DNA of 59,732 nt from positions 1 through 59,732 of the IMG/VR virus record IMGVR_UViG_3300032893_000049; one strand, written 5' to 3'. This document shows, piece after piece, positions 1 to 59,732 of the stretch. Each line of letters starts with the position of its first letter. The first letter of the stretch is position 1. The stretch is from a virus. Under the pieces are notes generated by a model. The model saw nothing but the letters and a program-made list of their open reading frames with translations. It was not told the DNA's origin and searched no databases. A program made the position numbers and the translations under genes.

Positions 1-1130
1 GGTCCCTCGGCCGGGTCGGCGGCCCCGCCTACCTGCATCACCTGACCGCGTCCGTCCCGGCCCTGTCCGCGGCCACCCACTACGCCCGGCAGATCCGGGA
101 GTGCGCGGCCCTGCGCCGCCTTGTCGAGGCCGGCACCCGCATCGCCCAGATGGGCCGCACCGCCGGCACGGACGACGTGAACGCCGTCCAGGCCGCGGCC
201 CTCACCGAGATCGAGGCCGCCATCGGCGGCGCCGCGGTCGCCGACCGGCTGCCCGCCTTCGACGAGGCGTTCGAGGAGGCCCTGGAGTCCCTGGAAGCCG
301 ACCAGGACGCTGTCGGCCTGCCCTGGCCGGGCCACGACCTGAACCGGTTGCTGCTGCCGATGACCCCCGGCCAACTCATCGTCATCGGTGCCCGCCCGAG
401 CGTCGGGAAGTCGACGGGCGCCCTGGACATCGTCCGTGAGCAGGTGATCCGCCACCGGGTGCCCACGATCGTGTTCTCCCTGGAGATGCAGCGCCGGGAG
501 TGGCTGCTGCGGATGCTGTCCGCGGAGGCCCGGGTGATCCTGTCCAGCCTCGTCAAGGGCCGCACCGACCTGACCGACGACGACTGGTGGCGCATCAACG
601 GCGCCCGCGGCCGGTTGACGGACCTGCCGCTGCTGATCGACGACACCGAGTCGGTGTCCAGCGCGCACATCCGCGCCGTGTGCAAGCGGGGCGTCCCCCT
701 CGACGGGGTCCTCGTCCCGCCCCGCCTGGTCGTCGTCGACTACCTGCAGCTGATGTCCGGGACGACACGCGCCGAGAACCGGCAGCAGGAGGTCGCCCGG
801 TTCTCCCGGGAACTCAAGGGCCTGGCGAAGTCCCTGCGCTGCAGCGTCCTCGCCCTGTCCCAGCTGAACCGGGCCGCGATGTCCCGCGCCGACAAGAAAC
901 CGAACATGGCCGACCTGCGCGAGTCCGGGCAGATCGAGCAGGACAGCGACGTGATCGTCCTGCTGTACCGGGAGGACCAGGACGAACCCGAGTCGCCCCG
1001 CGCCGGCGAGGCGGACTGGATCGTCGCCAAGCAGCGCAACGGACAGACCGGCACCGTGACCCTCGCCTTCCAAGGCCACTACGCCCGGTTCGTGGACATG
1101 TCCTACCGGGGTGACCCGTGGCGCGCCTGA
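1..1130 (+). CDS. dnaB: Replicative DNA helicase, DnaB family (5' end outside window)
   Basis: The reading frame is open from base 3, so the start lies upstream of the window; 375 residues are visible. The first 45 residues match the end of the DnaB N-terminal domain (GGPAYLHHL, then YARQIRE and LRRLVEAGTRIAQMG). The RecA-like motor follows, with Walker A GARPSVGKST at about residue 129, VFSLEM, Walker B LVVVDYLQLM, the SQLNR motif, the LRESGQIEQDSDVI segment and the arginine-finger region KQRNGQTGTV. As a DnaB-family hexamer it would unwind phage DNA at the replication fork. The stop overlaps the next small gene by 13 bases, which suggests co-transcription with the downstream cluster. Identity is secure; only the N-terminus is missing. 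Confidence 0.95.
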   Translation, partial: SLGRVGGPAYLHHLTASVPALSAATHYARQIRECAALRRLVEAGTRIAQMGRTAGTDDVNAVQAAALTEIEAAIGGAAVADRLPAFDEAFEEALESLEADQDAVGLPWPGHDLNRLLLPMTPGQLIVIGARPSVGKSTGALDIVREQVIRHRVPTIVFSLEMQRREWLLRMLSAEARVILSSLVKGRTDLTDDDWWRINGARGRLTDLPLLIDDTESVSSAHIRAVCKRGVPLDGVLVPPRLVVVDYLQLMSGTTRAENRQQEVARFSRELKGLAKSLRCSVLALSQLNRAAMSRADKKPNMADLRESGQIEQDSDVIVLLYREDQDEPESPRAGEADWIVAKQRNGQTGTVTLAFQGHYARFVDMSYRGDPWRA

Positions 1131-1240
1131 GCGGCCTCAAGGTCGCGTTCTTCGCCGCAGTCGGCGCCGCGGTCGTGTCCGACCCGTGGCTGCTGTTCCC
1201 CCTCGCTGTCGCCGCGCTGATGGCGTGGGACCTGCTGTGA
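1118..1240 (+). CDS. Small predicted membrane protein, 40 aa
   Basis: A GTG-started frame overlaps the end of dnaB by 13 bases and encodes a 40-residue protein. After a short basic N-terminus (MARLSGLK) it is almost wholly hydrophobic, with two short apolar stretches split by SDPW, so it probably forms one or two membrane helices. Its stop overlaps the next GTG start in a GTGA arrangement, the coupling seen throughout this region. No family is recognised. It is too short to call on homology and is accepted from coupling and composition. Confidence 0.5.
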   Translation: MARLSGLKVAFFAAVGAAVVSDPWLLFPLAVAALMAWDLL

Positions 1241-1455
1241 GGGCCGCCGACATCACCCTGGCGCACACCGGCGCCACCGTCACCGTCGCCGGGCGCACCG
1301 GCCGGCTCCTGGGCTTCGCCGACGGCGGCGGCACCAACTACCGGCAACCCCAGCCGTGGCGGGTGCTGGTTCTCCTCCCGGCCAGTGCACCCACGGCAGT
1401 CCGGGTCGTCGTGCCCCCAGACACCACCGTCGAGCTCGCCAAGGAGACGCCGTGA
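1237..1455 (+). CDS. Hypothetical protein, 72 aa
   Basis: The GTG start at 1237 overlaps the previous stop (GTGA), and the stop overlaps the next GTG start in the same way. The product is small and probably beta-rich, with alternating TVTVAGRTGRLLGF and RVLVLLP strands and a VRVVVPPDTTVEL tail. No family is recognised. Tight coupling to dnaB upstream and a SLOG-type gene downstream supports a real gene. Confidence 0.6.
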   Translation: MRAADITLAHTGATVTVAGRTGRLLGFADGGGTNYRQPQPWRVLVLLPASAPTAVRVVVPPDTTVELAKETP

Positions 1456-1952
1456 CCAGTCTCGGCCCGTTCACGCGGGTCATCTCCGGCGGCCAGACCG
1501 GCGCTGATCGGGCCGCCCTCGACTGGGCCATGGCCAACGGCGTCCCGGTCGGCGGCTGGTGCCCCCGCGGCCGCAAGGCCGAAGACGGGCCGATCCCCGA
1601 CCGGTACCCGCTGCGGGAAACCCCCTCCGACCGGTACCAGGAACGAACCCTGTGGAACGCCAGGGATTCCCACGCCACCGTCATCATCACCACCGGTCCG
1701 GCACGCACCGGCGGCACGTCCCTGACCGCGATGTTCCTGCAGGACCTGGGCCGCCCCTGGACCCACGTCCACAGCGACCCCGAGCAGGCCGGCCGCGACC
1801 TGGCCGCGTTCCTGCGGGAATGCCGCGCCGTCTACCCCGCGCACATCCGCAACCTCGTCCTGAACGTCGCCGGCCCCCGCCTGTCGAAGGACCCCACGAT
1901 CGTCGAGCAGGTCCACGCCGTCCTCGACGCGGCCCGCCGGGTGGCCTCGTGA
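1452..1952 (+). CDS. YpsA/putative molybdenum-carrier-like (SLOG superfamily) protein
   Basis: This 166-residue protein begins with ISGGQTGADRAALDWA and continues GVPVGGWCPRGRKAEDGPIP, the signature of the family annotated as putative molybdenum carrier (cpYpsA). That family has a Rossmann-like SLOG fold with a glycine-rich nucleotide-binding loop. Later segments (DSHATVIIT, then TGGTSLTAMFL and NVAGPRLSKDP) fit the same fold. The cellular role of phage copies is unknown; members of the superfamily bind or process nucleotide ligands. Metal carriage was only an early proposal, so nucleotide sensing or hydrolysis is more plausible. It starts with GTG overlapping the upstream stop. Confidence 0.8.
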   Translation: MTSLGPFTRVISGGQTGADRAALDWAMANGVPVGGWCPRGRKAEDGPIPDRYPLRETPSDRYQERTLWNARDSHATVIITTGPARTGGTSLTAMFLQDLGRPWTHVHSDPEQAGRDLAAFLRECRAVYPAHIRNLVLNVAGPRLSKDPTIVEQVHAVLDAARRVAS

Positions 1953-2206
1953 CCCGCCGGCCCGCCAACCCCACCAGCCACGGCAACCAGATGGTCGCCG
2001 CACAGACCCTGGACATCCTCCGCCTGGTGGTCGAGCGGCTGGAGCACCGCCAGAAACGGCAGGTGTGCGACGACTGCAAGGCCCTGCACCTGGCCGGCGG
2101 CTGCGACGTCTGCTACGCCCGCGAGCAGGCCCGGATCGCGGGCGAGGAACAGGAACGCCAGCGCCGCCTCGAGGCCGTTCGTCACATGAGGCGGGCCGCC
2201 CGGTGA
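1949..2206 (+). CDS. Hypothetical Cys-rich protein, 85 aa
   Basis: GTG start overlapping the upstream stop. The N-terminal half looks helical (QTLDILRLVVERLEHRQKRQ). It is followed by CDDCKALHLAGGCDVCYAREQ, two CxxC pairs spaced like a small zinc ribbon, and then a charged helical tail rich in Arg and Glu. A zinc-stabilised adaptor or nucleic-acid-binding role is possible but not demonstrated. No family recognised. Confidence 0.65.
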   Translation: MTRRPANPTSHGNQMVAAQTLDILRLVVERLEHRQKRQVCDDCKALHLAGGCDVCYAREQARIAGEEQERQRRLEAVRHMRRAAR

Positions 2207-2823
2207 CCGGCTGGCAGGACAAGGCCGCGAACCAGCGGGCCAAGGCGGAGACGATCGCCGCCTACGTGCGTCGCCTCAACTGGGACCTGAACACGTTCAA
2301 GCAGGTCGTCGGCGCGTTCCCGGAGCGGGGACACCCGAACCCCCGCACCCGCGCCGCCTTCGCCCGCCGCGCCTACCGGACCGCCGGCGTCCAGTTGCGG
2401 GAACCCGGCAGCCAGGAGACGTGGCTGCTGGTCATGCAGCTGCTGACCGAACCGTCCACCACCTCACCGGACCTGGCCCACGAGGCGGCCCTGTGGACCG
2501 ACGTGCCGGCCCAGGACCCGCCCCCGGCCGCGGACTGCGGGCCGGTGCGTGGCTGGCCCCTGGTGGCGGCCCTGCCGCCCGTCCCGGGCATGTTCTGCCG
2601 CTGCGGGCAACCGGCTGTCGTCCGGACCCCCACCAAGTCCGGCGCTCACCGGTGGCGCTGCCCCGGCCACCCACCGGAACCCGGCGAGTGGGGATACCCG
2701 CGCCCGGGATCCCGCTACCTGTCGGTCAACTTCGCCACCACCCCCGAGACCTGCACGTGCGCCACAACGTGGTGCCTGTGCGGACGCAGACCCACCACCT
2801 ACGAATCGGAGCAGTCAGCATGA
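2203..2823 (+). CDS. Hypothetical zinc-ribbon-containing protein, 206 aa
   Basis: GTG start in GTGA overlap with the previous gene; the stop overlaps the next ATG. The N-terminal 100 residues are predicted helical and basic. The C-terminal half holds CRCGQPAVVRTPTKSGAHRW followed by RCPGHPPEPGEW, a four-ligand zinc-ribbon-like arrangement, and a final stretch with CTCATTWCLCGRR. Repeated Cys pairs in neighbouring genes suggest a set of metal-binding accessory proteins. Function unknown. Confidence 0.6.
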   Translation: MTGWQDKAANQRAKAETIAAYVRRLNWDLNTFKQVVGAFPERGHPNPRTRAAFARRAYRTAGVQLREPGSQETWLLVMQLLTEPSTTSPDLAHEAALWTDVPAQDPPPAADCGPVRGWPLVAALPPVPGMFCRCGQPAVVRTPTKSGAHRWRCPGHPPEPGEWGYPRPGSRYLSVNFATTPETCTCATTWCLCGRRPTTYESEQSA

Positions 2824-3002
2824 CCCGCACCCGCCTCGCCCTCGCCCTCGCCGGGGCCGCCGCCCTCACCCTGTGCGCCTGCTCGGGCAGCCACACGTCC
2901 GCCCCCGACCCCGGCGGCCAGCCCGGCACCCACGCCACCGTCATCCAGTTCCCGAACGGCTTCCGGAACCACCCCACCATGAAGGAGCACAACGCTTCGT
3001 GA
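2820..3002 (+). CDS. Putative small lipoprotein, 60 aa
   Basis: The ATG at 2820 opens a 60-residue protein with a classic secretion signal: a basic start (MTRTR), a hydrophobic core (LALALAGAAALTL) and then CAC, with LCAC forming an acceptable lipobox and the second Cys as the acylated residue. The mature part is only about 40 residues and ends in VIQFPNGFRNHPTMKEHN. It would sit on the outer face of the cytoplasmic membrane. The adjacent SPFH gene starts inside its stop codon, so both membrane proteins are probably made together. Superinfection exclusion is one option, by inference only. Confidence 0.6.
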   Translation: MTRTRLALALAGAAALTLCACSGSHTSAPDPGGQPGTHATVIQFPNGFRNHPTMKEHNAS

Positions 3003-3985
3003 TCACTCTTCCCCGACGTCGCGAGGACCGCGGCGCCAGCAACGGCATGTTCGGGCTGGCCGCTGTCGTCGGCGTCATCGCGGCCTTCCTCGGCGTGTTC
3101 ACCTTCGCCAACGCCACCGACACCACCGACGCCGGCCAGGTCGCCGTCGTCCGCAACGGCGGCCTGGCCAACAACGACGTCCGCGCCATCCTGCAGCCCG
3201 CGTCGGGCCTGTCCTGGACCGGCTATTTCTCCAGCTCCCGCAAGTACCCCGCCCAGCAGAGGTACTACACCATCAGCGCAACCGGCGCGGCGGACAAGCA
3301 CACCATCGAGCAGGTGCCCACCGCTGACGGCGTCGAGGTTGGCGTCTCCGGGACGGTCTACTTCCAGCTGAACCTGGACCCGAAGGCCCTGGCCGAGTTC
3401 GACTCCCGCTACGGCACCCGCACCTACCCCGCCCCCGACGGGTCCGGCGACTACGTGTCGATCGACGACCCCGACCGGGGCTGGCAGGCGTTCCTCGACG
3501 CCGTGTTCCAGCCGGTCATCTCGAACGACCTGCGCCAGCAGATCGGCACCGTGCACTGCGCGGAGCTGCAGGCGTCGTGCGCTCTCATCGCGTCAGGGCA
3601 GAACTACCAGGCTGTGGCCGCCGCCGCCGGGCAGGGCAACCTGTCCATCGCCAAGGTGCAGACCGCGATCAACGCCAGCCTCGAGGACGACCTCACTGCA
3701 ACGCTCGGCGGCCGGTTCTTCACCGGCGTCCGGTTCAACCTGTCCGGGATCACCCTGCCCGACCAGGTGCAGACGTCGATCAACAACGCGCAGGCCGCGT
3801 TCGCGGGTGTCGCGCAGGCTGAGGCGAAGGTGCAGCAAGCCAAGGCCGAAGCGGACGCGAACGCCGCCCGCGAGAAGGGATACCTCGCGTGCCCGGCCTG
3901 CGCGCAGATCGACACGTTGAAGGCGATCCCGCCGAACGTGACGACGTTCGCGCCCGGCGCCGGGTTCGCGGTCACCGCGAAGTAG
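2999..3985 (+). CDS. SPFH/band-7 domain membrane protein
   Basis: The 328-residue product has a short basic N-terminus and one membrane helix at about residues 18-38 (FGLAAVVGVIAAFLGVF). A band-7/stomatin-like domain follows: QVAVVRNGG, TIEQVPTADGVEVGVSGTVYF, a central DDLTATLGGRFFTGVRFNLSG segment and an Ala/Glu/Lys coiled coil (QAEAKVQQAKAEADANAAREK). SPFH proteins form oligomeric membrane scaffolds that organise proteases or transporters. A CPAC motif near the C-terminus is unusual. Partner genes are the lipoprotein upstream and the VWA protein downstream. Confidence 0.8.
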   Translation: MITLPRRREDRGASNGMFGLAAVVGVIAAFLGVFTFANATDTTDAGQVAVVRNGGLANNDVRAILQPASGLSWTGYFSSSRKYPAQQRYYTISATGAADKHTIEQVPTADGVEVGVSGTVYFQLNLDPKALAEFDSRYGTRTYPAPDGSGDYVSIDDPDRGWQAFLDAVFQPVISNDLRQQIGTVHCAELQASCALIASGQNYQAVAAAAGQGNLSIAKVQTAINASLEDDLTATLGGRFFTGVRFNLSGITLPDQVQTSINNAQAAFAGVAQAEAKVQQAKAEADANAAREKGYLACPACAQIDTLKAIPPNVTTFAPGAGFAVTAK

Positions 3986-3993
3986 CCCGTCAC

Positions 3994-4023
3994 GTGCCCG
4001 GGGGTCACCCGGCCCCCGGGCAC
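3994..4023 (+). terminator. Strong hairpin terminator after the SPFH gene
   Basis: An 11-bp perfect inverted repeat (GTGCCCGGGGG and its complement) with an 8-base loop lies nine bases past the SPFH stop. No U-run follows, as is common in high-G+C actinobacterial replicons, so termination efficiency is an inference. Confidence 0.7.
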
Positions 4024-4063
4024 ACCCTCCCCGTCAACTCACCGCGATCGGAGCCCCACAACC

Positions 4064-4666
4064 ATGACCGACCCGAACTACGCCCACGTCATCTTGATCG
4101 TCGACCGTTCCGGGTCGATGGCCGACATCCGCGCCGACGCCGAAGGCGGCGTGAACACGTTCCTGCGCGAGCAGGCGGCGCTGCCGGGCCGGATGACCGT
4201 CACCGTTGTCCAGTTCGACCACGAGGTGGAGACCGTCGTGAGCATGGTGCCCGTCGCCGACGTGCCGCCTTACCAGATGCGGCCTCGCGGCTGGACCGCC
4301 CTGTACGACGCGGTCGGCTACGCCATCACCGACACCGGGGAGCGGCTGGCGGCTCTCCCCGAGGACCAGCGGCCCGGGAAGGTGCTGGTCGCGATCGTCA
4401 CCGACGGCAAGGAGAACAAGTCGCAGGACTGGACCCTGGAGCGGGTGCGGGCCGCGATCGCCCACCAGCGGGACGCCTACGGGTGGGTGTTCTCGTTCCA
4501 GGGCGCCGAGGACTCCGCGTGGCAGGGCCGGGAGATGGGCGTCGGCAACGTCCAGTCGTTCGCGAACACCGGCGTCGGCACGGCGTCCGCGTACTCCAGC
4601 CTCAGCTACGGCACGCAGGTCCTGCGGGGCGGCGGCGGCTTCACGTACGGCCCCGACCCGCAGTGA
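4064..4666 (+). CDS. von Willebrand factor A (VWA) domain protein
   Basis: This 200-residue protein opens with HVILIVDRSGSMADIRADAE, an intact MIDAS motif (DxSGS). The remaining metal-site positions follow in RGWTALYDAVG and VAIVTDGKEN. VWA domains bind Mg2+ and mediate protein-protein contacts; stand-alone small versions are known in phages and tellurium-resistance-like systems. A Gly/Ser-rich tail (GGGGFTYGPDP) ends the protein. With the SPFH and lipoprotein genes just upstream it may belong to a membrane-associated module, but the hairpin at 3994 separates their transcripts. Confidence 0.85.
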   Translation: MTDPNYAHVILIVDRSGSMADIRADAEGGVNTFLREQAALPGRMTVTVVQFDHEVETVVSMVPVADVPPYQMRPRGWTALYDAVGYAITDTGERLAALPEDQRPGKVLVAIVTDGKENKSQDWTLERVRAAIAHQRDAYGWVFSFQGAEDSAWQGREMGVGNVQSFANTGVGTASAYSSLSYGTQVLRGGGGFTYGPDPQ

Positions 4667-5109
4667 CCGCTGACCCGCTCGAACCGCCGCCGGAACGCCT
4701 CGAAGCCGCACAGGCAGTCCAGCGGCGGCTCGCCGACATGCTGCCCGCCCTGGCAGCCGCCGGGGCGGGCGACGACAAGGCCTTGGCCGTCGTCGCCCAG
4801 GTCGCCACCAGCGTCGTGTTCCGGCTCGCCTACCAGGCGGCCGCACGGAACACAGCGGTGGCGCCGCTGCCAGCGAACACGATCCGCGGCGAGCTGGTCC
4901 CGGCCGCCCCGGAGGTGCCCGTGCTCGCCGACGTCCAGCAGCTCGGCCCGCACACCTGGGAGGTCGTCGTCCCGGTCGTCAAGCGGGTCCGCGGCAGCGC
5001 ACGCCGCGCCGAGCGGGCGTCCGACAAGTGGATGCGCCGCTACGCCCGCCGCAAGGCGCAGCGGGCGAACCGATACACCCTCACCCTCGAAGGAGACAGC
5101 ACGACGTGA
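4663..5109 (+). CDS. Hypothetical protein, 148 aa
   Basis: GTG start overlapping the VWA stop (GTGA). The N-terminal 60 residues are Ala-rich and helical, the middle is beta-like (LGPHTWEVVVPVVKRV) and the C-terminus is strongly basic (RRAERASDKWMRRYARRKAQRA), so it may contact nucleic acid. No known family. The stop overlaps the next GTG start. Confidence 0.6.
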   Translation: MTADPLEPPPERLEAAQAVQRRLADMLPALAAAGAGDDKALAVVAQVATSVVFRLAYQAAARNTAVAPLPANTIRGELVPAAPEVPVLADVQQLGPHTWEVVVPVVKRVRGSARRAERASDKWMRRYARRKAQRANRYTLTLEGDSTT

Positions 5110-5399
5110 CCGGCAAGATGCCCGCCCCGACGATCCTGGGGGAGGACCTGCGCGCCGGGGACCTGCTCGGGTCCGACCACTGGCCGATCAAGAAGATCTT
5201 CCCGGTGCTCAACGACCCGGACCTGCGCTCCCACTGCGCCTACCCGCCCGCGCCGCCGCCCGGGAACGGTCTGTGCGGCTGCTACAGCCCCGCCTCCCGG
5301 CTGGAGCAACTGCCCCGCTCCATCGCCGTCGGCCCCCACGGTGAGCGGACCATCCTGCTGCACCACCTGCCGCACATCGCCCACCACGCAACGAACTGA
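5106..5399 (+). CDS. Hypothetical protein, 97 aa
   Basis: The last gene of the first rightward cluster starts GTG in overlap with the previous stop. It contains HCAYPPAPPPGNGLCGCYSP, a possible CxnCxC metal site, and a His-rich end (LLHHLPHIAHH). No family recognised. A very strong hairpin directly follows its stop. Confidence 0.6.
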   Translation: MTGKMPAPTILGEDLRAGDLLGSDHWPIKKIFPVLNDPDLRSHCAYPPAPPPGNGLCGCYSPASRLEQLPRSIAVGPHGERTILLHHLPHIAHHATN

Positions 5400-5404
5400 G
5401 ACAC

Positions 5405-5455
5405 AACGAACGGGCGACCGACCCCCAAGGGAAGGGAGTCGGTCGCCCGTTCGTT
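5405..5455. terminator. Bidirectional terminator between convergent genes
   Basis: An 18-bp perfect inverted repeat (arms 5405-5422 and 5438-5455, 15-base loop) sits between convergent stops at 5399 (+) and 5464 (-). Arm sequence begins AACGAACGGGCGACCGAC. It should stop transcription from both sides. Confidence 0.85.
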
Positions 5456-5463
5456 CGGACCGG

Positions 5464-5655
5464 TCAGGCGGTGCGGGTGCGGGCAGGAACACCCTCCGCG
5501 CGCCGCCGCCAGTAGTCCCGGGCACTCTCAGTGGGGGCAACGCTGGCCAGGTGCAGGAACTGGGCCCGGGCCGGCTCGGGGACGATCACCCGCCGCTCGA
5601 CGGGCCCTTTCTTGGACGTGGATCTCGCGGCGGATGCCCTGACACGACGCGCCAT
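5464..5655 (-). CDS. Small basic hypothetical protein, 63 aa
   Basis: The ATG at 5655 follows GGAAGGGG at good spacing, so I prefer it to an upstream in-frame ATG at 5730 that would add 25 residues. The product is basic at the N-terminus (MARRVRASAARSTSKK) and helical at the C-terminus (TESARDYWRRRAEG). The length and pattern recall ribbon-helix-helix or small nucleic-acid-binding proteins, but no motif is firm. Confidence 0.6.
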   Translation of the reverse strand: MARRVRASAARSTSKKGPVERRVIVPEPARAQFLHLASVAPTESARDYWRRRAEGVPARTRTA

Positions 5656-5883
5656 CTGCAACCCCTTCCCGGTGGCCGACCCTTGCACGCGAGCGTGACA
5701 ATACCGCCGGGAACCGCCCACCGTCGACAACTTCCGGTAACTTCCAAGGTGGGGCGGCAGTCGTTGACGGGAGGGCCGGGGAGTCTCAGCCCTGCTCTGA
5801 GACCCCCCGACCCGTCCCCATCCCCCGCCGGCACGACGTCAACGCCCAGACCGCGATCGGCCACCGGGCGACGATCGGAGAGA

Positions 5884-6123
5884 TCACCGCGCCGCCTCCG
5901 CATCCTCCGCCGCCACCTGCTGCTGCGCCTCCCAGGCGCGCACATCCTGGTGGAGCGGCACCCACCGGTAGTTCAATGCGCCGCCAGCGGCTGGCTCCGG
6001 CACGTAGTTCCCGCCGTCCACGCCCAAGAACCGCGGCCCATGGCCGTTGATCAACTGGACGGTGACGGTCCTGCCAGCGGCGGGGCCGTCCAACAGCACG
6101 GCAATGGCTGTCGTCTCAGCCAT
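5884..6123 (-). CDS. Hypothetical protein, 79 aa
   Basis: The ATG at 6123 is preceded by GGAAGG seven bases upstream. The protein has a beta-rich N-terminal part (AIAVLLDGPAAGRTVTVQLINGHGP) and a helical, acidic, Gln-rich C-terminus (WEAQQQVAAEDAEAA). It is transcribed away from the HTH gene at 6274. The 228 bases between its stop and the next leftward gene contain nothing I recognise. Confidence 0.6.
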   Translation of the reverse strand: MAETTAIAVLLDGPAAGRTVTVQLINGHGPRFLGVDGGNYVPEPAAGGALNYRWVPLHQDVRAWEAQQQVAAEDAEAAR

Positions 6124-6273
6124 GACGGTGTCCTTCCTGGTGGCGGGTCCAGGCGACGCCCAAGATGCCGATCTGACGGCTACGGCGTCGTATCGACACT
6201 AACCCGAACGTGAACGCCATGTCACGCTTTCGGGCGGCAGCCACGCTGCTGATCCGGCACCTACCGTCCCCTC

Positions 6274-6522
6274 GTGGACGGTGTCGACCTGGGAGACGTG
6301 CTCGCCAACGCGGTACGCGCCGAACGGTCCCGCCGGCGCTGGACCCAGGAGGAGCTCGCCGAGCGGCTCGGCTGGTCGAAGACGATGATCCAGAAGGTGG
6401 AGGCCGGGAACCGGGCCCTGCAGGTGGCCGACATCCCCGTCATCTGCCGGGTGTTCGGCCTCACCCTGGCCCGGTTACTGCAGGACGCCGATCCTGACGA
6501 CCTGCGCGTGATGGGCCTGTAG
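6274..6522 (+). CDS. Cro/C1-type helix-turn-helix regulator, 82 aa
   Basis: A compact XRE-family domain fills the protein: RRRWTQEELAERLGWSKTMIQ is the HTH, followed by KVEAGNRALQVADIPVICRVFGLTLARLL. It is long enough only for the DNA-binding domain, as in phage Cro or small repressors. The gene is divergent from 6123 and its start is GTG. A short inverted repeat (CGTGA, 8 bases, TCACG at 6209-6226) in the divergent region is a possible operator. It is a candidate controller of the dispersed palindromic promoters described elsewhere, but nothing here proves that. Confidence 0.85.
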   Translation: MDGVDLGDVLANAVRAERSRRRWTQEELAERLGWSKTMIQKVEAGNRALQVADIPVICRVFGLTLARLLQDADPDDLRVMGL

Positions 6523-6598
6523 TCCCCCCGGGCGGACTCGAACCGCCACCAGTCCCGATCTTGAATCGGGTGCCTCTACCGGGTTGGGCCACGGAGGG
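6523..6598 (-). tRNA. tRNA-Leu-like (CAA anticodon), short variable loop
   Basis: A 76-nt cloverleaf: acceptor CCCTCCG/CGGGGGG with one wobble, anticodon stem CCCGA/TCGGG with loop TTCAAGA, T-arm GGCGG TTCGAGT CCGCC, A73. The anticodon CAA reads UUG (Leu), and the D-arm ends GGCA as in Leu tRNAs. The variable loop is only 6 nt, whereas bacterial Leu tRNAs normally carry a long arm. No encoded CCA. Confidence 0.85.
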
Positions 6599-6602
6599 GT
6601 CG

Positions 6603-6676
6603 TGCCGTGGACGGGAGTCGAACCCGCACCGGTCAGGCTCTCGACCTGATGCCTCTGCCAGTTGGGCCACCACGGC
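6603..6676 (-). tRNA. tRNA-Leu-like (GAG anticodon), short variable loop, C33
   Basis: A 74-nt cloverleaf with perfect acceptor GCCGTGG/CCACGGC, anticodon stem TCAGG/CCTGA and T-arm GCGGG TTCGACT CCCGT. The anticodon loop is TCGAGAG, giving GAG (Leu, CUC/CUU) but with C instead of the near-universal U33. The variable loop is 5 nt. A73. Function as a normal Leu tRNA is uncertain. Confidence 0.75.
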
Positions 6677-6677
6677 G

Positions 6678-6751
6678 TCCCCCCGGACGGAGTCGAACCG
6701 TCAACCTCTCCGCCCTGAACGGAGCGCCTCTGCCAGTTGGGCTACGAGGGG
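6678..6751 (-). tRNA. tRNA-Leu-like (CAG anticodon), short variable loop
   Basis: A 74-nt cloverleaf: acceptor CCCCTCG/CGGGGGG with one wobble, anticodon stem CTCCG/CGGAG around TTCAGGG, T-arm GACGG TTCGACT CCGTC, A73. The anticodon CAG reads CUG, the main Leu codon in such G+C-rich genes. Again the variable loop is only 5 nt (AGGTT). Confidence 0.85.
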
Positions 6752-6759
6752 GTGCTGCG

Positions 6760-6841
6760 TGGGACGGGGCGGAATCGAACCGCCAGACCGCAAGGTCACT
6801 GGGTTACAGCCAGCTGGGCCCACCACCTGCCCGACCGTCCC
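6760..6841 (-). tRNA. tRNA-Tyr (GUA)
   Basis: An 82-nt class II tRNA: acceptor GGGACGG/CCGTCCC, anticodon stem GCTGG/CCAGT (one G-U pair) around CTGTAAC, anticodon GUA, a long variable arm GACC-TTGC-GGTC as in bacterial tRNA-Tyr, T-arm GGCGG TTCGATT CCGCC, A73. GUN anticodons are queuosine substrates. The 108 bases between this gene and the next tRNA contain nothing recognisable. Confidence 0.9.
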
Positions 6842-6949
6842 GGGAGTCGCACTCGACCAGGACGGGCACGCCGTGTCGGCCGAGTGCTACGGAAGCAGTC
6901 GGCGATACAAGCGGCGCGCGATCACGGGCAAGACGGTACCAGCTGACAG

Positions 6950-7034
6950 CGGAGGATGAAGGAGTCGAACCCTTGAGGCTCGCGCCTCACCACGGTTTTC
7001 GAGACCGCTTGCCCACCGACGGGCGGCACCCTCC
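6950..7034 (-). tRNA. tRNA-Ser (CGA)
   Basis: An 85-nt class II tRNA: acceptor GGAGGGT/ATCCTCC with one G-U pair, anticodon loop CTCGAAA (CGA, codon UCG), a long variable arm (GAGGC-GC-GAGCCTC region) and G73 as is normal for Ser. The T-stem has one mismatch. Confidence 0.9.
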
Positions 7035-7038
7035 CGAG

Positions 7039-7123
7039 CGGAGAGGGCGGGACTCGAACCCGCACCACCCAGTGGGTGACTGCCTTAGCAGGGCAGCGCC
7101 ATCACCAGTTCGGCCACCTCTCC
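7039..7123 (-). tRNA. tRNA-Ser (GCU)
   Basis: An 85-nt class II tRNA with perfect acceptor GGAGAGG/CCTCTCC, anticodon stem CTGCC/GGCAG around CTGCTAA (GCU, codons AGC/AGU), long variable arm CACCC-ACT-GGGTG, T-arm GCGGG TTCGAGT CCCGC and G73. It is probably the first gene of the leftward tRNA transcript. Confidence 0.92.
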
Positions 7124-7197
7124 CGGAGTCGTCAACGTGACGACGAGGAAGATCGGGCACTGAATCGGGGCGCGGTCACATCCACCACGGTACCGGA

Positions 7198-7243
7198 AAC
7201 CACCGGCAGCCCCCGGGAACGTTCCCGGGGGCTGCCGGTGGTT
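7198..7243. terminator. 46-bp perfect palindrome, bidirectional terminator or cruciform
   Basis: Twenty-three base pairs with no loop bases: the right arm from 7221 (GTTCCCGGGGGCTGCCGG...) is the exact complement of the left arm. It lies between the leftward gene at 7350 and the leftward tRNA cluster, so it can terminate the long leftward transcript before the tRNAs. As DNA it could also form a cruciform. Confidence 0.7.
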
Positions 7244-7349
7244 GGTGCGGCCCGACCCGACCTCGAGAAGCGACCCGGTGCGCCGGGTCCGTGCTGCGGC
7301 GCGCGTCGCAGGAGGTGAACTTCGCAGGGCCGGGCCGCGATCGAGGGGG

Positions 7350-7814
7350 TCAGTCCCGCACGGGCAGCGACTTGAACCCGTCCCACTCCCGCTGCCGGCG
7401 CACAGCGTAGAAGCCGGCCCCGACATGCAGGGTGTCGTGCTCGGCGTGCACGAACGTTGCCGCGCCGTCCGGGGGGACACACAGCAGCCCCAGGGTGGTC
7501 CCGCCGCCGGTCCACGGCGCCCACCCGATCCGGCCGTCGGCAGGCACCAGCCGGTGCGGGTGCACCCCGTCCAGGACGACGATCCCCGGCTGGCGCACCA
7601 CCACGGCCCGGCCAACCTCCTGGGCGCGCACGCCCGCCGCCAGGTCGTCCGGCCACGGGATCACCACCAGGTCGCCCTGCGCCTGCAGTTGGCACCGCCA
7701 GGACTCGGCGATCCCGACGAGCTGCTCCAACTGCTCCCCGGTGACAGGCAGGGCAGGCGGGGGCACCAACGGAGCCAGGTCCACCGGCGGCGCAACGGTC
7801 AACATCACGGTCAT
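7350..7814 (-). CDS. Hypothetical protein, 154 aa
   Basis: This is the distal gene of the leftward block. A Pro-rich N-terminus is followed by a helical segment (EQLEQLVGIAESWRCQLQ) and beta-rich stretches (GRAVVVRQPGIVVLDGVHP, GGTTLGLLCVPPDG, HDTLHVGAGFYAVRR). No motif identifies a family. It is separated by 12 bases from the gene upstream, so it is probably in the same transcript as the Tra-like genes. Confidence 0.65.
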   Translation of the reverse strand: MTVMLTVAPPVDLAPLVPPPALPVTGEQLEQLVGIAESWRCQLQAQGDLVVIPWPDDLAAGVRAQEVGRAVVVRQPGIVVLDGVHPHRLVPADGRIGWAPWTGGGTTLGLLCVPPDGAATFVHAEHDTLHVGAGFYAVRRQREWDGFKSLPVRD

Positions 7815-7826
7815 CGTGGGGTCTCC

Positions 7827-8186
7827 TCAGGTTCGGTTCACGGTTGTGGCGATCACCTGGGCGGTGACCCGCACGGGGTGGGATTCGTCGTCGGCCAGCC
7901 ACGCGGCGGCCGCCAACGGGTGGGACACGCAGGCCGGGACAGGCAGAGCGACCAGGTCGTGGGCGCCGTCCGGGCTGGCGGTGCCGTTGACGCCGAGCAG
8001 GACCCGGCAGTCGCCGAGCCAACCCGTCGGGTCCTCGACCAGCAGCAGGAACCACGGCGGGTTGCCGGGGTCGGCGGCCGGCTCACCGACCAGCCGGATC
8101 CGGTCGTGGGTGAGGGCCCTCCACCACCCGGACCGCTCCAGGTCGGCCCACCGCTGCTGCGGGGTCGGGACACGCCGGGTCAACAC
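7827..8186 (-). CDS. Hypothetical protein, 119 aa
   Basis: The GTG at 8186 gives a 119-residue product beginning MLTRRVPTPQQRWADLERSG. It lies five bases downstream of the previous gene's stop, so it is part of the same leftward operon. The middle region (PPWFLLLVEDPTGWLGDCRVLLGV) looks like a compact beta domain. Longer upstream frames overlap the membrane gene and are not credible. No family recognised. Confidence 0.6.
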   Translation of the reverse strand: MLTRRVPTPQQRWADLERSGWWRALTHDRIRLVGEPAADPGNPPWFLLLVEDPTGWLGDCRVLLGVNGTASPDGAHDLVALPVPACVSHPLAAAAWLADDESHPVRVTAQVIATTVNRT

Positions 8187-8191
8187 CGCGG

Positions 8192-9163
8192 TCAGTCCTC
8201 CAGCAGACCGAGGGACCGCAACGCCTGCCGGGTCCGGTCCGGGCTGGCCTGCAGGTACCGGCGGGTCGGTTCCACCTTCGGTCGCGGGTCCATCTGGCCG
8301 GACTGGATCGCCGCGGTGATCAGCGCCGCCAGGTCCTCGATCGTGCGGGCCGGCGGCCGAGTCGACCGGGTCGACCGCCGGCGCGGCTTGCGGGAGGTCG
8401 ATCGGGGCGACGGGACTGCCTCGATCGCCGGCCGCTGTGGCGCCTCGATCGCAGGGTCGATCCTGGACTCGACCGGCACCTCGATCGGGTGGTCGATCGT
8501 CGCCTCGACTGCGGGTGGCGTGGCGGTCGACCGATCGACCACCACGGGGCGCCGATCGTTGTACCGGGCGATCGCCTCCCCGGGGTCGATCGTGCCGTCC
8601 CACGTCGCCTGCCAGTGCGCCCCGAACGTGCGCCACGGGTGCCACACCCAGCGGGCGGCGGAGAACCGCACCGACCGCGGGTCGATCAACCCCTTCGCTC
8701 GCAGCTGCTCCCGGTGCATCGACCGGGACCGGATCGACCACAGCCACGGGGAGATCACCGAGAACAACGCGAACGTCAGCGCCTTCGCGTTCGGGGTCCA
8801 GTCCGGCGCCCAGTGGGTGTAGTTCAGGGCGGCGACCACCCCCGCCATCAGGTAGGACGAGAGGCGCAGCCGGAACGCGGCGTCCCCGGCCATCAGGGCG
8901 ACGTGCGCCTCCCACGCCAGGTACACCGCGATCGACTCCAGGGTGGCGGCGAACCCGACCGCGAGCACGACCGCCCGGGTCAGGTGGTCCAACGCCCACA
9001 TCGTCTGCCCGGCCACCGCAACCGCGTTCACCCCGACCAGGGGGGCAGCCAACGGCAGGGCAGCGACCCACGCCGCCGGTCGAGTCGATCCCCGCACCGT
9101 CGCCCGGGCCGCCTTGACCGCCTCGATCGGCGCCGTCCGCAGCGGCAGCTCCACCACCGTCAT
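8192..9163 (-). CDS. DUF2637/Spd-like multi-pass membrane protein
   Basis: The ATG at 9163 follows AAGGAGG and overlaps the previous stop (ATGA). Residues about 30-140 hold four hydrophobic segments, the third containing VVAALNYTHW and the last ending SVISPWLWSIRSR; this layout resembles DUF2637/Spd membrane proteins of actinomycete plasmids. The C-terminal half is cytosolic, with repeated acidic IDHPIEVP and PAIEAP units and a very basic RKPRRRSTRSTR patch before a helical end. It lies downstream of a Tra/FtsK ATPase, as Spd genes do in conjugative plasmids. DUF2637 membership is from memory of the pattern. Confidence 0.6.
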   Translation of the reverse strand: MTVVELPLRTAPIEAVKAARATVRGSTRPAAWVAALPLAAPLVGVNAVAVAGQTMWALDHLTRAVVLAVGFAATLESIAVYLAWEAHVALMAGDAAFRLRLSSYLMAGVVAALNYTHWAPDWTPNAKALTFALFSVISPWLWSIRSRSMHREQLRAKGLIDPRSVRFSAARWVWHPWRTFGAHWQATWDGTIDPGEAIARYNDRRPVVVDRSTATPPAVEATIDHPIEVPVESRIDPAIEAPQRPAIEAVPSPRSTSRKPRRRSTRSTRPPARTIEDLAALITAAIQSGQMDPRPKVEPTRRYLQASPDRTRQALRSLGLLED

Positions 9164-9450
9164 CACCGCCTCCTTGCCTTCCCGTGTCGTCCCTTGGTTG
9201 AGGGGCGGGGCAGGCCCAGCAGGACCGCCCCGATCCGTCGTTGCTTGCCGGACCCGCCGCACCACCAGCAGTCCCCGTACGTCCGCTCCCCGATCGGGTT
9301 CGGTTTCTTCGCCGACCCCAGGCACCACCAGCAGGGCCGCCACGGGTAGCGGCGCACGTTGTGCACCCACACCACCCACCCGACCCGCCCGGCGACCAGC
9401 AGCACGAACCCGATCAGCAGGTCACGCAGGATGGTGTGCAGGAGGCCCAC
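9163..9450 (-). CDS. Small membrane protein with paired CxxC motifs, 95 aa
   Basis: The GTG at 9450 lies seven bases beyond the upstream stop. One membrane helix (DLLIGFVLLVAGRVGWVVWV) is followed by CWWCLGSAKKPNPIGERTYG and then DCWWCGGSGKQRR, two CWWC/CxxC knuckles resembling a DnaJ-type zinc-binding repeat, and a basic tail. Its position next to a DUF2637-like protein suggests a membrane complex. Exact function unknown. Confidence 0.65.
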   Translation of the reverse strand: MGLLHTILRDLLIGFVLLVAGRVGWVVWVHNVRRYPWRPCWWCLGSAKKPNPIGERTYGDCWWCGGSGKQRRIGAVLLGLPRPSTKGRHGKARRR

Positions 9451-9457
9451 GATCCAC

Positions 9458-10009
9458 TCACTTCGTCGGGTCGAACTGGCCGGTGTCCTCCCGCAGCTGC
9501 GCGAGCACGTTGACCGCCGCCGACAACGCCTTCGCGGAGTCCTGGCAGCGGCCCGCGTTCTGCCGCAGGTGCCGCCCGACCCGGCGGGCCACCAGCAGCC
9601 TGTCCACCTTGAACGGCCACTTCCCGGTCCGCTTGATCCCCGCCTCGATCTGCTCGGCCCGGTACACCCACCAGTCGCCGAGCCGCAGCAGCTCCGAACG
9701 TGCCTCGTCGGCCCACTGCACGAACTCGCTGGTGGTGCGGAACGGGTCGGACCGCCCCAGCGCCTTGTGCCGGCCCCGGCCGCCACCACCGGCGGGGCCC
9801 CCACCGCCGCCGTCGTTGGTGTTGACGTGCACGTGCACGGCGGGTGCGGGGCCGGCGGCCGGGGCAGAGGGCCCGGGGACGTACTGCGGTTGCGGCTGGG
9901 GCGCCGGGGCCGGCTCCGCGGGGGGCGGGCTGGCCGCAGGCACAGGGGCGGGCGCCGGCGCGGCAGGCGGTGCCGCCGCCGGGGGAGCCTCGGTCGTGGC
10001 CTGGCTCAT
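9458..10009 (-). CDS. Hypothetical protein with Pro/Ala-rich N-terminus, 183 aa
   Basis: I choose ATG 10009 because a purine-rich CGGAGAG precedes it. An in-frame TTG at 10093 preceded by GGGGGAGGGG would add a 28-residue tail encoded by 12-bp repeats. The first 75 residues are a flexible Pro/Ala linker (PAPQPQPQYVPG). A Gly-rich hinge follows, then a helical domain of about 95 residues (TTSEFVQWADEARSELLRLG, then VGRHLRQNAGRCQDSAKALS). The C-terminal domain could dock to the adjacent translocase. Family unknown. Confidence 0.6.
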   Translation of the reverse strand: MSQATTEAPPAAAPPAAPAPAPVPAASPPPAEPAPAPQPQPQYVPGPSAPAAGPAPAVHVHVNTNDGGGGGPAGGGGRGRHKALGRSDPFRTTSEFVQWADEARSELLRLGDWWVYRAEQIEAGIKRTGKWPFKVDRLLVARRVGRHLRQNAGRCQDSAKALSAAVNVLAQLREDTGQFDPTK

Positions 10010-10024
10010 CGTCACTCTCCGTAC

Positions 10025-10089
10025 TTGTTCACGGGCCTGTTCAGGGCGTTGTTCACGCTTGTTCACCGGCTTGTTCAGGGCCTTGTTCA
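10025..10089 (-). repeat. Six-copy 12-bp direct repeat (TTGTTCA on + strand; TGAACAA on - strand)
   Basis: Copies of TTGTTCA begin at 10025, 10037 (CTGTTCA), 10049, 10059, 10071 and 10083, so five steps are 12, 12, 10, 12 and 12 bases. The array lies between the Tra-like gene and the gene at 10009. It is either a binding-site (iteron-like) array or a translated repeat if the TTG start at 10093 is used. Confidence 0.75.
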
Positions 10090-10122
10090 GCAACCCCTCC
10101 CCCTACGGGGGCAGGGGGGCGT

Positions 10123-12297
10123 TCATGGCGTCGCCGCGTCGTCGTCGAAGAACTCCTCGTCGTCGTCACCCTCCGGCGTCGCCACAGCCCGGGTGCCCGC
10201 GCCGGGCAGCAGCCGGTACACGCCCCGCTCCCCGTCGACCCGCTCCACCTGCCCGTCGTCCATCAGGGTCTGCAGCCGCCGGTACAGGGCGGGGCGCTGC
10301 CCGTCGGTGATCCCCGGAATCGCGAACCAACGGGCCAGCAGGTCGCCCGTCTCGAACGTGACCCGCCCCTCAGCCACGAACCCGGCGATGATCACCCGCA
10401 GGTGCTCCTCCTGCTCCTGCCTGGACGGCACTGGGCCAGGCGTCCCGAGCGTGGCCAGCTCCAGGTCCGGCACGTCGGCCGTGATCGGGACCCGCGGGTT
10501 CAACCCGTCCAGCTCGGGGTCCAGGTCGTGCTCGTAGCCACCCAACGTCTCGTCCTCCTCCTGGTCGTTGTCCCCCGCGGGCGCGGAGGGACGGGTGCGG
10601 GTGGCGGGGGGCTCAAGGACGGCGACACGCCCCGTGGCGGTCGCCGTTGGTGCCGCCGGCGCGGGTGCCGGCGTCGGCGGGACGGGCGGCAGAACCTCGC
10701 CCCGCCCGGACGGGATCAGGTGGGACAGGTCCCGGTTCGCGTACGCCTCACCGAGGGCCTTCACCTGGGCGGGGTGCAGGGTCGCCCGCATCCCCGCGTA
10801 CGCCTCGACCGCGGCCCGGACCGGAGCCCAGTCCTCCCGGCCGTTCACCACCGGCAGGAACGCCCGGCAGTCCAGCGCCGCCTGCGCGAGGCTGATCCCG
10901 GGCCCGTGGATGTAGCAGCGGCCCCGGTCCTCATCCCCGAACAGGTCCGGGCGGATCCCGGTGGCCATCACCGAGTCCGGCATCCCGTACGCGGCGTCAT
11001 CCAGGTCGGTGACCCCGAACACGGTGTGCCCGGCGAACTGGGACCGCACGGTGGTGTTGATCCGGTCGTAGGTGGCCCGTTGCAACGAGAAGTAGACGAA
11101 GATCCCCGCCGACGCGGCCCGCTCCAGCACGGCGACCAGCTGGTCCATCTCGACCAGCCAGCCGGCCTCCTCGACCTTGACGACCAGCAGCGGGATCCGG
11201 TGCTTGGTCCAGCACTCCGGCTTCCACTCCGTGTAGCCAAGGTCGGCCAGCAGGTCGACCTGTGAGTCGATCAGCCGGAGCAAGGCGCGGATCATCGCCT
11301 TGACCTCCCGCTCGGTGCCGGCGAACCAGTCGATGCCCGACCGGACGGGCCCGAACGTCTGCCACTTCTTCACCGGGTCCGCGAGCCACACCACGACGTC
11401 GGTTCGGGTGAGCATGTCCGCGGTCTCCAGCACCGACTTGACGCCCTTGCCCATCCGGGACCGGCCGGTGGTCAGGTTGTGGCCCCGCCCGTGGATCTCC
11501 AGCACCGGTGACCCGTCGGAGCGGATCGCCGAGCAGGTGGGCAGGCTGATCGACCCGCCCGGGTGGGACGGGCCAGGCCACGGGATCGGCCCCTGCGCGA
11601 GGATGTCGACCTGCGTGAACGTCAGCCGCGACTGGTCCGCCGACCCCTCCGCGACAGCCCGCAGAGATCCGCGCCGCAACCCGGCCATCGACTCGAGCCC
11701 CCGCAGCGCCCCCTGCAGCTCCTCCGTGGACTGGCCGCCGGCGTGACGCACCCGCGACACCTTCGTCGTGTCGGTCGCCTCCACCAGGTGCCCGCGGGTC
11801 CCCGACGCCAGACCGAGAGCCTCCAGCGGCGACTGCTGCCCGTGGGAGTCGTTGCCGAGCCCCCGCACGACCGGCATCCGCGGCATCTGCACCCACACCG
11901 CCAACGCGACCGCACCGAACACTTGGGTCAGGAACCACGGCATCGGCGCGCCGACGACCACCGTGATCCCGAACGCCAGGAACGGCACCGCCACCACGCA
12001 CACCGCCCGGACCCGGTCCAGCCAGTGCCGGGCCTTCGCCTCATGCAGCGTCGTGATCACCCCGAGGGCCGTCGCGCACACCACCGACAGGATGGGCAGC
12101 CACGGCGCCCAGGACACGCGACCCCACACGAGGTAGTGGGCGATCGGGCCGCCCGCGAGGACCACGAAAGCGACGACCAGCGGCACGATCGCGGCCAAGT
12201 TGCGGTGCGACATGCGTCCCGCCAGGAACCCAGCCGCGATCGCCTCCCCGGGGGGGACGTCACCCCACCCGCGGGGGGTCTTGCCGCGCCGCCTCAT
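10123..12297 (-). CDS. FtsK/SpoIIIE-Tra-like DNA translocase ATPase
   Basis: The ATG at 12297 follows AGAGGAGGG and gives 724 residues; a longer frame to 12420 overlaps the upstream gene. Residues 35-135 hold about four membrane helices. Walker A is GRSRMGKGVKS (278-288). The Walker B position reads LLVVKVEEAGW (370-380), with Lys where Asp is expected. The motor ends near residue 520. A Pro/Ala linker and an acidic region lead to a winged-helix-like domain (QRPALYRRLQTLMDDGQVERVDG) and a Glu/Asp tail. This layout matches Tra proteins that move double-stranded DNA between actinomycete mycelia, and FtsK. The phage role is unknown; DNA segregation of a plasmid-like prophage or transfer are options. 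Confidence 0.8.
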   Translation of the reverse strand: MRRRGKTPRGWGDVPPGEAIAAGFLAGRMSHRNLAAIVPLVVAFVVLAGGPIAHYLVWGRVSWAPWLPILSVVCATALGVITTLHEAKARHWLDRVRAVCVVAVPFLAFGITVVVGAPMPWFLTQVFGAVALAVWVQMPRMPVVRGLGNDSHGQQSPLEALGLASGTRGHLVEATDTTKVSRVRHAGGQSTEELQGALRGLESMAGLRRGSLRAVAEGSADQSRLTFTQVDILAQGPIPWPGPSHPGGSISLPTCSAIRSDGSPVLEIHGRGHNLTTGRSRMGKGVKSVLETADMLTRTDVVVWLADPVKKWQTFGPVRSGIDWFAGTEREVKAMIRALLRLIDSQVDLLADLGYTEWKPECWTKHRIPLLVVKVEEAGWLVEMDQLVAVLERAASAGIFVYFSLQRATYDRINTTVRSQFAGHTVFGVTDLDDAAYGMPDSVMATGIRPDLFGDEDRGRCYIHGPGISLAQAALDCRAFLPVVNGREDWAPVRAAVEAYAGMRATLHPAQVKALGEAYANRDLSHLIPSGRGEVLPPVPPTPAPAPAAPTATATGRVAVLEPPATRTRPSAPAGDNDQEEDETLGGYEHDLDPELDGLNPRVPITADVPDLELATLGTPGPVPSRQEQEEHLRVIIAGFVAEGRVTFETGDLLARWFAIPGITDGQRPALYRRLQTLMDDGQVERVDGERGVYRLLPGAGTRAVATPEGDDDEEFFDDDAATP

Positions 12298-12503
12298 CGT
12301 GTCGCCCTCCTCTGGTTCCCCCACCGGCACCCGCACCCGACCGAGACCACCTCGCCGTAGTGGGCGACGTGCTGGCACTGCCCGTCCTCGTCGTGCCGGT
12401 GCTTGCCCGGGCACGTGCACTGCCCCTCGTTCTCGTCGGGTTCGTCGTCCACGTCGAGCTCGTCGAGGTCAGGGGTCGGCGCCCACCGGTTCCACAACCC
12501 CAC
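12294..12503 (-). CDS. Hypothetical acidic Cys/His-rich protein, 69 aa
   Basis: ATG 12503; its stop overlaps the translocase ATG. The N-terminal half is acidic (DLDELDVDDEPDENEGQ). The rest contains CTCPGKHRHDEDGQCQH and later CGCRWG, which could form a small zinc site. It is coupled to the translocase and may be an accessory factor. Family unknown. Confidence 0.6.
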   Translation of the reverse strand: MGLWNRWAPTPDLDELDVDDEPDENEGQCTCPGKHRHDEDGQCQHVAHYGEVVSVGCGCRWGNQRRATR

Positions 12504-12523
12504 CGGTCACCTCCCCGGCCCGG

Positions 12524-12592
12524 GTCCCCACCCCGCCGCCCGGCGTCGCGGGCGGGGGATTACCGCTTCGCCACGGCCGACGGGGTGGGGAC
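12524..12592 (-). terminator. Long hairpin between leftward genes
   Basis: Perfect 12-bp arms (12524-12535 and 12581-12592, GTCCCCACCCCG on the + strand) enclose a 45-base loop that itself holds GCCCGG/CCGGGC-type pairs. It lies between the genes ending at 12596 and beginning at 12503. It may attenuate or process the leftward transcript. Confidence 0.45.
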
Positions 12593-12595
12593 GTC

Positions 12596-12859
12596 TCACG
12601 CCGGCTGTCCGGCCGGCTCCACCTGCACCCGGACCGGCTCGTCGCGGCCCGCTTCCCACCCGTGCTGGGTCCCGTCGTCGGCGACCAACACGGCCGAGGG
12701 ACCCACGAGCTCCGGGGTCCGCATCCGCAGCACCGTCGCCGGATGCTCCACACCGACGTCGTGCGCGCCCGGGTACCGGCAGGCCCTGGTCGCCCGGCAC
12801 GGGATCAGCAAGGTCATCCCGGGGGTCACTTCGTCACCGAAGATCACGCGGCTGTCCAT
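12596..12859 (-). CDS. Hypothetical protein, 87 aa
   Basis: The ATG at 12859 overlaps the WhiB stop (TGATG). It is a small beta-rich protein (SRVIFGDEVTPGMTLLIPCR, then AVLVADDGTQHGWEAG and PVRVQVEPAGQPA). No family recognised. Translation is coupled to WhiB, so it may be co-regulated. Confidence 0.6.
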   Translation of the reverse strand: MDSRVIFGDEVTPGMTLLIPCRATRACRYPGAHDVGVEHPATVLRMRTPELVGPSAVLVADDGTQHGWEAGRDEPVRVQVEPAGQPA

Positions 12860-13137
12860 CACGCGGCCCTCCGCTTGAGCCGGCGCCGTTCCCGCTCGGA
12901 CAGGCCACCCCAGACCCCGAACCGTTCGTCGTGGGCCAGGGCGTACTCCAGGCACTCCACGCGCACCTCGCAGGCCAGGCACACCAGCTTCGCCGCCCGG
13001 GAAGACCCTCCCTTCTCGGGGAAGAACGCCTCCGGGTCGGTCTGGGCGCACAACGCCCGGTCCTGCCACTCCAGCTCGGCGGGCAGCTCGTCCCCGGCTG
13101 CACCGTGGACGACGATCGTCAGCTCGTGCACGGTCAC
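12859..13137 (-). CDS. WhiB-family transcriptional regulator
   Basis: The 92-residue product carries the full WhiB signature: a first Cys in WQDRALCAQTDPEAFFPEKG, then CLACEVRVECLEYAL supplying the other three cluster ligands, the GVWGG turn and a basic SERERRRLKRRAA tail. WhiB proteins bind a [4Fe-4S] cluster, contact sigma factor region 4 and control transcription; they occur in actinobacteria and their phages. Phage versions can repress host whiB genes or block superinfection. The start is GTG 13137, overlapping the upstream stop. Confidence 0.95.
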   Translation of the reverse strand: MTVHELTIVVHGAAGDELPAELEWQDRALCAQTDPEAFFPEKGGSSRAAKLVCLACEVRVECLEYALAHDERFGVWGGLSERERRRLKRRAA

Positions 13138-13412
13138 CGCCGCCGTCCCGACCTGGTGCCGGCACGCGGCTGGGACCGCTTCGCCTGCCGGTTCGCCCGG
13201 GTCACCTGCCGCGCCGCCGCCCTGGACCTCCTCTGGACGTGCGCCTGCAGCTTCCGCAGGTGGTAGTCGGCGGTCGGGTCCCCGGTGCTGATCCGGCCCT
13301 TGGCCTGCCCGCGCCCGGACCGCTTGCTGGAGCCGCCGAACAGGTACGCGCACACCAGCAGGACGCCGACGATCACGACACCCCACAGGGCCGGGTTCAT
13401 CTGCCCGCTCAC
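13134..13412 (-). CDS. Small membrane-anchored basic protein, 92 aa
   Basis: The GTG at 13412 overlaps the previous stop (GTGA). One N-terminal membrane helix (LWGVVIVGVLLVCAYLFGG) is followed by a strongly basic cytosolic part with RRSRAAARQVTRANRQAKRS. It could tether nucleic acid or a protein at the membrane. It lies between WhiB and another membrane protein. Family unknown. Confidence 0.65.
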   Translation of the reverse strand: MSGQMNPALWGVVIVGVLLVCAYLFGGSSKRSGRGQAKGRISTGDPTADYHLRKLQAHVQRRSRAAARQVTRANRQAKRSQPRAGTRSGRRR

Positions 13413-13630
13413 GGCGTCGCCCCGGTGCGGGCGCGCTGGGCCTCGCGGATGGCGCTGACGATGCACGCCGCGGTGATCACGGCAGCGGTGGTCGCGAGGA
13501 CCTCGTCGTCACGGAGGAGCAGGGCGACGCTGGCGATGGCCCAACCGATCGGCAGACCGAAGTGGAACTTGCGGCGGTGACGCCGCCACATGGACGGCCG
13601 GGTGGGCTGGGAGGGGACGGTGGCGGTCAT
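13409..13630 (-). CDS. Small membrane protein, 73 aa
   Basis: ATG 13630. A basic N-terminus (MWRRHRRKFHF) leads into two hydrophobic segments (LPIGWAIASVALLL and LATTAAVITAACIVSAI) and a short polar end. Its stop overlaps the next GTG. It resembles small two-helix proteins commonly found beside Tra genes, but no family is assigned. Confidence 0.6.
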   Translation of the reverse strand: MTATVPSQPTRPSMWRRHRRKFHFGLPIGWAIASVALLLRDDEVLATTAAVITAACIVSAIREAQRARTGATP

Positions 13631-13656
13631 GGCGGGATCAACTCCAGGGGTCGTGG

Positions 13657-13863
13657 TCAGGACAGGTGCTCACGCACCGAGTCGGCGTAGATCCGCACGA
13701 GCCGGCCCACCCGGACACCGCGCAACGCCTGGGCGTGGACCAGCCGGTACACGGAGTTCCGGTCGATGCGCAGGACGGCTGCCACCTCGGCGGGGGTCAG
13801 CAGGTCCGGCCAGGACGGGGATGCTCCTGGTGCTCCTGTCGACTCTGAGGCTCGCGAGGTCAT
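13657..13863 (-). CDS. Excisionase-type helix-turn-helix protein, 68 aa
   Basis: LLTPAEVAAVLRIDRNSVYR followed by LVHAQALRGVRVGRLVRIY is the HTH_17/MerR-like fold of excisionase and small DNA-binding proteins. The ATG at 13863 is assumed; another at 13872 is in frame, and neither has a clear ribosome-binding site. It is the first gene of the leftward block and is divergent from the GntR-type gene, so it probably controls this promoter region. Confidence 0.8.
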   Translation of the reverse strand: MTSRASESTGAPGASPSWPDLLTPAEVAAVLRIDRNSVYRLVHAQALRGVRVGRLVRIYADSVREHLS

Positions 13864-13927
13864 GCCAACCATGCTGAACCATGTAGGCCAGGTGCGCAAG
13901 GTCTCGGCGCGGCGCGTGACGGGATCC

Positions 13928-13985
13928 GTGCCGCAGCGGCGCCCCCGTGCGGCACCATGTGCACCATGTCCCGCACGGTGCCGCA
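13928..13985. promoter_or_regulatory. Three GTGCCGCA half-sites in the divergent control region
   Basis: GTGCCGCA occurs at 13928-13935 and 13978-13985, and its complement TGCGGCAC at 13948-13955. The last pair forms a 9-bp inverted repeat (TGCGGCACC and GGTGCCGCA) around 20 bases that contain two GCACCATGT units. It lies between the excisionase-type and GntR-type genes and is a likely operator for one of them. Confidence 0.6.
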
Positions 13986-13997
13986 GGTCAGCCGCTG

Positions 13998-14312
13998 ATG
14001 GCTCTCCCGTCCTGGCAGGAGATCGCCGAGACGCTGCGCGAGCGGGTGCGGGCCGGCGACTACCCCGTGGGGTCCCTGATCCCGTCCACGACGGGCCTGG
14101 CGGCGGAGTTCGGGGTGACGCGGGGGCCAGCTCGGGCCGCAGTGGAAGCACTCAAGCGGGAGGGCGTTCTGGAGGGGGAGCCGGGCCGGGGGGTCCGGGT
14201 GGCGGCGGTGCCGTCGGCGCGGTTGCGGCCGGTGCGGGATGTGCTGGCCGAGCACGAGGCGCAACTGCGGGAGATCCGGGAGCGGCTCGACCGGCTAGAG
14301 AACCAGGGTTGA
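13998..14312 (+). CDS. GntR-family winged-helix regulator, 104 aa
   Basis: The protein is a minimal GntR DNA-binding domain: SWQEIAETLRERVRAGDYPV, SLIPSTTGLAAEFGVTRGPA and RAAVEALKREGVLEGEPG are the helix and wing elements, followed by a short C-terminal coiled coil (RDVLAEHEAQLREIRERLDR) that probably dimerises it. No effector domain is present. ATG 13998 overlaps the stop of a possible 10-codon leader beginning MSRTVPQ, which could couple translation. It is divergent from an excisionase-like gene with palindromic sites between. Confidence 0.85.
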   Translation: MALPSWQEIAETLRERVRAGDYPVGSLIPSTTGLAAEFGVTRGPARAAVEALKREGVLEGEPGRGVRVAAVPSARLRPVRDVLAEHEAQLREIRERLDRLENQG

Positions 14313-14338
14313 CAACCTAACCCGAGACAGGGTTTAAT
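14309..14338 (+). promoter_or_regulatory. SigA-like promoter, leaderless type (family member a)
   Basis: TTGACA, an 18-base spacer and TTTAAT, then GGTCAC and the ATG at 14345 six bases after the -10 box, so the mRNA is probably leaderless. The spacer end holds AACCC/GGGTT around 6 bases, overlapping the -10 box. Confidence 0.85.
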
Positions 14339-14344
14339 GGTCAC

Positions 14345-14638
14345 ATGACGACGCCGGTGATGCCCGCACCCGCAGCCCACGCACCCATCTCGATGCTCAA
14401 CCGCACGGGCAGCGGCATCCGCACCATCATCATCTGCTCCTGCGGATGGACCCCCAGCAAGGCACCCGAGCGGGGCTCCACCATGCACAACGCCCACGAC
14501 GCCCACCGGCGCGCCCACGGCCTGCGCAAGGACACCTGCCCCGCCGACGTCTACGGCGAGGGCCCCGCCAAGGGCCTCACCTGGGACCAGTGGTACGCCG
14601 CCAACCCCGGCCTTGACCCGTTCGGCGTCCGGGACTGA
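14345..14638 (+). CDS. Hypothetical protein, 97 aa (leaderless)
   Basis: The ATG sits at the expected transcription start of the promoter at 14309, and there is no ribosome-binding site. The product has an IIICSCGWTP motif and a His/Arg-rich stretch (HNAHDAHRRAHGLRKDTC), possibly a degenerate zinc finger (CxC, HxxxH, C). No family recognised. Its promoter class is shared with ArdC, suggesting early expression. Confidence 0.7.
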   Translation: MTTPVMPAPAAHAPISMLNRTGSGIRTIIICSCGWTPSKAPERGSTMHNAHDAHRRAHGLRKDTCPADVYGEGPAKGLTWDQWYAANPGLDPFGVRD

Positions 14639-14712
14639 ACCAACCACAACCGTCGCATGGCCGCGGCATGATGGCCGTCAGGTGATCAACCGACTACAAG
14701 GAGCCCCCCGCC

Positions 14713-14994
14713 ATGACCACCACGACCCAGATCACAGATCTCACCGATCTGCTCGATCTCAGCGACACCTTCGGCATCTACGCCGACGACTACGACACCG
14801 ACGCGGTCCGCGACGACTTCATCGCCGCTCTCCAGGCGGCCGCCCAGCGGATTGCGCCAAGCGTCACTGTGCATCGCAACGGGATGGTCTTCGCCGCCGT
14901 CGAAGACGCCGCCTCCGCCCGCGAGATCGCGTGGACGACCCTCGCCGAGGGCATCGACATCACCCCGATGCTCGCCGCACACGAGAAGGGCTGA
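14713..14994 (+). CDS. Hypothetical protein, 93 aa
   Basis: The start follows AAGGAG at normal spacing. The sequence is acidic at first (YADDYDTDAVRDDFIAALQA), then has a beta hairpin (PSVTVHRNGMVFAAVEDAAS) and a helical end. It looks like a small alpha/beta domain. No family recognised; the next gene begins six bases after its stop. Confidence 0.65.
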   Translation: MTTTTQITDLTDLLDLSDTFGIYADDYDTDAVRDDFIAALQAAAQRIAPSVTVHRNGMVFAAVEDAASAREIAWTTLAEGIDITPMLAAHEKG

Positions 14995-15000
14995 CCGACC

Positions 15001-15297
15001 GTGAGCATGACACCACTCGGCCCCAGAGGACCCCTCCGGATGATCGCCGTCGCCGAACTGTTCACCGAGCGTGTGAGTGTGAGCGTCGGCCCTGAGCGCA
15101 TCGAGGGCATGGAGGACGTCTACCGACCCGACGAGGCCATCGCCGCAACCGCCACAACCATCAACGGTGGACTCGCGCAGGCCAAGGAATGGCTTGAGGG
15201 GCAGGGCTGGAGCGTTGGGTCGTGGCACAAGATGGCATCAACCGACTACGACAAGTTTGCCCACCTCAAGCGCTGGGCGGTCGTCAACAAGCGTTGA
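15001..15297 (+). CDS. Hypothetical protein, 98 aa
   Basis: The start is GTG at 15001. The C-terminal two thirds (ATTINGGLAQAKEWLEGQGW and SVGSWHKMASTDYDKFAHLK) are amphipathic. No known family. It shares a rightward transcript with its neighbours, ending at the terminator at 15806. Confidence 0.6.
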   Translation: MSMTPLGPRGPLRMIAVAELFTERVSVSVGPERIEGMEDVYRPDEAIAATATTINGGLAQAKEWLEGQGWSVGSWHKMASTDYDKFAHLKRWAVVNKR

Positions 15298-15434
15298 CGA
15301 TCACCCCCGCCAACCCGCCCGGAGCCCGGCTGGTCCGGGTCGGTTGGACGTCGTCCCGACGGGTGCGCCCCGACGAGCACGCCTCCCTGATGATCGGGTC
15401 AAACCAGACAACCCCAAGGAGACGCCGACCATGA
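15294..15434 (+). CDS. Possible small protein, 46 aa
   Basis: A TTG overlaps the stop at 15297 and opens a 46-codon frame that ends across the next ATG. It has a short VRVGWTSSRRVRPDEH core and a basic end. It fits the tight coupling seen here and otherwise the 130-base gap would be empty, but the start codon is weak. Confidence 0.3.
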   Translation: MTITPANPPGARLVRVGWTSSRRVRPDEHASLMIGSNQTTPRRRRP

Positions 15435-15829
15435 TCCTGACCATGCGGAACCCGATCGACATGACACGCCCGGCGGCCAGCCTCGTCGCAGCCCTCGACG
15501 ACGCCACCCGGCTGATGGTGGAGCAAGCGATCTACCGGGCCGTCGGCGACCTCTACGTCCTGGTGCGGGACAACTGCATCGGCTCCGGCGAGGTCGTCCG
15601 CGTCGACTGGGACGTACTGACCCTCGTGGGGCCCGTCGAGCAGAACGGCGCGCTGGCCGGCCAGCCGGGTCACATCGTCGTCAACGTCCTCCCCGCCGGG
15701 GCCGACCCCAAGCCCGAGTTCGAGCGGATCGCCCGGGACATCTGGGGCCCCTACTTGGAGGAGCTGCGCCGCGTCCGTCGGCCGGTGACAACGCCGCAAG
15801 TCACGGGGACCCGTCACCCCCTGCGGTGA
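15431..15829 (+). CDS. Hypothetical protein, 132 aa
   Basis: ATG 15431 is preceded by AAGGAG. The protein has a helical N-terminus (SLVAALDDATRLMVEQAIYR) and a beta-rich middle (EVVRVDWDVLTLVGPVEQNG, GHIVVNVLPAG). No family recognised. Its stop codon lies inside the stem of the terminator that follows, so this gene closes the operon. Confidence 0.65.
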   Translation: MILTMRNPIDMTRPAASLVAALDDATRLMVEQAIYRAVGDLYVLVRDNCIGSGEVVRVDWDVLTLVGPVEQNGALAGQPGHIVVNVLPAGADPKPEFERIARDIWGPYLEELRRVRRPVTTPQVTGTRHPLR

Positions 15830-15837
15830 CGGGTCCC
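15806..15837 (+). terminator. Intrinsic terminator
   Basis: A 13-bp perfect stem (GGGACCCGTCACC with its complement) and a 6-base loop, followed by a pyrimidine-rich TCTCTGTT. It isolates the upstream operon from the DNA-modification operon. Confidence 0.85.
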
Positions 15838-15854
15838 TCTCTGTTCCGGCCGAT

Positions 15855-15892
15855 TGCCGGTTGTTGACGGATGGTGTCGTCAACAACCGGCA
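15855..15892. promoter_or_regulatory. 15-bp perfect inverted repeat upstream of the modification operon
   Basis: Arms TGCCGGTTGTTGACG (15855-15869) and complement (15878-15892) surround 8 bases and end 15 bases before the ParB-like ATG. Related half-sites occur at 25935 and 33881 upstream of other rightward genes. It is a likely operator that controls the 7-deazaguanine genes. Confidence 0.7.
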
Positions 15893-15906
15893 GTTGACGT
15901 GGCACT

Positions 15907-16560
15907 ATGTGGCTCGTGGCCGTCGTCCCCCTGCTGCGCGTCGAACACGGGTACCCCGTCGAGGGCCTCGTCGAGTGGCCCGGCAACCCCCGCAAGCACG
16001 ACGAGAACGTGCTGGACGAGTCGGTCGCCGACCACGGCCAGTTCCGCAACGTGCTGGCCCGGGAACTGCCCGACGGCCGCCTCCAGCTACTGGCCGGGCA
16101 CGGCACCCGCGAGGCCCTGATCCGCGCCGGCATCACCCACATTGACGTCGAGGTCCGCGCCGTCCCCGACGACGACCGGGCCCGCCGCATCGTCCTGATC
16201 GAGAACCGGTCCGGGGATCGCGCCCGCTACGACCACTCCAAGCTGCTCGACCTGCTCGACGAGGCCCGCGCCACCCCACACGGCCTGGACGGCACCGGCT
16301 GGGACGCCCAGGGGTACGACGACCTGCTGGCCGCCCACCAGGCCCCGGACCTGGACGACCTGGCCGGGCAGGTCGGCGACCCCACCGACGAGGACCGGAT
16401 GGTCGTCATCCGGGTCCTGGTCGACCCGTCCACGCGCGACCAGTTCAACCGGCTCATGTCCCTGGTCGAGGGGGCGGCCAGCGACGCCGAGAAGTTCTCC
16501 GGGGTGCTGGCCTGGGCCGCCGTGGGTGCCCGCGCAGACGGGCTGGACACGATGCCGTGA
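15907..16560 (+). CDS. ParB/sulfiredoxin-fold nuclease-like protein
   Basis: A 217-residue protein with an N-terminal ParB-type domain: PVEGLVEWPGNPRKHDENVL, DESVADHGQFRNVLAREL and the catalytic/nucleotide motif LLAGHGTREALIRAG, then VEVRAVPDDDRARRIVLIEN. The C-terminal half is acidic and helical. ParB-like proteins of this type bind CTP or ATP; several phage versions are nucleases or DNA-binding. It is first in the modification operon and its stop overlaps the DpdA-like start, so it may help guide the transglycosylase to DNA (inference). The ATG at 15907 is closest to the operator; GTG 15919 is an alternative. Confidence 0.85.
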   Translation: MWLVAVVPLLRVEHGYPVEGLVEWPGNPRKHDENVLDESVADHGQFRNVLARELPDGRLQLLAGHGTREALIRAGITHIDVEVRAVPDDDRARRIVLIENRSGDRARYDHSKLLDLLDEARATPHGLDGTGWDAQGYDDLLAAHQAPDLDDLAGQVGDPTDEDRMVVIRVLVDPSTRDQFNRLMSLVEGAASDAEKFSGVLAWAAVGARADGLDTMP

Positions 16561-17504
16561 CCGTCGAGCTCCGCTACCCCGTCAACGCCCTCACCTCGTT
16601 CCGCTACTTCAAGGACGTCGACCTGACCCCGTTGACAGCCGGCGGGCTGCGGTTGATCGCCGACTCCGGAGCGTTCTCCGCCGCCTCCCAGGGCACCCCG
16701 ATCGACCTGGACGAGTTCGCCGACTGGGCGACCCGGGTCCGGCACCTGGTGTCGTGGGTGGCATCCCTGGACGTCATCGGCGACGCCGACCGCACCTGGA
16801 CCAACTACCAGCGGTTGCGGTCCCTGCACGGCCTGGACGTCATCCCGACCGTCCACTACGGCGCCGACCCGTCCCTGCTGGACCGGTACGCCGGCGACGG
16901 CGTCGACTTCGTCGGCCTGGGCGGCATGGTCGGCCGCAAGTCCGAACCGCAGCGGCTGCTGCGCTGGACCCTGCACATGTTCCGGTACGCCAGGGACCAC
17001 CACCCGGGGATGCGGTTCCACGGCTGGGGGGTCACCCACCCCCAGCTGCTGGCGGCACTGCCCTGGTTCTCCGTCGACTCCTCCGGCGCCGGCTCCGCCT
17101 ACCGGTACGGGCGGGCGAGCCTGTTCAACCCCGACACCGCCCAACTGGTCACCGCCTCCATGAACGGCCGGGACATGCACCGCCACTCCGACCTGCTGCG
17201 CCGCTGGTACGGGGTCACCCCCGCGGAGGTGTCGACGTCCAGCAGCACCAACCGGTCCCTGCACGTGCGGATGGCGGCCCGGTCCCTGCAACTGCGGGAG
17301 GACTGGCTGCGGGCCCGCCACCGGGTCACCCCACCCACCTACGGCCTGACCGACGCACCCAGCAGCGGCCCGCACGTGCACATCTCCGACACCACCAGCA
17401 TCAACTACGTCCCGATCATGCGGCCCGCCGACGACGGCCCGCACATCCACTACGTGGACGCCGCCCCCGGGCACCTGGCTCGACTCACCGAGAGGACCCC
17501 ATGA
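16557..17504 (+). CDS. dpdA: DpdA-like DNA guanine transglycosylase (TGT superfamily)
   Basis: A 315-residue protein with TGT-barrel landmarks: IADSGAFSAASQG (the DSG substrate pocket with the presumed general Asp), VASLDVIGDADRTW (presumed nucleophile Asp), VPTVHYGADPS-like strands, FVGLGGMVGR and a late GWGVTHPQLL / SVDSSGAGSAY region. The tRNA-TGT zinc site is absent. In phages, DpdA enzymes replace guanine in DNA with 7-deazaguanines such as preQ0. The adjacent queC, queD, queE and folE supply exactly that base, which is the best evidence for this role. The GTG start overlaps ParB, and the stop overlaps queC. Confidence 0.85.
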   Translation: MTVELRYPVNALTSFRYFKDVDLTPLTAGGLRLIADSGAFSAASQGTPIDLDEFADWATRVRHLVSWVASLDVIGDADRTWTNYQRLRSLHGLDVIPTVHYGADPSLLDRYAGDGVDFVGLGGMVGRKSEPQRLLRWTLHMFRYARDHHPGMRFHGWGVTHPQLLAALPWFSVDSSGAGSAYRYGRASLFNPDTAQLVTASMNGRDMHRHSDLLRRWYGVTPAEVSTSSSTNRSLHVRMAARSLQLREDWLRARHRVTPPTYGLTDAPSSGPHVHISDTTSINYVPIMRPADDGPHIHYVDAAPGHLARLTERTP

Positions 17505-18202
17505 CAAGCACCCTCGTCCTGCTGTCTGGTGGGCTGGACTCCACCACCCTCGCCGCCCACCTGCTCGACGCCGGCGACCACCTGGAGACCATCTCCATCC
17601 ACTACGGGCAGCGCCACGTCCGCGAGCTGCAGGCCGCCGCCGCCGTCGCCGCCCACCTCGGGCTCCGCCACGACGTCGTCGACCTGTCCGTGCTGCGCCA
17701 GCACCTCACCGGATCTGCCCTCACCGACGACGTGCCCGTCCCCCACGGCCACTACGCCGAGGACACCATGCGCGCCACCGTCGTCCCCAACCGCAACGCG
17801 ATCATGCTGTCGGTCGCGGTCGGCATCGCCGTGGCCCGCCACCTGAACCGGGTCGCCACCGCCGTGCACGCCGGTGACCACTTCGTGTACCCCGACTGCC
17901 GGCCCGCCTTCATCGACGCCATCGACGACGCGGCCCGCCTGGGCACCCAGGGGTTCGGCGACGTCATGGTGACCGCCCCGTTCGTCAACTGGACGAAAGC
18001 GGACATCGCCCGCCGCGCCCACCAGTTGGGCGCCCCCGCGCACCTGTCCTGGTCCTGCTACGAGGGCAACGACCAACACTGCGGCCGGTGCGGGACCTGT
18101 GTGGAGCGGGCCTCCGCGTTCTCACAAGCCGGGGTGCCCGACCCCACGGTCTACGCCGACCGTCAGTTCTGGACCGAGATGATCGAGCGGCACGGAGTCT
18201 GA
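17501..18202 (+). CDS. queC: 7-cyano-7-deazaguanine (preQ0) synthase QueC
   Basis: This 233-residue enzyme converts 7-carboxy-7-deazaguanine to preQ0 with ATP and ammonia. The PP-loop LLSGGLDSTTLAAHLL starts at residue 8. VVPNRNAIMLSVAV, HAGDHFVYPDCRPAF, VNWTKADIARRA and the zinc site SCYEGNDQHCGRCGTCVERA are all present and intact, and the length is normal for the family. ATG 17501 overlaps the DpdA-like stop. I see no amidotransferase (Gat) extension, so preQ0 rather than an amidine is the expected product. Confidence 0.95.
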   Translation: MTSTLVLLSGGLDSTTLAAHLLDAGDHLETISIHYGQRHVRELQAAAAVAAHLGLRHDVVDLSVLRQHLTGSALTDDVPVPHGHYAEDTMRATVVPNRNAIMLSVAVGIAVARHLNRVATAVHAGDHFVYPDCRPAFIDAIDDAARLGTQGFGDVMVTAPFVNWTKADIARRAHQLGAPAHLSWSCYEGNDQHCGRCGTCVERASAFSQAGVPDPTVYADRQFWTEMIERHGV

Positions 18203-18263
18203 CGGTGGGAGTCCACGAAACCTGCTACGTCAAGGTGCACCGTCGTCTCCGTCAGGTCGCCCC

Positions 18264-18674
18264 ATGAACGGACTCGTCGTCACCCCCTGCGGCCGCCGCA
18301 AGGCCCCCGCGCCCACACAGGCAGCGGACCTGTACCGGGGCAGTTACTTCCGGGTCTGCCTGCGGTATGCCCGGCACCTGCAGCCGGACAACCGGATCCG
18401 GATCCTGTCCGCCCTGCACGGCCTTGTCTACCTTGACCAAGTGCTGGCCCCGTACAACGTGATGTTCGGGGGGCCCGGCACCATCCGGGTCGCCCAGATC
18501 CGGGAGCAGGCCGCACAGCAGGGCCTCCTGGACGCCAACCCCGTCATCATCCTTGGCGGCGTTGAGTACGCCTCCCGGGCCCTGCCGGTGTGGCCGCACG
18601 CCACCACCCCCCCTGATCACGGTCGAGGGCCGCATGGGCGACCAGCAGAACGCGATGCGTTGCTGGATGGGTGA
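18264..18674 (+). CDS. DUF6884-like protein with C-terminal frameshift
   Basis: The protein starts NGLVVTPCGRRKAPAPTQAA and contains RIRILSALHGLVYLDQVLAP, the hallmark of DUF6884 (and of YaaA/ArcS-related domains) found in many phages. After ALPVWPHATTP a run of seven C residues (18607-18613) shifts the frame; the read frame ends with a meaningless tail at 18674. In the +1 frame the sequence continues LITVEGRMGDQQNAM and stops at 18684, exactly overlapping the next GTG. So the natural product is probably about 139 residues. Its place inside the preQ0 operon suggests a role in base modification. Homopolymer error, real mutation or frameshifting cannot be separated here. Confidence 0.75.
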   Translation: MNGLVVTPCGRRKAPAPTQAADLYRGSYFRVCLRYARHLQPDNRIRILSALHGLVYLDQVLAPYNVMFGGPGTIRVAQIREQAAQQGLLDANPVIILGGVEYASRALPVWPHATTPPDHGRGPHGRPAERDALLDG

Positions 18675-18680
18675 GGTGTC

Positions 18681-18848
18681 GTGACCGGGATCGTCGCCGC
18701 CCTCCTGCTGGGCGCCACTGTCGGGGCCGTGTTCGCGGTCGCCCGCTTGCCGGTCCCGGCCCCGAGCACCTGGGCGGGAGTCGCCGGGATCGTTGGCCTG
18801 CTCACGGGATGGCTGGCCGTCAACGCCCTGCTGGGAAGGAACCACTGA
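18681..18848 (+). CDS. XapX-domain small membrane protein, 55 aa
   Basis: Two hydrophobic helices, VAALLLGATVGAVFAVARLP and TWAGVAGIVGLLTGWLAV, are separated by VPAPS, the pattern of XapX/DUF1427 proteins. The GTG at 18681 overlaps the frame-corrected stop of the DUF6884 gene, and its stop overlaps the queD ATG. It is therefore an integral member of the operon despite having no obvious metabolic role. It could be a transporter-like or membrane-tethering component. Confidence 0.75.
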   Translation: MTGIVAALLLGATVGAVFAVARLPVPAPSTWAGVAGIVGLLTGWLAVNALLGRNH

Positions 18849-19213
18849 TGTACGAGATCACCAAGGACTTCGCGTTCTCCGCGGCGCACGTCCTGCACGG
18901 GCTGCGCCCCAACCACCCGTGCGGCCGGACCCACGGCCACAACTACACCGTGCGGGTCGCCTTGTCCGCCCACGACCTCAACACGGTCGGGTTCGTCGTC
19001 GACTACGGCGACCTCAAGCCGTTCGGGCTGTGGCTGGACACCAACCTCGACCACCAGCTCCTCAACAAGGTCCTGCCGATGCAGCCGTCGGCGGAGAACA
19101 TGGCCCAGTACCTGCACGCCGTCCTGCACGACGTCGTGCCCGTGCCCGACGGGGTGACCGTCGCGGTGGCCGTGTCCGAGACCCCGAAGACGTGGGCCTG
19201 GTACCGGCCGTGA
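18848..19213 (+). CDS. queD: 6-carboxytetrahydropterin synthase QueD
   Basis: The 121-residue enzyme has all family landmarks: FSAAHVLHG and CGRTHGHNYTVRV supply the zinc-binding histidines and the catalytic Cys, VGFVVDYGDLK and NLDHQLLN follow, and the C-terminal SETPKTWAWY holds the pterin-anchoring Glu. It converts 7,8-dihydroneopterin triphosphate (from FolE) to 6-carboxytetrahydropterin. ATG 18848 overlaps the XapX stop and its stop overlaps queE. Confidence 0.95.
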   Translation: MYEITKDFAFSAAHVLHGLRPNHPCGRTHGHNYTVRVALSAHDLNTVGFVVDYGDLKPFGLWLDTNLDHQLLNKVLPMQPSAENMAQYLHAVLHDVVPVPDGVTVAVAVSETPKTWAWYRP

Positions 19214-19926
19214 CCCTCGCCCATGACCGGCTCCTGGTCGCGGAGGTGTTCGGGCCCACCGTGCAGGGGGAGGGCCGGCGCCTCGGGCAGCGGTGCTCGT
19301 TCGTCCGGCTCGGCGCCTGCAACCTCGCCTGCACCTGGTGCGACACCCCGTACACGTGGGACCGGACCCGCTTCAACCTCACCCGGGAGCTGACCACCCG
19401 GTCCGCGTCCGACATCGCCGCCGAGGTGGCCGGGCACGGCACGAAGCTCACCGTCATCACCGGCGGGGAGCCGCTGCTGCAGCAGCACCGCATCGGGTGG
19501 CGGGCCCTGGTGGAGGACCTGCTCAGCTGCTACCGGTCGGTCGAGGTGGAGACCAACGGCACCCAGGTCCCCGCCATGAACCGGGCCGGCCTCACCTACA
19601 ACGTCAGCCCCAAGCTGGCCCACTCCGGGGACCCCGAGGACGCCCGCATCGTCCCGGCCGCGCTCCACGAGTTCGGGCACCTGGCCCGGGCCAACGTCGC
19701 CGACTGGAAGTTCGTCGTCGCCGACCGCGGCGACCTGGCCGAGGTCAACGCCCTCGTACAGCGGTTCAACGTGCCGGCGTCCCGGGTGTGGGTGATGCCG
19801 GAGGGCACCGACCAGGCCACCATCACGGGCCGCGCCGGCGACCTGGCCGACGTGGTGATCGGGCAGGGGTACAACCTCACCACCCGGCTGCACGTGCTGC
19901 TGTGGGGACAGGAGCGGAAGCGGTGA
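19210..19926 (+). CDS. queE: 7-carboxy-7-deazaguanine synthase QueE (radical SAM)
   Basis: At 238 residues it shows the QueE start VAEVFGPTVQGEGRRLGQRC, the radical-SAM cluster motif CNLACTWCDT (CxxxCxxC), ITGGEPLLQ and a C-terminal NVSPKLAHSGDP region. It makes 7-carboxy-7-deazaguanine from 6-carboxytetrahydropterin using SAM. The GTG start overlaps queD and its end overlaps folE. Confidence 0.95.
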   Translation: MTLAHDRLLVAEVFGPTVQGEGRRLGQRCSFVRLGACNLACTWCDTPYTWDRTRFNLTRELTTRSASDIAAEVAGHGTKLTVITGGEPLLQQHRIGWRALVEDLLSCYRSVEVETNGTQVPAMNRAGLTYNVSPKLAHSGDPEDARIVPAALHEFGHLARANVADWKFVVADRGDLAEVNALVQRFNVPASRVWVMPEGTDQATITGRAGDLADVVIGQGYNLTTRLHVLLWGQERKR

Positions 19927-20510
19927 CCACCAGGGACCTCACGGGCACCGAGGCGGAGGAGCTGTTCGCGGTCGGCATGCGGGCCCTGCTGGGGCAGTTG
20001 GGCGTGGACCCCGACGGGCCGGACGTCGCCGACACCCCCGCCCGATGGGTGCGGGCGCTGCGAGAGATGACCGCCGGCTACGGGGAGGACCCGGCCGCGA
20101 TCCTGTCCCGCACGTTCGAGATGCCCCACGCCGACGAAATGATCGTGGTGACTGGGGTGCCGTTCACCAGCGTCTGCGCCCACCACCTGCTGCCGTTCTG
20201 GGGGACTGGCACCGTCGCCTACATCCCCGCCGAGGGCGCCCCCGTCGTGGGCCTGTCGAAGCTGGCCCGGGTCCTGGACGTCTACGCCAAGCGGCTGCAG
20301 TCCCAGGAGCAGATCACGGTCCAGGTCACCACCGCCCTGGACACCCACCTGCAGACCAGGGGCGCCGCGTGTGTCCTGCGCGCCCAGCACGGGTGCATGG
20401 CTCACCGCGGTGTCCGCAAGCCGGGCGCGGAGATGGTCACCTCCAGCCTGACCGGCGCGTTCCGGTCCGACCCGTCCGCCCGGGCGGAGTTCCTGGCCCT
20501 GGCACGGTAG
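19923..20510 (+). CDS. folE: GTP cyclohydrolase I FolE
   Basis: This 195-residue enzyme converts GTP to 7,8-dihydroneopterin triphosphate, the first step of the pathway. Landmarks are DTPARWVRALREM, VPFTSVCAHHLLPFWG (zinc Cys and His), GLSKLARVLDVYAKRLQSQE and the second zinc Cys in QHGCMAHRGVRK. It ends the operon, followed at once by a 17-bp stem terminator. Carrying its own FolE lets the phage bypass limiting host pterin supply. Confidence 0.95.
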   Translation: MTTRDLTGTEAEELFAVGMRALLGQLGVDPDGPDVADTPARWVRALREMTAGYGEDPAAILSRTFEMPHADEMIVVTGVPFTSVCAHHLLPFWGTGTVAYIPAEGAPVVGLSKLARVLDVYAKRLQSQEQITVQVTTALDTHLQTRGAACVLRAQHGCMAHRGVRKPGAEMVTSSLTGAFRSDPSARAEFLALAR

Positions 20511-20525
20511 GTCGCCTCAGGCGTA

Positions 20526-20567
20526 GGCAAGGGCCCGCATCCGGGGAAGAGGATGCGGGCCCTTGCC
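20526..20567. terminator. Terminator after folE
   Basis: A 17-bp perfect stem (arm GGCAAGGGCCCGCATCC) with an 8-base loop and a short GTT tail, placed 16 bases after the folE stop. Confidence 0.85.
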
Positions 20568-20622
20568 GTTGGCCCCCGCCAGGGCCAGATCAGTGGGTTG
20601 TCAGTCGTGGGTCGGGAGGGGT

Positions 20623-20650
20623 GCGGCCCGCCCCGGCCGGGGCGGGCCGC
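20623..20650. terminator. Second terminator serving the leftward gene at 20661
   Basis: A 28-base perfect palindrome (arms GCGGCCCGCCCCGG and complement) that lies just past the leftward stop at 20661. With the 20526 hairpin it insulates two convergent units. Confidence 0.7.
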
Positions 20651-20660
20651 TACGGGTGGG

Positions 20661-21263
20661 TCAGGGCTTGGCGGTCAGCAGGGTGTAGACCGCGTGCCGC
20701 TTGCCGGACACCGCCTTGAGGGGGGCCGCGGAGCCGGGCAGGGTGGGCCGCCACTTGCGGGCGCTGGTGTCCCACCGCAGGTCCCCGACGTGGACCCCGT
20801 CCTCGACCCGGGTGACCCGCAGGACCAGCGGGTCGCCGGTCTGCTCGGCCTTGACGGCGACCGCCTGGCCGTTCGGGTGCGCCTCAACCTCGAAGGGCTT
20901 GACGGCGGTCAGGGCCACGTTGGGGCGGGCCTCGCGGGACGCCTTGGCCGGGGCCTCGGTGTCGGGAACCTCGCCCGGCTCGGCGGCGGCTGCCATCTCC
21001 TGCTCCTGCTCGGCAGCGTCGAAGGGGGCCGGGACGTCGCTGGCGTCGCTGCCGCCCAGCCCGTCGGGGCCGGCGATGTCCACGATCTGCGGCTCGGCAG
21101 TGAACACGATCTTGCCGTCCTCGTCGTTGGTGACGGTGACGCTGGCGGTGGGGTCGGCCTCAAGGATGGTGGTGCGGGCGAACCGGATGGCGTCGCGGCC
21201 ACGGGTGCGGGTGAAGGTCTTGGTGTCGCCGTTGGTGTAGGTGACGGTGGTGGTGAACGACAT
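20661..21263 (-). CDS. Hypothetical protein, 200 aa
   Basis: ATG 21263 follows GGAG. The N-terminal 60 residues are beta-rich (FTTTVTYTNGDTKTFTRTRG, TASVTVTNDEDGKIVFTAEP), the centre is acidic and disordered, and the C-terminus again looks like beta strands ending KRHAVYTLLTAKP. No family recognised. It is driven by the palindromic promoter at 21308-21337, so it belongs to the dispersed regulon. Confidence 0.65.
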   Translation of the reverse strand: MSFTTTVTYTNGDTKTFTRTRGRDAIRFARTTILEADPTASVTVTNDEDGKIVFTAEPQIVDIAGPDGLGGSDASDVPAPFDAAEQEQEMAAAAEPGEVPDTEAPAKASREARPNVALTAVKPFEVEAHPNGQAVAVKAEQTGDPLVLRVTRVEDGVHVGDLRWDTSARKWRPTLPGSAAPLKAVSGKRHAVYTLLTAKP

Positions 21264-21307
21264 CGTGGTCTCCTTGGCGGGGGGACTTGGTACTTCCTGA
21301 CATGACT

Positions 21308-21337
21308 ATTAAACCCGATGCACGGGTAGTCTGTCAA
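21308..21337 (-). promoter_or_regulatory. SigA-like palindromic promoter (family member b)
   Basis: On the minus strand: TTGACA, an 18-base spacer and TTTAAT followed by AGTC. The spacer carries ACCCG/CGGGT around TGCAT. An ATG lies at the expected start but in the wrong frame; the gene at 21263 uses its own ribosome-binding site, giving a leader of about 40 bases. Confidence 0.8.
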
Positions 21338-21338
21338 G

Positions 21339-21917
21339 TCAGAACAGGTGCGAATCCTGCACCACGAACCGACATCCCAGCGCCGGCTCCCCGTGATGCA
21401 ACCCCTTGCACTCCACCTCACCCAGGACCCGCCACGGGTTCGCCCGACCGATCCGCGCCCGCGTCTCCGCCTCGAACGTGTCGATGGTCTGCCCCTCGAT
21501 CGCCTCGTAGTGACCCACCTGGTCCGCCCACACCGGATGCCCCGGGAACGCCCGCCCCCACATCCGCGCGTACAGCCCGGCGGCTGGCGTGTTCAACGGG
21601 GTCACAAGGCTGGCCTGACAGCAGGCGATGCACACCTCCGCCGCGGTCCCCGGCCGGGTGTCCTGCCCGGCCACGACCCGCGCCAGCAGCTCCCGCACGT
21701 GCCCCTCGAACACGAACCGGGTCTCCATCAGGTCGTGCGTCGGCTGGAGCAGCGAGAACGAATGCCACAGCAGGTCCCACGCCTGCGGGTGCTCCGCCTG
21801 CGCCTTGGCGATCTCGTCCTCGGCGATCTCCATCCGCTCGAACACACCCATCAGGTCGGACTTCAACCCCGACACGATCCCGTCAAGGGTGAGCGGCACA
21901 ACGGGCGCGTCGGTCAT
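21339..21917 (-). CDS. Hypothetical protein, 192 aa
   Basis: ATG 21917 overlaps the upstream stop (ATGA). The first 110 residues are helical (GLKSDLMGVFERMEIAEDEI, WDLLWHSFSLLQPTHDLMET, VRELLARVVAG), then CIACCQASLVTP and a globular C-terminus ending GCRFVVQDSHLF. No recognised family. It is the last of a coupled leftward series and ends immediately before the next promoter. Confidence 0.6.
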   Translation of the reverse strand: MTDAPVVPLTLDGIVSGLKSDLMGVFERMEIAEDEIAKAQAEHPQAWDLLWHSFSLLQPTHDLMETRFVFEGHVRELLARVVAGQDTRPGTAAEVCIACCQASLVTPLNTPAAGLYARMWGRAFPGHPVWADQVGHYEAIEGQTIDTFEAETRARIGRANPWRVLGEVECKGLHHGEPALGCRFVVQDSHLF

Positions 21918-22483
21918 GACCGCCACCCGCCCGTGCTGTACGCCTCACCGATCAACCGGGCGATCTCCACCGCAACGGCGGCCGGGACGTGGAGCCACTC
22001 GATCAGGACCGTCGCGGGGTCGTGGGTGCGGAACTCGCCGCCGCCGGCCCAGTACACCTGCGCAGTGGTCTTGGTGCCTTCACCGCCAGAGACCCGGCCG
22101 TCCGGCAGGTGCCCGGCGATCCGCTCAGCCACGCACCGCACGGCAGCTGCCTCATCACGCAACACGGCGAGCTTCGCCAGGACCCTCTGCAACTCCGCCA
22201 CGTATGGCGGCAGGAGTCGCCGCTCAATCTCCCGGGCGATGGCCTGCGCGCCACGGGACACGGCGACGGTGATCTCGAACCGCTTGTAGCCGACGCCGTC
22301 GGGGTACCCGCCACCCACCTCCACGCGGGACTCGTGGCTGCCCCACACCCACGCCAGGTGCAGTGCCCGCCCGTCGGCGTGCCGCAAGGCGACCCCCCAA
22401 GTGGGCCAGGCCGGGTCTCGGGTGAACCCGTCAAGGTGCCGGGCCACATCGTCGGCCAACCTGATCAGCGCCTGGTCGGTCAT
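21914..22483 (-). CDS. Hypothetical protein, 189 aa
   Basis: ATG 22483 overlaps the previous stop. The N-terminal domain pairs a helix (LIRLADDVARHLDGF) with strands (AWPTWGVALRHADGRALHLA, SRVEVGGGYPDG, FEITVAVSRG), followed by a long helix containing LPPYVAELQRVLAKLAVLRD. The pattern recalls small phage alpha/beta proteins of unknown role. Confidence 0.6.
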   Translation of the reverse strand: MTDQALIRLADDVARHLDGFTRDPAWPTWGVALRHADGRALHLAWVWGSHESRVEVGGGYPDGVGYKRFEITVAVSRGAQAIAREIERRLLPPYVAELQRVLAKLAVLRDEAAAVRCVAERIAGHLPDGRVSGGEGTKTTAQVYWAGGGEFRTHDPATVLIEWLHVPAAVAVEIARLIGEAYSTGGWRS

Positions 22484-22791
22484 GACCACGCCGCCAGGTC
22501 GTGCTTCTCCACCAGCGCCTGCGCGGCACGGGCGAGGGCCGATTCGCCCTTGGCGGCCTGCTTGACCAACCGGACCAGGTCCTCCCACATCTCGTCGCGG
22601 TTCAGGTTGAGGTCGCCGTGCAGGATCACCGACGACGGGGTCACGTCGGCGTGCTCGATGTCGACAGGCCATTCCAGGCCGTCCACCTCCACCCACACGG
22701 GGGTCGAGGGGTCCGCCTCGCTCAGGGTCCGTTGGAGGTCCCCGGCCAGGGCGTGCGCGCCGGCCGACACGGGCCGGAAGGACCCGCTCAC
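22480..22791 (-). CDS. Hypothetical protein, 103 aa
   Basis: GTG 22791 overlaps the previous stop (GTGA). An N-terminal helix (GAHALAGDLQRTLSEADP) precedes strands (VWVEVDGLEWPVDIEHADVT) and a C-terminal helix (EDLVRLVKQAAKGESALARA). No known family. It is translationally coupled on both sides. Confidence 0.55.
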   Translation of the reverse strand: MSGSFRPVSAGAHALAGDLQRTLSEADPSTPVWVEVDGLEWPVDIEHADVTPSSVILHGDLNLNRDEMWEDLVRLVKQAAKGESALARAAQALVEKHDLAAWS

Positions 22792-22964
22792 AGCGTCGCC
22801 CCGGCGTGCGACAGGAGCGCCGGCCCGGCGATCACCAGGTAGGGGGCCATCCCCAGGACGGTGCCGACGAGGGCGAGTCGGGCGGCGGAGTTGTCGCGGT
22901 GCCGGGCCCGCCGCAACGGGTTCCGGCCGGTCAAGGCGCTGGTGACGAACCGGTGGAAGCTCAT
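22788..22964 (-). CDS. Small membrane protein, 58 aa
   Basis: The ATG at 22964 begins a 58-residue protein with a basic N-terminus (RNPLRRARHRDN) and one long hydrophobic segment (LALVGTVLGMAPYLVIAGPA). The start overlaps the preceding stop (TGATG) and its stop overlaps the next GTG. No family recognised. Confidence 0.5.
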   Translation of the reverse strand: MSFHRFVTSALTGRNPLRRARHRDNSAARLALVGTVLGMAPYLVIAGPALLSHAGATL

Positions 22965-23113
22965 CAGGCCACCTGCTCACGGACAGCGGCGCGAACGGCG
23001 GCGGACCGGGACCCGCGGCGGCGGGTTGCGCGGCCCCGGTGGGGGCCTGCGGCGCCGGACGAGCGGCGGTCGAGGGTGGCCTGCACGCGGGCAGGCACAG
23101 GACGGCGGTTCAT
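22964..23113 (-). CDS. Very basic small protein, 49 aa
   Basis: ATG 23113, preceded by GAAAGGG. Nearly one third of residues are Arg (RGRATRRRGSRSAAVRAAVR). Such a peptide would bind nucleic acid non-specifically. It is coupled to the membrane protein downstream. Short, so accepted with caution. Confidence 0.45.
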   Translation of the reverse strand: MNRRPVPARVQATLDRRSSGAAGPHRGRATRRRGSRSAAVRAAVREQVA

Positions 23114-23164
23114 GGCGGGGGGCCCTTTCGTGGGTGGTGGTGGATGTGACTTGGGAATCGGGGT

Positions 23165-23710
23165 CTACGACGTCACCCGCTCGAGCAGGGTTTGCAGGTC
23201 CTTGCGGGACAGGCAGGGGTTGCCGAACTGGTCCCAGCGGACAGGGCCGATACCGGCGCGTTCGGCCAGGGCCTCAAGCTCGACCTTCTCGGCGGCCCGG
23301 AGGCGTTCCTGCCGGGCCGCCGCCCGCTCGGCCTGGGCGCGCCGCTCGTCACGGGCCTGCTGTGCGATCACGTACTCGGCCCAGCCGGAGTCGAGGCTGC
23401 GCAGCGTCACGAACTCGATGGCCAAGTTGCCGCCGTGGTAGGTCGTCGGTTCGCCGGTGTCCCTGTCAAGGACGAGCACGGCCACGAACTGGCCTGCGGT
23501 GTGCGTGGACGCGGTGTCCCGCACGTGGCTGGGCTTGTCCAACACGTGGCCACTGGCCAGCGTGACGGGCTTGTTCCAAGACCGGACCCGATCGCCCTTG
23601 TGGAACGGACCTACATCCAGCATCCGCACCCTCGCGGCGAAGCCGTTGCTGATGTGCCAGTCCCCGCCCTGCGCGTACTCCGCGCCCCGGACCAGATCGG
23701 TGCGCTTCAT
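23165..23710 (-). CDS. Hypothetical protein with coiled coil, 181 aa
   Basis: Residues 1-105 form a beta-rich domain (GGDWHISNGFAARVRMLDVG, VAVLVLDRDTG, IEFVTLRSLDS). Residues 108-150 are an Ala/Glu/Arg coiled coil (QARDERRAQAERAAARQERL), and a short C-terminal element ends DLQTLLERVTS. The gene is followed by a 51-base gap. No known family. Confidence 0.65.
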   Translation of the reverse strand: MKRTDLVRGAEYAQGGDWHISNGFAARVRMLDVGPFHKGDRVRSWNKPVTLASGHVLDKPSHVRDTASTHTAGQFVAVLVLDRDTGEPTTYHGGNLAIEFVTLRSLDSGWAEYVIAQQARDERRAQAERAAARQERLRAAEKVELEALAERAGIGPVRWDQFGNPCLSRKDLQTLLERVTS

Positions 23711-23713
23711 CCG

Positions 23714-23995
23714 TCAGCCCTCCTGCTGGTTGGCGAAGTGAACGACGTAGGTGACGGCGGCGGCATGGCCGCGGATCGCTGCGGCCCGGTCGCGGTAGCC
23801 GTCCACGATCGAGTCGGGCACGTCCTGCCCGAACATCGCGCGGAGGTCGGCGCCGAACACGCAGGTCTCCCAGCGGGTCTCCGGCTGGTTATTGGCGCCG
23901 ACGCCCTGGACGGCGAGGGTCGAGACGATGATGCCGCCGGGCAGGATGGTCTGGGCGACGTCAATGGCCCGCAGGGGGCGGAGCTCGTCGGTCAC
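23714..23995 (-). CDS. Hypothetical protein, 93 aa
   Basis: ATG 23995 is three bases from the upstream stop and its own stop is three bases from the next start. It has strands (GGIIVSTLAVQGVGANNQPE, TRWETCVFG) and a helix (IVDGYRDRAAAIRGHAAAVT). No family recognised; it shares the leaderless promoter of the 24211 gene. Confidence 0.6.
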   Translation of the reverse strand: MTDELRPLRAIDVAQTILPGGIIVSTLAVQGVGANNQPETRWETCVFGADLRAMFGQDVPDSIVDGYRDRAAAIRGHAAAVTYVVHFANQQEG

Positions 23996-23998
23996 AGT

Positions 23999-24211
23999 TC
24001 AGTCCTCCATGGCCTTGTCGAAGAAGGCGCGGGCTTCGGGGTCGTCGCGGTCGTCGCGAGCCGCGAGCTCGTCCACGACGCGGTTGATCTGGTCGCGGCG
24101 CTTGTCGTATCCGCCGTCCCGGCGGCCGCCGTTGTAGCGGCGGGCGGTCAGCTCCTCGTACCGGGCGATCAGCTCGGCGGTGGTGAGGCCCTGTAGCCGC
24201 TTCGTCGTCAT
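23999..24211 (-). CDS. Small charged helical protein, 70 aa (leaderless)
   Basis: The ATG at 24211 lies six bases past the -10 box of the promoter at 24218, so the transcript is probably leaderless. The product is almost all helix and highly charged (TTAELIARYEELTARRYNGG, KRRDQINRVVDELAARDDRD). It is the first gene of the leftward accessory operon. Confidence 0.7.
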   Translation of the reverse strand: MTTKRLQGLTTAELIARYEELTARRYNGGRRDGGYDKRRDQINRVVDELAARDDRDDPEARAFFDKAMED

Positions 24212-24217
24212 GTGACC

Positions 24218-24246
24218 AGTAAACCGGATGTCCGGCCGAAAAGCAA
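24218..24246 (-). promoter_or_regulatory. SigA-like leaderless promoter (family member c)
   Basis: Minus-strand TTGCTT, 17-base spacer, TTTACT, then GGTCAC and ATG. The spacer contains CCGGA/TCCGG around CA. It is divergent from promoter d. Confidence 0.75.
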
Positions 24247-24270
24247 TCGGAATCTAACGGCCGTAACCGC

Positions 24271-24299
24271 TAGACAGAAGCGCGGAGGATGGGTTTAAT
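24271..24299 (+). promoter_or_regulatory. SigA-like leaderless promoter (family member d)
   Basis: TAGACA, 17-base spacer, TTTAAT, then AGTCAC and the ATG at 24306. The spacer palindrome is weak here, which makes this the most divergent clear member. Confidence 0.75.
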
Positions 24300-24305
24300 A
24301 GTCAC

Positions 24306-24488
24306 ATGACGACGACCACCGCCCCCGCCCCCCGCACCGTCGAGGCGTTCATCGCCAGCCTGTTCACCGACCGGGACACCTACCCGGCCCCCTGCGGCGC
24401 CGACATCGACTTCACGACGGACGAGCAGGGCGACGAGGACTGGCGGGAGCACCTGCGCACCTGCACCAGTTGCGGGCGCGAGGACTGA
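24306..24488 (+). CDS. Small protein with Cys pair, 60 aa (leaderless)
   Basis: The ATG lies at the predicted transcription start. The acidic product (YPAPCGADIDFTTDEQGDED) ends HLRTCTSCGRED, so C, H and CxxC could form a zinc site like that of small anti-sigma zinc proteins. No family is certain. Two hairpins follow. Confidence 0.65.
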   Translation: MTTTTAPAPRTVEAFIASLFTDRDTYPAPCGADIDFTTDEQGDEDWREHLRTCTSCGRED

Positions 24489-24496
24489 GTCTCCCG

Positions 24497-24531
24497 GTCC
24501 CCGCCGTCGCCCCCGATACGGCGGCGGGGAC
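24497..24531 (+). terminator. Hairpin after the 60-aa gene
   Basis: Ten-base arms GTCCCCGCCG and complement with a 15-base loop; a second pairing register (CCGCCGT/ACGGCGG) is possible. It lies eight bases after the stop. Confidence 0.6.
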
Positions 24532-24566
24532 TGGGCTCCAACCCCCGGGCTCACCTGGGCCCCGGT

Positions 24567-24617
24567 GAGGACCCCCACTCGACGGCCTCTCGTCGTCATG
24601 GCCCGGTGGGGGTCCTC
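24567..24617 (+). promoter_or_regulatory. Nested hairpin leader upstream of 24656
   Basis: Outer arms GAGGACCCCCAC (24567-24578) and complement (24606-24617) enclose an inner CGACG/CGTCG hairpin. Placed 39 bases before the next ATG, it could be an attenuator or a second terminator. Confidence 0.5.
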
Positions 24618-24655
24618 TCCAGGACGCAGGAAACCGACGATCGGAGCCCCCCGCC

Positions 24656-24838
24656 ATGGCTGAGCACGTGGAGTACGCCCGCGCCGCCGAGTTGGTGTGC
24701 GAGTTGACCGACGAGGGTCTGTGCCTGAGCTGGGGTGGCGGCGGCCGGTTGGTCGTGACGGGTAGCCCGGACGAGGTGTGCGACCTGGGTGAGCTGGTGG
24801 TGGCCGCTGGCGTGGCCGCGGTGCTGGCCGCCGACTGA
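24656..24838 (+). CDS. Hypothetical protein, 60 aa
   Basis: Small acidic alpha/beta protein (AAELVCELTDEGLCLSWGGG, RLVVTGSPDEVCDLGELVVA) with three Cys residues. CGGAG lies upstream at suitable spacing. No family recognised. It sits between structured leader hairpins and the ArdC promoter. Confidence 0.55.
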   Translation: MAEHVEYARAAELVCELTDEGLCLSWGGGGRLVVTGSPDEVCDLGELVVAAGVAAVLAAD

Positions 24839-24845
24839 CATCCTC

Positions 24846-24874
24846 TTGACTAATAGCCGAACATACGGTTTACT
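24846..24874 (+). promoter_or_regulatory. SigA-like palindromic promoter (family member e) for ardC
   Basis: TTGACT, 17-base spacer, TTTACT, AGTCAC. The spacer holds GCCG/CGGT around six bases. Here the ATG is replaced by GTA, and the gene starts 36 bases later behind AAGGAG. Confidence 0.85.
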
Positions 24875-24916
24875 AGTCACGTAAGCAAGTCAGGGCCCCC
24901 CGCCAAGGAGCACCCC

Positions 24917-25864
24917 GTGACCACCACCAGCCGCAAGACCACCAAGCGGACCATCAGCCCCGCCGAGCAGGCCCGCCGCGACGCCGACCGCCAAGCCAAG
25001 GTCGAAGCCGCCCACACCCTGCTCACCGAGGGCATCGCCAACCTCACCAACTCCACCCAGTGGACCGCGATGCTCACCACCGCCGCCCGCTTCCACCACT
25101 ACAGCTGGCGGAACTGCCTGATGATCCTCTCCCAGCGTGAGGACGCCACCCGCGTCGCGGGATACAAGACGTGGCAGGCCCTCGGCCGGCAGGTCCGCAA
25201 GGGCGAACCCGGCATCAAGATCTGGGCGCACATCACCGTGTGGCGGGACCCCAAGGACTCCGACCCCGCCGACACCATCGACCCCAAGACCGGCAAGGTC
25301 CGCCGCGACGGGTACCGCATCGAGCACGTGTGGGACATCGCCCAGACCGACGGTGACCCCCTCCCCGACACCGAACAGCCCAGGCCGACCCTGCTGACCG
25401 GCGACGCCCCCGACGGCTTGTGGGACGCCCTCGCCGCCCAGGTCACCGCCCTCGGTTACACCCTCCGCCGCGCGGCCCACCCGTCCAGCCCGGACGCGAA
25501 CGGCACCACCGACCCCCGTAACCGGACCGTCTACGTCCGCCCCGACCTGAACCCCGCGCAGGCCGTGAAGACCCTCGCCCACGAGATCGCCCACATCCGG
25601 TGCGGGCACACCGACCCCGGCCAGCACACCCCCCGCACCCGCGGCGAGGTCGAGGCCGAGTCCGTCGCCTTCGTGGTCGCCTCCTACTTCGGGTTGGACA
25701 CCAGCGACTACACCCTCGCCTACGTCGCCGGCTGGGCGGAGGACGGCAAGGAGACCGAGGCCGTCACCGAGACCGCCGACACGGTCATCCGGGTGGCCCG
25801 GCAGATCATCGACGACGCCGAGGAGCACATGACCCCCGACCTGCCGGTGGCGGTCGGCCAGTAA
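24917..25864 (+). CDS. ardC: ArdC-like antirestriction protein (ssDNA-binding plus metallopeptidase)
   Basis: The 315-residue product has the ArdC N-terminal domain (HHYSWRNCLMILSQREDATR, VAGYKTWQALGRQVRKGEPG, IKIWAHITVW) and a C-terminal zinc-peptidase-like domain with HEIAH in VKTLAHEIAHIRCGH and a downstream EVEAESVAFVVASYFGLD segment. ArdC proteins bind single-stranded DNA and protect incoming plasmid or phage DNA from restriction. Expression from a promoter of the shared palindromic family suggests early synthesis, fitting a defence role next to the DNA-modification operon. GTG start behind AAGGAG. Confidence 0.88.
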   Translation: MTTTSRKTTKRTISPAEQARRDADRQAKVEAAHTLLTEGIANLTNSTQWTAMLTTAARFHHYSWRNCLMILSQREDATRVAGYKTWQALGRQVRKGEPGIKIWAHITVWRDPKDSDPADTIDPKTGKVRRDGYRIEHVWDIAQTDGDPLPDTEQPRPTLLTGDAPDGLWDALAAQVTALGYTLRRAAHPSSPDANGTTDPRNRTVYVRPDLNPAQAVKTLAHEIAHIRCGHTDPGQHTPRTRGEVEAESVAFVVASYFGLDTSDYTLAYVAGWAEDGKETEAVTETADTVIRVARQIIDDAEEHMTPDLPVAVGQ

Positions 25865-25877
25865 CACCCCAAGCACT

Positions 25878-25912
25878 CGCCCCCGCCCGGCAGGGAAGGC
25901 CGGGCGGGGGCG
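25878..25912 (+). terminator. Terminator after ardC
   Basis: A 14-bp perfect stem (arm CGCCCCCGCCCGGC) with a 7-base loop, 14 bases after the ardC stop. Confidence 0.85.
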
Positions 25913-25932
25913 GGCACCACACGACCACCATG

Positions 25933-25959
25933 TTGCCGGTTGTTACCAACAATGGCCGG
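25933..25959. promoter_or_regulatory. Operator-like TTGCCGGTTGTT element upstream of 26029
   Basis: TTGCCGGTTGTT is followed after ACC by AACAATGGCCGG, an imperfect inverted repeat with a perfect TTGTT/AACAA core. It resembles the perfect repeat at 15855 and the element at 33881, all ahead of rightward genes. Confidence 0.5.
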
Positions 25960-26028
25960 TCGACGGCGGTACCATCCGATCCGACACGACCCCCAACACA
26001 CCCCCGCCAAGTACCCACAGGAGACCGC

Positions 26029-27255
26029 ATGAGCCACTACGTGGTCGTCGTCGTCACCGACAAACCCGACGACGTCGAATCGGCCCTCGCCCCCTACGAC
26101 GAGAACCTCGACGTCGACACCTACCCCAACTCCGCCGGGACGGTCGCCGACCACGCCCGCAACGCCCGCGACTGGTACGGCGAACACCCCCAGTACGCCC
26201 CGGAGGACCTGCTGCGCCACCGGATCCCCGCCGACCCGCAGGACGGCCACCCCGGCGACATCGTGCTGTTCGGGTCCCCGGACGGGGACGACACGCAGGT
26301 GTTCATCGAGTACGACCTCACCTTCACCACGCACACCACGACGTCGGACTTCGGCATGGAAGAGACCCACGGCACCTGGAACAACCCCGACGACGCCCGC
26401 GCGTTCCTCAAGGCCCTGCCCGAGGAGGTCCTGGCCCTCACCTACAGCCGCGACGACTACACGAACGTGCGGGTCGAAGGCGATCAGGTCATGTACGACT
26501 CCACCAGCAACCCGGACGGACTCTGGGACTGGTGGACCATCGGCGGCCGCTGGCGCGGGTACTTTCACCTCAAGCCAACCGACCCCGACTCCCCCGAACC
26601 GGGGGAACTCGGCGAGCCGGGCGTCCCCGAGATCATGCGGTTGCGTGACGGCCAGGCCGGCGAGGACTACACCGGCCGCGCCGACCAGGTCCAGTGGAAG
26701 AACGTTGACCGCGACGCCAGGCGCGAGGCTGCCCGGGCCAAGGCGAACCAGGAGTACGACGAGTTCGAGGCCGTGACCGCCGGGATCGACCCGCCCGAGC
26801 AGTCGTTCTCGGAGCTTGTTGACTCTGTGCTCACGGCCTCCGGTGTCCCCACCGACTGGTTCGAATACCTGGCCGCCACCGCCGAACGCCGGGAGGCCGG
26901 AGACAAGTCGTGGCGCGAACCGTGGGACAACGCCATCCAGCAGGCCCGCGAACGCTGGCACGCCCACCCGTGGGTGATGGCGTTCCGTGCGGCCCGCATC
27001 TGGGCGGACGACCCGATCAAGGACTACTGCGTGCACGCCGGCGGCCGGGACGAGTACGTGCGCCGCGCCGTCAACGCCGCTGGCGTCCCCTACGCCCTGA
27101 TCGTGGACGGTCAGTGGATCGCCAAGGGCCACATGGGTTGGTTCGGCATGTCGGACGACACCGTCACGCAGGACGACTGGAACGCCAAGGTCCAGGAGCT
27201 GTTCGACTCCCTCGACGGCGAGAAGTGGGTCACCGCCGTCGACTGCCACATCTGA
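26029..27255 (+). CDS. Hypothetical phage protein, 408 aa
   Basis: The ATG follows a GGAG-containing site. The N-terminus SHYVVVVVTDKPDDVESALA and a middle segment with DGLWDWWTIGGRWRGYFHLK are typical of a family of large uncharacterised actinophage proteins. The central part is acidic; the C-terminal 130 residues contain a helical domain (RWHAHPWVMAFRAARIWADD) and end in a small beta unit. No catalytic motif is evident. It is the first gene behind the 25933 element. Confidence 0.65.
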   Translation: MSHYVVVVVTDKPDDVESALAPYDENLDVDTYPNSAGTVADHARNARDWYGEHPQYAPEDLLRHRIPADPQDGHPGDIVLFGSPDGDDTQVFIEYDLTFTTHTTTSDFGMEETHGTWNNPDDARAFLKALPEEVLALTYSRDDYTNVRVEGDQVMYDSTSNPDGLWDWWTIGGRWRGYFHLKPTDPDSPEPGELGEPGVPEIMRLRDGQAGEDYTGRADQVQWKNVDRDARREAARAKANQEYDEFEAVTAGIDPPEQSFSELVDSVLTASGVPTDWFEYLAATAERREAGDKSWREPWDNAIQQARERWHAHPWVMAFRAARIWADDPIKDYCVHAGGRDEYVRRAVNAAGVPYALIVDGQWIAKGHMGWFGMSDDTVTQDDWNAKVQELFDSLDGEKWVTAVDCHI

Positions 27256-27263
27256 CCCCCCGT

Positions 27264-27308
27264 GACTGGGGGTGGGGGTCGGACCCCGTTGCGGACCCCA
27301 CCCCAGTC
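27264..27308 (+). terminator. Imperfect hairpin after the 408-aa gene
   Basis: GACTGGGGGTGGGGGTC pairs with GACCCCACCCCAGTC with two bulged G residues and a 13-base loop. It lies 9 bases after the stop and 23 bases before the next start. Confidence 0.5.
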
Positions 27309-27330
27309 CATCCCTCCCGGGCGGACCCCG

Positions 27331-27543
27331 ATGAACCTGCAGATGTTCCAGGCCTTCGCCAGCGAGTACCCGATCCTCGCGGCGCTGCTGGTGTTCGCCA
27401 TCGTCTGGCAGGCGTGGGGCGTGGCCTGGGAGGTCATCGACTGGATCCGCGCGGTCCGCCACAACCGGCGCCGCACCGGGCACCAGCCCCAGCACGCGCA
27501 CGACCCCAGCGCCCCCGGCAACGGAAACGACGTCGCTGCCTGA
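27331..27543 (+). CDS. Small membrane protein, 70 aa
   Basis: ATG 27331. One strong membrane helix (ILAALLVFAIVWQAWGVAWE) is followed by a basic stretch (RAVRHNRRRTGHQPQ) and a polar tail. The topology is like small phage inner-membrane anchors. No family recognised. Confidence 0.55.
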   Translation: MNLQMFQAFASEYPILAALLVFAIVWQAWGVAWEVIDWIRAVRHNRRRTGHQPQHAHDPSAPGNGNDVAA

Positions 27544-27567
27544 TCCCGCCACCCGGAAGGAACCCCC

Positions 27568-27987
27568 ATGCCCGACCCCACCCCACCCCCCAAGATCGGC
27601 GTCCTGGAGGCCTTGCAGCTGCTGCGCGCACAGCTCGCCAAGCGTGGCCCGGACTTCGTGTACCCCCACGCCGACGACATCTGCTCCAACTGGACCAGCG
27701 CCCCCGGCGGCCCCCACCTGCCGGACTGCATCGTCGGGCACGTCCTGTTCGACCTGGCCCAGCAGGGCCGCCTGGACTGGGGTGAGGTCCCGCAGTCCGC
27801 CGACATCTACGCCACGAACGTCGACCTGGGCCGCCCGTTCGACCCCGAAGCCGTCGAGGTCCTGGAGGTCGCCCAGGACCTGCAGGACCGCGGCCGCCCT
27901 TGGGGGTTCGCGGTCCGTGAGGCCGTCGAGCGGGCCCGGGACCTGGGTTACGACGTGCCCGACGAGACGGTGACCCCAGGTGCGTGA
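27568..27987 (+). CDS. Hypothetical protein, 139 aa
   Basis: The start follows GGAAGGAA. The helix-rich sequence (GVLEALQLLRAQLAKRGPDF, CIVGHVLFDLAQQGRLDWGE, VEVLEVAQDLQDRGRPWGFA) has no catalytic motif. Its end overlaps the next gene by 8 bases. Function unknown. Confidence 0.65.
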   Translation: MPDPTPPPKIGVLEALQLLRAQLAKRGPDFVYPHADDICSNWTSAPGGPHLPDCIVGHVLFDLAQQGRLDWGEVPQSADIYATNVDLGRPFDPEAVEVLEVAQDLQDRGRPWGFAVREAVERARDLGYDVPDETVTPGA

Positions 27988-28549
27988 CGTGCGGCCCTGG
28001 GTTGCTCGTCTGGGGCACCACGCGAAACCGCCCCTGACCGTGATCGTGGTGGCCTTCGCCGTCGCCCCGGACTTCCACGTCCACGGCTGGTGGCAGGTCC
28101 TGCGCCTGCTGCCGGCGGCCGTGGTTATCACCCTGCTGGCCGCCAGCTACGTCCACGACCGGGGGCTGTGCGGGCAGTGCATCGCCCGGTTCCCCCTGGA
28201 CGTGCAGGCGCAGGCCGACGCCAAGGTCGGCACCTTGCGACTCGCGCACCGACTGGACCACCCGCTGACCAATTCAGCCTTCTACGCGGTGCTCGGCGTC
28301 CTGGCCCTCTCGGAGTGGTACTGGCAGCCGCACATCGGCCGGTGGCAGTGGTCGCAGTTCTCGATCACGTTCGCCTTGTGGGTGATCGTCGTCCACCGCG
28401 CCGAGTCCATCCATTCCCGGCTGCAGGTGGCGTGCCCGTTCTGCCACTGGGGCCGCGGACACGGGGGCGACGACAGCGACGGCGCCCCGGAACCCCCCGA
28501 CCCCCACACCGTGACCGACCAGCCGCCCGCACCGACCACCCGACCCTGA
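27980..28549 (+). CDS. Membrane protein with two CxxC motifs, 189 aa
   Basis: Four hydrophobic segments: LTVIVVAFAVAPDF, LRLLPAAVVITLLAASYVHD, SAFYAVLGVLALSEWYWQ and ITFALWVIVVH. CGQCIARFP follows the second and CPFCHWGRGHGG the fourth, so both Cys pairs would face the cytosol and could bind metal. A Pro-rich tail ends the protein. GTG start; family unknown. Confidence 0.65.
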   Translation: MRDVRPWVARLGHHAKPPLTVIVVAFAVAPDFHVHGWWQVLRLLPAAVVITLLAASYVHDRGLCGQCIARFPLDVQAQADAKVGTLRLAHRLDHPLTNSAFYAVLGVLALSEWYWQPHIGRWQWSQFSITFALWVIVVHRAESIHSRLQVACPFCHWGRGHGGDDSDGAPEPPDPHTVTDQPPAPTTRP

Positions 28550-28562
28550 GCGGAGAACCCCG

Positions 28563-29105
28563 ATGGCCAAGCCCGGAGACCGCGTGTTCGCGGTCAGCAA
28601 CGTCACCCCAGACACCGTCTACCTGTTCGGGTTCGGCACGTACGCCGGCCGGAAACTGGCGCCCGGCACGAAGCCGGAGGACCTGGTTCCGTCCGAGGCC
28701 GACATCGCCGAGTCCGCCCGGATGATCCAGGAGATGGACGCCGACGCCGCCAACCTCGACACGGTGTCCGACCGGATCGCCCGCGAGAACGGCGCCACCG
28801 AGGAGGAGATCGCCACCTATCAGGCGGAACGCGCCGCGTACCGGGCGCGACCCGTCAACGAACGGGCCGTGGAACTGTCCCGGCAGGTCGCCGAGTCGCT
28901 GGCCCGCAATCCCCGCATCGACCTCGACAACGGTGGCCACGCGTGGGGGTTCGAGTGCTGGTGGGGTCCCGAGGACCGGTTCGAGGAGATCCGGCAGGGC
29001 CGCGCCGTCGTCGAGATTGTCCCGCAGTTCAACGAGAAGGGCCCCAACGAGCCGGCAACGGCCGTGGAGCGGAGCCTCCAGGCGCTGATCAGAGAGATCG
29101 CATGA
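28563..29105 (+). CDS. Hypothetical protein, 180 aa
   Basis: The N-terminus (DRVFAVSNVTPDTVYLFGFG, TYAGRKLAPG) resembles a small beta domain, and the C-terminal two thirds are helical and acidic, with GGHAWGFECWWGPEDRF conserved-looking. Its stop overlaps the next ATG. No family recognised. Confidence 0.6.
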   Translation: MAKPGDRVFAVSNVTPDTVYLFGFGTYAGRKLAPGTKPEDLVPSEADIAESARMIQEMDADAANLDTVSDRIARENGATEEEIATYQAERAAYRARPVNERAVELSRQVAESLARNPRIDLDNGGHAWGFECWWGPEDRFEEIRQGRAVVEIVPQFNEKGPNEPATAVERSLQALIREIA

Positions 29106-29815
29106 TGGAGCCGCCATTCACTCCGGGCCTGTACCGGGTGACGTTCGACCGGATCGGCCGCGACCGCCCAGGCCCGCTCCTTGCCCCGGCCGGGACCGGC
29201 CCGGACCTGGCCGACGCCGTCTACCGGTACGCCGACCCGCACATCGGCTCCAGCGACCTGGAGGTGGACGTCAAGTTCGACGGCGGCGGTTTCCTCACCG
29301 TCGGCGGAATGCGCGACGCGGGCACATTCCGGTGGGAGCTGATCCGCGCACCGAAGCGGATCCAGTTGCGGCGCACGAAGGGCTGGCGGATGCCGGCCGG
29401 CGCCGTCAGCGTGGCCCGGCCCACACGGTGGGGCAACCCGTTCCGGTGGCACCACCCGACGATGGGCCTGGTCCACGAACCCGGGATCGGCGGCGACCGG
29501 CCCTGGGACTACGAGGGCCGCATCAGCCGGGCCGGCAACCGCCACGACTTCCATTTCGGAGGCGGTCGGGTCGTCGAGGCGCACGTCCGGTGGGCGACCC
29601 GCGCCGAACTGGTCGAGCTGTTCCGGTTGGCGCTTGTGCGTGAACCCACGGCGGGGATGCGGATGGCGTACCCGTCCGGGTCGTTCGTGAAGGTGACCGT
29701 TGAGGAGGTCCGTCGCGATCTCGCCGGCCGGGATCTGGCGTGCTGGTGCCCGGATGGTCAGCCGTGCCACGCCGACGTGCTGCTCGGCATCGCCAACAGC
29801 GAGGCACCGTCGTGA
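29102..29815 (+). CDS. DUF4326-domain protein, 237 aa
   Basis: The C-terminal 150 residues carry DUF4326 landmarks: QLRRTKGWRMPAGAVSVARP, TRWGNPFRW, and at the end RRDLAGRDLACWCPDGQPCH with ADVLL. DUF4326 is widespread in phages and of unknown biochemical function; its CWC...CH end suggests metal binding. The N-terminal 80 residues are separate and uncharacterised. The start overlaps the upstream stop; ATG 29105 is an equal alternative. Confidence 0.8.
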   Translation: MMEPPFTPGLYRVTFDRIGRDRPGPLLAPAGTGPDLADAVYRYADPHIGSSDLEVDVKFDGGGFLTVGGMRDAGTFRWELIRAPKRIQLRRTKGWRMPAGAVSVARPTRWGNPFRWHHPTMGLVHEPGIGGDRPWDYEGRISRAGNRHDFHFGGGRVVEAHVRWATRAELVELFRLALVREPTAGMRMAYPSGSFVKVTVEEVRRDLAGRDLACWCPDGQPCHADVLLGIANSEAPS

Positions 29816-30099
29816 CGGTCTACGTGGACGACATGCTCCGGCGCGCCCGTGTCGGCCGGCTCACTTCCCGGTGGTCGCACCTCCTCGCGGACACCAGCGA
29901 GGAACTGCACGAGTTCGCGGCCCGGCTCGGGCTGCGCCGAGAGTGGGTGCAGCACCCCGGGAGCGTGCTGGAGCACTACGACGTGACCGAGCAGAAGCGG
30001 GCACGCGCGATCAAGCTCGGCGCCATGCCGATCACCTACCACGAGTCCGGCGAGATCGTCCTCCGCAAGCGGGAAGCGCAGGAGGCCGGCCGTGGCTGA
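29812..30099 (+). CDS. DUF4031-domain protein, 95 aa
   Basis: TVYVDDMLRRARVGRLTSRW, SHLLADTSEELHEFAARLGL, HYDVTEQKRARAIKLGA and the end EIVLRKR match the DUF4031 family of small phage and bacterial proteins. It begins with GTG in overlap with the DUF4326 stop, a pairing that suggests a functional unit. The biochemical role is unknown. Confidence 0.85.
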   Translation: MTVYVDDMLRRARVGRLTSRWSHLLADTSEELHEFAARLGLRREWVQHPGSVLEHYDVTEQKRARAIKLGAMPITYHESGEIVLRKREAQEAGRG

Positions 30100-30484
30100 G
30101 CAGAGCCGGGATCTCGCCCGGGAGCACGTGATCGAGGACCTGACCGACATCACCGGCTGGACGTTCTGGACCGAAAAGGCCGAGGCGTTCGGTCTCGACC
30201 CGACGGTCATCCCGGTGCTGCTCGGCATCGCCGCCGACCATCTCCGCAAGTACGGCCGGCTCCTGTCCGCGGACGCGCTCGCCCTGATCGCCCGCGTCCA
30301 GCCCGACCAGTGCGTGTGCCCCGTCCCCGACGAGCCACCCCACGGCGTGCCCTGCCGCGTCCACCCCGACGACCAGCTGCGCGCGGACGCCCTCCGCAAG
30401 GTGCTGCAGCGCGCCGTCGACCGCGGCCTGCTCAACCCCGACCGGGTCGAGGCCATCGTCGCCGCGGAGGTGCCGCGTGCCTGA
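30092..30484 (+). CDS. Hypothetical protein, 130 aa
   Basis: GTG start overlapping the previous gene by 8 bases. Helical N-terminal half (REHVIEDLTDITGWTFWTEK), then CVCPVPDEPPHGVPC, a possible metal loop, and a helical C-terminus (RADALRKVLQRAVDRGLLNP). No family recognised. Confidence 0.6.
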   Translation: MAEQSRDLAREHVIEDLTDITGWTFWTEKAEAFGLDPTVIPVLLGIAADHLRKYGRLLSADALALIARVQPDQCVCPVPDEPPHGVPCRVHPDDQLRADALRKVLQRAVDRGLLNPDRVEAIVAAEVPRA

Positions 30485-31235
30485 CAACGCCCGCGACATC
30501 GCCGAGCCGAACACGATCCTGCGGGTCCTCGCTGGCTCCGAAGTCCACGGCACGAATCTGCCCGGCTCCTCCGACCACGACGAGCTCGGCGTGTGCATCC
30601 CACCGAAGACGCATGTCCTGGGGATCGCGACGTTCGAGCAGTGGGAGCACCGCACCGCGGCGCAGGGCACACGATCGGGTCCTGGCGACATCGACGTCAC
30701 CGTCTACGCCCTCGCCAAGTTCTGCCGGCTCGCCGCCGCCGGGAACCCGAGCATCCTGCTGCCCCTGTTCGTCCCCGACGAACACACCCTCGTCGTCACC
30801 GACGAGGGTCGCCTTCTGCGCGACCACGCGCACCTGTTCTGGTCCCGCGCCGCCGGCCACCGGTTCCTCGGCTACCTCACCTCCCAGCGGGACAAGATGC
30901 TGGGGGTGCGGGGGAACCGCACGAAGCGGCCCGAGCTGGTTGCCGAGCACGGCTACGACACGAAGTTCGCTGGGCACGCGGTCCGGCTCGGCTACCAGGG
31001 TGTGGAGTTCCTGGAGACCGGGCGCCTCACCCTGCCCATGGGACCCGTCGCCCGGGAGTCGATTCTGGCGGTCCGTCGCGGCCAGCACGAGCTTGCCGAC
31101 GTCATCGACCTCATCAACGCGTACACCGTCCGACTGCGGGTCCTCGTCAAGGACGAGTCGATCCCGTACGCGGCCGACCGTCAGGCGATCAGCGACCTCA
31201 TGATCCGGCTGTGCGAGTCGTGGTGGTCACGATGA
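30477..31235 (+). CDS. RlaP-type predicted nucleotidyltransferase (Pol beta superfamily)
   Basis: A 252-residue protein with ILRVLAGSEVHGTNLPGSSD followed by HDELGVCI, the GS...DxD catalytic signature of the nucleotidyltransferase family linked to RNA repair (RlaP/YcgL, PF10127). DIDVTVYALAKFCRLAAAGN supplies the third acidic residue. RlaP members are proposed to act with RNA ligase or end-processing enzymes. Its stop overlaps a metallophosphoesterase gene, a pairing consistent with RNA-end repair, for instance of tRNAs cut by host defences (inference). Confidence 0.85.
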   Translation: MPDNARDIAEPNTILRVLAGSEVHGTNLPGSSDHDELGVCIPPKTHVLGIATFEQWEHRTAAQGTRSGPGDIDVTVYALAKFCRLAAAGNPSILLPLFVPDEHTLVVTDEGRLLRDHAHLFWSRAAGHRFLGYLTSQRDKMLGVRGNRTKRPELVAEHGYDTKFAGHAVRLGYQGVEFLETGRLTLPMGPVARESILAVRRGQHELADVIDLINAYTVRLRVLVKDESIPYAADRQAISDLMIRLCESWWSR

Positions 31236-31825
31236 CCGACGTGTGGTTCACCGCCGACCTGCACCTGGGCCACGCCCGGATCTGCGAGCTGTCCGGCCGC
31301 CCGTTCGCGACCGTCGAGGACATGAACCAGGCGCTGATCGAACGGTGGAACGACACCGTCGGCACCCGCGACACGGTGTGGGTGCTCGGCGACTTCGCAA
31401 TGGGCACGATCGCGGACACGCTGCCGCTCGGGCAGCGCCTGCACGGGGAGAAGCACCTGATCCTCGGGAATCACGATCGGCCGTTCATGCGGCGCGGCAA
31501 GCCGGACGAGCAGGCGTGGCGGGACTGCTACCGCGACGTGGGCGGGTTCACGGAGATCCACTTCGGCGTCGACATCCTGCTGCCCACCGCGCCCGTGCCG
31601 CTGCGGGTCCTTCGGCTGTCCCACTTCCCCTACGTGGGTGACTCCCAGGACGTCGACCGGTACCCCGATCAGCGGCCGACCGACAGCGGGTGGTGGCTGC
31701 TGCACGGCCACGTCCACGAGAAGTGGAAGATCAACGGTAGGCAGATCAACGTCGGAGTGGACGTGTGGGACTTCGCGCCCGTTCACCTCGACGCGCTGCT
31801 GGCGTTGGCGGGAGGCGCGTCGTGA
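31232..31825 (+). CDS. Calcineurin-like metallophosphoesterase, 197 aa
   Basis: All metal-site motifs are present: FTADLHLGHARI (DxH), TVWVLGDFAMG (GD), LILGNHDRPF (GNHD), LRLSHFPYVGD and LLHGHVHEKWK (GHxH). Such enzymes cleave phosphomonoesters or diesters, including 2',3'-cyclic phosphates. ATG 31232 overlaps the nucleotidyltransferase stop, so the two enzymes are probably made in equal amounts and may work in one pathway. Confidence 0.92.
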   Translation: MTDVWFTADLHLGHARICELSGRPFATVEDMNQALIERWNDTVGTRDTVWVLGDFAMGTIADTLPLGQRLHGEKHLILGNHDRPFMRRGKPDEQAWRDCYRDVGGFTEIHFGVDILLPTAPVPLRVLRLSHFPYVGDSQDVDRYPDQRPTDSGWWLLHGHVHEKWKINGRQINVGVDVWDFAPVHLDALLALAGGAS

Positions 31826-32103
31826 AGCCGTATCCGCTGCCGCATCGCCCGCCCCGCGCTTGGCTGACCCCGCCGGGGCAGTGGGACGGGCCGCTTCTGT
31901 CCCGGGGCGGCGACGAGTGGGGCCGGTACACCCTGGCGTTCCGGCTGCCCGGCCACCGCGCCTTGGTCGTCCCGTACCGGTGGTGCATGGACCCCGACTG
32001 CGAGGAGTGCCGCGACCGGTGCCGGGTGACCGGCCGGCTGCACTACTCGTGGACCGGCGACCGAACCAACTGCGACGACTGCGGGGGAGGTGACCGGCCG
32101 TGA
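31822..32103 (+). CDS. Hypothetical Cys-rich protein, 93 aa
   Basis: GTG 31822 overlaps the phosphoesterase stop. The C-terminal half contains CMDPDCEECRDRCRVTGR and NCDDCGGG, seven Cys residues likely to bind zinc. The N-terminus is Pro/Arg-rich. Family unknown. Confidence 0.6.
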   Translation: MKPYPLPHRPPRAWLTPPGQWDGPLLSRGGDEWGRYTLAFRLPGHRALVVPYRWCMDPDCEECRDRCRVTGRLHYSWTGDRTNCDDCGGGDRP

Positions 32104-32360
32104 GCCGGCCGAGGCTGCGGCTGGTGACGGACGCCGACACGCCAAGGCCCCGCCGGCGCCTGTCGTTCCTGCTTGACGCCGACGTCACCACCGGCCTGCG
32201 GATGATCGCGCTGCGGGACGGCGTGAAGGTCCCCGACCTGCTGCAGCGCCTGGCCCGCGACTACGTCGCCCGGCGTCTCGCCAGCGACGAACACCTGGCG
32301 GCCGCCGTTGACGCGGCCAACGACTACCAGCGGACCCACACCACGGGAGGCACGTCATGA
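32100..32360 (+). CDS. Ribbon-helix-helix-like protein, 86 aa
   Basis: RRRLSFLLDADVTTGLRMIA is a plausible N-terminal strand and first helix, and LRDGVKVPDLLQRLARDYVA the second helix of an RHH/CopG-like DNA-binding fold. A helical tail follows. GTG start overlapping the upstream stop. It may autoregulate this operon. Confidence 0.6.
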   Translation: MSRPRLRLVTDADTPRPRRRLSFLLDADVTTGLRMIALRDGVKVPDLLQRLARDYVARRLASDEHLAAAVDAANDYQRTHTTGGTS

Positions 32361-32719
32361 CCGGCCACGAGGTCGTGCCCCGCTTGAACGGACCCACCTA
32401 CCGGGCCCGGAAGGCGCCGGCGGCGGAGCTGTTGAGCGCGGACTGGGACGACGTGCAGGTGATTGTGTGGCGCACCCAGGACGTGGACGTGGCTGTGCCG
32501 CTGGCGGCCCGGGCGTGGCGCAGGGAGCTGGACGGTCCGCTCCCGGGGTCCGTCCTAGTCGGGTGGTTCCGCAGCGTGCCGTGGGACACCGGCGCGGGCG
32601 GCGACTGGTCGGTGATCGACGCCGGACCGAACGAGCGGGGCGCGACTCCCGGTGTGTTGTTCCGAGAGCCGACGCGTTGGGAGCTCCAGCGTCTGCGGGA
32701 GTCGGGTGATCGGCTGTGA
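32357..32719 (+). CDS. Hypothetical protein, 120 aa
   Basis: ATG overlapping the previous stop. It is a mixed alpha/beta protein with DDVQVIVWRTQDVDVAVPLA, SVLVGWFRSVPWDTGAGGDW and a C-terminal TRWELQRLRESGD helix. No family recognised. The stop overlaps the next GTG. Confidence 0.6.
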   Translation: MTGHEVVPRLNGPTYRARKAPAAELLSADWDDVQVIVWRTQDVDVAVPLAARAWRRELDGPLPGSVLVGWFRSVPWDTGAGGDWSVIDAGPNERGATPGVLFREPTRWELQRLRESGDRL

Positions 32720-33219
32720 TGGGCCCCGAGCACCGGGTCGCCGCGGTCGCCGCGTGGCTGGGGGTCGCCCCGCACCTGGGTGTCACCCCGGGCCAGCTGG
32801 TGGTCGGGACGCTGTTCGCCGGTGCGGCCGGGCACGGCCGGTTGTCCCCGGATGCCGACCAGGAGGGGTGGCTGGCGAAGCTGATCCCGGGCGGGCACCG
32901 GGGCATCACCCACTGGTGGCCGGTCACCCTGGTCATGTTCCTGGCCGGCACCCGCCTGGGCACCTACGGGTGGCAGGTTGAGGCGGTCGCGGTGGCGTGG
33001 GCGTCGCACCTGGGCGGGGACGTGGTGTTCGGGGAGATCCCTGTCCTGCCCCGCCGCGGCGGCCGGTGGGTGCGGTTCGGTGTCGGCCTGGACACCGGCG
33101 GCTGGTCCGAACGGTGGGTGGCCCGCCCCCTGCTCCTGCTGACCGTCCTGGCGCTCGCCCTGGTCGACGCCGGGGTGATCCCGTCCGCCTGGTGGTTGCA
33201 CCCCCACCCTTCCATCTGA
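32716..33219 (+). CDS. YdjM/DUF457-like membrane-bound metal-dependent hydrolase
   Basis: A 167-residue membrane protein with the YdjM pattern: HRVAAVAAWLG near the start, TLFAGAAGHGRLSPDADQEG, GGHRGITHWWPVTLVMFLAG (HRGxTH) and AWASHLGGDVVFG, followed by a C-terminal membrane helix (LLLLTVLALALVDAGV). These His/Asp residues form the proposed metal site of the DUF457 family. The substrate is unknown; phage examples may modify the host envelope. Confidence 0.8.
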   Translation: MMGPEHRVAAVAAWLGVAPHLGVTPGQLVVGTLFAGAAGHGRLSPDADQEGWLAKLIPGGHRGITHWWPVTLVMFLAGTRLGTYGWQVEAVAVAWASHLGGDVVFGEIPVLPRRGGRWVRFGVGLDTGGWSERWVARPLLLLTVLALALVDAGVIPSAWWLHPHPSI

Positions 33220-33245
33220 AAGGATGACCGCATATGCTGGTTAGT
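33216..33245 (+). promoter_or_regulatory. Possible degenerate member of the palindromic promoter family
   Basis: CTGAAA, 18 bases and GTTAGT followed by AGTCCA, similar to the AGTCAC signature but with poor -35 and -10 boxes. It precedes the HTH-like gene at 33270. Confidence 0.4.
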
Positions 33246-33269
33246 AGTCCAATCGTGGAAGGCAGTGAC

Positions 33270-33788
33270 GTGGCGCGAGGCAAGGTCCCCGAACTGGTCA
33301 GCCTCAGGGAGGCCGCCCAGATGTGGGGTGTCCCCTACAGCTCGATGGTCGCCCTGCCGTCCCGCTACCCGCCCGGGCACAGGCGCGCCTTCCCCGCCTG
33401 GACGGGGAGCCTGAACGACCAGCGGGAGAAGCTGTACCCAGGCCCCGAGGTGAAGGCGTGGCTGGACGGCCGCCCGGGCAGGCAGGGCCGCCCCCAGATC
33501 AATCCCCCCGACTACCTGTCCGAGGGCGCCTGGACGACCCTGGTCCGCATCGCCGACCACGGCGCCCACCAGCAGCGCCCGGACCGGTGGCGCGGCAACC
33601 ACGACATCGTCACCGACGGCGGCGCCACCCTGGACATGCGGGTCGTGGGCCCGCTGGTCGCTGAGGGTCTGGTCCGGGCCGTCGGGAAGAGGGGCGGGAT
33701 CCGCTACGTGGTCACCGCGGACGGGCGGCGCCTACTCGACGACCCGGCGAACCAGGCGTGGCTGACCAAGGCCCGCGCGACCGCCTGA
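33270..33788 (+). CDS. HTH (excisionase-like) DNA-binding protein, 172 aa
   Basis: The GTG at 33270 is preceded by GGAAGG; earlier starts at 33234 and 33255 are in frame but lack a ribosome-binding site. The N-terminal region VSLREAAQMWGVPYSSMVAL, then RRAFPAWTG and YPGPEVKAWLDGR, matches excisionase/MerR-like site-specific DNA-binding domains. The C-terminal half resembles a winged helix (GPLVAEGLVRAVGKRGGIRY). It probably regulates transcription. A strong terminator follows. Confidence 0.65.
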   Translation: MARGKVPELVSLREAAQMWGVPYSSMVALPSRYPPGHRRAFPAWTGSLNDQREKLYPGPEVKAWLDGRPGRQGRPQINPPDYLSEGAWTTLVRIADHGAHQQRPDRWRGNHDIVTDGGATLDMRVVGPLVAEGLVRAVGKRGGIRYVVTADGRRLLDDPANQAWLTKARATA

Positions 33789-33816
33789 ACTGTCGGAGCG
33801 GTCCCGTACGCTCCCC

Positions 33817-33854
33817 GTGAAGCCCCCGCACAGCCTCGGTTGCGGGGGCTTCAC
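33817..33854 (+). terminator. Terminator after the HTH gene
   Basis: A 14-bp perfect stem (arm GTGAAGCCCCCGCA) with a 10-base loop, 28 bases beyond the stop. Confidence 0.85.
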
Positions 33855-33880
33855 CACACCCTGACACCACGGGGGGAGTC

Positions 33881-33910
33881 CTGCCGGTTGTTGCCGCCAT
33901 AAACCGGCAG
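33881..33910. promoter_or_regulatory. Operator-like CTGCCGGTT inverted repeat
   Basis: CTGCCGGTT (33881-33889) and AACCGGCAG (33902-33910) form perfect 9-bp arms around 12 bases. It shares TGCCGGTTGTTG with the repeat at 15855 and lies 21 bases before the GTG at 33932. Confidence 0.65.
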
Positions 33911-33931
33911 GTCAGGCGCTACATTCGGACC

Positions 33932-34111
33932 GTGCCCACCGACTCGTCCCTGCCCCCGATCGAGCCGCCCGCCGACCTCCGCACCGGCGCCCTGATCCAC
34001 CGGCAGATGTTCATCGCCTACACCGACGCCGGGTTCACCGAGGCCCAAGCGATGGACTTCATCAAGACGATGATCGTGGCGTCGTGGCGCCCGGGCACCG
34101 GTACGGCGTGA
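33932..34111 (+). CDS. Hypothetical protein, 59 aa
   Basis: GTG 33932 begins a 59-residue product with a Pro-rich start and a helical core (HRQMFIAYTDAGFTEAQAMD). The end overlaps the next GTG (GTGA). It lies directly behind the palindromic element at 33881. No family recognised. Confidence 0.6.
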   Translation: MPTDSSLPPIEPPADLRTGALIHRQMFIAYTDAGFTEAQAMDFIKTMIVASWRPGTGTA

Positions 34112-34914
34112 CCACCCCGGCCGCCCCCTGTGCGAGCGGCTGCACCCTGCGCGACCGCCACACCACACCCACCCCAGACAAGCACCCCGACGACTGCCCC
34201 GGCTGCCAGCCCCGCCCCACCGTGCCCGGCCTGGCCGTCTGCTGGCGCTGCTACTACCGGCTCGTGGACGCCCTCACCCGCGCCCCCGACCTCGTCGCGC
34301 ACATCCGCGACCACGTCACCCCCGGCTCGGCCGTCCGGCAGGAAGGCACCCGCGGGAAACGCCCCGCACCACCCGCCCCCCTCAACGTGACCGCCGTCGC
34401 CGACGCCGACGACCTGCACGCCCTGCTCGCCTCCTGGGCGGGCGTCATCCTCACCGACCACCCCGACCACCTGACCGGCCCGTCCTGGTCGGGGACGCGG
34501 CTCCTGCCGGCCCGCCGCCGGCCCAACACCCCCGTCTACCTGGACCCCGAACCGGCAGGCCTCACCACGACCGGCGACTGGCACGCCACCGCCGCAGTCA
34601 CCCGCTGGATCTACACCCACCACGAGTGGGCGCTCACCCAGGAGTGGGCCGGCGACCTCACCACCGAGGTCACCACCCTGGTTGCCACCCTCCGCGGCCG
34701 CTACCCCGTCGAGGAACGCCCCACCTACACCGGCGCCCCCTGCCCGAACTGCGGCCGCCCGTCCCTGATCCGGTACGCCCCCACCTGCTGGCAGGGCCCC
34801 GTCACGATCACCTGCGCCGACTGCGGCACCACCGTCCCCGAGAAGCTCTACGGCGCGTACGTGCGGGTCCTGCTCGCCGAACGCCGCGCCCAGGCCCGAG
34901 CGGCCACCCCATGA
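34108..34914 (+). CDS. Hypothetical multi-zinc-ribbon protein, 268 aa
   Basis: GTG overlapping the previous stop. The N-terminus has CASGCTLRDRHTTPTPDKHP, CPGCQPRPTVPG and CWRCYYR; the C-terminus has CPNCGRPSLIRYAPTCWQGP and CADCG. Between them is a helical domain (AVTRWIYTHHEWALTQEWAG). The layout is common in actinophage proteins of unknown role and suggests nucleic acid binding. It is coupled to an HTH gene. Confidence 0.7.
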   Translation: MTTPAAPCASGCTLRDRHTTPTPDKHPDDCPGCQPRPTVPGLAVCWRCYYRLVDALTRAPDLVAHIRDHVTPGSAVRQEGTRGKRPAPPAPLNVTAVADADDLHALLASWAGVILTDHPDHLTGPSWSGTRLLPARRRPNTPVYLDPEPAGLTTTGDWHATAAVTRWIYTHHEWALTQEWAGDLTTEVTTLVATLRGRYPVEERPTYTGAPCPNCGRPSLIRYAPTCWQGPVTITCADCGTTVPEKLYGAYVRVLLAERRAQARAATP

Positions 34915-35207
34915 TCTGGTACACGATCGAGCAGGCCGCCGAACGCGTCGGCCGACACCCGTCCACGATCCGCGCCTGGATCGCCTCCGGCCGGCTGCCC
35001 GTCATTCACCACGACCTCGTGCCCGGCGTCCGCTTCGTCGCCGAGGACGCGCTCCTAGCCGCCTTCGCGGCCGCCCGCCAGGCCCACGGCGGCCCGACAC
35101 GCTTCGGGACCAACAGTGCAGGTCAGCACGGTAACGCGTGCTACTCTCCCGATCGTCGGAGCAGTGCACCCACCGAACCCGAGACCGGTGCCCCCGACCC
35201 CCCATGA
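34911..35207 (+). CDS. Helix-turn-helix (HTH_17/MerR-like) protein, 98 aa
   Basis: WYTIEQAAERVGRHPSTIRA followed by WIASGRLPVIHHDLVPGVRF and VAEDALLAAF is a clear excisionase/MerR-type DNA-binding domain in the first 60 residues. The last 35 residues are polar and disordered. Coupled on both sides by ATGA overlaps. Probably a regulator. Confidence 0.8.
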   Translation: MIWYTIEQAAERVGRHPSTIRAWIASGRLPVIHHDLVPGVRFVAEDALLAAFAAARQAHGGPTRFGTNSAGQHGNACYSPDRRSSAPTEPETGAPDPP

Positions 35208-35434
35208 TCACCATCACCCGGACCCACCGCGCCCGCCTGTCCTGGCCCTGGCTCCGCTGGTGCCTTCTCGACCGGCGCTGCCGCTCCCACAGTTGCCCGC
35301 CCGACCTCTACATCCACCCTCTCGGCCTGATCGTCCGGTTCAGGGACGACACCGACCCGTGGGGCATCAGCGGCGACCGGGCCACCGTCGTCACGATGCG
35401 CCCCGTCACCGAACCCGACGAGGAGGCGTGGTGA
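35204..35434 (+). CDS. Hypothetical protein, 76 aa
   Basis: Starts with ATG in overlap with the HTH stop. Trp/Arg-rich N-terminus (LSWPWLRWCLLDRRCRS) and a beta-like part (DLYIHPLGLIVRFRDD, ATVVTMRPV). No family recognised. Confidence 0.55.
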   Translation: MITITRTHRARLSWPWLRWCLLDRRCRSHSCPPDLYIHPLGLIVRFRDDTDPWGISGDRATVVTMRPVTEPDEEAW

Positions 35435-35568
35435 CCCGCGGGAAGCTCCTCGGCCGGGCCGCGGCCCGCACCCAGCGCGACCGGTGCCTCCGCCGTACCC
35501 GGGACTGCTGCGATCACCGACGTCAGCGGCGACGCGAGAACCGCCAGTGGCAGCGGGAGCCCTGGTGA
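35431..35568 (+). CDS. Very basic small protein, 45 aa
   Basis: The GTG at 35431 follows the preceding TGG codon and overlaps the previous stop. About a third of residues are Arg (RRTRDCCDHRRQRRRENRQW). It may bind nucleic acid. Coupled to the next gene by GTGA. Confidence 0.45.
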   Translation: MTRGKLLGRAAARTQRDRCLRRTRDCCDHRRQRRRENRQWQREPW

Positions 35569-35819
35569 GTCACGCCCGGATGCTCGGCCGGCTCGGCTGG
35601 CACGGCCAATGCGCCTGCTGCAACGGCCCCGCCTGCGACAAGCGCGCCGAGGACCGGGCCTGGCGACGCGAGTGGGACCGCGAACAGGACGAGCAGTACC
35701 GGGAGACGTGGAAGGCCCACATGTGGGAGTCCCGACACCTCCCCCCAGACGCCCCGCTAGCTCCGTCGGGTTGGGCATCGGCCAGCTCTCAAGGCTGGCT
35801 ACGGCGTGGCGGACCCTGA
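35565..35819 (+). CDS. Hypothetical protein, 84 aa, running into an intron-like RNA
   Basis: The GTG at 35565 overlaps the previous stop. The first 60 residues are convincing: HGQCACCNGPACDKRAEDRA, then a charged helix (REWDREQDEQYRETWKAHMW). The last 20 residues (from LAPSG) are translated from the sequence I read as the start of a group I intron, so the annotated end may be an artefact. If the intron splices, the true C-terminus would differ. No family recognised. Confidence 0.5.
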   Translation: MSHARMLGRLGWHGQCACCNGPACDKRAEDRAWRREWDREQDEQYRETWKAHMWESRHLPPDAPLAPSGWASASSQGWLRRGGP

Positions 35820-35990
35820 AAACGGAGCACCAACGCGTAGTCTCGTCAACCGGCAGCCGCCGGGCAGGGTGTGGTCAGGACCCGACGGCCAGGCACGTCG
35901 AGCACCGGTACCACGACCGGCGACCTCTACCGCGCCGCTCACCCATCCGGATAGGGTCCGGCCCCGGGTGAGCGCCCACCACGGGGCAGG
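35751..35990 (+). ncRNA. Candidate group I intron core
   Basis: Elements appear in the canonical order. P1 candidate: GCCCCGCT (35751-35758) with GGTTGGGC (35769-35776), a T-G pair at the presumed splice site and one mismatch. P3: GGCC (35780) with GGCC (35887). A conserved-looking CTCTCAA lies at 35786. P4: GGCTG (35793-35797) with CAGCC (35854-35858). P5: CTACG (35799-35803) with CGTAG (35836-35840). P7: GGACCC (35878-35883) with GGGTCC (35954-35959), followed in the R region by CGACGG. P9: hairpin 35961-35987. This resembles the bacterial tRNA-intron subgroup (IC3). Splice sites and exons are not resolved, and I find no homing endonuclease. Confidence 0.55.
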
Positions 35991-36351
35991 GACAGCCGCG
36001 GCGGGCACCGATGACCAGTCCCCGAGGGGCCGCCGGCGAGCTGGAGCCACCCGGCAGAGAAGGCGCCGACCCGGCGGCCCCTGCGCCACGGCTTCCAAGC
36101 TCAGGTGGGAGAGCGCCCCGCTGAAAACGGGGAGGGTCGCGGGAGGCCACCTCGTCCGGCACCCACACCAGCTCGTACCCGCGCCGGGCCAGCTCCCGCC
36201 ACACCTGCCGCGCGTCCCGCCCCAGCACACCCCACCGCCGCGCGTACGGCGCCACCTCGGACACCCGCCCGTCAGCCACGACCAGCCCCACCGTCGCCGA
36301 CGGCGTCCGGCACCAGATCAACCCCTCAGGGGACCCCACAGCCACCCCCAA
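35875..36351 (-). CDS. Hypothetical protein, 158 aa, with doubtful C-terminal half
   Basis: ATG 36351. Residues 1-72 (SPEGLIWCRTPSATVGLVVA, APYARRWGVLGRDARQVWRE, GYELVWVPDEVA) look like a conserved small phage protein. From about residue 73 the frame runs antisense to the tRNA-Phe-like element and to the intron-like region and becomes low-complexity (GGSSSPAAPRG). The original gene may have ended near 36140 and been extended by rearrangement. Function unknown. Confidence 0.45.
   Translation of the reverse strand: MGVAVGSPEGLIWCRTPSATVGLVVADGRVSEVAPYARRWGVLGRDARQVWRELARRGYELVWVPDEVASRDPPRFQRGALPPELGSRGAGAAGSAPSLPGGSSSPAAPRGLVIGARRGCPCPVVGAHPGPDPIRMGERRGRGRRSWYRCSTCLAVGS
36090..36149 (+). tRNA. 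tRNA-Phe-like element (GAA) lacking the T-arm
   Basis: Acceptor GGCTTCC pairs with GGAGGCC (one wobble), D-arm GCTC/GAGC, anticodon stem CCCCG/CGGGG around CTGAAAA (GAA, Phe) and an A73 followed by CC. Between the anticodon stem and the acceptor there are only nine bases, so there is no T-arm. It is either a decayed tRNA or an unusual armless one. The segment GCCCCGCT up to U33 is repeated at 35751 at the presumed intron 5' splice site. Confidence 0.45.
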
Positions 36352-36354
36352 CCT

Positions 36355-36387
36355 CCGGCGCCCGGTTGCCTAGGACCGGGGCGCCGG
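36355..36387. terminator. Hairpin upstream of the 36351 gene
   Basis: CCGGCGCCCGGT (36355-36366) pairs with ACCGGGGCGCCGG (36375-36387) with one bulged base and an 8-base loop. It lies between the leftward tRNAs and the leftward gene, so it may end the tRNA transcript. Confidence 0.6.
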
Positions 36388-36468
36388 CCAGCTGGGTGAC
36401 TTTCCGACCCAGGGCCCAAGACCAATGCCCCTGTGCACGAACCGGGTCACCACCGAGGCTACCCGCAG

Positions 36469-36543
36469 CTGGCCCAGCGGGACTCGAACCCGCCACCCCC
36501 GGTTCCGTAGACCGGTGCGCTGTCCAACTACGCCCATGGGCCA
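36469..36543 (-). tRNA. tRNA-Arg (ACG)
   Basis: 75 nt. Acceptor TGGCCCA/TGGGCCA, anticodon stem CCGGT/ACCGG with loop CTACGGA (ACG, codons CGN), T-arm GCGGG TTCGAGT CCCGC, G73. All stems are well formed. A34 would need host TadA editing to inosine. Confidence 0.9.
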
Positions 36544-36602
36544 AGGCCAGCCCCCGCAGCCACCCGCACGGCGGTACCACCACACGGACCACGAGAACCG
36601 GG

Positions 36603-36674
36603 TGGACCCACGGGGACTCGAACCCCGAACCCCCTGCTTGCAAGGCAGGCGCTCTCCCATTGAGCTACAGGCCC
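36603..36674 (-). tRNA. tRNA-Ala (UGC)
   Basis: 72 nt. Acceptor GGGCCTG/TGGGTCC with three wobble pairs, D-arm GCTC/GAGC, anticodon stem CCTGC/GCAGG with loop CTTGCAA (UGC), T-arm CGGGG TTCGAGT CCCCG, A73. The usual G3-U70 Ala identity pair is present. Confidence 0.9.
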
Positions 36675-36678
36675 CAAG

Positions 36679-36752
36679 GGTGGGCGACGGGACTCGAACC
36701 CGCAGCCTCCGCTGCCACAGAGCGACGCTCCACCCACCGAGCTCCACCCACC
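36679..36752 (-). tRNA. tRNA-His (GUG)
   Basis: Acceptor GTGGGTG/CGCCCAC, anticodon stem TCGCT/AGCGG with loop CTGTGGC (GUG), T-arm GCGGG TTCGAGT CCCGT, and the His identity pair G-1:C73. Position 8 is G rather than U. Like tRNA-Tyr at 6760 it is a queuosine-type (GUN) tRNA. Confidence 0.88.
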
Positions 36753-36857
36753 ACAAGCCAGCCTGCCACCCGCCACCGACAGCCCGCACCGCCATAACCC
36801 GCCCCCCGCGGGCACGACCCCCCATCTCATGACGGTCTCAGGCTCGGGGAGGGTGTC

Positions 36858-37520
36858 ATGGCGGTGGCGATCTGCGGCGCGAAGAAGCGGCAGGGTGACG
36901 GCACCTGCGGCCAGCCGGCCGGGTGGGGCACCGACCACCTCGGGATCGGGTCGTGCAAGCTGCACGGCGGGAACACCCCAGGTCAGCGGCAGAAGGCCCG
37001 GGAGGAGCAGACCCGGCAGTTGGCCCGCACGCTCGGGGTGCCGGTGGAGGGCCTGGACCCGAAGGAGTCGATCCTGCGGGAGATCGCCTGGTCGGCGGGG
37101 CACGTCGCCTGGTACCGGGCGCAGGTGCAGGCGCTGGACCCGGACGCCCTGGTCCGGGGGGTCCGGCGGGTCGAGGTGACGACCTACTCGGGGTTCCAGG
37201 TGGGGGAGGAGCGCACCCAGGAGGCCGGCCCGGACGTGCATCTGCTGCTGCGGCTCTACAACGAGGAACGGGACCGGCACACGAAGCTGTGCGTGGACGC
37301 GATCCGGTTGGGGATCGAGGAGCGCCGGGTGCAGCTGCAGTCCGAGCAGGGCGCGCGGCTGGTGGAGGGCCTGGGCTGGCTGGTGGCGCTGACGGCGTCC
37401 AAGCTGTCTCTGCAGGCGCAGGCGCTGGACGTGATGCGGGCCGCGGTGGGGGAGCTGCTGCGGGTGCTGGCGTCGGGTGCGCCGTTCCCGAGAGTGCCGG
37501 CCGCGCTCACCGCGGGCTGA
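36858..37520 (+). CDS. terS: Terminase small subunit-like protein, 220 aa
   Basis: The N-terminus CGAKKRQGDGTCGQPAGWGT, then HLGIGSCKLHGGNTPGQRQK, is the Cys/His motif common in actinophage proteins annotated as small terminase. The rest is helical with a central coiled coil (HLLLRLYNEERDRHTKLCVD, RLGIEERRVQLQSEQGARLV), as expected for an oligomeric DNA-recognition ring. ATG 36858 follows GGGAGGG. It is unusually far (about 9.6 kb) from the large subunit, so the assignment is less secure than the others. Confidence 0.6.
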   Translation: MAVAICGAKKRQGDGTCGQPAGWGTDHLGIGSCKLHGGNTPGQRQKAREEQTRQLARTLGVPVEGLDPKESILREIAWSAGHVAWYRAQVQALDPDALVRGVRRVEVTTYSGFQVGEERTQEAGPDVHLLLRLYNEERDRHTKLCVDAIRLGIEERRVQLQSEQGARLVEGLGWLVALTASKLSLQAQALDVMRAAVGELLRVLASGAPFPRVPAALTAG

Positions 37521-37569
37521 GTACCACCTGCGGAAACGTGACACTCGAACCGGTCGGTAACTTGCCGGG

Positions 37570-38097
37570 TCAGGCCTCCCGGGCGGTCACGCTGACGGTG
37601 GTGCCCTGCCAGGGCTGGCCCGGGAATCCCGCCGGGTCCTCTCGGTGCAACCTGGCGCGCTGCTGCGCACTGGCGCGGTCGCGGTCCTCACCGAACCCGC
37701 CATTGCCGCAGGAGCACACCCAGACGGTGTGGAACTCACGCCGGTAGCGCCCGCACGACCCGTTGCTCTTGGTGATGTACCGCTCCCCGTTGTCTACCTC
37801 GAATGTGCGGGTCCGGTGGCCGCCGGCGCGCCGGGCGACCTTGGCGTTGTACCCGTGCTCGGTGAGCACCATCGCCAGGGACGGCACGTCGGAGTCGAGC
37901 AGCACCCAGAACTTGCCGCTGAGGTGGGTCCGGGCGGGCCGCACCCGGTCCGGGGCGAACCCGGCGGCGCGAGCGGCCTTGACCGCCTCAGCCTTGGTCC
38001 GCCACCTCATCGACTCGTGGTGGACCACGAGCCAGCCCCGCTCGTCGGTGCGGATCGGGAAGCGCGCACCAGCGTGGTGCACCTGCGGCTCGGTCAC
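37570..38097 (-). CDS. Hypothetical protein, 175 aa
   Basis: ATG 38097. The middle has HLSGKFWVLLDSDVPSLAMV and EHGYNAKVARRAGGHRTRTF, then ERYITKSNGSCGRYRREFHT and VWVCSCGNGGFGEDRDRASA, a possible CxC zinc element with a helical end. No family recognised. It is the last gene of a three-gene leftward insert within an otherwise rightward region and faces the terS-like gene. Confidence 0.6.
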   Translation of the reverse strand: MTEPQVHHAGARFPIRTDERGWLVVHHESMRWRTKAEAVKAARAAGFAPDRVRPARTHLSGKFWVLLDSDVPSLAMVLTEHGYNAKVARRAGGHRTRTFEVDNGERYITKSNGSCGRYRREFHTVWVCSCGNGGFGEDRDRASAQQRARLHREDPAGFPGQPWQGTTVSVTAREA

Positions 38098-38112
38098 GGT
38101 CGGCTCCTCCTG

Positions 38113-38487
38113 TCAGCGGTAGTTGCGCCGGTACGCGGTGACGCCGCAGCGGCCGCAGATCTCCCAGTCGGGGGTCGGCTCGTCCACCCAGTCGTGGGCG
38201 CCGCCGGTCTCGTGGCACGGCTCGTCGGCCGGGTCCACCTCGTCGGCCTGGTCCTCGACCAGGGTGACGACGCGGTCGAGGCGGGCCCAGCGGCCGTCGG
38301 GGAAGACGACCCGCGGGTACCCCTGGTGGAACCCGTCGATGGTGCCGACCATCTCCTGGCCCTCCCAGGTGGTGAAGATCGCCTTGCGGCCGATCCACCA
38401 CGGGCGGGAGTCCTCGCCGGGCATGAACTGTCCGGTGATGGGGTGCTTGCCGTCGGCCCGGTAGGTGACGGTGCGGGTGGCCTGCAT
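38113..38487 (-). CDS. Hypothetical protein, 124 aa
   Basis: ATG 38487. The protein contains GEDSRPWWIGRKAIFTTWEG, MVGTIDGFHQGYPRVVFPDG (an SH3-like beta barrel pattern) and a C-terminal CHETGGAHDWVDEPTPDWEI ending CGRCGVTAY, a zinc-ribbon-like arrangement. No family recognised. Confidence 0.6.
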   Translation of the reverse strand: MQATRTVTYRADGKHPITGQFMPGEDSRPWWIGRKAIFTTWEGQEMVGTIDGFHQGYPRVVFPDGRWARLDRVVTLVEDQADEVDPADEPCHETGGAHDWVDEPTPDWEICGRCGVTAYRRNYR

Positions 38488-38496
38488 GTCTGCTCC

Positions 38497-38865
38497 TCAG
38501 GGGTTGAGGCCGTGGCGCCGCAGGGCGGCGAGGTCGATCTGGGCGTACCTGGCGTAGGCCTTGAGCTCGCCGAGGGCGCCCCGGTAGCCGGTGGCGCGGT
38601 CCCGGCCGGGCTGGCGGGAGGTGCCGCCGAGGCGCGGGTCGTAGTTGCCGCGGTAGATGGTGCCCCACAGGACCCGCCCGGACTTGGCGCCGACCTCGAT
38701 GACGCCGAACCCGGCGAACTCGCCGGTGCCGTTGAGGGCGATGCGGTACTTGCCGCGGTAGACGTCCTGGAGGACGGGCTGCAGGCCGAGCTTGGCGGCG
38801 AGGTTGATCAGCCGCTGGGCGGAGGTGGACGGGGCCGGCGCCGGGCGGGTGGTCTGGGTGGCCAT
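38497..38865 (-). CDS. Hypothetical protein, 122 aa
   Basis: ATG 38865 follows AGGAGGAC. After a Pro/Ala/Thr-rich start it has SAQRLINLAAKLGLQPVLQD and beta strands (KYRIALNGTGEFAGFGVIEV, GRVLWGTIYRGNYDPRLGG), then LKAYARYAQIDLAALRRHGL. It is the first gene expressed from promoter f. Leader of about 140 bases; no family recognised. Confidence 0.6.
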   Translation of the reverse strand: MATQTTRPAPAPSTSAQRLINLAAKLGLQPVLQDVYRGKYRIALNGTGEFAGFGVIEVGAKSGRVLWGTIYRGNYDPRLGGTSRQPGRDRATGYRGALGELKAYARYAQIDLAALRRHGLNP

Positions 38866-39005
38866 GTCGTCCTCCTGTGGTTGTGGTGGGTGCTCGGTCC
38901 GGCCCCCGGCTACTACTCCGGTGTGCTCCGCTCCCCGTCACGCCTGCGGCGTCGGCGGTGGCTGTCCGGCTGCTTCGCCGGGGGCCGTTCCTTGCTGACA
39001 GGACT

Positions 39006-39034
39006 ATTAAACCGTACATGCGGCTGCCAGTCAA
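39006..39034 (-). promoter_or_regulatory. SigA-like palindromic promoter (family member f)
   Basis: Minus-strand TTGACT, 17-base spacer, TTTAAT, AGTCCT. The spacer holds GCCG/CGGT. It drives the leftward insert 38865-37570 and is divergent from promoter g. Confidence 0.85.
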
Positions 39035-39058
39035 GTCCTGACGAAATAGGGATCCGGC

Positions 39059-39087
39059 TTGACTGTAGACCTGATTTACGGTTTACT
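39059..39087 (+). promoter_or_regulatory. SigA-like leaderless promoter (family member g)
   Basis: TTGACT, 17-base spacer, TTTACT, AGTCAC, ATG at 39094. The mRNA is expected to start at or next to the ATG. Confidence 0.85.
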
Positions 39088-39093
39088 AGTCAC

Positions 39094-39426
39094 ATGATGA
39101 CGCCGGACATCACCTGCACCCGGTGCGGGCGGCCCCTCACCAGCCCGGCCAGCGTCAAGGCCAGGATGGGCGCCACCTGCGCGAGGCGGGTCCGTCAGGC
39201 CCGCGAGGTCGCCGCCACGTTCAAGGCCCGGCAGGTGGAGAAGGCGCTGGAGGTGTTGGACCTGCACGCGATCGTGCTGGCCCGCAGGGGGCGCCGGGTG
39301 TTCCGGGTGGTGTCGTCGGACGGGTCGCGCCGCTACCTGACGACGGTGCGGGCGTGCACGTGCCCGGCTGGGGCGAAGGGGCGTCCGTGTTACCACCGGG
39401 CCGCCGCCGTCCTCCTCACTGCTTGA
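39094..39426 (+). CDS. DUF6011/SWIM-like zinc-binding protein, 110 aa (leaderless)
   Basis: The N-terminus CTRCGRPLTSPASVKARMGA followed by TCARR is DUF6011-like, and the C-terminus RACTCPAGAKGRPCYHRAAA is a SWIM zinc finger (CxCxnCxH). Between them lies a basic strand region (ARRGRRVFRVVSSDGSRRYL). SWIM domains bind DNA or proteins. ATG 39094 is placed by the leaderless promoter. Confidence 0.8.
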   Translation: MMTPDITCTRCGRPLTSPASVKARMGATCARRVRQAREVAATFKARQVEKALEVLDLHAIVLARRGRRVFRVVSSDGSRRYLTTVRACTCPAGAKGRPCYHRAAAVLLTA

Positions 39427-39451
39427 CAGATGACCGTATCTACGGTCTAAT
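39423..39451 (+). promoter_or_regulatory. SigA-like leaderless promoter (family member h)
   Basis: TTGACA, 17-base spacer, TCTAAT, AGTCAC, ATG at 39458. The spacer has the best palindrome of the family, GACCGTA-TC-TACGGTC. The -35 box overlaps the end of the upstream gene. Confidence 0.85.
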
Positions 39452-39457
39452 AGTCAC

Positions 39458-40378
39458 ATGATGAACGACGCCCCCCGCCACCGCCACTACCTCGGCTCCT
39501 GCCCCACCTGCGGGCACGGCCTCGCCAACACCGAAACCGCCACCGCCACCTGCACCAACTGCTCCACCACCGTCGTCCTCTCCCGCATCATCGCCGTCTA
39601 CGCCGAGCACGCCCCCTGCGACGCCTCCTGCATGTACGCCGCCGGCCCCAACTGCTCGTGCAACTGCGGCGGAGACAACCACGGCCGCGGCTACATCGCC
39701 CCCGTCGGTGAGCGCCCCGTCTGGGTGACCAAGCGGGACACCGACCGCCACGCCGCCAAGCTGGCCCGCGCCGAGGCCAAGGCCCGCGACGAGCGCACCG
39801 CCGCCCAGCGCGAGCAGGACCGCCTCCTCGCCCAGCACCCGCAGCTGGCCCGCCTCACCCACTGCCAGGACGGGTCGGACTTCATGGCCGACATGCTCAG
39901 CGCGTTCGAGGCCGGCAAGATGACCCCCCGCCAGGCCGACGCCGCCGCCCGCGCCGTCGACCGGCACGAAGTCCGGGAGGCCCGCCGCGCCGAGCAGGCC
40001 GCCCGCGTCCAGGCCGCCGTCGAAGCCGGCGTGACCCTCCCCACCGGCCGGGTCACCATCACCGGCGAGATCGTGTCGATCCGGGAGCAGGAGAACCCCT
40101 TCTCGTACAACAGCAGCACCTGGAAGATGGTCGTCGCCTCCCCGGAGGGCTGGCGGGTGTGGATGACCTGCCCGGACAACCTGGTGTCGCAGGCGATGGA
40201 CGAGCAGTACGCGGCGCAGACCAGCGCGGGGTCCAAGACGTTCGTGCCCTGGACGCAGTACCTGCTGGGCCGTGAGGTGACCGTCACCGTGACGATCAGC
40301 CCGTCGGACAAGGACCCGCTGTTCGGGTTCGGCAAGACCCCGAAGAAGGCGACGGTGGGGCAGCCCGTCGCGGCGTGA
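39458..40378 (+). CDS. Hypothetical Cys-rich/coiled-coil protein, 306 aa (leaderless)
   Basis: ATG 39458 lies six bases after promoter h. The first 70 residues contain CPTCGHGLANTETATATCTN and CSTTVV, then CDASCMYAAGPNCSCNCGGD, a double zinc-binding unit. A charged coiled coil follows (AKLARAEAKARDERTAAQRE), and the C-terminal 110 residues form an OB-like beta domain (GRVTITGEIVSIREQENPFS, WKMVVASPEGWRVWMTCPDN). Such proteins are common in actinophages and of unknown function, perhaps nucleic acid binding. Confidence 0.7.
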   Translation: MMNDAPRHRHYLGSCPTCGHGLANTETATATCTNCSTTVVLSRIIAVYAEHAPCDASCMYAAGPNCSCNCGGDNHGRGYIAPVGERPVWVTKRDTDRHAAKLARAEAKARDERTAAQREQDRLLAQHPQLARLTHCQDGSDFMADMLSAFEAGKMTPRQADAAARAVDRHEVREARRAEQAARVQAAVEAGVTLPTGRVTITGEIVSIREQENPFSYNSSTWKMVVASPEGWRVWMTCPDNLVSQAMDEQYAAQTSAGSKTFVPWTQYLLGREVTVTVTISPSDKDPLFGFGKTPKKATVGQPVAA

Positions 40379-40411
40379 GGGGACCGGGGCCGACTACCCC
40401 GCACCGCCTCG

Positions 40412-40447
40412 GAAGGCCCCCACCTGTGACCACGGGAGGGGGCCTTC
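40412..40447 (+). terminator. Terminator after the 306-aa gene
   Basis: Ten-base arms GAAGGCCCCC and complement with a 16-base loop, overlapping the upstream of the next start. Confidence 0.65.
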
Positions 40448-40450
40448 GTC

Positions 40451-40681
40451 GTGCGCAGGTTCCAACTCCACCGCCACGCCGACGTGAGTGGCGTGTCCGG
40501 GACGGGTGTGGTCGCTGAGGGCGTCGCCTTCACCGACGGCACCACCGTCATCCGGTGGCTGTCCGACACCCCCTCCACCGTCTTGTGGCCCTCCATTGAC
40601 GCCGCGATGCGCGTGCACGGCAACGGCGGCGCCACCGAACTGCGGTGGCTCGACCCCGACACACCCCGCCACCTCTGGTGA
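40451..40681 (+). CDS. Hypothetical protein, 76 aa
   Basis: GTG start. RRFQLHRHADVSGVSGTGVV, AEGVAFTDGTTVIRWLSDTP and TVLWPSIDAAMRVHGNGGAT resemble a small family of uncharacterised actinophage proteins. No catalytic motif. It lies right after the terminator at 40412. Confidence 0.6.
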   Translation: MRRFQLHRHADVSGVSGTGVVAEGVAFTDGTTVIRWLSDTPSTVLWPSIDAAMRVHGNGGATELRWLDPDTPRHLW

Positions 40682-40722
40682 CCCGAGGCCGCCACCGAGC
40701 AGGCCCGCCACCACCCCCAGCA

Positions 40723-40743
40723 CCGCCCCGCGTCACGGGGCGG
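40723..40743 (+). terminator. Hairpin after the 76-aa gene
   Basis: Eight-base perfect arms CCGCCCCG/CGGGGCGG with a 5-base loop, 42 bases past the stop. Confidence 0.55.
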
Positions 40744-40779
40744 CACCTGCCGCGCCAACACCTGTCGAGGAGCTTCCCC

Positions 40780-41043
40780 GTGGCCGTCCAGATCACCGCG
40801 TTCACCGTCCCCGCCGCCGCCACCGCCGGCGTCCCCTTCCCCGCCACCGTCACCGCCGCCGGCGGCGCCTCCCGCACCATCACCCTCACCGCCACCGCCA
40901 CCGACCTCGCCGGCGGCACCGCCACCCAGGACGCCCAGGTCGTCGTCACCGACCCCGTCACCATCCGGCTCACCACCAACGACCCCAACACCGTGATCAC
41001 GCCCGGCGCGCAGCCCGGCGAGTTCACCGTCGTCGCCAACTGA
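40780..41043 (+). CDS. Ig-like repeat protein, 87 aa
   Basis: GTG 40780 follows GAGGAG. The whole product is beta-rich: QITAFTVPAAATAGVPFPAT, SRTITLTATATDLAGGTATQ, DAQVVVTDPVTIRLTTNDPN. It resembles a single Ig-like domain of phage decoration or adhesion proteins and probably belongs to the virion surface. It is followed by a second, shorter beta-rich gene. Confidence 0.6.
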   Translation: MAVQITAFTVPAAATAGVPFPATVTAAGGASRTITLTATATDLAGGTATQDAQVVVTDPVTIRLTTNDPNTVITPGAQPGEFTVVAN

Positions 41044-41045
41044 CC

Positions 41046-41216
41046 GTGCGGCTGCCGCTTCCCCCGCTGCACCGGCGCGCCCGCACCATCCGGCTCACCG
41101 CCACAGCTGTCGCAGCCGACGGCACCACCGCGACCCGCACCGTCCGGGTGCGGGTGAACCCCCGCCCGCCCCGACACCGCCACGAACCAGCCCGGCCCTG
41201 GCGGCACGTCCGCTGA
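41046..41216 (+). CDS. Short beta-rich protein, 56 aa
   Basis: GTG 41046. RRARTIRLTATAVAADGTTA followed by TRTVRVRVNP mirrors strands of the preceding Ig-like gene, then a very basic RHRHEPARPWRHVR tail. It may be a partial duplicate of that gene. Small, with moderate support from spacing. Confidence 0.45.
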   Translation: MRLPLPPLHRRARTIRLTATAVAADGTTATRTVRVRVNPRPPRHRHEPARPWRHVR

Positions 41217-41227
41217 GAGGAGCACCG

Positions 41228-41425
41228 ATGGCCCTCGACCCGTCCCAGGTGGACGAGGAGTCCCGCGCCAACGCCCACGACCTGCTCAACGAGCTGGAGG
41301 AGACGCTGACCGGCCGGTTCGGCGCGTCGAACCCGGCCCGCGTCGAGCAGCTCAAGGCGCACCTGCCCACCCTCCACATGATCGTCGACCACCTGCACGA
41401 GGAGACCCCGGGCGTCCCCGCCTGA
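41228..41425 (+). CDS. Hypothetical helical protein, 65 aa
   Basis: ATG 41228 follows GAGAGGAG. The acidic helical sequence (ESRANAHDLLNELEETLTGR, VEQLKAHLPTLHMIVDHLHE) suggests a small oligomeric structural or adaptor protein. No family recognised. Confidence 0.6.
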   Translation: MALDPSQVDEESRANAHDLLNELEETLTGRFGASNPARVEQLKAHLPTLHMIVDHLHEETPGVPA

Positions 41426-41460
41426 CACCCGGAGCACCACCCCACCGCACCCCACCCCGG

Positions 41461-41491
41461 AGCCCCGGACCGCCCTTGCGCGGCCGGGGCT
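41461..41491 (+). terminator. Terminator with T-run
   Basis: Arms AGCCCCGG/CCGGGGCT with a 15-base loop followed by TTTCG, between genes ending 41425 and starting 41514. Confidence 0.65.
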
Positions 41492-41513
41492 TTCGCATGC
41501 CCGGAGGAGACAC

Positions 41514-42026
41514 ATGTCCCGCTTCGCCGCCGCCGTCGAGTCCCAGACCGCCCAGGCGGCGGGGGCCCCGTCCGGCACCACCTTCAACGGCTACTTCGCC
41601 GCCCTCGTCGCGGGCGCGTCCGCGAACTTCAAGATCCGCCGCGTGCAGCTCGGTGTCCGCGCCGGCGCCTCGGTCCCCACCTCCCAGCAGATGACCATCG
41701 CCGTCTACCGGCAGACCGTCCGCGTCGTCGGCACCGGCTTCTCCACCAGCACCGGCAACGCCCTGGACCCCCGTGGCGCCGCCACCGCCATCACCGGCAT
41801 CGACGTCACCACCGCCACGGCCGCCGGCACCACCGGCCCCACGATCGCCGCGAACCCCCTCTACCGGTGGTCGTTCAACACCCAGTCCACTCTCGACCTG
41901 CCGCACGAGCTGCTGGAGGAGCTGATCTGCGACCAGGGCACCGCCAACGGCATTGCTTTCGTCAACATCGGCAACGCCCTCCCGGCCGCGCACCTGTTCA
42001 GCTTGGGTCTGGAGTGGGAGGAATAG
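41514..42026 (+). CDS. Putative virion protein, 170 aa
   Basis: ATG behind GGAGGAG. The sequence is Ala/Thr/Gly-rich and beta-rich (GTTFNGYFAALVAGASANFK, IRRVQLGVRAGASVPTSQQM, WSFNTQSTLDLPHELLEELI), with no charged clusters, typical of head decoration or fibre components. A terminator follows. Function inferred from composition and late-region position only. Confidence 0.6.
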   Translation: MSRFAAAVESQTAQAAGAPSGTTFNGYFAALVAGASANFKIRRVQLGVRAGASVPTSQQMTIAVYRQTVRVVGTGFSTSTGNALDPRGAATAITGIDVTTATAAGTTGPTIAANPLYRWSFNTQSTLDLPHELLEELICDQGTANGIAFVNIGNALPAAHLFSLGLEWEE

Positions 42027-42049
42027 ACCCCAGTCCGGAGAAGTAGCCG

Positions 42050-42080
42050 CGTGAACCCGTTGCGACCCAACGGGTTCACG
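42050..42080 (+). terminator. Terminator
   Basis: A 13-bp perfect stem (arm CGTGAACCCGTTG) with a 5-base loop, 24 bases after the stop at 42026. Confidence 0.8.
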
Positions 42081-42109
42081 CCTGGCCCCTGATGTGAGGA
42101 GAACCAGCC

Positions 42110-42382
42110 GTGGCCGTGCTCGCCGGCAACCAGGTCACCTACGTGATGGGCGACAGCCGCACCGACCTCATGGCGCTGTACGCCATCCGCAACGTCAACA
42201 CCGGCGACACCCTCGACGTGTCCGCCCAGTTCACCTCCGCCAAGCTCGCCGTGGTCCTGTGGACCACCACCGCGAAGTCCGACAAGCTCACCGCCCCCGT
42301 CAACAACGTCGTCACCCTGTCCACGGCCAACCTCGCCAACGACGCGGGCTGGCTGATGGTCTGGGGAGCCGGAGGCGTGTAA
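42110..42382 (+). CDS. Putative virion protein, 90 aa
   Basis: GTG behind GAGGAG. Beta-rich and neutral (VTYVMGDSRTDLMALYAIRN, DTLDVSAQFTSAKLAVVLWT, NDAGWLMVWG). Probably a small decoration or structural protein. Its stop overlaps the next ATG (TAATG). Confidence 0.55.
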   Translation: MAVLAGNQVTYVMGDSRTDLMALYAIRNVNTGDTLDVSAQFTSAKLAVVLWTTTAKSDKLTAPVNNVVTLSTANLANDAGWLMVWGAGGV

Positions 42383-42918
42383 TGAGCCGCGCCTACTGGG
42401 TGGCGCCGCTCCCGCCGATGCACACCGCGGACGGGACGGCCCTGGCCAACTCCACCACCCTCACCGACATCTCCCCAGCCCCGTCCATCACGATCCCCGC
42501 GAACCTGCTGGAGGCCGGGTCGGAGCTGGAACTGTGGGCGCAGGGCAACTTCTCCACCACCGGCACCCCCACCCTGCTGATCGGCTTCTACTACGGCGGT
42601 GTCGCCGGTGTCGCGCTCGGCGCGACCACCGCGGTCACCACCGGGTCCGGTGCCGCGTCGTGGCCGTTCATCGCCCACTACCGGGGCGTGGTCCGCGCCT
42701 CCGGTAGCTCCGGGTCGATCCTCGGGCAGGGGTACTGCGTGCTCGGCACCAGCCTCACCGCCGGGCAGGTGAACATGCTGCCCGCCACCGCCGCGGCCCG
42801 CACCGTCACGATCGACACGACCACCGCGAAGGCCATCACCGTTGGCGCGCAGTGGGGCACCGCATCGAGCTCCAACACGATCACCCTGAACGACATCTCG
42901 GTCAAGCTCGTGTCCTGA
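42382..42918 (+). CDS. Putative virion surface protein, 178 aa
   Basis: An Ala/Gly/Thr/Ser-rich beta protein: LTDISPAPSITIPANLLEAG, ELELWAQGNFSTTGTPTLLI, GFYYGGVAGVALGATTAVTT and a C-terminal SSNTITLNDISVKLVS. The pattern is that of jelly-roll-like fibre or decoration proteins in phages. It lies immediately upstream of the giant repeat protein. Confidence 0.6.
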   Translation: MSRAYWVAPLPPMHTADGTALANSTTLTDISPAPSITIPANLLEAGSELELWAQGNFSTTGTPTLLIGFYYGGVAGVALGATTAVTTGSGAASWPFIAHYRGVVRASGSSGSILGQGYCVLGTSLTAGQVNMLPATAAARTVTIDTTTAKAITVGAQWGTASSSNTITLNDISVKLVS

Positions 42919-42933
42919 GCGGGGTGGTCGGCC

Positions 42934-45900
42934 GTGCCGGACCCGTACTTCCCGGCGGACCCGTCCGTTCCCCCGTTCTTCCCGCCTGGGGCGCCGTTCC
43001 AGGCGTGGACGGGCACCGGCGTCACCACCACGGCCGGCGGCGGCGGGACGGTCACCGAGGACGCCTCGACCCCGACCGCGGTCACCGCCACCGGCACCAG
43101 CGTGACCACAGCCAGCTTCACCCCGCCCGCCGGGTCGCTGATGGTGGCGATCGTGTCGGTCGGCAACGCGTCCGGGTCCGGCACCCAGACCGGGTCCGTG
43201 ACGGACTCCCAGACCGGGACGTGGGCGCTGGTCAAGCGGCAGAGCGGGTCCGGCACCGCCTGCTCGGAGATCTGGACCCGCACCGCGACCGGCGGATCCC
43301 TGACCGTCACCCTCACCGGCACGTCGTCCGGTGTGCAGCTGGCGGTGCGGGTCACCAACGGCACCGGCACCGGCGCGATCGCCGGGTCCGCGCCGACCGC
43401 CTACCAGGCTGCGATCACCACCACCACGACCGGCAGCCTCGTCTACGGGGCGGTCGCCGACGAGGTCGGCGCGGTCACCCTCGCCGCCAACGGGTCGACC
43501 AGCAACATCAAGGCGACCTCCGACGGCACGAACGGGGAGACGTACGGCGCCTTCAAGGCGGCGGCCACGACGGGTACCCCCGGCAGCATCACCCTCGGCT
43601 ACTCCACGACCGCGTCGAACGCGGCGCAGATCGTGCTGGTGGAGATCAAGCCGCCCGCGGGTGGTGGCGGGACGGGCACGTGGCAGCCGGCCCCGCGTCT
43701 GATCCGCCGGCCTGCGGTCCCGCCGGTGCAGCGTCGTCCCCGCGGCGCGAAGCCAGTCCCCGCGCAGGTGAACCCCCCGTACCCGTTGGCGCCGGCCGCG
43801 TCCCGGCTGCGCGGTGTCCGGGTGCTGCTGGAGGAGCAGGCCCGCCGCCGCGGCACCGTCGCGTCTCCGGTGCCGGCGCAGCAGCCCCCGGCCGCCCCGG
43901 CGTGGGTGCCGGTGCTGCCGCAGTGGCGGGTTTCCCGCGCCTGGCAGGCGTTGCGGCGCAACCAGCGCGGCGACCTCTACACCCCGCCGCAGGCGGTGCG
44001 GGCGCTGATCCCCGCGTACTTCTACCCCACCCTCGGGGACTGGGCGACCCTGGTCACGTATCCGAACCAGCCCGCCGCGATGATCGTCGACATTGCGTCC
44101 GGGCCGGGCACGAGCGTGAACACCGACTACCAGACGTGGATCCCGAACGCCGTCCGCGCCGGCATCACGTGCATCGCCTACGTGGACCTCAACTACGGGA
44201 CCCGCCCGCTCGGCACCAGCTCCGACACCGCGTCGAGCAACACCGTGTTGGGCGACATCAACGGCTGGCTCACCCTGTACCCGAGCGCGGGGATCGGCGG
44301 GTTCTTCTTCGACCGGACCGCCTCGGACACCGCGAATCTGGCGTTCACCACCAGCGCCGTGAGCTACGCCCGCTCCAAGGTCCAGGGCGGGATGGTCGTG
44401 ACCAACCACGGCACCTACCCCACCGAGGCCGGGTACATCCCGCTGACCGACGTGGCCCTGGTGTTCGAGAACGACTACCAGGCCGGCTACCAAGGGGTCT
44501 CGATCCCCAGCTACGCGGCCAGCTACGTGGCGGTGAACCCGCCCGCGAAGTTCATGCACCTGATCTACAACGTTCCTACGGCCGAGGCGATGGAGGTCGC
44601 TCTCGGCATCGCCGTGCGCAGCAACGTGGGCTGGTTCTACGCGACCTCCTCCTCTGCGACCCTGAACCCGCTGTCGACGTATTGGGCCAGCCGGGAACGG
44701 TTCGACCTGTGGACCGTGACCACGAGGCAGGACGACGGCACGGCACGGAAGTCGTTCCGGCCCGCCGGTGGCCTGTGGCGTCCCGCCGCCCGGGCACCCC
44801 GAGGGCACGCGTCGTCGCCGGTCCCCGCCCAGCAGGCTGTCACGGCGCCGACGTGGCCGCCGCAACCCGTCGCCGCCCGGGCGGCCAGGGCGTGGACGAT
44901 GCTGCGCCGCTACCAGCGCGGCGACACCACCGCCCCGATCGACCAGACGGCAGCACCCGCAGGCCGGCCGGTTCGTCGTGTGCTGCCGTGGCAGCGGCGA
45001 CCCAAGACGCCCGGTGTCACGCCGCCGCAGTTCAACCCGCCGTACCCGGTGCAGCCTGCGACCGCGGACCGGCCCCGCCGTACCGTGGCGTTCCTGCGGC
45101 GGCCCCGGGTCTCGTCGGTCACGCCACCGCAGTTCAACCCGCCGTGGCTGCCTGTCCTGGTGCGGGGACGCCGCCCCACCCAACTGCTGGTGCGGCGCGG
45201 GTTCGGTGACACGGCACCACCGGTCGACCAGGCCTCGGCGCCGGCGCCACAGCGGGCCCGGCGCACGGTCCCGGCCCTGCCGCGGCGGGCGAAAACACCG
45301 GGCGTGACCCCACCGCAGTTCAACCCGCCGTGGGAGCCGGTCGTCCGATCCGTGCGGCGGGCCGTCCCCGCGTTGGCGCGCAGGGGCCGGGCCGTGTTCC
45401 CGGTGCAACCGCAGACCGTGTTCACCAACCCGCCGTGGCAGCCGGTCGTGCTGTCGGCGCGGCGGGCTGTCGGCCTGCTCAAGCGGTCCCGCACCGCGAG
45501 CCCGGTTCCCGCGCAGCAGACCGTCGTCCCGCCCGCGTGGGTGCCCGCCGTTGTCGCTGGTCGCCCCGCCAAGGCGTGGGGGATGCTGCGGCGCGGACAG
45601 CGGGGGGACACGCTCCCGCCGATCGACCAGACCAGCCCACCGCAGGGCCGGTCCCGACGGGTCGGGGTGTGGCAGCGTCGGCCCCGGCCGACTGGGGTGA
45701 CGCCACCGCAGTTCAACCCGCCGTACCCAGTCGCGCCCGTCCGGGCCCGGCGCCCGTTCGGGCCCGGACGGCGGGGACGAACGGCAGGGCCCGTCCCGGC
45801 GCAGCAGCCGCTCACCCCGAGCGTGTGGATGCCGCTGCCGGTGCAGGCCCGGATGTCGCGGGCCTGGTCGGTGCTGCGCCGATCCAAGCCGGTCACGGCA

Positions 45901-46464
45901 GCCCCGGCACAGGCGGTCCCACCGCCACCGGCCAAGACGCGTCGCCCAGTGGGGCAGCCTCGCCGGCCCGGCATCACCAAGCCGGTACCGGCGCAGGTGA
46001 ACCCGCCATGGAAGCCGATCGTGGCAGCACCCCGCCTTCTGGCGGGCCTGCTGCCGCGGCGCGGGAAGACCGCGACCCCGGCACCCGCCCAGCAGACGAT
46101 CGTGCCTGCCCGGGTGCCGGCGCCGGTGTCCCCGCGGCGTCCGATCGTTGCCCGGTCCCGGCCCAGGACGGTCACCCCACCACCCGCACAGGCGGCGCCA
46201 CCGCCGCGAACGAGCGTGGGACGACGCCTGGTCGGGTGGGTGCGGCGCACCTTGCTCCGGCAGCCGCCCGCACCCCGCACCGTCGCACCGATCAACGTGC
46301 GGTTCGCCGTCACCCCGGCACGGGACACGTGGACGGCCCGCACCGAGCAGGCCGCCTGGGACACCCGGCAGGCCCGCGACGACTGGACGGCACGGACCGA
46401 ACAGCCCGGTTGGGATGCCCGGCCGGCAGTAACCCCGTGGGTGACCCGTCCCGACCAGCAGTGA
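42934..46464 (+). CDS. Giant Pro/Arg-repeat virion protein with spherulin-4-like domain, 1176 aa
   Basis: GTG start. Residues about 30-240 form a Thr/Gly-rich beta domain (SVTTASFTPPAGSLMVAIVS). Residues 245-345 and 600-1110 are Pro/Arg repeats in which TPPQFNPPYP/W, PVPAQQ or PVPAQV, and LRRxQRGD recur many times. Between them, residues about 357-595 (IPAYFYPTLGDWATLVTYPN, ITCIAYVDLNYGTRPLG, GIGGFFFDRTASD) match the spherulin-4/GH114-135-like TIM barrel, which includes polysaccharide-degrading enzymes. A C-terminal tail repeats DTWTARTEQ and DDWTARTEQ. A surface protein that binds or cleaves host or environmental polysaccharide is a reasonable inference. Confidence 0.65.
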   Translation: MPDPYFPADPSVPPFFPPGAPFQAWTGTGVTTTAGGGGTVTEDASTPTAVTATGTSVTTASFTPPAGSLMVAIVSVGNASGSGTQTGSVTDSQTGTWALVKRQSGSGTACSEIWTRTATGGSLTVTLTGTSSGVQLAVRVTNGTGTGAIAGSAPTAYQAAITTTTTGSLVYGAVADEVGAVTLAANGSTSNIKATSDGTNGETYGAFKAAATTGTPGSITLGYSTTASNAAQIVLVEIKPPAGGGGTGTWQPAPRLIRRPAVPPVQRRPRGAKPVPAQVNPPYPLAPAASRLRGVRVLLEEQARRRGTVASPVPAQQPPAAPAWVPVLPQWRVSRAWQALRRNQRGDLYTPPQAVRALIPAYFYPTLGDWATLVTYPNQPAAMIVDIASGPGTSVNTDYQTWIPNAVRAGITCIAYVDLNYGTRPLGTSSDTASSNTVLGDINGWLTLYPSAGIGGFFFDRTASDTANLAFTTSAVSYARSKVQGGMVVTNHGTYPTEAGYIPLTDVALVFENDYQAGYQGVSIPSYAASYVAVNPPAKFMHLIYNVPTAEAMEVALGIAVRSNVGWFYATSSSATLNPLSTYWASRERFDLWTVTTRQDDGTARKSFRPAGGLWRPAARAPRGHASSPVPAQQAVTAPTWPPQPVAARAARAWTMLRRYQRGDTTAPIDQTAAPAGRPVRRVLPWQRRPKTPGVTPPQFNPPYPVQPATADRPRRTVAFLRRPRVSSVTPPQFNPPWLPVLVRGRRPTQLLVRRGFGDTAPPVDQASAPAPQRARRTVPALPRRAKTPGVTPPQFNPPWEPVVRSVRRAVPALARRGRAVFPVQPQTVFTNPPWQPVVLSARRAVGLLKRSRTASPVPAQQTVVPPAWVPAVVAGRPAKAWGMLRRGQRGDTLPPIDQTSPPQGRSRRVGVWQRRPRPTGVTPPQFNPPYPVAPVRARRPFGPGRRGRTAGPVPAQQPLTPSVWMPLPVQARMSRAWSVLRRSKPVTAAPAQAVPPPPAKTRRPVGQPRRPGITKPVPAQVNPPWKPIVAAPRLLAGLLPRRGKTATPAPAQQTIVPARVPAPVSPRRPIVARSRPRTVTPPPAQAAPPPRTSVGRRLVGWVRRTLLRQPPAPRTVAPINVRFAVTPARDTWTARTEQAAWDTRQARDDWTARTEQPGWDARPAVTPWVTRPDQQ

Positions 46465-46477
46465 GGGGGTGGCCGGG

Positions 46478-46798
46478 ATGCCGATGCGGCAGAGCGCCCT
46501 CTCCTTGCAGTTCGTGGGCGCGTACGTGACGGCGCTGGTCAACGGCGCCACGTACAACCCGACCTCGGACGCGGTGGCGTTCGCGTTCACCGCGTCCGGG
46601 GTCGACCCGCAGGTGTCCGACTGGGTGGCCGGCGCGTGGGAGACCGTCGCCGGCCCACCCACCCAGTACAAGGCGAAGTGCCTGGTCGGTCCCGGCGGCA
46701 CGATCACCCTCGGCAAGGGCCTCTACGACGTGTGGGTGAAGGTCACCGACAGCCCGGAGGTGCCGGTCCTGTCCGTGGACACCCTGCAGATCTTCTGA
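46478..46798 (+). CDS. Hypothetical structural protein, 106 aa
   Basis: I choose ATG 46478 because AGGGGG lies eight bases upstream; GTG 46469 would add three residues. The protein is beta-rich: LSLQFVGAYVTALVNGATYN, AVAFAFTASGVDPQVSDWVA, GLYDVWVKVTDSPEVPVLSV. It resembles small head or tail beta-sandwich proteins. No exact family. Confidence 0.6.
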   Translation: MPMRQSALSLQFVGAYVTALVNGATYNPTSDAVAFAFTASGVDPQVSDWVAGAWETVAGPPTQYKAKCLVGPGGTITLGKGLYDVWVKVTDSPEVPVLSVDTLQIF

Positions 46799-46823
46799 CC
46801 CTTCACCGCAAGGAGAACCCCTG

Positions 46824-47057
46824 ATGTCGTACGGATTCAACGTCCGCAAGGTCGGCGACGAGCTGGTGCTGGAGAACCACAAGGCCGCAGCGGCTCACAT
46901 CCCCGACGGCGCGGTGTTCACCGTCAGCGGCCACGAGCCGAAGCCGGACACGTCGAAGGTCGCCAGCCTCAACGTGAGCCTCGCCGTGCACGTCGAGGGC
47001 CAGCCGTACCCGCAGCACGTCGCGCAGGCCGCCGCCACGTACAACACCGCTCGCTGA
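46824..47057 (+). CDS. Hypothetical protein, 77 aa
   Basis: ATG behind AAGGAG. FNVRKVGDELVLENHKAAAA, IPDGAVFTVSGHEPKPDTSK and ASLNVSLAVHVEGQPYPQ suggest a small beta domain with a helical end. It directly precedes the terminase gene. No family recognised. Confidence 0.6.
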   Translation: MSYGFNVRKVGDELVLENHKAAAAHIPDGAVFTVSGHEPKPDTSKVASLNVSLAVHVEGQPYPQHVAQAAATYNTAR

Positions 47058-47097
47058 GCGGTTCTCCCTTCTCACCACCCTTTCCCCGGGGGCGGCC

Positions 47098-48657
47098 ATG
47101 ACCACGATGTTCGAGGCCGCCCTGGAGCAGTGGCAGGCCAGGGAGAACCCGCAACCCGTCAAGCGGGACCCGGTGTGGGAGCCGTACCCGAAGCAGCAGC
47201 AGGTCATGTCGCTGGCCGACGAGGTGTTCGAGCTGCTGTACGGCGGCGCGGTCGGCGGCGGCAAGAGCATGCTGCTGCGCTCCTACGCGGTCGAGTTCGC
47301 CCTGGACCACGCCGGCGCGCACATCGCGCTGGTGCGGCGCACCCTGCCGATGCTCAAGCAGACCCACGGCCTGCACATGGCCGCGTTGACCGCCGGTCTG
47401 GCGCGGGAGAATCGCACCGAGTGGACGTGGACGTTCAAGAACGGCTCCGTCATCCGGTTCATCTCGTTGCCGAACGAGGGCGACGAGCAGAACTACAAGT
47501 CCACCGAGTTCGACCTGTTGCTGTTCGACGAGGTCACCGAGTTGGCGGAGACCCAGTACACGTTCATGCTGACCCGGTTGCGGTCCGCCCGCGGCCACCG
47601 CGTCCATGCGATCGCCACCGCGAACCCTGAGGGTGTCGGGTTCCGGTGGGTGAAACGCCGGTTCGTGAAGCCCCGCCCCGAGGACCTCGCGGCAGGGCAG
47701 CCGCAGCCGAAACCGTTCGAGGCGTGGACGCCGCCGCTGGTGGTGGACGGGGAGATCGTCGACCACCAGCTGCCCCGCGCGTACATCCCGGCGACCATCC
47801 GGGACAACCCGGGCCTGATGAAGTCCAACCCCGGGTACGTCAAGCAGATCCTCGCGATCCCCGACCCCCGCCGGCGGCGGGCGCTGCTGGACGGCGACTG
47901 GGACGCGATGGACAACGTGCCCGGCGCCCTGTGGCAGCAGACGGTCATCGACCACTTCCGGGTCAACCAGCACCCCGACCTGGTGCGTGTCGTTGTCGCC
48001 CTGGACCCGTCCGGGTCCGCGACCGACGGCTCGGACGAGTGCGGGATCGTCGCCGTCGGGAAGGGCACCGACGGCCGGTACTACGTGCTGCGGGACCGGT
48101 CCGGGAGGTTCCTGCCCGACGAGTGGGCTGCCCGGGTCGCGGCCCTGCACGGGGAGCTCGCCGCTGACGCTGTCGTCGCCGAGATCAACTTCGGTGGCGC
48201 GATGGTCGAGGCGGTCCTCAAGCACGCCCACCCCACCTGCAAGGTGATCGTGGTGACCGCGTCGCGGGGCAAGGCGATCCGCGCGGAACCCATCTCGTGG
48301 CTGTACGCGAAGGGGCACGTCTCCCACGTCGGCCTGTTCGACCCGCTGGAAGACGAACTCACGCAGTGGACGCAGTCGTCCGGGTGGTCCCCGGGCCGCC
48401 TGGACGCCCTCGTGTGGGCGATCACCGAGCTGGCCGGCGGGGCATCCGCGTTGGCGTTCCTCACCGCCCTGTCCGCGCCGTGCCCGCACTGCAAGACCCC
48501 GAACACGGTGGGCCGGCCGGTGTGCGTGCGCTGCGGCCGGGACCTGCCGGTCCCGCCGCCGGACTGGGAGCACCCACCCACCCCCGACGACATGCAGCCG
48601 GTCCCGGGGAAGCCGTTCGGGGGCCTGTTCCTGGGGGATCTGCTCCCACCCACCTGA
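47098..48657 (+). CDS. terL: Terminase large subunit with C-terminal zinc ribbon, 519 aa
   Basis: This DNA-packaging motor has Walker A YGGAVGGGKSM (residues 48-58), Walker B LLLFDEVTEL (139-148), the coupling region IATANPEG and an RNase H-like nuclease domain beginning VVALDPSGSATDGSDECGIV (299-318), with INFGGAMV and SPGRLDALVWAI supplying further acidic residues. Unusually, residues 460-485 add CPHCKTPNTVGRPVCVRCG, a complete zinc ribbon, before a Pro-rich tail. ATG 47098. The ATPase powers packaging and the nuclease cuts concatemers. Confidence 0.93.
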   Translation: MTTMFEAALEQWQARENPQPVKRDPVWEPYPKQQQVMSLADEVFELLYGGAVGGGKSMLLRSYAVEFALDHAGAHIALVRRTLPMLKQTHGLHMAALTAGLARENRTEWTWTFKNGSVIRFISLPNEGDEQNYKSTEFDLLLFDEVTELAETQYTFMLTRLRSARGHRVHAIATANPEGVGFRWVKRRFVKPRPEDLAAGQPQPKPFEAWTPPLVVDGEIVDHQLPRAYIPATIRDNPGLMKSNPGYVKQILAIPDPRRRRALLDGDWDAMDNVPGALWQQTVIDHFRVNQHPDLVRVVVALDPSGSATDGSDECGIVAVGKGTDGRYYVLRDRSGRFLPDEWAARVAALHGELAADAVVAEINFGGAMVEAVLKHAHPTCKVIVVTASRGKAIRAEPISWLYAKGHVSHVGLFDPLEDELTQWTQSSGWSPGRLDALVWAITELAGGASALAFLTALSAPCPHCKTPNTVGRPVCVRCGRDLPVPPPDWEHPPTPDDMQPVPGKPFGGLFLGDLLPPT

Positions 48658-48678
48658 CCCTTGAGGGGAGGCCCAGCC

Positions 48679-49113
48679 GTGCAGGTGCTCACCAACGCCG
48701 GCCAGTACGTCGAGGTCAGCCAGTTCAACCCGTTCCCGGTCGCGCCGGCGTCGACGTTCACGACGTTCCTGACCTACCCGTCGACCGCGCAGGCCGCCGC
48801 GAACACGGGGACGTCGTTCTCGACCAGCGCGGTGACGTCGCTGGCCGTGGACGTCAACGTGACCGTGTTCACCGGCGGCGCCAGCCCGTCGGTGACGTTC
48901 TTCGTGGACCGGTTCGGCGCCGACGGTGTCTGGTATCGAACGTGGACGTCCACGGCGATCTCCACGGCGTCCAGCACGTCGGTGGTGATCGGGCCGTACC
49001 CGACGGCGACCGGTGTGGTCACCGCGGCGTTGACGTCGCTGGCCCGGTTCGGGTGGTCGTTCGCGGGCGCCCCCACGTCGGTCACGTTCTCCGCGTCCGT
49101 GGTCGGCCGCTGA
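48679..49113 (+). CDS. Putative virion protein, 144 aa
   Basis: GTG 48679 follows GGGGAGG; an upstream TTG in frame is less likely. The sequence is Ser/Thr/Val-rich and beta-rich (FTTFLTYPSTAQAAANTGTS, VDVNVTVFTGGASPSVTFFV, FGWSFAGAPTSVTFSASVVG). It is a probable head-decoration or structural protein. No family recognised. Confidence 0.55.
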   Translation: MQVLTNAGQYVEVSQFNPFPVAPASTFTTFLTYPSTAQAAANTGTSFSTSAVTSLAVDVNVTVFTGGASPSVTFFVDRFGADGVWYRTWTSTAISTASSTSVVIGPYPTATGVVTAALTSLARFGWSFAGAPTSVTFSASVVGR

Positions 49114-49114
49114 C

Positions 49115-49621
49115 GTGCCGCACCCTGCTGGGGCGATCGGCCTCACCCACATCGGCGGCCGGCTCGGCGCCGCGATCCGGGTCGGGCAGCTCCTCAACGG
49201 GGCCGCCCCCCGGCACGCCCGCTGGACCCACGCCCTGATCGCTGTCGGGGACGGCACGATCGTGCAGGCCGAACCGGGCGGCGCTCAACGTGTCACCGAG
49301 GCCGCGGCCTGCGCGGGCCGTGAGGTCCTCTGGTTCTTCCCCGACGGCACCACCCCCGGGCAGCGGCAGGTGGCGGCCCGGGCGGCGACTGACCTGACCG
49401 GCGCCCCGTACAGCTTCGCCGACTATGCGGCTCTCGCCGCGGTCCGCCTGCACCTGGACCTGGTCGCGCACGGCCTGCGCGACTACGTCGCCGCGTCAGG
49501 CCGGCTGATCTGCTCCCAACTGGTCGACGAGGCGTACCGGCGGGCCGGGGTGGACCTGATCCCCGGACGCCGCCCCGGTGACGTCACCCCAGCCGACCTG
49601 GCCCGCCTCGCCATTCCCTGA
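49115..49621 (+). CDS. Permuted papain-like (YiiX/NlpC-type) cysteine peptidase, 168 aa
   Basis: WTHALIAVGDGTIVQAEPGG supplies the N-terminal catalytic His, and GRLICSQLVDEAYRRAGVDL the C-terminal Cys nucleophile, an order (His before Cys) typical of circularly permuted papain-like enzymes (YiiX/YaeF, LRAT-like). These act as amidases, acyltransferases or peptidases. Located between the terminase and portal genes, it may process a virion protein or attack the cell wall on entry. The GTG start is two bases after the previous stop. Confidence 0.75.
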   Translation: MPHPAGAIGLTHIGGRLGAAIRVGQLLNGAAPRHARWTHALIAVGDGTIVQAEPGGAQRVTEAAACAGREVLWFFPDGTTPGQRQVAARAATDLTGAPYSFADYAALAAVRLHLDLVAHGLRDYVAASGRLICSQLVDEAYRRAGVDLIPGRRPGDVTPADLARLAIP

Positions 49622-49643
49622 CCGCGAGAGGGGTGCCCACACC

Positions 49644-52109
49644 GTGGCTCGCCGCAACCGCCGCCCCTCCTACAGTCCGCCCACCCAGCGGGCCACCACC
49701 CCCGGCGAGCTGGCCGCCGCGCTCACCCCCGACCTGGTGCAGGCCGTCGCCGCGGAGGTCGTCAAGCAGCTGCGCCTCCCGGCCGGCGCGACAGCGACGC
49801 CCGTGAACCCGATGGCGTTGCAGCAGCTGGCGATGGGCGGGTACGGGACTGGCTTCACCCGGCCGCTGGCGCCCGGCGGGTGGACGGACCCGAACGTCGC
49901 GTTCGGCCCCGGCGTGCCGATCCGGCCGGCTTCCATCGACCCGCTGGAGCCCGCGACGGGCCGGCCCCTGCCGCGCCGGTGGGAGTACCCGGTCACGTTC
50001 AACCTGCCTGGTGCGGGGGAGCGGGTCGTCCCCTGGAGCGTGCTGCGGCAGCTCGCCGACAACGTCAGCATCATCCGGCGGTGCATCGAGATCCGGAAGG
50101 CCGAGATGGTCGGCCTGGACTGGGATTTCGTCGTCGCCGAGTCCGTGTTCGAGAAGGAGATGCTGGACCAGGCGGTGACCCGCGCGGACGTCGCTGCCGC
50201 GAAGGCGGCCGCCGCCGGCGACCCGGACGCGAAGAAGGATCGGGACAAGCGGTCCCCGGTGACCCGCCACTCCATCGAGACCGCCGCGCGGGCCCGTAAC
50301 GCGGGGAGCATCGCCGAGCTGCGCCGCTGGTGGACCAAGCCGGACCGGATCGCCGACTGGACGTTCGAGGAGTGGCTGACCGCCGCCCTGGAGGAGCACT
50401 TCGTCCTCGACGCCCTCACCCTGTTCCCGCACGCCACGCTGGGCGGGGACCTGCACTCCGTCGAGATCATCGCCGGGGACACCATCAAGCCGCTGCTGGA
50501 CCACCGTGGGGCGGTCCCGCAGCCACCGAACCCCGCCTACCAGCAGATCCTGCACGGGTTCCCCCGCGGCGAGTTCACCGCCACCCCCGGGGAGGGCGAC
50601 GAGTTCGCGCGGGACACCCTGATCTACCGGCCCCGCTACCGGCGCGCCAACTCCCCGTACGGGTACTCCAACGTGGAGCAGGCGATCCTCGACGCCGACC
50701 TCTACATGCGCCGCTACCAGTGGATGCGCGCCGAGTACACCGACGGCGTCATCCCCGAGCTGATCCTCAAGGCGAACGCCCCGCTGACCCCGGACCAGCT
50801 GTACGCCTACGAGCGGATCTTCAACGACTTCCTGTCCGGGAACACCGCGGAACGGCACCGGGCGAAGGTCATCCCCGACGGGTTCGACCCGACGGTCATG
50901 ACGTCGGTGGATGAAAGGTACAAGCCGGACTACGACGAGCACCTGATCCGGTTGATCGCGTTGGCGTTCGACGTGATGCCGACCGAGCTGGGGTTCCCGC
51001 CCCGGGGAGGGTTGGGCGGCAAGGGGTTCGCCGACTCGGAGGAGAACGTCACCTACCGGAAGGCGATCCGGCCGACCACGAAGTGGCTGACCGGCATCCT
51101 GAACGAGATCTCCTCGACGTGGCTGCGGATGCCGGAGGAGCTGACGTTCCAGTTCCTGGGCTTGGAGGCCGAGGACGAGGCTGCCGCCCTGACCAGCATG
51201 GAGACGCTGGCCAGGGTGGCGGGCATCACGATCAACGAGATCCGGGACGAGACGGGCCGGCCCCGTTACGACGTGGCGGAGGCGGACATCCCGCTGATCA
51301 TCACCCAGCGGGAGGTCATCCCGCTGGAGGGTGCGATCGACCGGGCGAACGCCGCCGCGACGGCCCCACCGCCCGGCATGGCACCCCAGCCCGGCCAGCA
51401 GGGTCAACAGCTCGGCCAGCAGGGACAGCCCGGCCAGCAGCCCGGGCAGCAGCAGGTCACGAAGGCCGACGTCGGGGTCAGCGTCGCCGGGCTCGCCGTC
51501 GTCGCAGCCGACACCGGTCGGGTCCTCATGCTGCAGCGGGGCCTGGACGGCGACGACCCGAACGGCGGCCGATGGGAGTTCCCCGGCGGCCACCTCGAGG
51601 CCGGGGAGGAACCCCTCGCCGCCGCGAAACGGGAGTGGCAGGAGGAGACCGGCACCGAGCTGCCCACCGGCCAGGTGATCGGCTCGTGGGTGTCCGGCCC
51701 CTACCAGGGGTTCACGTACCGGGTCGACTCCGAGGACCTGGTGCGGCTCAACCCGGGCATCACCCGTACCGTCCTCAACCCCGACGACCCCGACGGGGAC
51801 CTCGTCGAGGTCGCCGCCTGGTGGGCGCCGGACCAGCTCGCCGACAACACCGCGGTCCGGCCGGAGCTCGCCGCGTCGCTGCCGCTGGTGTTGCAGGCCC
51901 TGGCGCCGGTCACGACCGTCGCGAAGGCGGCGGAGGCGCGGGCGTTCAAGCGGTTCGTGGAGAACACCCGCCGCGGCGGGCGTGCCTGGCGGGACTTCCA
52001 GTTCCGGGCGCACCCGTCCTGGCTGGGGAAGGCCGCCAACGACCTGGGCGGTGACGGCATGTACGACGCTGCCGTCCTGGCGTTGGAGTTCACCCTCACC
52101 GCCGCCTGA
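49644..52109 (+). CDS. Portal protein with internal Nudix hydrolase domain, 821 aa
   Basis: Residues about 120-560 are a typical phage portal: WSVLRQLADNVSIIRRCIEI, KAEMVGLDWDFVV, WLTAALEEHFVLDALTLFPH, YRANSPYGYSNVEQ-like segment and a C-terminal FLGLEAEDEAAALTS. A Gln/Gly/Pro linker (575-605) leads to residues 608-742, a complete Nudix domain with box GGHLEAGEEPLAAAKREWQE plus ETG (Gx5Ex7REx2EExG). After it the portal-type tail resumes (ARAFKRFVENTRRGGRAWRD). Portals form the 12-mer DNA gate; the Nudix domain hydrolyses nucleoside diphosphate derivatives. GTG behind GAGAGGGG. Confidence 0.88.
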   Translation: MARRNRRPSYSPPTQRATTPGELAAALTPDLVQAVAAEVVKQLRLPAGATATPVNPMALQQLAMGGYGTGFTRPLAPGGWTDPNVAFGPGVPIRPASIDPLEPATGRPLPRRWEYPVTFNLPGAGERVVPWSVLRQLADNVSIIRRCIEIRKAEMVGLDWDFVVAESVFEKEMLDQAVTRADVAAAKAAAAGDPDAKKDRDKRSPVTRHSIETAARARNAGSIAELRRWWTKPDRIADWTFEEWLTAALEEHFVLDALTLFPHATLGGDLHSVEIIAGDTIKPLLDHRGAVPQPPNPAYQQILHGFPRGEFTATPGEGDEFARDTLIYRPRYRRANSPYGYSNVEQAILDADLYMRRYQWMRAEYTDGVIPELILKANAPLTPDQLYAYERIFNDFLSGNTAERHRAKVIPDGFDPTVMTSVDERYKPDYDEHLIRLIALAFDVMPTELGFPPRGGLGGKGFADSEENVTYRKAIRPTTKWLTGILNEISSTWLRMPEELTFQFLGLEAEDEAAALTSMETLARVAGITINEIRDETGRPRYDVAEADIPLIITQREVIPLEGAIDRANAAATAPPPGMAPQPGQQGQQLGQQGQPGQQPGQQQVTKADVGVSVAGLAVVAADTGRVLMLQRGLDGDDPNGGRWEFPGGHLEAGEEPLAAAKREWQEETGTELPTGQVIGSWVSGPYQGFTYRVDSEDLVRLNPGITRTVLNPDDPDGDLVEVAAWWAPDQLADNTAVRPELAASLPLVLQALAPVTTVAKAAEARAFKRFVENTRRGGRAWRDFQFRAHPSWLGKAANDLGGDGMYDAAVLALEFTLTAA

Positions 52110-52111
52110 CC

Positions 52112-52149
52112 GGCGCCGGAACCTCCGGGAGAGGACAAGTTCCGGCGCC
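52112..52149 (+). terminator. Hairpin between portal and MuF genes
   Basis: An 11-bp perfect stem (arm GGCGCCGGAAC) with a 16-base loop, three bases after the portal stop; it is immediately followed by the second hairpin. It may act as a partial terminator. Confidence 0.6.
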
Positions 52150-52150
52150 C

Positions 52151-52196
52151 GGTCGCCTCCAGAACCTCACCGACCCGTGAAGTTCTGGAGGCGACC
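52151..52196 (+). promoter_or_regulatory. 15-bp hairpin sequestering the MuF ribosome-binding site
   Basis: GGTCGCCTCCAGAAC (52151-52165) pairs perfectly with GTTCTGGAGGCGACC (52182-52196). The 3' arm contains the GGAGG Shine-Dalgarno and ends directly at the GTG start, so translation initiation should require this stem to open. Confidence 0.75.
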
Positions 52197-53033
52197 GTGC
52201 CTGATCCCCGGACACTCGCCGTGGCCGCCGTCGCGAAGGCCGCCCGCCCCAGCAAGCGGTGGAAGGCGTGGGACCACGACCGGGAACTGATCGCCCGGCA
52301 CGCCGCCCAACTGCGGGTCGCGTGGCGGGCGCAGTGGCCCTCCGCGGAGTCCTTGACCCGCGCGTGGCGGCACGACCACCCACACACGAAAGCCACCCGC
52401 AAGGACCGCGACCAGGCGCTGATCGCCGCGTTGGTCGTGTTCCTGTGGCGGCACCTGCGGCCCGCCGACAGGACCCTCGCCGCGCTCACCGCAGCACTGA
52501 TGGAGGCCCGGCAGCTCGGGCAGACCTCGGCGCTGCAGGCGATCGCCGACGCCGGCCTGGCCACCCCCGCCGGCACACAGGCCCTCACCGCGATGGAGAC
52601 CGCCCGCGCCGCGACGGTCGCCGCGAACGCCGCCGGCCGGTTGCAGACCTCCACCGGCGTGCGGATCCAGCAGATGGCGGCCGGCCTGTCGGACGTCGCC
52701 GCGGCCGCCACCGACGACGAGCTGACCGCCGCGTTCGAGGCGCAGCTGAACAACGGCACCTGGATCGACGTGGTGCTGTCCGCGGAGGGCTGGCAGCAGG
52801 TCAACGACGCCGCCGCCGTCGCCTACGACTGGGCGGCGATCCCGTTCGTGGAGTGGGTCACCGCCACCGACGACGGCGTGTGCATCGAATGCCAGCAGTA
52901 CGCCGACTGGGACGTGATCCCCGCCGACCCGGGCTTCCCGCTGGACCCGCCGCTGCACCCGCGCTGCCGGTGCGCGGTGCTGCCGGCAACCCCACCCGAC
53001 TGGGCGCTGACCGGCGCCATCACCGACGTCTGA
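52197..53033 (+). CDS. MuF-like minor head protein, 278 aa
   Basis: The C-terminal region shows the MuF pattern: AAAVAYDWAAIPFVEWVTAT, DDGVCIECQQYADWDVIPAD (Cys pair), FPLDPPLHPRCRCAVLPATP (the conserved PxHPxCRC). The N-terminal 150 residues are helical and basic. MuF proteins sit inside the head near the portal and can be ejected with DNA. The GTG start is directly abutted by a 15-bp stem (52151-52196). Confidence 0.88.
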   Translation: MPDPRTLAVAAVAKAARPSKRWKAWDHDRELIARHAAQLRVAWRAQWPSAESLTRAWRHDHPHTKATRKDRDQALIAALVVFLWRHLRPADRTLAALTAALMEARQLGQTSALQAIADAGLATPAGTQALTAMETARAATVAANAAGRLQTSTGVRIQQMAAGLSDVAAAATDDELTAAFEAQLNNGTWIDVVLSAEGWQQVNDAAAVAYDWAAIPFVEWVTATDDGVCIECQQYADWDVIPADPGFPLDPPLHPRCRCAVLPATPPDWALTGAITDV

Positions 53034-53100
53034 CCCGCCTCGCCCTTCCCCGGGGGCGCACCTGAACACACCCCGCAGCCCCCCACAGGAGGAGGGTCCG

Positions 53101-54855
53101 ATGGATCGCGCCGCTGTCTACGCGGAGATCACCAAGTCCGAGAAGCAGGACGACGGCACGCTGCTCGTCCAGGGCCGAGTCAGCGACGAGACCCTGGACG
53201 TCGACAAGCAGATCGCCGACGCCGCGTGGCTCAAGCGGGCCATCCCCGAGTGGTTTTCCACGGGCGGGAACCTGCGGGAGATGCACACCCCGAACGCCGT
53301 GGGTGTGGCCACCGAGTACGAGGAGAAGTCCGACGGCGGCCACCACATCGTCGCGAAGGTCGTCGACCCCCTGGCCGTCAAGAAGGTCGAGCACGGCGTC
53401 CTCCGCGGCTTCTCCATCGGGATCAAGGGCCCGCGGATCGTCACCGACACGAAGGCCGCCGGCGGGCGGATCGTGGACGGCAAGGTCGTCGAGGTGTCCC
53501 TGGTGGACCGGCCCGCGAACCCGTCGTGCACCCTCGTGATGGCCAAGGCCGCCGTCCCCGGCATGGAGGTCCGCGGCTCCGACCTGGACACCGAGCGGAT
53601 GCTCGTGCGGGTCGAGGAGCTCCACGAGACCGACACCGCCCCGGGCGCGGTTGCGCACTCCGGGACGACCTCCACGAACGGCCCGTCCTCGCAGATCAAG
53701 ACCGCCGAGCCCGACCCGGCGGCGGAGGCGACCCCCGCAACCCCCGCTGAGCCGGGCGAGGCTGCCGCTGGTGACACGAACGGGGCGGGCGGCGACGTGA
53801 GCGACGTCCCCGCCGTCCCGGCCGCTGTGGCGGCCCCTGAGACGTCCGAGGCGGTGGTCGACGGCACGGGGAAGGCCGCGGCCACCGCCCCGGACCCCAC
53901 CCCCGACGGGCTGGCCGACCTGGTCGCGAAGGCCGTCGCTGCCGCCCTGCCCGGCGCGCTCGCAGCCGAGCTGGAGAAGCGGGACTTCTCCGCCGGCGAC
54001 CGGAAGCGGCTCGCCAAGGAGGGCAAGGCGATGCCCGGCGGCGGCTTCCCGATCGCCACCGTCGGGGACCTCCGCAACGCCATCCAGGCGATCGGCCGGG
54101 CGAAGAACCCGGCCGCCGCCCGGGCCCACATCAAGGAGCGGGCCCGTGCGCTTGGCCGGGAGGACCTGATCCCCGACGAGTGGAAGGGCGCCGACCCCGA
54201 CCTGACGAAGGTTGGTGCGGCGGAGGAGATGGCCCACGACCCGGCGCTGCTGCAGCAGGTCCGGGACGGGCTGCTGAACCTGCTCATCGCGGAGGCGCAG
54301 GAGGCCCTGCAGGGGGAGCGGGAGGAGTACGACCTGCAGCAGTTGGTCGGCACCCTCGCCCGGTTCCTCGACTGGTGGGACCACGAGACCTGGGAGGGCG
54401 AGGCGCCCGCCCCGTCCGACGTCAAGGGCACCCAGCCGGACGTCACCAAGACCGCCGACGCCGACACGGCGCCGCACCCCCCCCCCGCGTCGGCGCCGCC
54501 ACCCGCGCCGGCCCCGACGCCCGACCAGACCCCCGCCGACGAGGCGGGCAAGGGCACCACCGCGGACACCGTGAAGGCCCAGATCGCAGAGGCCACGGCT
54601 GCTCTTCTCTCGGAGAACGAGCAGCTCAAGGCGCGACTGGAGCGGGTGGAGAAGGCGGCTGCCCCCGGCGGACCCGTCCGGGTCCAGACCCTGCAGCAGC
54701 GGCAGGTCTCGGCTGAGACCGACGCGCTGCGCGCCGAGGTCGTCAAGTTCGAGGCCCTGGAGCGGGCCTACGACGACCCGGCTCTTGCGGCGGAAGCACG
54801 CAAGCGCGCCACCGCGGCGCGGCAGAAGCTCGCCGCCGCCCAGGCCACGGCCTGA
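53101..54855 (+). CDS. Prohead protease fused to scaffold, 584 aa
   Basis: Residues 1-150 are an XkdF/HK97-type prohead protease: VQGRVSDETLDVDKQIADAA, NLREMHTPNAVGVATEYEEK (His about 62), VLRGFSIGIKG (Ser about 105) and VVEVSLVDRPANPSC. An acidic Pro/Ala linker follows, then residues 298-360 (GKAMPGGGFPIATVGDLRNA, IQAIGRAKNPAAARAHIKER) match DUF6582, and the end is a long coiled coil (ATAALLSENEQLKARLERVE), typical of scaffold. One polypeptide thus probably guides capsid assembly and matures the head. Confidence 0.85.
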   Translation: MDRAAVYAEITKSEKQDDGTLLVQGRVSDETLDVDKQIADAAWLKRAIPEWFSTGGNLREMHTPNAVGVATEYEEKSDGGHHIVAKVVDPLAVKKVEHGVLRGFSIGIKGPRIVTDTKAAGGRIVDGKVVEVSLVDRPANPSCTLVMAKAAVPGMEVRGSDLDTERMLVRVEELHETDTAPGAVAHSGTTSTNGPSSQIKTAEPDPAAEATPATPAEPGEAAAGDTNGAGGDVSDVPAVPAAVAAPETSEAVVDGTGKAAATAPDPTPDGLADLVAKAVAAALPGALAAELEKRDFSAGDRKRLAKEGKAMPGGGFPIATVGDLRNAIQAIGRAKNPAAARAHIKERARALGREDLIPDEWKGADPDLTKVGAAEEMAHDPALLQQVRDGLLNLLIAEAQEALQGEREEYDLQQLVGTLARFLDWWDHETWEGEAPAPSDVKGTQPDVTKTADADTAPHPPPASAPPPAPAPTPDQTPADEAGKGTTADTVKAQIAEATAALLSENEQLKARLERVEKAAAPGGPVRVQTLQQRQVSAETDALRAEVVKFEALERAYDDPALAAEARKRATAARQKLAAAQATA

Positions 54856-54934
54856 CCAACCCACCCCCCTTGCACCCGCGCCCGGCCCATCTGGGGCCGG
54901 GGGGTGCGTCACGCCTTCACGGAAGGAACACACG

Positions 54935-56665
54935 ATGGCCACCTCCGTCCCCCTGCGGGACGCGTTCGGGGTCGACACCGCCGCTGAGGTGATGGACCGG
55001 CAGGAGGCGCTCAAGGCAGCGCTGGACACCGTCCCCACCACCCAGAAGGGCTGGGCCCCCAACCTCCCGGGCTTCATCGCCCCCGAGCAGTCCGCGGCGC
55101 AGGCCGCCCTGGCTGCCCTGCAGAACCCCGACATCCAGAAGGCCGTCTCGGCGGAGACCCTCGCGTCGGTCACCGCCCAGCTCGGCGCGATGCCCGACGT
55201 CGTCAAGGACCTCACCCTGACGTCGCCGCTGTCCACGGGCTACGTGGCGTACGACCTGGAGGCGCCGGCGAAGCTGCTGACGCCGCGGCCGACGCCGCTG
55301 CGGAACCGGATCCCGCGCGGCAAGGGCATCGGCACCGCCCACCGCTACAAGCGGATCACGGGCTTCACCGGCACCGGCACCGGCGGTGTCGGCATCCAGC
55401 GGCCGGGCATCACCGACTCGCAGTCCACCGCGTTCGGGAACATCAACTACATCCGTGGCCCGAAGATCAGCTACGCGGGTGACGAGGCCGCGGTCCCGTA
55501 CCTGCAGTTCTCGCTGTCGGACCAGGTGCCGTGGTCGGCGCAGTTCTCCGGCCAGGGCTTCCAGGACATCCGCCAGCTGTCCCAGACCAGCCTGCTGTAC
55601 GCGTCCATGCTGATGGAGGAGCGGCTGCTGCTGGGCGGCCGCGGCACCGCGTCCGGGTTCGCTGGCGCCCTGTCCACCCCCGGCACCCCGACCCTGACCG
55701 TCCGCAACGCGGTCACCGGCGAGACCGGGAACACCGCCAACATCGCCACCCTGTACGTGTACGTCACCGCGGCGACCATCTTCGGTGAGACGGTCGCGGG
55801 ATCCGCGAACACCACCGGCATGTCCGCCGCGACCGGCAAGGTCGTGGACGTGCAGGTCGCCAACGTGCCCGGCGCCCTGGGCTACAAGGTGTACGCGGGC
55901 ACCGCCACCGGTGTCGCGAACGTGTTCGCGGCCACCCTGACCGTCGCTGGCGCGTCGAGCACGGTGCAGGCGACCGTGGCGGGCAACCAGGTGTCGACCC
56001 TGGCGATCGCTTCCGGCACCGCCGGCTCGGTGACGATCAACTTCACCGGTGGCGGCACCGGTGGCGCCCCGAACGCCGGCTCGAACCCGCCCGCGTCCGC
56101 GACCGACTCCTCGGCCCTGGACTACGACGGGATCCTGACGATCTGCGGCGGCGCCAACTCCGGGTACACCAAGGCCCTCAACAGCACGTTCTCCGCCAAC
56201 CCGGGCGACGAGTTCAACTCGGCGTTCGCGGCGCTGTACGACGCGGTGAAGGCCGACCCCGACGAGGTGCTGTTCAACGGCGCGGACCGCAAGCAGCTGT
56301 CCGACCAGATCAAGCTGAACAGCAACAGCTCCGCGTACCGGATCAGCCTGACCCGGGCGGAGGCGCACGACGCCACGATCGGGGCGATGGTGACCGGCCT
56401 GCAGAACGAGGTCACCGGCAAGATGGTCGACCTGACCGTCCACCCCTGGATGCCGCAGGGGAACTGCCCGATCCTCTCCTGGACGCTGCCGATCCCGGAC
56501 ACCGAGGTCTCCGACGTGTGGAAGGCCTGGAACGTGCAGGACTACATGGCGGTCCAGTGGCCGGTCACGCAGTTCGCCTACGAGGCGTCGACCTACTGGT
56601 ACGGCACCTTCGTCTGCTACGCCGCCGCCTGGAACGGCATGATCAGCAACGTCATCAAGAAGTGA
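54935..56665 (+). CDS. Major capsid protein with inserted Ig-like domain, 576 aa
   Basis: ATG behind GGAAGGAA. The N-terminal region (FIAPEQSAAQAALAALQNPD) and the core (LRNRIPRGKGIGTAHRYKRI, PYLQFSLSDQVPWSAQFSGQ, LGGRGTASGFAGAL) fit an HK97-fold capsid. Residues about 245-390 are an insertion of Ig-like beta repeats (NIATLYVYVTAATIFGETVA, YKVYAGTATGVANVFAATLT, SGTAGSVTINFTGGGTGGAP), probably exposed on the surface. The fold resumes at ALDYDGILTICGG and ends VCYAAAWNGMISNVIKK. Location right after the protease/scaffold gene and high expression signals support the call. Confidence 0.92.
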   Translation: MATSVPLRDAFGVDTAAEVMDRQEALKAALDTVPTTQKGWAPNLPGFIAPEQSAAQAALAALQNPDIQKAVSAETLASVTAQLGAMPDVVKDLTLTSPLSTGYVAYDLEAPAKLLTPRPTPLRNRIPRGKGIGTAHRYKRITGFTGTGTGGVGIQRPGITDSQSTAFGNINYIRGPKISYAGDEAAVPYLQFSLSDQVPWSAQFSGQGFQDIRQLSQTSLLYASMLMEERLLLGGRGTASGFAGALSTPGTPTLTVRNAVTGETGNTANIATLYVYVTAATIFGETVAGSANTTGMSAATGKVVDVQVANVPGALGYKVYAGTATGVANVFAATLTVAGASSTVQATVAGNQVSTLAIASGTAGSVTINFTGGGTGGAPNAGSNPPASATDSSALDYDGILTICGGANSGYTKALNSTFSANPGDEFNSAFAALYDAVKADPDEVLFNGADRKQLSDQIKLNSNSSAYRISLTRAEAHDATIGAMVTGLQNEVTGKMVDLTVHPWMPQGNCPILSWTLPIPDTEVSDVWKAWNVQDYMAVQWPVTQFAYEASTYWYGTFVCYAAAWNGMISNVIKK

Positions 56666-56670
56666 GCCGT

Positions 56671-56706
56671 GGCAGGGCCCGTCGCCTCCGGGTGACGGGC
56701 CCTGCC
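56671..56706 (+). terminator. Terminator after the capsid gene
   Basis: A 13-bp perfect stem (arm GGCAGGGCCCGTC) with a 10-base loop just past the capsid stop; it may limit expression of connector genes relative to capsid. Confidence 0.85.
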
Positions 56707-56725
56707 TGCTCACGCGGACCACGCC

Positions 56726-56938
56726 ATGGCTGCCATCGACCCCGTCCACATCGGTGAGCTGCACCTGCCCGGCATCGAACCCGTTCCGCTGCTGGCGATC
56801 CCGCTCACCGCAACCCCAACCGGCGTCGTCGGCGGCACCTACACGGTGCGCCTGCAGTCCGGCGCGCCCCGACTCACACCCGCGGCAGCCGAGGCCCTGC
56901 GTTGGCTGCTGGACACCTTCCCCGAGGAGCCCTCGTGA
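56726..56938 (+). CDS. Hypothetical connector-region protein, 70 aa
   Basis: Small beta-rich protein (GELHLPGIEPVPLLAIPLTA, GGTYTVRLQSGAPRLTPAAA) with a helical end. The next gene overlaps its stop. No family recognised. Confidence 0.6.
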   Translation: MAAIDPVHIGELHLPGIEPVPLLAIPLTATPTGVVGGTYTVRLQSGAPRLTPAAAEALRWLLDTFPEEPS

Positions 56939-57174
56939 CCGAACCCACCACCGACGTCCCGGCCGAGGCTCCCGCACCGGCCCCTACCCGCCGCACCCGC
57001 CGCGCAGCGGCCACGGCCGCGCCCGCCGATCAGGCCGCGCACGCTGTCGCGGCCGACCCCAACGACCCGCGGATCGGCACCACCATCGCCGTCGGATCCG
57101 AGTTCGTGTCCTACCCGGACGGCGAGTACCAGGTCGACCCCTCGACCGGAACGATCCTCGCCCGCATCAACTGA
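56935..57174 (+). CDS. Hypothetical protein, 79 aa
   Basis: GTG 56935 in overlap. The N-terminal half is Pro/Ala/Arg-rich and disordered (APAPAPTRRTRRAAATAAPA). The C-terminal half (IGTTIAVGSEFVSYPDGEYQ) may be a small beta unit. It sits in the head-completion region. Family unknown. Confidence 0.55.
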   Translation: MTEPTTDVPAEAPAPAPTRRTRRAAATAAPADQAAHAVAADPNDPRIGTTIAVGSEFVSYPDGEYQVDPSTGTILARIN

Positions 57175-57195
57175 ACCCAGAACGGAGGCCGCCCG

Positions 57196-57378
57196 ATGGC
57201 CACGTCCGGTCACACCGCCGCACAGCGCACCGCCATGCAGACCACGTTCACCGCCCTCGGCACGACCGTGACCACCATGAAGTCCGCGGGCGTCAACTCC
57301 GCTTCCGCCGCTGCTGCCGCGGACCGGCAGGAGCTGCAGCTCGTGGTCACCCGAGAGCAGGGGGCCCCGCTGTCGTGA
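57196..57378 (+). CDS. Hypothetical protein, 60 aa
   Basis: ATG behind GGAGG. Thr/Ala-rich, mostly helical (QRTAMQTTFTALGTTVTTMK, SAAAAADRQELQLVVTREQG). Overlaps the next GTG. No family recognised. Confidence 0.55.
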   Translation: MATSGHTAAQRTAMQTTFTALGTTVTTMKSAGVNSASAAAAADRQELQLVVTREQGAPLS

Positions 57379-57554
57379 GCAACCCCGACAACACCCTGGA
57401 CCCCACCACGATCGCGGCGCTGCCCGCCGACTCCGCCTACGTCACCGACGAGGCCGCCGCGACGGCCGCCGGCAACGCAACCCTGTCCGCGACTGAGGCG
57501 CAGGACCAGCTGGACCGGGACCTCGCCACGTTCCGGGCCACCAACCTCACCTGA
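57375..57554 (+). CDS. Hypothetical protein, 59 aa
   Basis: GTG start overlapping the upstream stop. Acidic helical peptide (AYVTDEAAATAAGNATLSAT, EAQDQLDRDLATFRATNLT). Possibly a paralog in style of the preceding gene. Function unknown. Confidence 0.5.
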   Translation: MSNPDNTLDPTTIAALPADSAYVTDEAAATAAGNATLSATEAQDQLDRDLATFRATNLT

Positions 57555-57587
57555 CCCTGCCGGAGACCTGGATCGGGGGGTGGGCCG

Positions 57588-57983
57588 GTGGTCCGACGCA
57601 CTGTGCGATGGGGCCGCCGGTCCACCCGCAAGACCGTCCGGTGGGGGCACCGCAGAGCGGGGAAGACGGCCCGGTGGGGTCGCCCCCTCAAGCCGTCCAA
57701 GGGCAAGAAGCCCGCGAAGGGCGGGAAGCGGGTGGCGGGGCCGAAGGGCCGCCACCCGACCAAGCGCCCCGCGAAGCGGACCGCGCATCACAAGGCCGCG
57801 GCTCACCACCGAAAGACGCCGGCGAAGGCGCGCGCCCGGATCTCCCGCGCCCCCAAGGGGCACCACCACCCTCACGCCGGCCACCGCAGATCCGCGGCCG
57901 CCCGCCGGAAGGTGCCGCGCACCCTGCACGCCCACCCCCACCGCGGCCGCCGCGTCGCCGGACACAGGAGGCGCAAGAAGTGA
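57588..57983 (+). CDS. Protamine-like Lys/Arg/His-rich protein, 131 aa
   Basis: The GTG opens a product made of RTVRWGRRSTRKTVRWGHRR and KTARWGR repeats, then KGKKPAKGGKRVAGPKGRHP and His clusters (KGHHHPHAGHRRS). I see only one Asp or Glu-poor composition and no hydrophobic core, so it is strongly cationic. It lies among head-completion genes and its stop overlaps the next gene. DNA condensation or packaging aid is inferred. Confidence 0.65.
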   Translation: MVRRTVRWGRRSTRKTVRWGHRRAGKTARWGRPLKPSKGKKPAKGGKRVAGPKGRHPTKRPAKRTAHHKAAAHHRKTPAKARARISRAPKGHHHPHAGHRRSAAARRKVPRTLHAHPHRGRRVAGHRRRKK

Positions 57984-58216
57984 CCCGCATGGTTTCCCCG
58001 GACCAGGGCTGCATCCAGGTCGACGTCGGCCGCACCCGCTACTCCGGCCGCATCGTGGACGCCACCCCCGGCGACGCCCGGCTCCTCAAGGACGCCGGGT
58101 ACTTCCCTGCCGCCCTCGGCGGTGTCACCCGCGCCGCCGCATGGGTGTGCGGGTGCGGGTTCCGGTCCTACTTCCGGACCTGCTCCCGCTGCGGCGGGGA
58201 CTGCGTGCGGGAGTAG
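57980..58216 (+). CDS. Zinc-ribbon protein, 78 aa
   Basis: GTG overlapping the previous stop. CIQVDVGRTRYSGRIVDATP and ARLLKDAGYFPAAL precede VCGCGFRSYFRTCSRCGGDC, a four-Cys zinc ribbon. Similar small proteins occur in connector regions of actinophages. Function unknown. Confidence 0.65.
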   Translation: MTRMVSPDQGCIQVDVGRTRYSGRIVDATPGDARLLKDAGYFPAALGGVTRAAAWVCGCGFRSYFRTCSRCGGDCVRE

Positions 58217-58219
58217 CCG

Positions 58220-59125
58220 ATGGCCACGACCGCCGCCCCCAGCATGATCCGGCCACTGTTCTCCACCCCGTACATCACCCCCGCCGAGTACAAGCAGGCC
58301 CCGACCGGGGTGGACGTGACGAACCTGGTGAAGGGCAACCAGTCCGCGTCGGACGCCGAGCTCGCCAACGTGATCGCCCGCTCCTGCTCCCTGATCGACA
58401 CATACTTCTGCGGGCAGACCCTCGCCGCGACCGTCGACCCGGACGCCGGCTACCAGTGGGTGGACCGGGACGGGTTCATCCACGTCCACCCGCGGCAGAC
58501 CCCGATCATCGAAGTCACCGCGTTCTCGTACGGGTCCACCCCGAACGACCTGATCGCCCTGTCGGACTTCTCCGCGGTCGCGGTGGAGACGTCCATGTTC
58601 CACGTGCCGCTCACCGGCGGGTACAGCTCGTCTGCGGGGCCACTGCAGTTCGGGATGCCCCGCCCCGGGACCCGGGCCTGGTGCCAGTGGACCGTCGTGT
58701 CCGGCTGGCCCGTCACCACCCTGGCCGCGACCGCCGCCGCTGGCGCCACCTCGATCACCGTGACGGACGCCACCGGCGTGCTCGCCGGGATCACCCCGTT
58801 GGGGATATACGACGGCGGCCAGTCGGAGTCCGTGACCGTCGCGTCCAGCTACGTGGCGGGGTCGGCCACGCTGCCGTTGACGGCGCCGTTGCGGTTCCCG
58901 CACAACCAGACCGGGGTGTCGGTGTCCGGGCTTCCGCCCGCGGTCAAGCAGGCGGCGATCCTCATCACCACCGCCCTGATCAAGACCCGCGGGGCGGCCG
59001 CGATCGTCGCGCCCGCTGCGGGCCAGTACCGGTCCCGGGTGCAGAGCGCCCAGCCGGGCGGTGTCGACTCGGAGGAGTTCTACATCGCCGAGGACCTGCT
59101 GCTGCCGTTCCGGCGGGTCCGGTGA
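58220..59125 (+). CDS. Head-tail connector protein, 301 aa
   Basis: ATG 58220. The N-terminal third (SMIRPLFSTPYITPAEYKQA, ELANVIARSCSLIDTYFCGQ) and the end (RFPHNQTGVSVSGLPPAVKQ, AAILITTALIKTRGAAAIVA) match head-completion (gp6-like) connector proteins. The centre is an inserted Ig-like/beta domain (TTLAATAAAGATSITVTDAT). It would cap the portal and attach the tail. Confidence 0.7.
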   Translation: MATTAAPSMIRPLFSTPYITPAEYKQAPTGVDVTNLVKGNQSASDAELANVIARSCSLIDTYFCGQTLAATVDPDAGYQWVDRDGFIHVHPRQTPIIEVTAFSYGSTPNDLIALSDFSAVAVETSMFHVPLTGGYSSSAGPLQFGMPRPGTRAWCQWTVVSGWPVTTLAATAAAGATSITVTDATGVLAGITPLGIYDGGQSESVTVASSYVAGSATLPLTAPLRFPHNQTGVSVSGLPPAVKQAAILITTALIKTRGAAAIVAPAAGQYRSRVQSAQPGGVDSEEFYIAEDLLLPFRRVR

Positions 59126-59625
59126 GCCGCAACACCGTCCGATACGCCGTCGCCCAGTTCTTCAACAGCCCGCCCGTGCCCGGTCTCGCCCAGGTGCGGA
59201 CGGCCCTGGAGAAGCAGGACCAGCTGGTCGCGCAGGGCACCGCCACTCCGGCGCAGTCGTTCGCGGTGATCTACATGCCGTCCGGGCAGGACGAGCGGGC
59301 GTCGGGGCCGGCCGCGAACGCCGGGGTCATCACCGCGTTCGCGGGGATCAAGCTGGTCCCCCACGAGGTGCACCTGCAGGTGTGCCACTTCTTCGACGGC
59401 ACCGGCGCCGACGCGATGGACGACCTGGACGCCCTGCTGGAGGCGGTGCTCACCCGGTTGCGGTCCGACGCCCGGATCGGCCAGACCCCGCAGACGATCT
59501 TCGAGGTGCGGCAGGGCACGGGCCAGATCCGCTGGCGGGTCGGCGAAACCGAGTTCTTGGAAGGCAACGAAGCCCTCACCTGGTTCGCGGTCATGTTCAC
59601 CGTCGTGGAGCAGATCCAGGCGTAA
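59122..59625 (+). CDS. Putative head-tail joining or tail-terminator protein, 167 aa
   Basis: GTG 59122 overlaps the connector stop. NTVRYAVAQFFNSPPVPGLA, QSFAVIYMPSGQDERASGPA, HEVHLQVCHFFDGTGADAMD and a C-terminal ALTWFAVMFTVVEQIQA fit small tail-terminator/neck proteins by position and size. The precise family is not certain. Confidence 0.6.
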   Translation: MSRNTVRYAVAQFFNSPPVPGLAQVRTALEKQDQLVAQGTATPAQSFAVIYMPSGQDERASGPAANAGVITAFAGIKLVPHEVHLQVCHFFDGTGADAMDDLDALLEAVLTRLRSDARIGQTPQTIFEVRQGTGQIRWRVGETEFLEGNEALTWFAVMFTVVEQIQA

Positions 59626-59685
59626 CCCCTTCTCCCGCAACGCATCCCCACCACTCGAGCACGCCCCGAAGGGGGTTCCTGACGC

Positions 59686-59732
59686 ATGCCCGCCCGCTGG
59701 TTCCAGTACACCGACAGCGAGGTCCGCGACTA
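59686..59732 (+). CDS. Start of next structural gene (truncated by window)
   Basis: ATG 59686 follows GAAGGGGG. Only 15 residues are visible (MPARWFQYTDSEVRD). By position it probably encodes another neck or tail protein. Confidence 0.55.
   Translation, partial: MPARWFQYTDSEVRD

Follow-up and report, generated by a model that had tools for sequence, protein, structure and literature searches.

Results

Operon structure and gene content

The window, which is the whole stretch of 59,732 nucleotides that we analyzed, contains an operon from a tailed phage of actinobacterial type, and no near-identical DNA relatives of the window were found. Between positions 15907 and 20510 lie eight co-directional, mostly overlapping genes on the + strand, in the order ParB-DpdA-QueC-DUF6884-XapX-QueD-QueE-FolE, and both coordinates and family matches confirmed the placement of all eight by a first-pass annotation of this DNA (Table 1). 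The stop codon of ParB and the start codon of DpdA overlap in a GTGA, and those of DpdA and QueC in an ATGA, confirming that DpdA lies directly upstream of QueC with overlapping stop and start codons. Further overlaps occur at the start of QueD (TGATG) and at the starts of QueE and FolE (GTGA in each case).

Table 1. Genes of the 7-deazaguanine operon in the window
Product	Position	Strand	Length	Family match
ParB-like protein, first gene	15907..16560	+	217 aa	PHROG 723, E 3.5e-33
DpdA-type DNA-guanine transglycosylase, GTG start	16557..17504	+	315 aa	PHROG 7068 'queuine tRNA-ribosyltransferase', E 8.5e-89
QueC, 7-cyano-7-deazaguanine synthase	17501..18202	+		PF06508, 3.1e-63; TIGR00364, above cut-off
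DUF6884 protein	18264..18674	+	136 aa as read	PF21818, 3.6e-16
XapX-domain small membrane protein	18681..18848	+	55 aa	TIGR03510
QueD, 6-carboxytetrahydropterin synthase	18848..19213	+		PTPS PF01242, 1e-29
QueE, radical SAM 7-carboxy-7-deazaguanine synthase	19210..19926	+		PHROG 2076, 9e-56
FolE, GTP cyclohydrolase I	19923..20510	+		PF01227, 1.5e-58

Direct reading of the translations showed intact catalytic motifs in the four synthesis enzymes: CAHH and a second Cys in FolE; C-x4-HGH, DH and E in QueD; Cx3CxxC, present as CNLACTWC, in QueE; and LSGGLDS with four Cys in QueC, which carries no Gat fusion. Together with the profile matches, this agrees with the earlier reading of a full route from GTP to preQ0, and the gene content supports the prediction of a self-sufficient 7-deazaguanine DNA-modification operon.

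Membership of the 16557 product in the DpdA/TGT group, which the first-pass annotation had named as a test of its proposal, held up by sequence identity, profile comparison and structure search. The protein is 46% identical to the DpdA of LizLemon, a phage of the Rosebush species, and 47% identical to that of Rhodococcus phage Finch, and it aligned with bacterial DpdA in hhalign with a probability of 97% (E 1.9e-10). TGTs were among the best structural matches of its AF2 model (pLDDT 85), with more than 300 columns aligned and TM values of 0.48-0.56, and the DNA-guanine transglycosylase of PDB entry 7ui4 was matched at E 0.026.

Relationship of the DUF6884 protein to DpdC

The DUF6884 protein of the window scored 60 bits against PF21818, for which the curated cut-off is 30, and carries C9-x3-K13 and LSALHG. 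When operon DUF6884 sequences were compared with eight bacterial DpdC sequences, hhalign gave a probability of 97.2% (E 4.7e-11) over 109 columns, with C-x3-K, LYxG, SAxxGL, Y64 and Y102 in register. We regard the DpdC set as genuine because its members adjoin DpdB and, where the neighborhood could be read far enough, DpdA. Across 19 phage DUF6884 sequences, C9, K13, Y24, S49, G53, Y64 and Y102 were invariant. By this alignment, DUF6884 and the catalytic core of bacterial DpdC are homologs along the entire length of that core. Taken alone, the window protein matched the PADLOC DpdC model weakly (E 0.0035) and PDC-M57A at 3.5e-17. The window protein lacks the long C-terminal half of bacterial DpdC (136 aa as read, compared to about 310 aa), and DpdC formed a separate clade in a tree with DUF6884. 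Judged by its sequence, the window protein is best described as DpdC-like and not as a DpdC, given its partial architecture and its weak match to the DpdC model itself. Its AF2 model (pLDDT 89.8) has a YaaA-like fold, and the best PDB match was YaaA (5caj). Kinship with ArcS, suspected from a similar C-x3-K-type motif, gave no signal (hhalign E 0.2-0.7) in a comparison with two phage ArcS-like sequences, which make a thin profile.

The reading frame of the window copy seems to be broken at a run of seven C residues (18607-18613), before the conserved C-terminus; past this run, the conserved C-terminal GRMGDQ is encoded in the +1 frame, which ends at 18684 and overlaps the start of XapX. The interrupted frame may therefore represent a homopolymer error in the contig, a reading by slippage, or an impaired copy, and the break may disable this particular DUF6884 protein.

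Distribution of the accessory genes

Scans of viral contigs with a single DpdA or DUF6884 protein returned almost no matches, and alignment queries were needed. In these contigs, 25 of the 61 DUF6884 clusters lay within 600 nt of dpdA or queC on the same strand, a higher proportion than for XapX (6 of 73 loci, with dpdA or queC counted anywhere in the flanks; p 9e-6). The gene recurs between dpdA and queC, or directly after queC, in many divergent phages, and it occupies the same operon slot at a locus in a Nocardia transvalensis genome (L170) that may stem from a prophage. The isolate matches listed included no phage isolate with an intact in-operon DUF6884. Frequently its neighbor is queC rather than dpdA, some loci have no dpdA beside it, and the family is also widespread without dpdA. 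Operon location was clustered on the DUF6884 tree, requiring 13 changes compared to 26.6 when locations were shuffled, and none of 500 shuffles gave a value as low. DUF6884 was found in none of the Gat-QueC loci, which number only three. Apart from nt-1, none of the 49 dpdA phages tested carried ArcS.

ParB, DUF6884 and XapX had been described as fixed together in this operon, which was not borne out: of 89 testable loci, 79 have ParB upstream of dpdA, DUF6884 occurs in 38 of 98 loci with dpdA and queC, and XapX in 2 of 50 dpdA records. Of the three, only ParB is near-universal in dpdA loci. Comparison of ParB with DpdB in hhalign gave a weak match (probability 20%, E 0.0012) on a short stretch around the G-x-x-R-type box of ParB. 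The XapX protein scored 41.9 bits against TIGR03510 (cut-off 27.8), and XapX was also found in other dpdA/que operons (L010/L267, L032, L171, L198, L199, L200, L205 and L233); it is an optional, occasional membrane accessory of the operon rather than a fixed component.

Discussion

The core of this operon is already known from phages of the Rosebush type; what is new is the overlooked DpdC-like DUF6884 gene, which is common to many phages. The Rosebush-species operon and its relatives (LizLemon, CRB2, Gordonia phage Sour and Finch) have an identical ParB-DpdA-QueC-QueD-QueE-FolE order with overlapping genes, and their DpdA proteins are 43-47% identical to that of the window. Unlike the window, they have neither DUF6884 nor XapX between queC and queD. 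The bacterial dpdA-dpdB-dpdC genes likewise encode together a TGT-like DpdA, a ParB-type partner and a DUF6884/DpdC core. At about 380 aa, the bacterial DGQHR protein DpdB is longer than the phage ParB and only weakly similar to it, and ParB is possibly its functional counterpart. The window operon showed no dpdD-K restriction genes. Gat-QueC, QueF/QueF-L and ArcS are similarly post-preQ0 tailoring enzymes encoded with dpdA and que genes, and DUF6884 belongs to a different protein family from all of these.

DpdC, a DUF6884/DUF328 protein, converts dPreQ0 in DNA to 2'-deoxy-7-amido-7-deazaguanosine (dADG) (PMC12839542; PMC11888242). The first-pass annotation saw no recognized tailoring enzyme in the operon and took dPreQ0 as the default base. 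That default loses its support because DUF6884 appears to be the conserved core of DpdC, and dADG is for the same reason the better prediction; the further suggestion that the DUF6884 protein might act on the base still stands. We give a probability of about 0.5 to the interpretation that the operon product is dADG, with DUF6884 serving as a minimal stand-alone DpdC core. FolE, QueD, QueE and QueC would convert GTP to preQ0, which DpdA, together with its near-constant partner ParB, would exchange for guanines in DNA. DUF6884 would then hydrate dPreQ0, turning its nitrile group into a carboxamide, with Cys9 attacking the nitrile in a pocket lined by Lys13, Tyr24, Ser49, Tyr64 and Tyr102, and the modified base would presumably shield phage DNA from host restriction.

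It is also conceivable, but rather unlikely in our judgment, that the operon makes dPreQ0 as in Rosebush, with a DUF6884 protein that leaves the base unchanged or is inactive in the window phage. The gene order is that of Rosebush-species phages, and in the DNA of Rosebush, the type phage, dPreQ0 stands at 28% of G whereas dADG is nearly absent (PMC6884629). LizLemon, which we used as a stand-in for Rosebush since it belongs to the same species, encodes its DUF6884 away from the operon and on the opposite strand, in a subgroup of the tree that is 19/20 non-operon; the presence of the gene elsewhere in Rosebush-species genomes yields no bulk dADG. The 60 of 98 dpdA and queC loci without an in-operon DUF6884, and the frame break in the window copy, are also consistent with dPreQ0. 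What this explanation leaves unaccounted for is the recurrence of DUF6884 in the operons of many divergent phages and the invariant DpdC motif that it carries there. Among chemically characterized phages, DUF6884 is absent from CP220, CPt10, CAjan, 9g, 7-11, Dp-1, Vid5, nt-1 and HVTV-1; since CP220, CPt10 and 7-11, for which dADG was reported, are in this group, there is no positive phage control. To our knowledge, no phage with an in-operon DUF6884 has been chemically analyzed.

DUF6884 could instead act on preQ0 or dPreQ0 to give another product, such as an amidine, a carboxylate or a conjugate, or could act on the free base before its insertion. Nitrile chemistry is common to other preQ0 enzymes, and the frequent adjacency to queC rather than dpdA would fit such a role. 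We consider it improbable, because the closest characterized relative, DpdC, is reported to be a hydrolase that gives the amide, and no kinship with the two phage ArcS-like sequences was detectable. YaaA (DUF328, PF03883) and Bacillus subtilis YfjM (DUF6884) have the same fold and CxxxK/LSAxxG motifs as the window protein, have no link to 7-deazaguanine operons, and have been proposed to function in DNA binding or repair, as Pfam suggests for DUF6884 (PMC11701544). Least probable, in spite of this YaaA-like fold, the Pfam remark on YfjM and lesions (PMC11701544) and the wide occurrence of DUF6884 without dpdA, is that DUF6884 is a DNA-binding repair factor tending the abasic or covalent lesions that DpdA leaves behind, since the homology to DpdC indicates base chemistry and the association of the gene with queC is as close as that with dpdA and includes loci without an adjacent dpdA.

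If the operon product is dADG, the consequences would extend beyond this phage. The final base in phage DNA decides which restriction systems a phage escapes, and the current rule, by which preQ0 genes and DpdA without Gat, ArcS or QueF indicate dPreQ0, would mispredict many phages with an in-operon DUF6884. A domain of unknown function would gain a testable substrate, the phage and bacterial Dpd modification modules would be linked through it, and DUF6884 may prove useful as a small enzyme with which to produce dADG DNA. We tentatively suggest, at somewhat less than even odds, that in-operon DUF6884 proteins form an unrecognized minimal single-domain family of dPreQ0-tailoring enzymes that completes a phage dpdA-dpdB-dpdC module, and that many dpdA phages for which dPreQ0 would be predicted carry dADG or a further derivative instead. 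On this view, XapX would add a membrane component that is optional in such operons.

Operon content and known relatives

The eight genes of the operon were found where the first-pass annotation had placed them, all on the + strand, and most of them overlap a neighbour by one to four bases; their families are, in order, ParB, DpdA, QueC, DUF6884, XapX, QueD, QueE and FolE. The window (59,732 bases, GC about 72%) is a tailed-phage record encoding terminase, portal and head proteins, and no relatives of it at the DNA level were found among the isolated phages searched. Its portal protein appears to be fused with a MutT/NUDIX-like domain.

Structural comparison bore out the earlier reading of the 16557 product as DpdA-like, with TGTs matched by Foldseek over nearly the full length and at the highest TM-scores (0.48–0.56), and with several other TIM-barrel enzymes reaching similar E-values. 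The protein also matched PDB 7ui4, a DNA-guanine transglycosylase (E 0.026), and bacterial DpdA in a profile comparison (probability 97%, E 1.9e-10). We consider that the operon serves 7-deazaguanine DNA modification, with a probability of about 0.93. Many phages carry two dpdA-like genes per operon (loci L023, L035, L040, L041, L043, L054, L061, L072, L078, L093 and L112), possibly encoding transglycosylases that differ in their sites, or the two subunits of a heterodimer like that of eukaryotic TGT.

The operon core is already known in other phages: ParB-DpdA-QueC-QueD-QueE-FolE occurs in identical order in Rhodococcus phage Finch, Mycobacterium phages CRB2 and LizLemon (of the Rosebush species) and Gordonia phage Sour, with DpdA identities to the window of 43–47%. 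The window differs from these phages in the slot between queC and queD.

Positions of features in the window and in comparison loci
Feature	Locus	Position	Strand	Remark
ParB	window	15907-16560	+	
DpdA	window	16557-17504	+	
QueC	window	17501-18202	+	
DUF6884	window	18264-18674	+	frame as read
C7 run	window	18607-18613		crossed by DUF6884 frame
DUF6884 end, +1 frame	window	18684	+	
XapX	window	18681-18848	+	
QueD, QueE, FolE	window	to 20510	+	
Portal, apparent MutT/NUDIX-like fusion	window	49578-52106		PHROG matches 123-631 and 634-756
DpdC-like DUF6884	L177	3839-4507		
DpdC-like DUF6884	L179	2917-3540		
DUF6884 cluster	L008	6116-14279		Streptomyces phage TurkishDelight

A DpdC-like protein between queC and queD

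In the window this slot is occupied by the DUF6884 protein (136 aa), whose confidently predicted fold (pLDDT 89.8) is that of YaaA (match 5caj, probability 0.99, E 0.006). Pfam gives the family motifs as CxxxK and LSAxxG (PMC11701544). DpdC, which hydrolyses dPreQ0 in DNA to dADG, has been assigned to DUF6884 (PMC11888242) and to DUF328 (PMC12839542), which shares a superfamily with DUF6884. We compared DpdC proteins from one actinobacterial genome and seven plasmids, all with dpdB adjoining and, where the stretch was long enough, dpdA. Their profile matched that of in-operon DUF6884 (probability 97.2%, E 4.7e-11, 109 columns), with C9-x3-K13, LY24xG, S49AxxGL, Y64 and Y102 in register. The phage protein has no counterpart to the C-terminal half of DpdC, and its scores against curated DpdC models are low, so we call it DpdC-like and not a DpdC. 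DUF6884 from outside such operons gives an equally good match to DpdC (E 3.5e-11), so homology alone cannot separate the two groups; it is operon context that sets them apart. DpdC-like DUF6884 proteins with no annotated dpdA nearby are also encoded on many conjugative plasmids of enterobacteria, as at loci L177 and L179.

The association with the operon is recurrent, not a one-off. Viral contigs were scanned with a DpdA query (80 loci) and a DUF6884 query (another 80 rows), and clusters at 80% identity were counted as associated when within 600 nt of dpdA or queC on the same strand. This held for 10 of 13 DUF6884 clusters in the dpdA-derived sample and for 25 of 61 in the DUF6884-derived sample, the latter figure being biased upward because the pattern used for scanning derived from in-operon sequences. 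In-operon DUF6884 was present in 38 of 98 loci having dpdA and queC, which are not fully independent. Of the 20 dpdA records in which any DUF6884 occurred, 10 had it in the operon (4.0 expected by length, p 7e-4), as did five of the 14 long ones (1.3 expected, p 0.006). The operon label was clustered on the DUF6884 tree, in which few deep forks were resolved (13 changes against 26.6 when shuffled; 0/500 as low), and a Nocardia genome locus (L170) has DUF6884 in the same arrangement.

Five operons (L138, L147, L151, L158 and L160) have DpdA, DUF6884, QueC and mostly ParB, with QueD, QueE and FolE not detected, and may draw their precursor from the host. In L008, a longer protein carries DUF6884 at its C-terminus; two ParB-like genes, a C5-cytosine methylase and a glutamine amidotransferase/asparagine-synthase protein are encoded nearby, and this may be a further cluster for base modification.

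DUF6884 probably acts on the 7-position group, and dADG as the predicted product stands at about even odds. Counting against dADG, LizLemon encodes DUF6884, yet the DNA of Rosebush contains dPreQ0 (28% of G, with dADG at 0.003%; PMC6884629). The LizLemon gene differs in lying outside the operon on the opposite strand, in a tree subgroup that is 19/20 non-operon. DUF6884 was absent from the nine other chemically characterised 7-deazaguanine phages searched, dADG phages among them. By name, the family appeared only in the Pfam paper and a GATOR-GC preprint in the literature searched. A NAR 2023 paper, which reportedly describes four further 7-deazaguanine derivatives in phages, may also treat the family.

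The window copy has an apparent frame break at the C7 run. Beyond it, the +1 frame holds the conserved C-terminal GRMGDQ, which resembles the one in relatives such as L091 and L051, and ends by overlapping XapX by four bases, like overlaps elsewhere in the operon. The simplest reading is that the contig has a homopolymer error; slippage or genuine damage may also account for the break, which might affect the activity of this copy. Since the invariant residues lie upstream, conclusions about the family are independent of it.

ParB and XapX partners

ParB is the steadiest partner, lying upstream of dpdA in 79 of 89 loci. Bacterial DpdB has been described as a ParB-like ATPase (PMC12839542), and its profile aligns with that of phage ParB only over a short region at the ParB box (E 0.0012, probability 20%), so the two may plausibly be equivalent. 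The small membrane protein XapX is rare in dpdA operons (2/50), and no mention of it together with phages was found in the literature searched. It lay beside queC, dpdA or folE in 6 of the 73 viral XapX loci in the scan and in nine separate contigs in all, comprising the window and L198, L199, L200, L205, L233, L032, L010 and L171, which include several unrelated phage operons.
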